Shown: positions 1 to 20,184 of the stretch, one piece after another
Numbering within the stretch: the stretch's first letter is position 1
How the letters are laid out: the number at the start of each line of letters is the position of its first letter
Source: a virus
Strand: one strand, 5' to 3'
IMG/VR virus record: IMGVR_UViG_3300025101_000256
Location: 1-20,184 of that record
Length of the DNA: 20,184 nucleotides
Program-made: the position numbers and the translations under genes
The notes under the pieces: generated by a model
The model's input: only the letters and a program-made list of their open reading frames with translations
What the model was told of the DNA's origin: nothing
Database searches by the model: none

Positions 1-4
1 GCAC

Positions 5-271
5 ATGGTCATGCAAGTATTAGCATGGATGTGGTGCATAGTATTCTCTATGTACTTTGGTAGTATGTGGGTGTTTGGTATAACTGCAGTTGCTCACGTA
101 TTTCTAATAAGTGCTATCGTTTTAACTGTAGCTACGTTTGAAACTGCAAAGAGAAAGCCTACATTCTTTTTGAAGAAAGGCTATCATACACCAAGCAGGA
201 GTAGATATATGTATCACAATGGCAAGAGAATTAAGTATGATGATAACGACAAAGGGGGAGAGCATGAATAG
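5..271 (+). CDS. small two-helix membrane protein, unknown function
   Basis: The 88-residue product has two likely membrane segments, at about residues 5-27 (rich in W, M, F and C) and 28-46. They are followed by a basic, tyrosine-rich cytoplasmic tail (KRK near 49, YMYHNGKRIKY near 69-78). I do not recognise a family. The reading frame is open to the left edge, so the true start may lie outside the window; ATG codons at 5 and 11 are the first inside it. Its stop overlaps the next gene's start in ATGAATAG (264-271), which suggests translational coupling. Small membrane proteins in this position can act in host takeover or superinfection exclusion, but nothing in the sequence shows that. Confidence 0.6.
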   Translation: MVMQVLAWMWCIVFSMYFGSMWVFGITAVAHVFLISAIVLTVATFETAKRKPTFFLKKGYHTPSRSRYMYHNGKRIKYDDNDKGGEHE

Positions 272-422
272 TTATTTAGTATTAGTTAGCGAAAGTATAT
301 CAAAACAATATCTTGTTCATGCAAATAGTGAAGAAGAGGCAAAAGAAAATTACAAAGATGGAGAGGAAGGAGATTGTAAAACCCTTGAAGAATTTGTAGT
401 AGAAGTAGAGGAGATTGAATAA
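264..422 (+). CDS. DpnD/PcfM-like small acidic protein
   Basis: The 52-residue product starts MNSYLVLVSESISKQYLVHA. I chose ATG 264 over an in-frame ATG at 219 because a strong ribosome site (AAGGGGGAG, 251-259) sits just upstream. The pattern of a beta strand with VSESIS, a second strand with YLVHA, a SEEEA helix and a final EFVVEVEEIE strand resembles the small DpnD/PcfM-like family of phages and plasmids. Members of that family have no well-established biochemical role. The protein is very acidic. It overlaps the gene before it by 8 nt and the next by 1 nt (TAATG). The family call is from pattern memory and is moderate. Confidence 0.6.
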   Translation: MNSYLVLVSESISKQYLVHANSEEEAKENYKDGEEGDCKTLEEFVVEVEEIE

Positions 423-553
423 TGTGGCATAGAATAACAGACTTTTTTAACGTAGATTACCATAAGAAATTTGGAGAGGGTACAAAGTTTGACCTCGATT
501 ATGGTAAGCTATTGATAATAGCATTGTGTATTTACATAGCTATAAAGGTGTAG
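422..553 (+). CDS. 43-aa membrane-anchored small protein
   Basis: The short gene is read directly from the junction. Its ATG at 422 shares the last base of the preceding stop (TAATG), and its TAG at 551-553 is one base before the next ATG at 555. The product begins MWHRITDFFNVDYHKKFG and ends in a hydrophobic helix (LLIIALCIYIAIKV, residues 30-43), so it is probably a single-pass, C-tail-anchored protein. The exact tiling between two genes is the main evidence that it is real; without it there would be an unexplained 130-base gap in an otherwise packed operon. The function is unknown. Confidence 0.6.
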   Translation: MWHRITDFFNVDYHKKFGEGTKFDLDYGKLLIIALCIYIAIKV

Positions 554-554
554 T

Positions 555-1019
555 ATGACTAATAAATGGAAATATGTTAGGACAAATTCAAAAGGCGAAA
601 AGATATATAGAAGAGATACAAATGAGTCTCTTGCTTTTGTCGCAGATTATCTTACTAAAAAGGAAATACCTTATGAAGTAAACAAATCAGCAGGTTTATT
701 ATATATTGATAATATAGTTGATGTTACTTATGTATATTATTGGACTACAGGCAGATGGTCTAAAAGAAAGACAAGTATAAGACAATACAAACAACACTTT
801 CATAGCAAAGGTATTGACGATTTTGTTACAAATTATTTAAATAAATATGCTGAAGAGCGTATGACTTATCATGAGGATAAACATATATCTTGTTTTAGTT
901 ATCCTAATTGCGATGAAGCACCACGAGGTTGTAATATTCGCAGGTCTAGTAAGTCAAAGAAACCTAAAAGCACTTTGCACATTGGTGGTGATGTAGAATA
1001 TTTTGGGCATAAAGGTTAA
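555..1019 (+). CDS. hypothetical phage protein with YYWTTGRW motif and Cys/His cluster
   Basis: The 154-residue product is basic. The N-terminal half is a predicted alpha/beta segment ending in YYWTTGRW (61-68); an aromatic-TTGRW motif also occurs in small uncharacterised phage proteins. The C-terminal half carries H106, H110, C113, C119 and C126, which could form a metal site, followed by a lysine/serine-rich stretch (RRSSKSKKPKS, 129-139). This could be a nucleic-acid-binding protein, but I see no catalytic motif. It lies 12 nt before the integrase and may therefore be co-expressed with it. The function is unknown. Confidence 0.65.
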   Translation: MTNKWKYVRTNSKGEKIYRRDTNESLAFVADYLTKKEIPYEVNKSAGLLYIDNIVDVTYVYYWTTGRWSKRKTSIRQYKQHFHSKGIDDFVTNYLNKYAEERMTYHEDKHISCFSYPNCDEAPRGCNIRRSSKSKKPKSTLHIGGDVEYFGHKG

Positions 1020-1031
1020 GGAGAGTATAAG

Positions 1032-1949
1032 ATGCAGTTAAAAAATTTAGTAAATGATTATTATTTATCCTTTGATTTCAAGAACTTACGAGAAGAAACT
1101 AAGAAACAATATCAATATTTTCTTGGAGTAATGTTAGATACAAAAATTGAAGATAAGAAATTATCCAAACATAATTACACAAAGTTATCCACACGATATG
1201 CAAAAACTGCATATAACATTTGGTGTGAAAAAGGTGTGTCTATGGCTAACCATGTTATGTCTGTAACACGAGTTGTATTTAATCATGGTATCAGAGAAGA
1301 ACTGTGTGCTATTAATCCCTTTGCTAGTGTCCGTAAGAGAGTCTCTGAGAGACGAAAAGTAGTTTGGACTAGGGAAGATGTCCAAAAGTTTTTAGATACT
1401 GCCTACAGCGATTTTAACACACGTAATTTAGGATTGATTGGACACATGGCATATGCTTGGTGTCAAAGATTAGGAGATATGAGAGTGCTAGAGTGGTCTG
1501 CAATAGATTTTGATAAGCAAACTGTACATATTGAACAGTCTAAACGTAAAGCAGATGTATATTTACCTATTGATAATGATTTATTTGAGATGTTACAGCA
1601 ACAACATCAAGATTTTGGGTTTCAAAAGTATGTAGCACCCCGACCAAAAGCTATAAAGGGTGTATACAAGCCTTATTCACTACATAAACTACCATTTTTT
1701 GCTAGAAAACTGATGCAAGATGCAGGTTTATCTGATGAATTACGTTTATCAGACCTCAGAAGGACAGGAACTACAGAAATGGTTGATGCAGGAGTAGGAA
1801 TAGGGCAAATTATGTCAGTTACAGGGCACTCCAACCCTAATAGTGTAAAACCATACATGAAAAATACATTAATTAGTGCAAATTTTGCATTGACAGAACG
1901 AAAAAAGCATGGTACAAGCATTTCAACTGCCGACAAGGAAAGTGTATAG
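1032..1949 (+). CDS. int: tyrosine recombinase / phage integrase
   Basis: The 305-residue product catalyses site-specific recombination between phage and host attachment sites. An N-terminal SAM-like core-binding domain (about 1-105) is followed by the catalytic domain: R146 in CQRLGDMRVLEW, the beta-hairpin lysine K171 or K173, R243 in SDLRRTG, H266 in TGHSN, and the nucleophile Y275 in KPYMKN. The box II His of the usual HxxR is Ser here (S240). The other catalytic positions are intact, so the enzyme is probably active. The ribosome site AAGGAG sits at about 1018-1022, and the gene ends 3 nt before the primase, so it appears to be transcribed with the replication genes. No attachment site or tRNA fragment was recognised nearby. 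Confidence 0.93.
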   Translation: MQLKNLVNDYYLSFDFKNLREETKKQYQYFLGVMLDTKIEDKKLSKHNYTKLSTRYAKTAYNIWCEKGVSMANHVMSVTRVVFNHGIREELCAINPFASVRKRVSERRKVVWTREDVQKFLDTAYSDFNTRNLGLIGHMAYAWCQRLGDMRVLEWSAIDFDKQTVHIEQSKRKADVYLPIDNDLFEMLQQQHQDFGFQKYVAPRPKAIKGVYKPYSLHKLPFFARKLMQDAGLSDELRLSDLRRTGTTEMVDAGVGIGQIMSVTGHSNPNSVKPYMKNTLISANFALTERKKHGTSISTADKESV

Positions 1950-1952
1950 TAT

Positions 1953-2699
1953 ATGACTAATGTATATAACATTGTAACTGATATGAACATTAGTAATGGT
2001 GTTACCAAAAGGACTAACTGTCCTAATTGTGGTGGATTCAATACCTTTACAGTCACAAACAATATGGGCAGTCTTGTATGGAACTGTTACAAGGCATCTT
2101 GTAATGTTAAGGGTGGCACTAGAGTATTCTTATCAGCAGATGATATCAGAAATACTTTTAGTGGATTCAAAGAATTTGCTGATGAAAGTTTTAGATTACC
2201 TGAGTATATCATTCCTTACACAGGAGAAGACTTTTACGGAATAGATAAGAAACATTTGATGTACGATGTCAAAGAAGATAGAGTTGTGTTTGTGGTAAAG
2301 CACAATGATATAATTGTAGATGCCACAGGGCGAAGTTTAAAAAATAAATTGCCTAAGTGGAAAAGATATGGAAAAAGTGCCTTGCCTTATGCCTTTGGTT
2401 GTGGTAAGGTCGCAGTTGTTGTTGAGGATTGTGTGAGTGCGACAATCGTAGGTAATGATGTATTAGTTGGGGTAGCTGTGTTGGGTACGTCACTATCTGA
2501 ATCGCATAAAAATTATCTTGCACAATTCTCAACAGCTATAATAGCACTAGACCCTGATGCCCTACCTAAGACACTATCTTTTGCTAAAGAATTACGAGGA
2601 CACGTAGACAGTATAAAAGTTCTCAAGTTACAAGATGATTTGAAGTATCGTAACTCTGTCGACATGCTGAATTTAAGAAACCTAACCCCAAAGGAGTAA
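1953..2699 (+). CDS. phage DNA primase (zinc finger plus TOPRIM)
   Basis: The 248-residue product makes RNA primers for lagging-strand synthesis and corresponds to the primase half of T7 gp4. The zinc-binding domain has C23, C26, C45 and C50 (CPNC...CYKASC). The catalytic domain follows, with the basic GRSLKNKLPKWKRYG stretch (126-140), the TOPRIM glutamate in VVVEDCVSA (E158) and a DPD acid pair (D200, D202) in ALDPDA. It ends just after the TOPRIM fold and has no helicase domain; the helicase is encoded 4 nt downstream. Its start lies 3 nt after the integrase stop. The family is secure; the template recognition sequence cannot be read from the protein. Confidence 0.9.
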   Translation: MTNVYNIVTDMNISNGVTKRTNCPNCGGFNTFTVTNNMGSLVWNCYKASCNVKGGTRVFLSADDIRNTFSGFKEFADESFRLPEYIIPYTGEDFYGIDKKHLMYDVKEDRVVFVVKHNDIIVDATGRSLKNKLPKWKRYGKSALPYAFGCGKVAVVVEDCVSATIVGNDVLVGVAVLGTSLSESHKNYLAQFSTAIIALDPDALPKTLSFAKELRGHVDSIKVLKLQDDLKYRNSVDMLNLRNLTPKE

Positions 2700-2703
2700 A
2701 CAC

Positions 2704-3930
2704 ATGGAATTATCGTTAATACGAAGTTTGATGGACAAGGAGTTCTATGACGAGCATAGAGGTGCTAAGTGTCCTGACAGATTGTTTAGTAAAGATGTGA
2801 GAAAGATTAAACAATCCATAGACAAAGCTATAGAGAGATACAACAGGTCTGTTACACCTGATGAGATAGAGGCTTTGTTCATGACATCTAATCCAACATT
2901 CACTACAGCACAAAAGTCTATTTATACAGGTCTGTTTAACAGGATTAAGAAAGAACAGGCTATGGGTGTGGATGTAGCACAAGAGGTGCTGTCTAAGTTA
3001 TTTCAACAAGTGATTGGAGAAGACATTGCCAATCTAGGGTTTGATTATGTAAATGGAGATAAGAGTAGTTTAGAACCTCTAAGAAGTTTGTTAGAGAAAT
3101 ATGGAGATGATTTTACACCTAACTTAAATATAGAATGGGATGACATAGACATGGATACACTACTTGAGAAGAATGACTTAGAGGCACGTTGGAGTTTCAA
3201 CATACCCACTTTGACTAGAGTTATTGAGGGTATAAATGCAGGACACTTGATTGAGATAGGTGCTAGACCAAACACAGGTAAGACATCCTTTCATGCTAGT
3301 TTGATTGCTAGTCCTAGTGGCTTTGCACATCAAGGTGCTAACTGTATTATCTTATGTAACGAAGAATCTGCACACAGAGTTGGTGCTAGATATCTGACGG
3401 CAGCCACAGGCATGACGATGCAAGAGATTAGAAAGAATCCTAGCAGAGCTAGAGACTTATATGCACCCGTCAAAGAACGCATCAAAATTAAAGATGCAAC
3501 GGGTCGGGATATGTCTTGGGTTGAGAGTGTGTGTAAGTCTTACAAACCTGATGTAGTATTGTTAGACATGGGAGATAAGTTTGCTGTTACGAGTGGCTTC
3601 GCTAGAGTTGATGAGGCACTCAAGGCTAATGCTATCTATGCTAGACAGATTGCTAAACAGCACGAGTGTGCCATGTTTTACATGTCACAGCTTAGTGCAG
3701 ATGCAGAAGGTAGGATAGAACTGAATCAATCCATGATGGAAGGCAGTCGAACAGGTAAGGCAGCCGAGGCTGACCTCATGCTTTTGATAGCCAAGAACCC
3801 CACTACAACTACTGAGGGTCAAGAAGAAGATACACAAAGACACATAAACATAGTTAAAAACAAGTTGACAGGATGGCATGGTCGTGTAGAATGTAATCTT
3901 GAATACAAGACAGCGAGGTATGTACTATGA
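2704..3930 (+). CDS. replicative DNA helicase (DnaB/gp4 RecA-fold)
   Basis: The 408-residue hexameric helicase would unwind the fork ahead of the phage polymerase. The Walker A motif is GARPNTGKT (186-194) and Walker B is VVLLDMGD (284-291). A later MSQLSADAEG segment (327-336) matches the motif with a sensor Gln, and the GSRTGKAAEADLMLLI and VKNKLTG segments match the C-terminal motifs of the DnaB/T7 gp4 superfamily. The first about 160 residues are a helical N-terminal domain without zinc or TOPRIM motifs, so the protein is DnaB-like in layout rather than a fused primase-helicase. Its stop overlaps the polymerase start by 4 nt (ATGA). Confidence 0.92.
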   Translation: MELSLIRSLMDKEFYDEHRGAKCPDRLFSKDVRKIKQSIDKAIERYNRSVTPDEIEALFMTSNPTFTTAQKSIYTGLFNRIKKEQAMGVDVAQEVLSKLFQQVIGEDIANLGFDYVNGDKSSLEPLRSLLEKYGDDFTPNLNIEWDDIDMDTLLEKNDLEARWSFNIPTLTRVIEGINAGHLIEIGARPNTGKTSFHASLIASPSGFAHQGANCIILCNEESAHRVGARYLTAATGMTMQEIRKNPSRARDLYAPVKERIKIKDATGRDMSWVESVCKSYKPDVVLLDMGDKFAVTSGFARVDEALKANAIYARQIAKQHECAMFYMSQLSADAEGRIELNQSMMEGSRTGKAAEADLMLLIAKNPTTTTEGQEEDTQRHINIVKNKLTGWHGRVECNLEYKTARYVL

Positions 3931-5969
3931 GATTAATAATTGATGTAGAAAATACTGTAATACAAAGAGATGGTAAGTTACACTTAGACCCTTTTGAAGA
4001 AAGTAATTCACTAGTGATGGTGGGTTTACTAAATCCTAATGGCGAAGAAACCATAGTAACCTTTGACCATAGTGAGGTGGATGCAACACCTGATGGTCAT
4101 ACTATAGTTCAGAAAGCATTAGATGATGCAACTTTACTGATAGGACATAATATAGCCTACGACTTAGTATGGTTGTGGGAGTCAGGTTTCAAGTATGATG
4201 GTTCAGTCTTTGATACTATGTTAGGCGAGTACGTCTTACAACGTGGACAGAAACAACCTTTATCTCTTGAGGCATGTGCAGAAAGATATGAGTTAGATAC
4301 ACAGAAAGAAGATACACTTAAAAACTATTTTAGTAAGGGTTACACAACTAGAGATATACCACACAGCGAATTGTCTAAGTATCTAAGTGCCGACCTACAT
4401 GCTACAAAAGAATTGTCTGATAAGATTTATATTAGACTCAATAGTTCGCCTGATGCATCTTTGACGAATACAATACTGCTAACTAACGATGTGGCTTTGT
4501 GTCTAGCTAAGATATATTTACGTGGATTCTCTGTAAACATGGAAGCCTTAGATGCAGTTAAGAAAGAGTTTGAGGATGAGAGAAAGCAATTAAACACAGA
4601 TTTGTTTACTCATGTGGCTAATCTTATGGGAGACACACCAATTAATTTAAATAGTCCTGAACAATTATCTTGGGTAATCTATGGTAGAAAAGTCAAAGAC
4701 AAAACAGAATGGGCAAACTCAATAGACCCATACATGAATGATGTTGATTTCAGAAACTTAATAATACAAGGCACTGAGGTTATGTACAAAACTCGTGCTG
4801 TACAATGTCATGACTGTGATGGCAAAGGCGAAATATACAGAATGAAAGTAGATGGTAGTCCATATGCTAGACCTAGTAAGTGTAGGTCGTGTGACGGAGA
4901 GGGTTACATATTTCAAAAGACAGATAAGGGTGCAGGTCTAAGGTTCAGACCACCTAGTCCTAAGTGGGCAAGTGCCAATGGTTTCTCTACATCTAAGTTA
5001 AACTTGGAAACATTAGAGAGGGCAGCCCGTGCCAAGAACATGACTGATGCTGTAGACTTTTTATCTAAGGTTAGAAGACTAAGTGCAGTAGAAACATATC
5101 TATCTTCTTTTGTTGAAGGTATAAAGATACATACAAAGAAAGATAGAAAGTTACACGTGAGACTTTTACAACATAGGACTGCTACAGGAAGATTTAGTGG
5201 AGCAGACCCAAACATGCAGAACATGCCTAGAGGTGGTACATTCCCTGTTAAAAGAGTGTTTGTATCACGTTGGAAGGGTGGTAAGATACTTGAGGCTGAC
5301 TTTGCACAGTTAGAGTTCAGAACTGCCGCCTACCTATCACAAGACAAAATAGCTATAAAGGAGATTGAAGATGGATTTGATGTACATGCGTACACTGCTA
5401 GTGTCATTACGGAATCAGGTCAGAAGACTAGTAGGCAAGAAGCCAAAGCTCATACCTTTGCACCCCTCTATGGAGCAACAGGCTTTGGGAGAACGTCTGC
5501 TGAAGCAAAATATTATGAACAGTTCACAAAAAAGTACGAAGGGGTCGCATTATGGCACACCCGATTGGCTAAAGAAGCTATGAGTAGTAAGGTTATAAGA
5601 ACACCATCAGGCAGGGAGTTTGCTTTCCCAAATGTCTACAAGAATAGGCATGGTAGGGTGTCTAACTTTACACAGATAAAGAACTATCCTGTGCAATCCT
5701 TCGCTACAGCAGACATAGTGCCTTTGGCTTTACTTTATATAGATAAATTGCTTGACAGCATGAAGAGTTGTGTGGTAAATACAGTACACGACAGTATTGT
5801 AATTGATGTGCACCCTGACGAAGAAAGAGCAGTGTTAGAGGCAATCAATACTACAAATAAGAATCTACCTAGTTTAGTGAATAGTAAATGGAATATAGAG
5901 TTTAATGTGCCACTACTATTAGAATCAAAAATAGGTGATAATTGGCTTGACACTAAAGATGTTAGCTGA
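3927..5969 (+). CDS. polA: family A DNA polymerase with internal DnaJ-like zinc motif
   Basis: The 680-residue replicative polymerase has a 3'-5' exonuclease domain with D6 and E8 (IIDVEN), D79 in GHNIAYDL, and Y152/D156 in YLSAD, so proofreading should be active. The polymerase domain has motif A DFAQLEFR (D458), motif B R503...K507...F511APLYG and motif C VHDS (D622). The residue matching Klenow F762 is Phe (F511). Between the two domains lies an insertion with CHDCDGKG (C294, C297) and CRSCDGEG (C319, C322), like half of a DnaJ zinc-binding domain. This arrangement is the hallmark reported for HMO-2011. The gene is downstream of and coupled to the helicase. Confidence 0.96.
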   Translation: MRLIIDVENTVIQRDGKLHLDPFEESNSLVMVGLLNPNGEETIVTFDHSEVDATPDGHTIVQKALDDATLLIGHNIAYDLVWLWESGFKYDGSVFDTMLGEYVLQRGQKQPLSLEACAERYELDTQKEDTLKNYFSKGYTTRDIPHSELSKYLSADLHATKELSDKIYIRLNSSPDASLTNTILLTNDVALCLAKIYLRGFSVNMEALDAVKKEFEDERKQLNTDLFTHVANLMGDTPINLNSPEQLSWVIYGRKVKDKTEWANSIDPYMNDVDFRNLIIQGTEVMYKTRAVQCHDCDGKGEIYRMKVDGSPYARPSKCRSCDGEGYIFQKTDKGAGLRFRPPSPKWASANGFSTSKLNLETLERAARAKNMTDAVDFLSKVRRLSAVETYLSSFVEGIKIHTKKDRKLHVRLLQHRTATGRFSGADPNMQNMPRGGTFPVKRVFVSRWKGGKILEADFAQLEFRTAAYLSQDKIAIKEIEDGFDVHAYTASVITESGQKTSRQEAKAHTFAPLYGATGFGRTSAEAKYYEQFTKKYEGVALWHTRLAKEAMSSKVIRTPSGREFAFPNVYKNRHGRVSNFTQIKNYPVQSFATADIVPLALLYIDKLLDSMKSCVVNTVHDSIVIDVHPDEERAVLEAINTTNKNLPSLVNSKWNIEFNVPLLLESKIGDNWLDTKDVS

Positions 5970-5975
5970 TATAAC
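5947..5975 (+). promoter_or_regulatory. sigma70-type promoter before the candidate ssDNA-binding protein gene
   Basis: TTGACA (5947-5952), a 17-base spacer and TATAAC (5970-5975) match the sigma70 consensus at 11 of 12 positions with ideal spacing. Transcription would start near 5982, giving a leader of about 26 nt before the ribosome site (AAGAAGGAG, around 5990-5998) and ATG 6008. The -10 box lies in the longest gap of the + strand block, and the -35 overlaps the end of the polymerase gene. It was identified by eye only. Confidence 0.65.
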
Positions 5976-6007
5976 TTATGAACTTTAAAAAGAAGGAGAA
6001 TGTTAAT

Positions 6008-6907
6008 ATGACAGAACTAACTACTATTGATACCAATAATTATGTCGCAATGGCAAAAGCAATGGGTATTGCAAATGAGGGAAGTACTAACAAGCAAAAG
6101 AGTAGTACACTACCTAGATTAAAAATAAATCATTCAGCTATCATGGGTGAGGGAGAAGTTAATGGTAAGACTGTTAACTTGGAAGTTGTTGAAGGTGGTA
6201 CATATAAATTAGAGATACCTGATACAGCAACCTACTACTCTAAATCTATAAAGATTAGACCTTTCTTACAGAGGTTTATGTACAAAAGATTTATCAAAGG
6301 TTTCAACGACCAACCCAATGAGTATGTTAAAACTATTATGGCTGATAATCTAAATATAGATTTGAAAGATAATAAGGGTGGTCTCAACTGTGGTAAACCT
6401 GCAGGATATATAGAGGACTTTAAATCTCTTCCTGAGAAGACACAAGAACTTATAAAGCAAATAAAAAGAGTTCGTGTAATACTAGGAACTGTAGAGATGG
6501 TATCTCCTGTAAACGAAAAGGGAGATGACGCAGAAGTTCCTGTGTCTCCGTTTATCTGGGAAATAGATAATCGTGATGCTTTTAAAGATGTAGGTAAACC
6601 CTTCACTGACTTAGCCAAGCATAAGAGATTGCCTATACAGCACACTATTACTGCTAATACTCAAGAAAGAAAGTTACCTAGTGGCAATGTATTCTACCTA
6701 CCTGTGGTATCTTTGGATTTAACTAATGTTGTATCAATATCAGATGCTGACCAAAAGATGTTTGCAGACTTCATGTTATGGGTAGATAATTATAATACCT
6801 ATATTGCTAATGCATGGCAGGAGAAGGCTAATAGTAACATATCAGAAGAGGATATGGATACCACTGATGACTTTGTTGATATTGAGATAGAGGAAGACGT
6901 AGCCTAA
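6008..6907 (+). CDS. candidate single-stranded DNA-binding protein
   Basis: The 299-residue product has no family that I recognise directly. The start at 6008 is chosen over an in-frame ATG at 5978 because a good ribosome site (AAGAAGGAG) lies 8-10 bases upstream of 6008, and 5978 would precede the likely transcript start. The body is mixed alpha/beta with basic, aromatic segments (RPFLQRFMYKRFIKGF, 84-99). The last about 21 residues are strikingly acidic (SEEDMDTTDDF...IEIEEDVA), the tail type that T7 gp2.5, T4 gp32 and bacterial SSB use to contact partner proteins. Its place between polymerase and exonuclease and its own strong promoter fit an abundant ssDNA-binding protein. The role is inferred. 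Confidence 0.55.
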   Translation: MTELTTIDTNNYVAMAKAMGIANEGSTNKQKSSTLPRLKINHSAIMGEGEVNGKTVNLEVVEGGTYKLEIPDTATYYSKSIKIRPFLQRFMYKRFIKGFNDQPNEYVKTIMADNLNIDLKDNKGGLNCGKPAGYIEDFKSLPEKTQELIKQIKRVRVILGTVEMVSPVNEKGDDAEVPVSPFIWEIDNRDAFKDVGKPFTDLAKHKRLPIQHTITANTQERKLPSGNVFYLPVVSLDLTNVVSISDADQKMFADFMLWVDNYNTYIANAWQEKANSNISEEDMDTTDDFVDIEIEEDVA

Positions 6908-7764
6908 TGCAACATCTTGCAGAACTAGCACTACATCAATTTATGGAAGATGCCTCAAATGGAAAGTCTACCTTTTCAGATGAGACTATCTCTCAAGTAG
7001 GTAAGGATGTAATGGATGCTGTAAAGCGACAGTTTGGTGGTGGTCAACCTAGAGACAAATTTAGATTACGAATGTCAAATATAGGTAGACCATCTTGCCA
7101 ACTGTGGTACGACAAAAACAAACCTGAAGTAGCCTTACCTCGTTCTACAACATTTGTTATGAATATGATGCTTGGAGATATCGTTGAAGCTGTCTTCAAG
7201 GGATTATTAAAAGAAGCAGGAGTAAAGTATGAAGATGCTGAAAAAGTTACTCTACGATTACCTGATGCTGAGATTGAAGGCACATATGATATTGTTATTA
7301 ATGACAGTGTTGATGATATTAAGTCCTCTTCACAATGGTCTTATAATAATAAGTTTGATTCTTTTGCTACATTAAAAGAAATGGATGGCTTTGGCTACGT
7401 TGCACAACTAGCAGGTTATGCTAAAGCATCAGGCAAAAAAGCAGGTGGTTGGTGGGTAGTTAATAAAGCAAACGGAGACTTTAAATATGTTCCTGCCACA
7501 GGTATTGACATTGATGAGGAGATTAACTATATCAATACTACTATAAAAAAACTAAATGACAATAAGTTTGAAAGATGTTTTGAACCTGAGATGGAGACCT
7601 TTAGAGGTAAAGAAACAGGTAATAAAGTACTTAGCAAACATTGTACATTTTGTTCTTATAGGTTTGACTGTTGGAAAGGTTTGAAAGAACTACCTGCAGT
7701 TATGTCTCAAGCAAAGTCCCCCAAGACTGTTGCTTATGTTGAAATGAAAGGAGAAGTAACATGA
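6907..7764 (+). CDS. Cas4/RecB-like Fe-S exonuclease (PD-(D/E)XK)
   Basis: The 285-residue nuclease has the Cas4/AddB layout. One cysteine lies before the catalytic core (C64, GRPSCQLWY) and three near the C terminus (C246, C249, C255 in KHCTFCSYRFDCW), a typical set of four ligands for a 4Fe-4S cluster. Between them are GDIVE (E94), EGTYD (D128), DDIKSSS (D137, K139) and the QLAGY motif (Q167, Y171), giving a complete PD-(D/E)XK active site. It probably resects DNA ends, filling the role of T7 gp6 in host DNA breakdown or recombination. It overlaps the preceding gene in TAATG and is followed by the structure-specific endonuclease. It is not linked to any CRISPR array here. Confidence 0.85.
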   Translation: MQHLAELALHQFMEDASNGKSTFSDETISQVGKDVMDAVKRQFGGGQPRDKFRLRMSNIGRPSCQLWYDKNKPEVALPRSTTFVMNMMLGDIVEAVFKGLLKEAGVKYEDAEKVTLRLPDAEIEGTYDIVINDSVDDIKSSSQWSYNNKFDSFATLKEMDGFGYVAQLAGYAKASGKKAGGWWVVNKANGDFKYVPATGIDIDEEINYINTTIKKLNDNKFERCFEPEMETFRGKETGNKVLSKHCTFCSYRFDCWKGLKELPAVMSQAKSPKTVAYVEMKGEVT

Positions 7765-7988
7765 GTACAGAGACAGAAAAAATCGAAGACCTTAAAAAGT
7801 CTATCGAAACTATGGAAAAAGAGTTAGCTGAAGCTAAAAAAGCATATCGTGAAATGAGAACTAAAGGTTTACGAGATGCTATGGAAGCTAAAAAGTTAGC
7901 TGACGAGGCAGTAAAAGAAGAGATGAAAGCTCTTGGATACAATTCAACTGCTAGTCACTTTAATTGGTATTGGAGAGACCTAACGTAG
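7761..7988 (+). CDS. small coiled-coil protein
   Basis: The 75-residue protein is almost entirely a charged helix: residues 5-60 show regular hydrophobic spacing with K/E-rich positions (IEDLKKSIETMEKELAEAKK), as in a coiled coil. A short aromatic C terminus follows (HFNWYWRDLT). A strong ribosome site (AAAGGAG, about 7748-7754) precedes the ATG, which overlaps the exonuclease stop (ATGA). Its stop shares a base with the likely GTG start of the endonuclease. I recognise no family. An accessory subunit or scaffold for the flanking nucleases is possible but is not shown by the sequence. Confidence 0.65.
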   Translation: MSTETEKIEDLKKSIETMEKELAEAKKAYREMRTKGLRDAMEAKKLADEAVKEEMKALGYNSTASHFNWYWRDLT

Positions 7989-8446
7989 TGTCTCCACATC
8001 AAGCACACAGAGATGCTATAAAGCATGGGTATAGGAGTGGTTTAGAGTTAAAAATTTCTATGGCTCTTGATACTATTAGATACAAGTATGAATACGAAAG
8101 TATCAAGATAGAATGGGAAGATTTGTCATATCGCACCTATACCCCTGACTTTATTTTAAACAATGGAATAATTATAGAAACAAAAGGTAGATTTTTAGCA
8201 ATAGATAGACGAAAACATTTAGCTATAAAAAAACAACATCCTCGTTTAGACATTAGATTTGTATTTACTAACAGTAAGTCTAAGTTAAGAAAGGGAGCTA
8301 AATCATCTTATGGTCAATGGTGTGACAAATACGGATTTAGATATTATGATAGGATAATACCTGAAGATTGGTTAAAAGAAAAAGGTAAAAACAAACACCC
8401 TAAATTTATAAAGTTTGGTGGTACAAAAATAAAAAGGAGAAAGTAA
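7988..8446 (+). CDS. T7 endonuclease I-like Holliday junction resolvase
   Basis: This is a clear relative of T7 gp3, which cleaves branched DNA during recombination and packaging. Motifs include YRSGLELK, YTPDFIL, IIIETKGRF, DRRKHLAIKKQHP, LDIRFVF, KSSYGQWCDKYG and IIPEDWLKE. I set the start at GTG 7988, which shares one base with the preceding TAG (TAGTG) and has TGGAGAG about 12 bases upstream. With this start the catalytic residues are E20, D54, E64 and K66, almost the same numbers as E20, D55, E65 and K67 in T7. A TTG at 7964 would add eight residues but has no visible ribosome site. The 152-residue length fits the family. Confidence 0.92.
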   Translation: MSPHQAHRDAIKHGYRSGLELKISMALDTIRYKYEYESIKIEWEDLSYRTYTPDFILNNGIIIETKGRFLAIDRRKHLAIKKQHPRLDIRFVFTNSKSKLRKGAKSSYGQWCDKYGFRYYDRIIPEDWLKEKGKNKHPKFIKFGGTKIKRRK

Positions 8447-8788
8447 ATGGATGAATTTAAAACACGACCTGAAGATTTTACTATAAGAGTTAGACCCCTT
8501 ATTGATAAAGATAAAAATTGGACAGGAGAAATAGATGTTGTAATTATCACACAACCTCACAACGCATTATCTGACGATGATTATTACCAAATAATGCATA
8601 TATGTAAAATGATTTCATCGGTAATACCCTTAATGGAAAAAGATGTTAAACTTAGGGATACTGTTAATGATTATGTTGTAAATAAACTTGACAAAGATTA
8701 TACACATGCTATAACTAAAGATTCTAAAATTGAGAAGATTGAAGATAATGTTATTAGAATTAATTTTAGACCTGAGACAAAACACTGA
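8447..8788 (+). CDS. hypothetical acidic phage protein
   Basis: The 113-residue product starts MDEFKTRPEDFTIRVRPLID after a good ribosome site (AAAGGAGA, about 8432-8440). It appears to be a compact alpha/beta protein: N-terminal strands (FTIRVRPL, GEIDVVIIT), a central helix (YQIMHICKMISSVIPLME) and a final strand (NVIRINFRP). No catalytic or binding motif was recognised. It sits between the endonuclease and the DUF3310 gene and overlaps the latter in TGATG, so it belongs to the same transcript. The function is unknown. Confidence 0.65.
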   Translation: MDEFKTRPEDFTIRVRPLIDKDKNWTGEIDVVIITQPHNALSDDDYYQIMHICKMISSVIPLMEKDVKLRDTVNDYVVNKLDKDYTHAITKDSKIEKIEDNVIRINFRPETKH

Positions 8789-9096
8789 TGAGGCATTTGG
8801 AATATATGAAAAAAAAATTTAAGGAAGTAGAAGAAAAAGCGAAGGAGCAACAAGTGAAATATTTATCAGGAAAAAAAGAAGATATGGTTAATCATCCACC
8901 ACACTACAATAAGGCAGGGATAGAAACTATACAGGCTATAAAAGCTATGACAGATAAAGGGTTTGAATTTTATTTACAAGGTAATATTATGAAGTACCTT
9001 TGGAGATACAGGTACAAGAATGGTGCTGAAGATTTAAAGAAAGCACAATGGTATCTCAACGAGTTAATAGATGTTGTAGAAAATGATAAGAGTTAA
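8788..9096 (+). CDS. DUF3310 family protein (T7 gp1.7-type)
   Basis: The 102-residue product has a short charged coiled N terminus (1-30) and then the DUF3310 core: VNHPPHYNKAGIETIQAIKA (34-53), GNIMKYLWRYRYKNGAEDL (65-83) and KKAQWYLNELID. This small domain is common in phages and occurs in T7 gp1.7, reported as a nucleotide kinase, so a role in nucleotide metabolism is plausible next to the ribonucleotide reductase. The ATG at 8788 overlaps the preceding stop (TGATG). In-frame ATGs at 8806 and 8884 are alternatives; the last would keep only the conserved core. The family call is firm, the enzymatic role is not. Confidence 0.85.
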   Translation: MRHLEYMKKKFKEVEEKAKEQQVKYLSGKKEDMVNHPPHYNKAGIETIQAIKAMTDKGFEFYLQGNIMKYLWRYRYKNGAEDLKKAQWYLNELIDVVENDKS

Positions 9097-9256
9097 AGTA
9101 ATGTTAACATTAGATGTGGATGAGGATGAATACCCTGTTCCTGCTGATGAAAATGTAGCTGAAGAAATAGAAACAACTTTAAACGAAATGTTATATGATA
9201 TTGGTGGTATCACCATAAAAAATTTAAGAACTATACAGGAGAATAAAAATGATTAG
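9083..9256 (+). CDS. 57-aa acidic small protein bridging DUF3310 and RNR genes
   Basis: The short gene was found by reading the junction. ATG 9083 lies inside the end of the DUF3310 gene and TAG 9254-9256 lies just inside the reductase gene, so it covers the only gap between them. The product begins MIRVKVMLTLDVDEDEYPVP and continues with an ADENVAEEIE helix and a YDIGGITIKNLRTIQEN strand pair. The strand-acidic turn-helix-strand pattern is that of small conserved proteins I have seen in marine phages. Its 3' end also contains the reductase ribosome site (CAGGAG). The function is unknown. Confidence 0.6.
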   Translation: MIRVKVMLTLDVDEDEYPVPADENVAEEIETTLNEMLYDIGGITIKNLRTIQENKND

Positions 9257-11195
9257 TAACTACCTACCTACTGACTATCAAAATTTTATAGCACTTTCTC
9301 GCTATGCTAGATGGAAAGACGATGAACAAAGAAGAGAAACTTGGGGAGAAACTGTAAATAGATACTTTGATTACATGGAGAATCATTTAAAAAAGAATCA
9401 TAATTACAATATAACTAAAGCACTAAAAGAAAAGTTATCAGAGCATATATTATCTCTAGGTGTAATGCCTAGTATGAGAGCCTTAATGACTGCAGGTGTT
9501 GCACTAGAAAGATGTCATGTAGCAGGATATAACTGTAGCTACATACCTGTAGATAGTCCACGTAGCTTCGATGAATGTATGTACATACTTATGTGTGGTA
9601 CAGGTGTTGGCTTTTCTGTTGAAAGAGAGAATGTTGACAAGCTACCTGTAGTGAACGAACACTTTGAAAACTCATCTACTATCATAAAAGTAGGCGATAG
9701 CAGACCCGGTTGGTCTAAAGCATTGCGTGAATTAATTGCTATGTTGTACGCAGGACAAATACCCACTTGGGATATGTCAGAAGTTAGACCTGCAGGTGCT
9801 AGACTAAAAACCTTTGGTGGTAGAGCTTCAGGACCTGCTCCTTTAGTTGACCTGTTTAACTTCTGTATACAAAAGTTCAAGGGTGCTAAAGGCAGAAGAC
9901 TATATCCTATTGAGTGCCATGACCTTATGTGTAAAATAGGTGAGGTTGTAGTTGTAGGTGGTGTAAGACGCTCTGCTCTTATATCCTTGTCTAATTTAGG
10001 TGATGACCAAATGCGTCATGCTAAGTCGGGTAAATGGTATGATTATGAAAGTCAAAGGTCACTAGCTAATAATTCCGTAGCTTACAAAGGCAAGCCTACT
10101 ATGGGTACATTTATGAGAGAATGGTTGGCACTTTATGAATCTCATTCAGGAGAGAGAGGTATATTCAATAGAAAGTCTGCCATACGTAAGGTAGAAGAGA
10201 ATGGTAGACGTAAGTCTTCTGAAAAAGAAAATCCTTCTGAGCCTGAAGATTATATACAGTTCGGTTGTAATCCATGTAGTGAGATTATACTTAGACCTTA
10301 TCAGTTTTGTAATCTTACTGAGGTTGTTGCACGTGAAACAGATGATTTATCCACCCTTACAGATAAAGTTCGTATGGCTACAATATTAGGCACATTCCAA
10401 TCAACACTTACAGATTTCAAATATCTACGTAAGATATGGAAGACTAACACAGAAGAAGAAAGATTGTTAGGTGTTTCTTTGACAGGTATATTAGATACAA
10501 ATATATGGTCAGAGGAAATATTAATTATGTTGAAAGAGGTAGCAGTAGAGACTAATAAGAAGTTTGCAAAAGACTTAGGCATACCACAGTCTACTGCAAT
10601 CACATGTGTAAAACCTAGTGGCACAGTTAGTCAATTAGTTGACAGTGCATCAGGTATTCATGCTAGACATAATGATTACTACATCAGAACTGTACGTGGC
10701 GACAACAAAGACCCCATAACACAGTTTATGAAAGAGGCAGGAATACCTGCAGAACCCGATGTAATGAAGCCTGATAGCACTACTGTGTTTAGTTTTCCTA
10801 TGAAGTCACCTACAGGTGCTATTACAAGAACACAGATGTCAGCCATTGAACAATTAGAGTATTGGCTTATGTTTCAGAGGCATTGGTGTGAACACAAACC
10901 ATCTGTAACTATATCTGTTAAAGAAAATGAGTGGATGGAAGTAGGAGCTTGGGTGTACAAAAACTTTGATGAGGTTTCAGGTATATCCTTTTTACCCTTC
11001 AGTGACCATACATATGCTCAAGCACCTTATCAAGACGTAGAAAGAGAGGAGTATTTAGAACTAAAACAAAAGATGCCAAAGTCTATTGATTGGTCTAAAT
11101 TAGCAGACTTTGAGAAAGAAGATACAACTAGTGGGTCAAAAGAACTAGCTTGCACAGCAGATGCTTGTGAGATGGTTGACATTCAGGCTAGTTGA
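9249..11195 (+). CDS. nrdJ: adenosylcobalamin-dependent ribonucleotide reductase (class II)
   Basis: The 648-residue enzyme converts ribonucleotides to deoxyribonucleotides using coenzyme B12 to form the thiyl radical. It matches the monomeric triphosphate reductase family: an N-terminal ALERCHVAGYNCSYIPVD segment carrying one half of the redox pair, MCGTGVGFS, the NPCSEI motif with radical Cys C343 and E345, C354 in FCNLTE (the same 2- and 11-residue spacings as C408/E410/C419 of the Lactobacillus enzyme), TCVKPSGTVSQL, and a C-terminal CTADAC pair (C635, C640) for re-reduction. It is shorter than the about 739-residue Lactobacillus protein. There is no partner small subunit, as expected for class II. 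A ribosome site (CAGGAG) lies upstream. It implies a host with available cobalamin. Confidence 0.93.
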   Translation: MISNYLPTDYQNFIALSRYARWKDDEQRRETWGETVNRYFDYMENHLKKNHNYNITKALKEKLSEHILSLGVMPSMRALMTAGVALERCHVAGYNCSYIPVDSPRSFDECMYILMCGTGVGFSVERENVDKLPVVNEHFENSSTIIKVGDSRPGWSKALRELIAMLYAGQIPTWDMSEVRPAGARLKTFGGRASGPAPLVDLFNFCIQKFKGAKGRRLYPIECHDLMCKIGEVVVVGGVRRSALISLSNLGDDQMRHAKSGKWYDYESQRSLANNSVAYKGKPTMGTFMREWLALYESHSGERGIFNRKSAIRKVEENGRRKSSEKENPSEPEDYIQFGCNPCSEIILRPYQFCNLTEVVARETDDLSTLTDKVRMATILGTFQSTLTDFKYLRKIWKTNTEEERLLGVSLTGILDTNIWSEEILIMLKEVAVETNKKFAKDLGIPQSTAITCVKPSGTVSQLVDSASGIHARHNDYYIRTVRGDNKDPITQFMKEAGIPAEPDVMKPDSTTVFSFPMKSPTGAITRTQMSAIEQLEYWLMFQRHWCEHKPSVTISVKENEWMEVGAWVYKNFDEVSGISFLPFSDHTYAQAPYQDVEREEYLELKQKMPKSIDWSKLADFEKEDTTSGSKELACTADACEMVDIQAS

Positions 11196-11371
11196 TGCTA
11201 GAAAATACAATACAACTAATATGGTGGCAATGGTGGTTACTTATTGCCATCACTATAAATACTTTAATAAACTTAATTGTTTTCTTTAAAGGTAGAAAGC
11301 TACACATAAGGGAACTATTACATCTAAAACCTAAGAGAAAAGGAGAGATAAATGCAAAACCTAGAACCTAA
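11195..11371 (+). CDS. 58-aa tryptophan-rich membrane protein
   Basis: The short gene is read from the junction: ATG 11195 overlaps the reductase stop (TGATG) and the TAA at 11369-11371 lies 17 bases inside the next gene. The product has one strong membrane helix (about residues 6-31) beginning with a tryptophan cluster (IWWQWWLLIAI), followed by a basic tail (FKGRKLHIRELLHLKPKRKG). Its end contains the next gene's ribosome site (AAAGGAGAG). The topology is likely N-out with the basic tail in the cytoplasm. A small lysis or membrane-remodelling role could be imagined, but the sequence does not show one. Confidence 0.6.
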   Translation: MLENTIQLIWWQWWLLIAITINTLINLIVFFKGRKLHIRELLHLKPKRKGEINAKPRT

Positions 11372-11768
11372 TAAAGAAGACAGAAAAAAGTTTGACATAG
11401 ACTTAGAATATGGCAAAGTAAGAGAGCAGTTTGTAGCAGAGATGTTACAAGATAAAAAGATAGAAGTAAAAAGTGAGAGAGATATGTGGCAAAGAACAGG
11501 CAACATAGCCATAGAATATGAATCGTATGGTAAACCTAGTGGCATCAATGTAACAGAGGCAGACTATTGGTTTCATAATTTATGTATAGGTGAAGATGTT
11601 TTTTGTACACTTGTCTTTCGTGTGGAGAATCTCAAGAAGCTAATTGAAAAGTTAGATTACAAGAGAAGTGTATCAGGTGGAGACCATAATGCATCTAGAA
11701 TGTATCTACTAAAACTAGATAAGCTATTTTCATCTGACGTTATTAAAACATTTAAAGGAGAAAACTAA
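11352..11768 (+). CDS. predicted PD-(D/E)XK-fold phage protein
   Basis: The 138-residue product has the pattern of a small restriction-endonuclease-like family common in phages: FDIDLEYGKVREQFVAEML (helix with E25), IEVKSE (E38-x-K40, the E-x-K active-site half), TGNIAIEYE (N51, E55), then KPSGINVTEADYW (61-73) and a final TLVFRV strand. Members have been seen beside recombination genes and may cut branched or modified DNA; activity is not established for this protein. AAAGGAGAG lies 8-16 bases before the ATG. The fold is an inference from motif order. Confidence 0.65.
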   Translation: MQNLEPNKEDRKKFDIDLEYGKVREQFVAEMLQDKKIEVKSERDMWQRTGNIAIEYESYGKPSGINVTEADYWFHNLCIGEDVFCTLVFRVENLKKLIEKLDYKRSVSGGDHNASRMYLLKLDKLFSSDVIKTFKGEN

Positions 11769-12025
11769 TGAGAGAGATGTTATTATCAGCATTAAAGTCC
11801 TACTATGTAGGACACATTAATAAACATATAGCTAATGTAGAAATATATTTAAGTAGGTCTACAGGTATTGGAGAACACTCAGATATCGTAGAAGCTATGG
11901 ATAAAGAAGTAGGAGAAATCGGCAAGTACGATGACAGACTATCAATGATAATGAAATATTTAGAAAGGAGACAGTCAAATGCAGAAGCAACAGAAGAGCA
12001 AAAAAAGGAATCCAAATCTAAGTAA
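11768..12025 (+). CDS. conserved helical phage protein of unknown function
   Basis: The 85-residue product is highly helical. The segments ALKSYYVGHINKHIANVEIYL (8-28) and GIGEHSDIVEAMDKEVGEI (33-51) look like a type seen repeatedly in marine phages without known function. The C terminus is charged and probably disordered (EEQKKESKSK). It starts right at the stop of the preceding gene (TAATG) and overlaps the next gene by 47 bases. No catalytic motif was recognised. Confidence 0.65.
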   Translation: MREMLLSALKSYYVGHINKHIANVEIYLSRSTGIGEHSDIVEAMDKEVGEIGKYDDRLSMIMKYLERRQSNAEATEEQKKESKSK

Positions 12026-12227
12026 ATATGATGCACCCTTGAAAATACAATTTAACAAGGGTATGTCAGACTTTAAGAGAGGTAGAGTCACTAATCCGTA
12101 TAACCTCAATACTATGCAAGCACGAGAGTGGGTACGAGGTTTTAACATAGCCTACTTTCAAAGACTAGAAAGGGTCAAAAGGGATGAGGCTAGAAGAAGA
12201 GGCGAAAAAGTTCATGCAGTCAGTTAA
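11979..12227 (+). CDS. ribosome modulation factor-like small basic protein
   Basis: The 82-residue product is strongly basic. Its middle resembles ribosome modulation factor (Rmf): G28 and G35 seven residues apart, NPY at 39-41 in place of Rmf's CPY, R49, W51, G54-F55 and A58 in REWVRGFNIA, in the same order and nearly the same spacing as R..WLGGW..A in E. coli Rmf. Rmf binds 30S subunits and promotes inactive ribosome dimers. The N terminus (MQKQQKSKKRNP) and C terminus are rich in K and R. It has a strong ribosome site (AAAGGAG, about 11964-11970) inside the preceding gene. The similarity is from memory; a helix-turn-helix-like DNA-binding role is an alternative. Confidence 0.6.
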   Translation: MQKQQKSKKRNPNLSKYDAPLKIQFNKGMSDFKRGRVTNPYNLNTMQAREWVRGFNIAYFQRLERVKRDEARRRGEKVHAVS

Positions 12228-12543
12228 TAAGAGTTTGATAACTGCGAATGAATATCAAGAGAAGTGTAAAGCTACAGCAATATATCCAAAGAAAGATGCT
12301 ATAGCTTACCTTTCTCTTGGTCTTGTAAGTGAAGCAGGAGAAGTTGCAGGGAAAGTAAAGAAGAACATACGTGATGGTACAGAATCAAATGTAGCTTTTG
12401 AGATAGGAGATGTTCTGTGGTATTGTGCTATGTTAGCTAATGAATTAGATGTTAACTTAGGTAAAATAATGGAAGATAATCTACATAAACTTAATAGTAG
12501 AAAAGAAAGAGGAACACTTGCAGGTTCAGGAGATAATAGATAA
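12184..12543 (+). CDS. mazG: MazG-like nucleotide pyrophosphohydrolase
   Basis: The 119-residue all-alpha protein belongs to the MazG/dUTPase-like superfamily, which hydrolyses NTPs or alarmones to monophosphates. The metal-binding signature is complete: E50 and E53 in GLVSEAGEVAGK, then E73 and D76 in FEIGDVLWY, followed by N99 and K102 in the NLHKLNSRK stretch. The start is uncertain: ATG 12184 has AAAAGGG just before it, whereas ATG 12214 would give a more typical short N terminus but has no close ribosome site. In marine phages MazG sits with ribonucleotide reductase and is thought to adjust nucleotide or (p)ppGpp pools. The gene ends flush against the opposite-strand block. Confidence 0.85.
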   Translation: MRLEEEAKKFMQSVNKSLITANEYQEKCKATAIYPKKDAIAYLSLGLVSEAGEVAGKVKKNIRDGTESNVAFEIGDVLWYCAMLANELDVNLGKIMEDNLHKLNSRKERGTLAGSGDNR

Positions 12544-15500
12544 TTATTTAGGTCTTTGCTTAGAGTAAAAAGACTTAGTTGAAGTTAAAGATAATAAATA
12601 ATCTACATCATCTGCATTAAAAAAATCAGGCTCTCTATTCTTATCTATCTCAAATTGTTTTAAGGCAGTTCTTTTTGTAACCTCATAGTTACCTCTAAAT
12701 CTAGATATCATTCCTGACAAAGTAGCATCTGTTTGTCCTGTTTTAAGTTCAGCACGAATTGATTGTTTCATAACTTTTATGTAGTCACGAACACGTGAAG
12801 CAGTTTCATCAGCACTTAAATTTTCTTCAGCAGCAGTCATTAAAACTTCGGGTATTTCTCTGTTCATGGCTTCGCCAATCTCTTTGTTCATGTATCTATC
12901 AACTTTAGCAGAACTAGTTCTAGACATAAAATCTCTGTATGTAAATCCTAATTGATTTAATCTCTGTACATAATTAGGTGGCACACGATTTAAGGTAGCA
13001 CCAAACATGATTTTCATAAATGGTAATATTCTTTCAGGCACTTCTTCAAATCTAGGGTCTTCTTTAAATGGTACATCATCTTGGTCAAAACCGACAGACT
13101 CACCTACTCTAGCTAATCTAGATTTAAAGGGTTTAAATACACCTTGAAAGAAAGATTCAATACCATCCATTTTTTCAGGGTCTGAGTTATAATCTCTTTG
13201 TCTTTGATATGTGTCTCCTATACCTAACTGTGCAGGAGCAGATGCAAAATCAGCTATTTGATAAAGAGGTTGTAAATACCCACTTATAGCTTCACCTAGA
13301 TATCTACCTAAATTATTATAAGTATCTTGCATTTCTAATGGGTCAGTAGAACTACTTAATAAATCTTCTGTCATTAAAGCGATAGGACCTTTACCTCTAA
13401 AGTTAGTGCCTGTAAATCCCTCTACCATTTCTCCTATATTTTTTTTACTAAAGTTATCATTAACTAACTTAGGGTCAAATCCTCTATGTATCATCTCTCC
13501 AATCAGGAGATATGGAGTTATAGGAAAAAATGGTCTAGCATCAAACTCATTGCCCTTACCATCTTTTAAATTATACCACTCTGAACCTGCTGTTTCACCA
13601 TCAGGGTCACGAAGTAAATAACCAAGTGCTATGAGAGGTGTACCACCTGCAATACCTTCAGCTAATTGTCTGTACATACCATCTGTAATCTGTTGACCTT
13701 TTAGTTTGGATGCACCCATTCTAAACAGAGCAGTTCCTGCACCTGTAACATTGTAGTTATAGGTCATCTCTATGGCTTTAAACATAAATCTTGGGAATGG
13801 TATGGCTAATGTTAAACCTGATTTAACAATAAAGTTATTTGCCTGTCTAAACAAAGAAAATCTAGGTTGACTGGCATATGTAAATTCTAGTGCATCATCT
13901 ACACCTTTAGCTATCATATCCTCTGATATATTTTCTGTTAGTCTACCTGTTTTTAATACATCAACCATGTCTATGCCTTTGTTAAACAGTTGACGTTGTA
14001 TTGATGTAGTAAAAGCACCATTACGATACAAGGCTTCTTGTAGTCTGTTAAAGTAGTTTAGTGTTGTAATAGCACCTTCCCACTTATCTAATACAGGATT
14101 TGAACCTTCACTTAACTTACTTTGTTTATTAGACAAAGCAGCTTGAGCAGGATTCTTCTTGACTAGTGTATTTTTTACCTCTGAGTATTGATTATAAAAT
14201 CTTACTTTCTGTTCAGGAAAAGCGTCTAACATAAATTGTGCTATGTTTGCTGCATCCTCTTGATTTCCATAAGTGTGTTTTAATTGTGCTATAGTATTTT
14301 TAAAACCAAACTTTTTATTTGGATTGATGGCTGACTCAAAACCATACACAAGTGTATCAACACCTGACCTTATAGTCTGTGACAATGCGTTACGTGTAGC
14401 AGTGGCAACACCACTAACTAATGTTAATCTTCTTATATCTTCTAATCTTCTGAGTGTAGGAGTTAATCTATCTATTGCTTCTGCTTCAGCATCCTCTGCA
14501 ACTTCTCCTGCTGTTTTACGTCTAGCTGCTTTCACAAAGTTTCTTTTTAGTGCACTTAGTTTACCTAGTGTTTTACCTGCCATACTAGCATCTGTAAATA
14601 AAGCCGCGGCTATTTCTCTTCTAGTTACACCATACTTACCTAGTATGTTAGTCATTTCGTCTAAACTCTCTTCAGACATATTACTTGTTATGTTTAATAA
14701 TCTTTCACTAACACGTTCTTTTGCTTGTAATGGAGAAGTCAAAGATTTTAAAGTTACATTGTCTCCTATTACATCAGGGTTATCAACTAACTTTAATTTA
14801 CCATCTTTCATACCTGCAATTATTTCAGATACTGCTGCTGTAGTTCTTTCAAATATATCAAAACTAATAGTAGGTTCTACTAAATCTTCATCAATATCAA
14901 GATTCTTAAAAAAACCTTTTGCTTCATCTGATTCTTTGATTACTTTAGAATCTATGCCTTTAATCTTGCCTTTCTTAGAACCTGTTTTGTAACGTAATAT
15001 AGCCTTTTCACCATAGATATTTGTAATACCTTTAGCTAAGTTTTCTCTTATATCATCTGATTGCACACCTAATTCTAAATTCTTTTGCAACGCAGCTTCA
15101 GTTTGCTCTTCTCTTACTTTTTTCCATGCTTCATCTAACTCCCCACGAGTAGCTATGCCTACTTTTTTCTCTGCATTGAACTTACCTACACCTGATATTG
15201 TACCTGCTGTTAGACCACCTATGCCTGCTACTGTAGCTGTTCTACCATAGTCAATCTCTTTCTTAGCACCCATTTCAATCTCAACATTCTGAACCATAAT
15301 ATCTGTTACTGCGGCTCCTGCGGCTTCAACACCAAAAGTTATACCTGCGGCTTTAAGTGCTTGTCTAAACGGAGATACCCCAAGTGCTTTAGATGTGCCT
15401 GTTACTGCTCTACCAATACCTGCTGTGACAGCAGTAAGAGGGTCTGTAAAAGCAGCCATGACATTACCTGTCACATTATCTGCAATATCAGCTATAGTTT

Positions 15501-16131
15501 CAAATGCGTTCATACCCTCATATCTTTTAGTGTCAAATAAGTTTCTTACACTATCAGCTTTTTGATACAAGCGTAATGCTCTTTCTCTCTGTTCAGCAAA
15601 GTCATTAGCTTTGTCTATATCACCTGCTTCTTTAGCTTCAATTTCTTTTTGTTCTAATCCCTTTAACCAAGATATTTCTGTGGCAGCATCTAAGCTGTTA
15701 CCACTAATAAATCTATAGTTATCCATGAAGTCATCAATAACATTTTCGTTAGTTAAATCTTGTCCACCAAATGCTCTACCAAATAGTAAACTATCTGACC
15801 TTTCATCTTTTGCTATGCCATATCTGTCTTGACGATATTGTAATATTTCAGCAACAAGTTCGTCATCTTGTTCTAAATCTTTCATTGATGAGGGTTTAGG
15901 GGGAGTTTCTCGTATATCTTCTAAACGAGCTTCAGTGGGGATATATTCTTCTTTTTCTTTAGGTTCAGGTATACCTTCGGTAGAGGAATCAACCTCTCCA
16001 AACTCCCATCCGGGTAATATGTCTTTTTCTTCTTCTTCAATGTTTTCTTCTTCAACTTTATTTTGTTGATTCGGAATAACTTCAGTAGAAGTTTCTATTT
16101 CCCATCCGGGTATAATTTCTTTTAATGACAT
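12544..16131 (-). CDS. large virion / DNA-ejection protein candidate (1195 aa)
   Basis: The protein is last in the leftward block. The N terminus (1-80) is acidic and probably disordered, with two copies of a PGWE...STE..IP motif (6-20 and 38-55). Residues 220-315 contain three Ala/Gly-rich hydrophobic segments (VMAAFTDPLTAVTAGIG, AAGITFGVEAAGAAV, ATVAGIGGLTAGTISGVG) able to insert in membranes. A RN..SQ segment (near 580) and long helical regions follow. Size, position and composition resemble the large internal proteins of podoviruses, such as T7 gp16, that are ejected into the host envelope. I found no transglycosylase or other catalytic motif. The ribosome site is weak. The assignment is by analogy. 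Confidence 0.6.
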   Translation of the reverse strand: MSLKEIIPGWEIETSTEVIPNQQNKVEEENIEEEEKDILPGWEFGEVDSSTEGIPEPKEKEEYIPTEARLEDIRETPPKPSSMKDLEQDDELVAEILQYRQDRYGIAKDERSDSLLFGRAFGGQDLTNENVIDDFMDNYRFISGNSLDAATEISWLKGLEQKEIEAKEAGDIDKANDFAEQRERALRLYQKADSVRNLFDTKRYEGMNAFETIADIADNVTGNVMAAFTDPLTAVTAGIGRAVTGTSKALGVSPFRQALKAAGITFGVEAAGAAVTDIMVQNVEIEMGAKKEIDYGRTATVAGIGGLTAGTISGVGKFNAEKKVGIATRGELDEAWKKVREEQTEAALQKNLELGVQSDDIRENLAKGITNIYGEKAILRYKTGSKKGKIKGIDSKVIKESDEAKGFFKNLDIDEDLVEPTISFDIFERTTAAVSEIIAGMKDGKLKLVDNPDVIGDNVTLKSLTSPLQAKERVSERLLNITSNMSEESLDEMTNILGKYGVTRREIAAALFTDASMAGKTLGKLSALKRNFVKAARRKTAGEVAEDAEAEAIDRLTPTLRRLEDIRRLTLVSGVATATRNALSQTIRSGVDTLVYGFESAINPNKKFGFKNTIAQLKHTYGNQEDAANIAQFMLDAFPEQKVRFYNQYSEVKNTLVKKNPAQAALSNKQSKLSEGSNPVLDKWEGAITTLNYFNRLQEALYRNGAFTTSIQRQLFNKGIDMVDVLKTGRLTENISEDMIAKGVDDALEFTYASQPRFSLFRQANNFIVKSGLTLAIPFPRFMFKAIEMTYNYNVTGAGTALFRMGASKLKGQQITDGMYRQLAEGIAGGTPLIALGYLLRDPDGETAGSEWYNLKDGKGNEFDARPFFPITPYLLIGEMIHRGFDPKLVNDNFSKKNIGEMVEGFTGTNFRGKGPIALMTEDLLSSSTDPLEMQDTYNNLGRYLGEAISGYLQPLYQIADFASAPAQLGIGDTYQRQRDYNSDPEKMDGIESFFQGVFKPFKSRLARVGESVGFDQDDVPFKEDPRFEEVPERILPFMKIMFGATLNRVPPNYVQRLNQLGFTYRDFMSRTSSAKVDRYMNKEIGEAMNREIPEVLMTAAEENLSADETASRVRDYIKVMKQSIRAELKTGQTDATLSGMISRFRGNYEVTKRTALKQFEIDKNREPDFFNADDVDYLLSLTSTKSFYSKQRPK
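15967..16116 (-). repeat. duplicated PGWE-STE-IP motif in the 1195-aa protein
   Basis: Residues 6-20 (IIPGWEIETSTEVIP) and 38-55 (ILPGWEFGEVDSSTEGIP) repeat the same order of short motifs 32 codons apart. The DNA keeps a 13-base direct copy (TCCCATCCGGGTA on the + strand, at 16004-16016 and 16100-16112), which is unusually GC-rich for this window. Confidence 0.8.
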
Positions 16132-16139
16132 TAAAATCT

Positions 16140-17240
16140 CTAATAAAGTGGTATTGGGTCAATGTTAGGACCTATGTATATATGTGGAGATAAAGTCGTT
16201 TCTCCTTTCTTTTTCATATTATATACTTTTCCTGCACTTAGACCTTTTACAGTCTCAGGTGGTTTGTTTATTTTGACTATATATTTACCTTTATCATCTT
16301 TTACAGATGCTTGTTGCACAACTAATGATAAATTTCTACCATCACTAAATGTTCCTGTAGCAGATAGTCCTGTTTTAACTAATGTTTCAACTATATCTGA
16401 TTGAAAAGAAGAAACATCTAGCTTTTTTTCTTGAGCAGTTTTTATATCTATATTACCTGCAGCATCTATTTGAATACCTGTAGCTTCTGATTTTGCTTGT
16501 CTTATCTTATTTAAACGACTTTCAAATCCACTGCGAGTAAAAGCATTTTTCATATCAGCTTCTGACATAGTTTTCTTTATTTCTGCTTCAGCCTGCTGTA
16601 TAGCTAAATCTGTAGCTTTTTGTTCTTTTTGATACTTTTCTGCAAATATCATCTTTGACCTATCAAGACCTAATCCTTTAACATCAAACTTCTCTGCCTG
16701 TGGGTCTCCTGCTAACATAGCATCCATTTCACCTTGAATACCTTTTGTTATATCTACGTCTTTTAAGAAACCTACACCACCTTTTAGATTCTCAGGAACT
16801 TTAATCATTGTTGATGGTTTTCTCACAAAGTTATTTATATAATCTCCAAAACCTTTTCCTTTGGTTACTAAACTAGCTTGGTTAATTAAACCTTTTATAT
16901 CGCCTTTATTTTTGTAATGTTCATCTAAATCGGCAATAAGTTTTTTACCTGAAGATAAAGTACCACCACCTGTAGTATACAGTTGTGCGGCAAAATCAGC
17001 TTTAGTCATACCTTCAGGTATTTCTATGCCTGCTTTGTCCATGTAGTTACTTAAGTTTTCTAATACTTCTTGCAACTCTTTTTGTTCTTCTTCAAATCTT
17101 TCTTGTTTACGTGTAGCTCTAGTAACATGATAATCTCTAACCCTGTCTGACCTTTCAGCAGTTCTACGCATGTCATCTTGTAATCTCTCATCAAGACTTT
17201 TAGCTAGTCCACCAACAAAACTTCCAAAATTAATACCCAT
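16140..17240 (-). CDS. helical virion-associated protein candidate (366 aa)
   Basis: The product begins MGINFGSFVGGLAKSLDERL, an amphipathic helix, then a long charged helical stretch (RATRKQERFEEEQKELQEVL, about 42-61), a central alpha/beta region and a second charged helical segment near 210-260. The last about 100 residues have short strands (LSLVVQQASV, KYIVKINKP, SPHIYIGP), suggesting a small beta domain. I recognise no family. The start is supported by AGGAGA upstream on the - strand, and its ATG overlaps the upstream stop (TAATG). Only 8 bases separate it from the large protein, so the two are probably made together and may form part of the same ejection apparatus. That role is inferred from context. 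Confidence 0.6.
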   Translation of the reverse strand: MGINFGSFVGGLAKSLDERLQDDMRRTAERSDRVRDYHVTRATRKQERFEEEQKELQEVLENLSNYMDKAGIEIPEGMTKADFAAQLYTTGGGTLSSGKKLIADLDEHYKNKGDIKGLINQASLVTKGKGFGDYINNFVRKPSTMIKVPENLKGGVGFLKDVDITKGIQGEMDAMLAGDPQAEKFDVKGLGLDRSKMIFAEKYQKEQKATDLAIQQAEAEIKKTMSEADMKNAFTRSGFESRLNKIRQAKSEATGIQIDAAGNIDIKTAQEKKLDVSSFQSDIVETLVKTGLSATGTFSDGRNLSLVVQQASVKDDKGKYIVKINKPPETVKGLSAGKVYNMKKKGETTLSPHIYIGPNIDPIPLY

Positions 17241-17770
17241 TACTTTCTCCTACCCATCAAGCCTTTAGGTTTTTCTTCAGGCATTTCTTCTTCTTCCATT
17301 TTTATAGGTTCATCTACCATAGGTTTATCTTCTTTGTTGCTTTCCATTTCATTTAACTGTTTTTGTAACTTACGTGCTGTCTTTGCCACAAGAGTGCTTC
17401 TAGTACGTTTCTCATTCATAGGTGCTTCTTTACTTAAACCACTGTCATACTTTACCCCTGCACTATCTCCTACAAGCATCATCATCTCTACTAATACAGG
17501 TAATACTAGTATACCTACATCAATACTGTGAATACCTTCCATAACATTTCCTAGCTGTATAGTGTTAGCTATGCTTGTTACAGGCACACCCATTTCCATA
17601 ACATCTGTTAGTTGTTCTAAAAACTCTTCTGATGACATTCTTTCTAAGTAATATTCTATAGCATCATCTACAGAAGCAAGTTTAGGTGGTGACTGCCAAG
17701 GTCGAGCACCTAGCTCGTGTGTCATAGACATGCCCGGAATCGGTGCATCAAATGATTGGTCTCTAAGCAT
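17240..17770 (-). CDS. conserved marine-phage structural protein candidate (176 aa)
   Basis: The N terminus contains DAPIPGMSMTHELGARPW (8-25) followed by QSPP, a proline-rich start resembling the IPG-S-LT...PW-PP motif of proteins encoded among virion genes in marine phages. The middle is helical and hydrophobic (VDVMEMGVPVTSIANTIQL-like region and ILVLPVLVEMMMLVG, about 86-100). The C terminus is charged and low-complexity (EEEEMPEEKPKGLMGRRK). It overlaps the upstream gene by 8 bases and the downstream gene by one. Its exact virion role is unknown; location in the block suggests a structural or assembly protein. Confidence 0.65.
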   Translation of the reverse strand: MLRDQSFDAPIPGMSMTHELGARPWQSPPKLASVDDAIEYYLERMSSEEFLEQLTDVMEMGVPVTSIANTIQLGNVMEGIHSIDVGILVLPVLVEMMMLVGDSAGVKYDSGLSKEAPMNEKRTRSTLVAKTARKLQKQLNEMESNKEDKPMVDEPIKMEEEEMPEEKPKGLMGRRK

Positions 17771-17978
17771 CTTTTATCTCATTTCTTTTGTCACGTAATA
17801 TTTTAACATGATTAGCTACACGATACAAAGGATTATTAATTTTTTCTTGACCTTTATTCATCATAGATTTTTTAGGTGCTAATAGTCCTGTATTTTTAGT
17901 TGGAGCTTTTTCTTCACCTATAATCTTATCTAAGTCTAGATTCATGTGTGTTACTAAAGCAGGATTAAACCCTCTCAT
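17763..17978 (-). CDS. small protein with RGFNP start, unknown function
   Basis: The 71-residue basic product begins MRGFNPALVTHMNLDLDKII. I chose ATG 17978 (reading leftward) because AGAGGAG lies about 9 bases upstream; a GTG at 17987 would add three residues. The gene starts inside the end of the 708-aa protein gene (14-base overlap) and ends inside the next, so it is translationally embedded. The N-terminal RGFNP resembles the RGFKP at the start of the 708-aa protein. No family was recognised; it may be a minor virion or assembly factor. Confidence 0.6.
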   Translation of the reverse strand: MRGFNPALVTHMNLDLDKIIGEEKAPTKNTGLLAPKKSMMNKGQEKINNPLYRVANHVKILRDKRNEIKDA

Positions 17979-20091
17979 ATACTGCACTCCTCTTTTTCTC
18001 TACAACAAAGTCCATGAAGAATTTTGTAATACCTTTTAGTATTGGCTTATCTGATATAAAGTTTGCATATTGCTTACCATATTTACCATATAGTTTTCTT
18101 AACCACTCAGGTGCATCATATTTAATCCACATACGGAAGACAAACCATCTTGGGTCACTCTTACCATATACTTCACGTGCTATCCAACAGAATAGATTGC
18201 CAAACCCATGCTGTATACCTGCACCTAGAACTGTACCTACTAAACCACCTACAGCCTGTCCTGTCTGCGAACCTGACTGCTCTGCCTGTACTTGTTTACG
18301 TGTTTCTGCATCAAGCTGTGCAATAGCCATATCTGCTACTCTGTCTTGTGAGTTCTCTGCAGATGTCCATGCCCACTCCATTGTATCACCATAGTATGTC
18401 CACAAGTTGTTATAAGCACTGTTTGATATATCTAATATAGCATTAGCATTTAGTTCGTTAGCACGATTGACTGCAACAGTATCTGCAGTAGCTAACTCTC
18501 TTCTCCACTGTGCATTGTTTTGTGCTATAACTAATTGATTTTGTGCGTTGAATTGGTCACGTTGATTATTTAATTCAGAGTTAAATCTTTCTATAGTATT
18601 AACCTGTCCTGCATTATATTGTGCTTGAGCGTTAGATTGTGATGCATTAAACTGTGCAACCTGACTTGCTAAGTTTGCAAAGAATTGGTCTGTCTGTTGT
18701 TGACTTGTTGCATTAAACTGTCTACTTGCATTTACAGCAGCTTGGTCTGTAAACATAGACTGTATTCTTTGTTGTGCTTTAAACATTTCTGTTTGTTGTT
18801 GATTTGTAAGATTTGCCATATCTGTCTGTAAAAATGACTGTGCATTTTGCACAGCAGCTTGCTGTCTGTTATTTAAGTTAGATACATCCATGTTAGATAA
18901 AGCAGATGCCTGTGCTATAACTAATGCTTGTCTATTGTTTAAGTTTTCTAAGTTAGCTGTATTAGCAAGTCTACTATTCTCTAATTGTACCTGTTGTTCT
19001 GCATTAAAGTTTAAGTTTGCTATATCACCTATTCTTGCGGCATTTTGTACTCTCGCTTGAAATGCTTGGTCAAATTCTTGACCTAAAAACTGTGCTCTTT
19101 GTTGAGCTGCCAACATAGCACGTTGTTGTCTGTTAGATAAGTTCTGTGCTTCAAACTGTGCTTGTACACTTGCATCTGCCTGTGCAATAGGTAATGCAGA
19201 TTCCATAGCAGCCTGTACAAGTGCCTGTCCTGCAATACTAGAAGCACCAAGACCTCTTTGTTGCATAACTGCATTAACACCTCTAATTGCTCCTGCTGCC
19301 CATGCAGGTGGATTAGTGGCATCAAAGTTAGCAGTTAAACTTGCTAATTGTCCTGCTGTTGTAGCTTGAGTTGATGGTGTTGCAGTTGCTGCCTCTACTT
19401 GTTCTGTAAACTTTTTAGCTTTTTCAGCATCAGCAGTACCACCTGATATCAACTCACCTTGCTGTATTTGTCTTTGTATAGGATTTTCAATTAAGGTTGC
19501 TTGACCTTGAGCAGCCTGTAAATTACCAACACTTGATGCTGTTTGTTGAGCGGCTATAACTTTTGCTCTAGGGTCATCTACTTGAGTTTGAGCTGCCTCA
19601 GTAGCACTTAATGCTGAATCTACAGCAGGTGCGGCAGTCTGTGCTTGCATTGTTGATGCTTGTTTCTCCTGTGTAGGACTAGCTTGTGCTGTTGTTGCTA
19701 AAGCTGTAGGCACTGCTACACTGCCTGTAACTGTACCCATATTAGGTTGTATCATTTGACTTGCATCTTGTGGTATACCACTAGCAGTTGTTACACCACC
19801 TTGAGGCACACCGGGTTGATACATTCTTTGTATTGTTGTAGCACCTATAGTTTGACCTGCAGGTGATGGACTTGAAGGTGTGCCTGTTTGAGTAGCTACA
19901 CCCCCTGTTTGCATCTTAACAACACCACCACGAGCCATTTGCTTTGCAGCATCTTCGTAGACAATCATTTGTCTTTTCTTTTCAGGGTTTTGTTCTAAAT
20001 AATTATCAAAGTTATCTAAAGAACCCTGATACCCAAGTCTGTTGGCTATCTTTTGTAATCCTTGTGGCTTAAAGCCTCTGAACATTGCCAT
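17965..20091 (-). CDS. 708-aa hendecad-repeat virion protein candidate
   Basis: Layout: an N-terminal helical part (MFRGFKPQGLQKIANRLGYQ, 3-22) ending in a Gly-rich MARGGVVKMQTGG (52-64); a low-complexity T/P/Q/A segment (65-250); a Q/N/A-rich rod of about 22 consecutive 11-residue repeats (317-557); a Gly-rich hydrophobic helix (GQAVGGLVGTVLGAGI, 611-626); and a compact C-terminal domain beginning CWIAREVYG (635-643) with many Trp, Tyr and Lys. I have seen a similar CWIA/CFVA..YG start to a C-terminal domain in other phage proteins. The composition fits a fibrous or internal virion protein. Its start overlaps the upstream stop (TAATG) with AGGAAA ahead of it. No enzyme motif was seen. Confidence 0.65.
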   Translation of the reverse strand: MAMFRGFKPQGLQKIANRLGYQGSLDNFDNYLEQNPEKKRQMIVYEDAAKQMARGGVVKMQTGGVATQTGTPSSPSPAGQTIGATTIQRMYQPGVPQGGVTTASGIPQDASQMIQPNMGTVTGSVAVPTALATTAQASPTQEKQASTMQAQTAAPAVDSALSATEAAQTQVDDPRAKVIAAQQTASSVGNLQAAQGQATLIENPIQRQIQQGELISGGTADAEKAKKFTEQVEAATATPSTQATTAGQLASLTANFDATNPPAWAAGAIRGVNAVMQQRGLGASSIAGQALVQAAMESALPIAQADASVQAQFEAQNLSNRQQRAMLAAQQRAQFLGQEFDQAFQARVQNAARIGDIANLNFNAEQQVQLENSRLANTANLENLNNRQALVIAQASALSNMDVSNLNNRQQAAVQNAQSFLQTDMANLTNQQQTEMFKAQQRIQSMFTDQAAVNASRQFNATSQQQTDQFFANLASQVAQFNASQSNAQAQYNAGQVNTIERFNSELNNQRDQFNAQNQLVIAQNNAQWRRELATADTVAVNRANELNANAILDISNSAYNNLWTYYGDTMEWAWTSAENSQDRVADMAIAQLDAETRKQVQAEQSGSQTGQAVGGLVGTVLGAGIQHGFGNLFCWIAREVYGKSDPRWFVFRMWIKYDAPEWLRKLYGKYGKQYANFISDKPILKGITKFFMDFVVEKKRSAVYERV
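18421..19143 (-). repeat. hendecad (11-residue) repeat array inside the 708-aa protein
   Basis: Residues 317-557 divide into 12 units of 11, one unit of 10 (449-458), and 9 units of 11. The second block shows a constant unit start: FNATS, FFANL, FNASQ, YNAGQ, FNSEL, FNAQN, NNAQW, ADTVA, LNANA, and Q is the usual last residue. In the first block, 22-residue pairs begin NLSNRQQ, NLNNRQA, NLNNRQQ and NLTNQQQ. Eleven-residue periods are typical of right-handed coiled coils. Confidence 0.85.
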
Positions 20092-20183
20092 TATCTATTT
20101 CCTATTAATACTTTGTCTAACTTATCTTCTAATCTTCTTAGTGCATCCATCAACTCGTGCATATCATCCTTAACGTCATCTTT
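20091..20183 (-). CDS. 3' end of a coiled-coil protein (partial)
   Basis: Only the last 30 codons are inside the window. The visible product ends DDMHELMDALRRLEDKLDK followed by VLIGNR and a TAA that overlaps the next ATG (TAATG). The heptad-like L/M spacing suggests a coiled-coil C terminus. The strict overlap and same strand place it in the leftward block. The rest, and its identity, lie beyond the right edge. Confidence 0.65.
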   Translation of the reverse strand, partial: KDDVKDDMHELMDALRRLEDKLDKVLIGNR

Positions 20184-20184
20184 A

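Follow-up and report, generated by a model that had tools for sequence, protein, structure and literature searches.

What is a short-tailed marine phage doing with a protein whose centre repeats every 11 residues for more than 200 residues? The window analysed here, a stretch of 20,184 bases that forms an IMG/VR virus record, represents part of the genome of an HMO-2011-type marine podovirus. In gene order it agrees with Puniceispirillum phage HMO-2011, both among the replication genes (integrase, primase, DnaB-like helicase, family A DNA polymerase, class II ribonucleotide reductase and MazG) and among the late genes on the minus strand. The gene of the phage integrase family (1032-1949, plus strand) adjoins the replication genes, and the polymerase (3927-5969, plus strand) carries a DnaJ-type CxxCxGxG insertion, as does its counterpart in the HMO-2011 annotation. 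Among the late genes lies one for a protein of 708 residues (Table 1), a full-length homologue of HMO-2011 gp25 (phage1322_25, ADW08438.1; 65% identity at 100% query coverage in tblastn), which we will call the rod protein.

Homologues are found in 27 annotated phage records, with hosts among SAR116, Roseobacter, SAR11, Rhizobium, Vibrio, Aeromonas and Pseudoalteromonas. The carriers are short-tailed ocean phages of a very common group. The homologues of HMO-2011, CRP, HTVC, phiM6, CHOED and MQM1 phages share the rod, the register and the gene order with the window protein and differ from it in rod length, by whole hendecads, and in the C-terminal domain. They are annotated as hypothetical almost throughout; the one in Podoviridae sp. 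ctYwJ313 (locus L092, 6378-8969) is labelled "huntingtin", presumably a naming error. Homologues also occur on contigs (L293-L297) binned into Flavobacteriales, Neomarinimicrobiota and Flavobacteriaceae MAGs, but two of these contigs recur in two different MAGs and so look like misbinned phage contigs rather than evidence of hosts. The full 708-residue protein matched nothing in Pfam, PHROGs or NCBIfam, and our search of open-licence papers found neither a published description of the protein nor its virion location or proteomics.

Table 1. Features of the rod protein and of its gene cassette in the window.
Feature	Residues	Positions	Strand	Basis
Hendecad rod protein gene, 708 aa		17965..20091	-	ORF; homologue of HMO-2011 gp25 (phage1322_25)
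N-terminal three-helix domain	9-53	19933..20067	-	AlphaFold2 pLDDT ~90
Low-complexity linker	60-240	19372..19914	-	mostly low pLDDT
Conserved pre-rod segment, PAWAAGA..RGLGASS..SA	245-299	19195..19359	-	75% mean identity, 45 relatives
Hendecad rod, unbroken 11-residue register	300-529	18505..19194	-	autocorrelation, Asn ladder, length quantisation, helix prediction
Proximal array, 22-residue paired hendecads, two opposed hydrophobic seams	300-453	18733..19194	-	
Aromatic-Asn ladder, F/Y-N-A every 11, single seam	454-524	18520..18732	-	
Conserved post-rod helix, WRR...LW...WAW.SAEN	530-605	18277..18504	-	69% mean identity; within predicted helix 430-605
Gly-rich hydrophobic segment	606-633	18193..18276	-	read from sequence
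CWIAREVYG domain, distantly CFI-box-CTERM-like	635-697	18001..18189	-	NCBIfam NF041770; pLDDT ~90
Second cassette gene, 176 aa		17240..17770	-	240 homologous ORFs in fetched loci; isolates same order
Third cassette gene, 366 aa, gp15/gp20 position		16140..17240	-	position alone; without sequence homology
Fourth cassette gene, 1195 aa, gp16 position		12544..16131	-	mostly helical in prediction; no sequence or fold homology found

The 11-residue register and its length rule

An earlier note, made from the sequence of the window, had described about 22 consecutive 11-residue units at 18421-19143 (minus strand; residues 317-557), in phase over 241 residues save for a one-residue slip at residues 449-458. 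Autocorrelation confirms the units: similarity z-scores are 4.2, 7.0, 5.7 and 5.5 at lags 11, 22, 33 and 44, each higher than in all 2000 composition-preserving shuffles, while at lags 10 and 12 similarity is below average. Asparagine occupies 15 of 23 positions in a single fixed 11-residue frame, against 15% expected (corrected p ~5e-7), at residues 317, 350, 361, 372, 383, 405, 416, 427, 460, 482, 493, 504, 515, 526 and 548. As this one frame with its recurring asparagines runs through the supposed slip, the slip is rejected and the register stands unbroken, with the array starting near residue 300, upstream of the 317 given earlier. The six successive units said to begin with an aromatic residue and mostly to end in glutamine (FNA, FFA, FNA, YNA, FNS, FNA) do start exactly 11 residues apart, at 459, 470, 481, 492, 503 and 514, and five of the six end in Q. 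The rod is also as rich in Q, N and A (52%) and as poor in charge (13%) as had been described, with one lysine in 229 residues. Since the signal at lag 22 exceeds that at lag 11, and long relatives show the same, the better unit is a 22-residue pair of hendecads (for example QQTALANLQVR-AALQGQELTNE). No tandem repeat was detected in the window DNA, and the pattern is therefore maintained at the protein level. The strict 11-residue period of hendecad coiled coils is thus present in the rod.

How is this register treated in evolution? We measured rod length in 248 ORFs drawn from the fetched loci (viral contigs and annotated phages), from a conserved leucine before the rod to a conserved tryptophan after it, with the pre-rod segment as N anchor and the post-rod helix as C anchor; the anchor profiles omit nearly all of the rod. 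Sixteen lengths were found (141, 152, 163, 174, 185, 218, 229, 284, 317, 318, 339, 427, 449, 559, 669 and 779 residues), and 15 of them are congruent modulo 11. The exception, 318, occurs in one of the 248 ORFs, and its extra residue adjoins the C anchor. Two controls behave differently: the segment before the rod, whose linker varies freely in length, comes in 149 distinct lengths and the tail behind the rod in 47, and neither follows a modulo-11 rule, all residues modulo 11 being represented in both. The register is thus retained in relatives, where the number of repeats shifts in whole 11-residue units. On a tree built from the flanking domains, rod length must have changed at least 25 times. 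In a first alignment, 62 close relatives had an identical core length. The lengths 229, 339, 449, 559, 669 and 779 are spaced by 110 residues, and in four loci with rods of 669-779 residues (L148, L150, L154 and L180) growth was by near-identical 110-residue (10-hendecad) tandem cassettes.

Such cassettes bring up the question of whether the lengths are simply a product of unequal recombination between repeats, with no selection for phase. Exchange between repeats preserves phase and can account for whole-unit changes, given the near-identical and recent 110-residue tandem duplications in the long forms (lag-110 identity 54%). It does not suffice, however, because net off-phase changes are nearly absent (the single rod of 318 residues, while adjacent segments accept any length) even though the units are only ~20-26% identical to each other and no tandem repeat is detected in the window DNA. 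We therefore regard recombination without phase selection as very improbable. The simplest account is selection for phase in an uninterrupted helix that has to keep its downstream face in line, and the whole-unit length rule marks the rod as a selected structural element. It is also the most conserved part of the protein (80% identity), and in the same contigs the mean identity of the rod protein is 67%, compared to 27% for the 1195-residue partner encoded by the fourth gene. Rod length showed no significant correlation with partner lengths among 12 phages (phiM6 was entered as 163, its measured length being 152, which should make little difference).

The ends of the protein are less uniform. 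The earlier note had described the rod as flanked by a Gly-rich hydrophobic helix and a compact CWIA-type domain, and both are present in the window protein, but the domain is not family-wide: it was found in 50 of the 248 collected relatives (~20%), solely together with the 229-residue rod. Among annotated phage records a recognisable copy exists in HMO-2011 only. At the C terminus of the window protein the domain aligns with positions 1-69 of 69 of NF041770, the profile of the bacterial CFI-box-CTERM domain (E 0.02), as it does in 12 of 13 scanned relatives (best E 8.6e-4). The whole profile is matched, yet the 14.7 bits of the window protein do not reach the curated cut-off of 40, and for this reason we call the domain CFI-box-like and not a member. 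Most relatives terminate at a similar Gly-rich hydrophobic segment, usually 90-110 residues past the rod. In two of the 248 (CRP-738, locus L091, gp24; and L280) the CWIAREVYG domain is replaced by an S74 intramolecular chaperone (Pfam E 1.7e-10 in CRP-738), which is absent from the window protein. The C-terminal part of CRP-738 gp24 also has a match to phrog_4287 ("DNA ejection protein", E 2e-13), most of which falls within the S74 domain.

Predicted helices and hydrophobic seams

The AlphaFold2 model, a monomer built from 66 sequences, shows long helices rather than a globule, at residues 285-335, 342-383, 386-425 and 430-605. Confidence in the rod is moderate (pLDDT 40-77), while the small N-terminal helical domain and the compact C-terminal one are predicted well (Table 1). 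By prediction the region 285-605 is thus alpha-helical, as a hendecad coiled coil has to be. The right-handed coiled-coil rod that the earlier note had predicted keeps its long helix and its 11-residue period but not a single seam along its whole length: the 98-degree (3/11) harmonic of hydrophobicity over the whole rod is at background level (0.8 times shuffled), and the second harmonic reaches roughly tenfold background, both in the window protein and across 21 clusters. The reason is that the rod consists of two parts with different seams. In the variable proximal array hydrophobic positions 4 and 7 oppose position 2, and of the two faces between these seams one is uncharged (Q/S/T/N) and the other charged. 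The aromatic ladder, by contrast, has a single seam of phenylalanine, and here the 98-degree core seam, weak in the proximal half, is present. A uniform two-seam rod was accordingly dropped. A curli-like beta-strand reading of the 163.6-degree harmonic was dropped as well, as there is almost no Gly or Pro and helix is predicted throughout; this harmonic is the second harmonic of a two-seam 11/3 helix.

Alpha-synuclein, apolipoproteins and LEA proteins have 11-residue repeats that form lipid-binding amphipathic 11/3 helices. Repeat length is identical in the rod, but the two opposed seams of the proximal array and the background level of the 98-degree harmonic leave no single amphipathic stripe, and one lysine in the 229 rod residues fits such a helix poorly. 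A lipid-binding role of this kind for the rod is, in our opinion, highly improbable.

Two opposed seams could allow a helix to meet a neighbour on each side, an arrangement known from helical sheets and barrels. In alpha-helical barrels each helix touches both of its neighbours (PMC11664599, PMC8503928). The 11-residue helical repeat of the rod is shared by such barrels and by hendecad coiled coils, natural as well as designed (PMC11664599, PMC8503928). In contrast to them, the rod has Q/N/A-rich faces with an Asn ladder, and no classical a/d/h seam extends across the whole of it. A Foldseek search of the PDB with the rod model gave nothing significant (the cyanophage A4 pre-ejectosome, second in the list, has an E value of 5.7 and is not evidence), and against viral models it returned mainly family members and no significant match of known function. 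Sequence searches of the PDB, run with profiles of the family and of the partners, gave no credible match.

Proposed place in the virion and likely role

The rod gene is the first of a conserved four-gene cassette that closes the late genes. In relatives the downstream genes encode proteins of ~170-190, 350-810 and 820-1670 residues, in this order, sometimes with at least one small gene between them. On the maps of T7, P22 and P-SSP7 ejection proteins are likewise placed after the tail genes (PMC8954989), and the clusters T7 gp14/gp15/gp16 and P22 gp7/gp20/gp16 are similarly small and end in a very large protein. By position alone, the rod gene corresponds to T7 gp14 and P22 gp7, as the first of a cluster after the tail genes, and it shares with P22 gp7 a Gly-rich hydrophobic C-terminal segment. 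However, gp14/gp7-type proteins have ~200 residues compared to 708. With hhalign we found no homology to the ejection proteins of T7, P22, P-SSP7 or epsilon15 (probability <=2% for T7 gp14 and P22 gp7), none of which has an 11-residue period. A resemblance to P22 gp7 seen by eye (an RGLGASS-like motif and the Gly-rich tail) is unsupported by hhalign, though the P22 profile is shallow. The model of the 1195-residue protein gave no fold match either, Foldseek returning merely unspecific helical proteins. Because homology, fold match and 11-residue period are all negative, we say that the rod protein may work like an ejection protein and do not claim membership of the family.

What is the role of the rod then? 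The late gene position, the Gly-rich C-terminal segment and the match of CRP-738 to phrog_4287 (largely over S74) suggest a role in ejection, and the protein probably belongs to the machinery by which phage DNA enters the cell. At about even chances, we propose a virion protein that is internal and ejected, with helices packed into a rod or tube whose length is quantised. The protein, encoded by the first gene of the putative ejection cassette, would reside in the capsid and be delivered at infection. Its centre would consist of alpha-helical hendecads making three turns per 11 residues, so that side chains fall into straight stripes, and the helices of several copies would lie side by side to build a straight rod or tube. 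The length of this rod would depend on how many hendecads there are, in 1.65-nm steps, with ~34 nm for a fully extended rod of 229 residues, and the Gly-rich segment at one end would engage the membrane. The tube or fibre spanning the envelope that the earlier note had imagined is possible, given the gene position and the Gly-rich C-terminal segment. The main weakness of an envelope tube is that the longest rods (559-779 residues) would measure 84-117 nm as single straight helices; since this exceeds both the envelope and the capsid, they must fold back or do something else.

These long rods are also the main support for an external trimeric fibre or stalk, in which hendecads would form the shaft and the C-terminal domain would aid trimerisation, as a fibre accommodates such lengths more readily than a tunnel does. 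The S74 chaperone of CRP-738 and L280 belongs to a type of domain typical of fibres and tailspikes, and the HMO-2011 annotation labels several genes nearby as tail fibre. Yet the same S74 module ends a PHROG named DNA ejection protein, most relatives end at the Gly-rich hydrophobic segment without a tip domain, and the rod protein lacks a variable adhesin tip and is much better conserved than the proteins of adjacent genes, unlike an adhesive fibre or host-range adhesin. We consider the external fibre unlikely. A different possibility is that the protein stays in the capsid as a scaffold or spacer and arranges the core or the DNA there, outside any conduit; T7-like phages have known internal core proteins (PMC8954989), and the late gene position and helix prediction would fit equally well. 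The membrane-like Gly-rich segment retained in most relatives speaks against this, and rods from 152 to 339 residues in genomes of similar size (53-69 kb) do not suggest a spacer matched to the capsid, which makes an internal scaffold rather improbable.

The ejected-rod proposal has a more specific form, in which the hendecads self-assemble into an alpha-tube with the uncharged Gln/Ser/Thr/Asn face between the seams, and this tube is the DNA conduit, a quantised envelope ruler unrelated to the ejection proteins of T7 and P22. We put this forward as a speculative and unlikely extension. If it were true, the length of a DNA conduit would be set genetically by the number of repeats, in steps of 1.65 nm. 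The natural series of rods from 141 to 779 residues lets one ask whether repeat number sets physical length, and, as large hendecad assemblies are rarely documented (PMC11664599), the family also gives coiled-coil research many natural examples of Q/N-rich hendecad helices.
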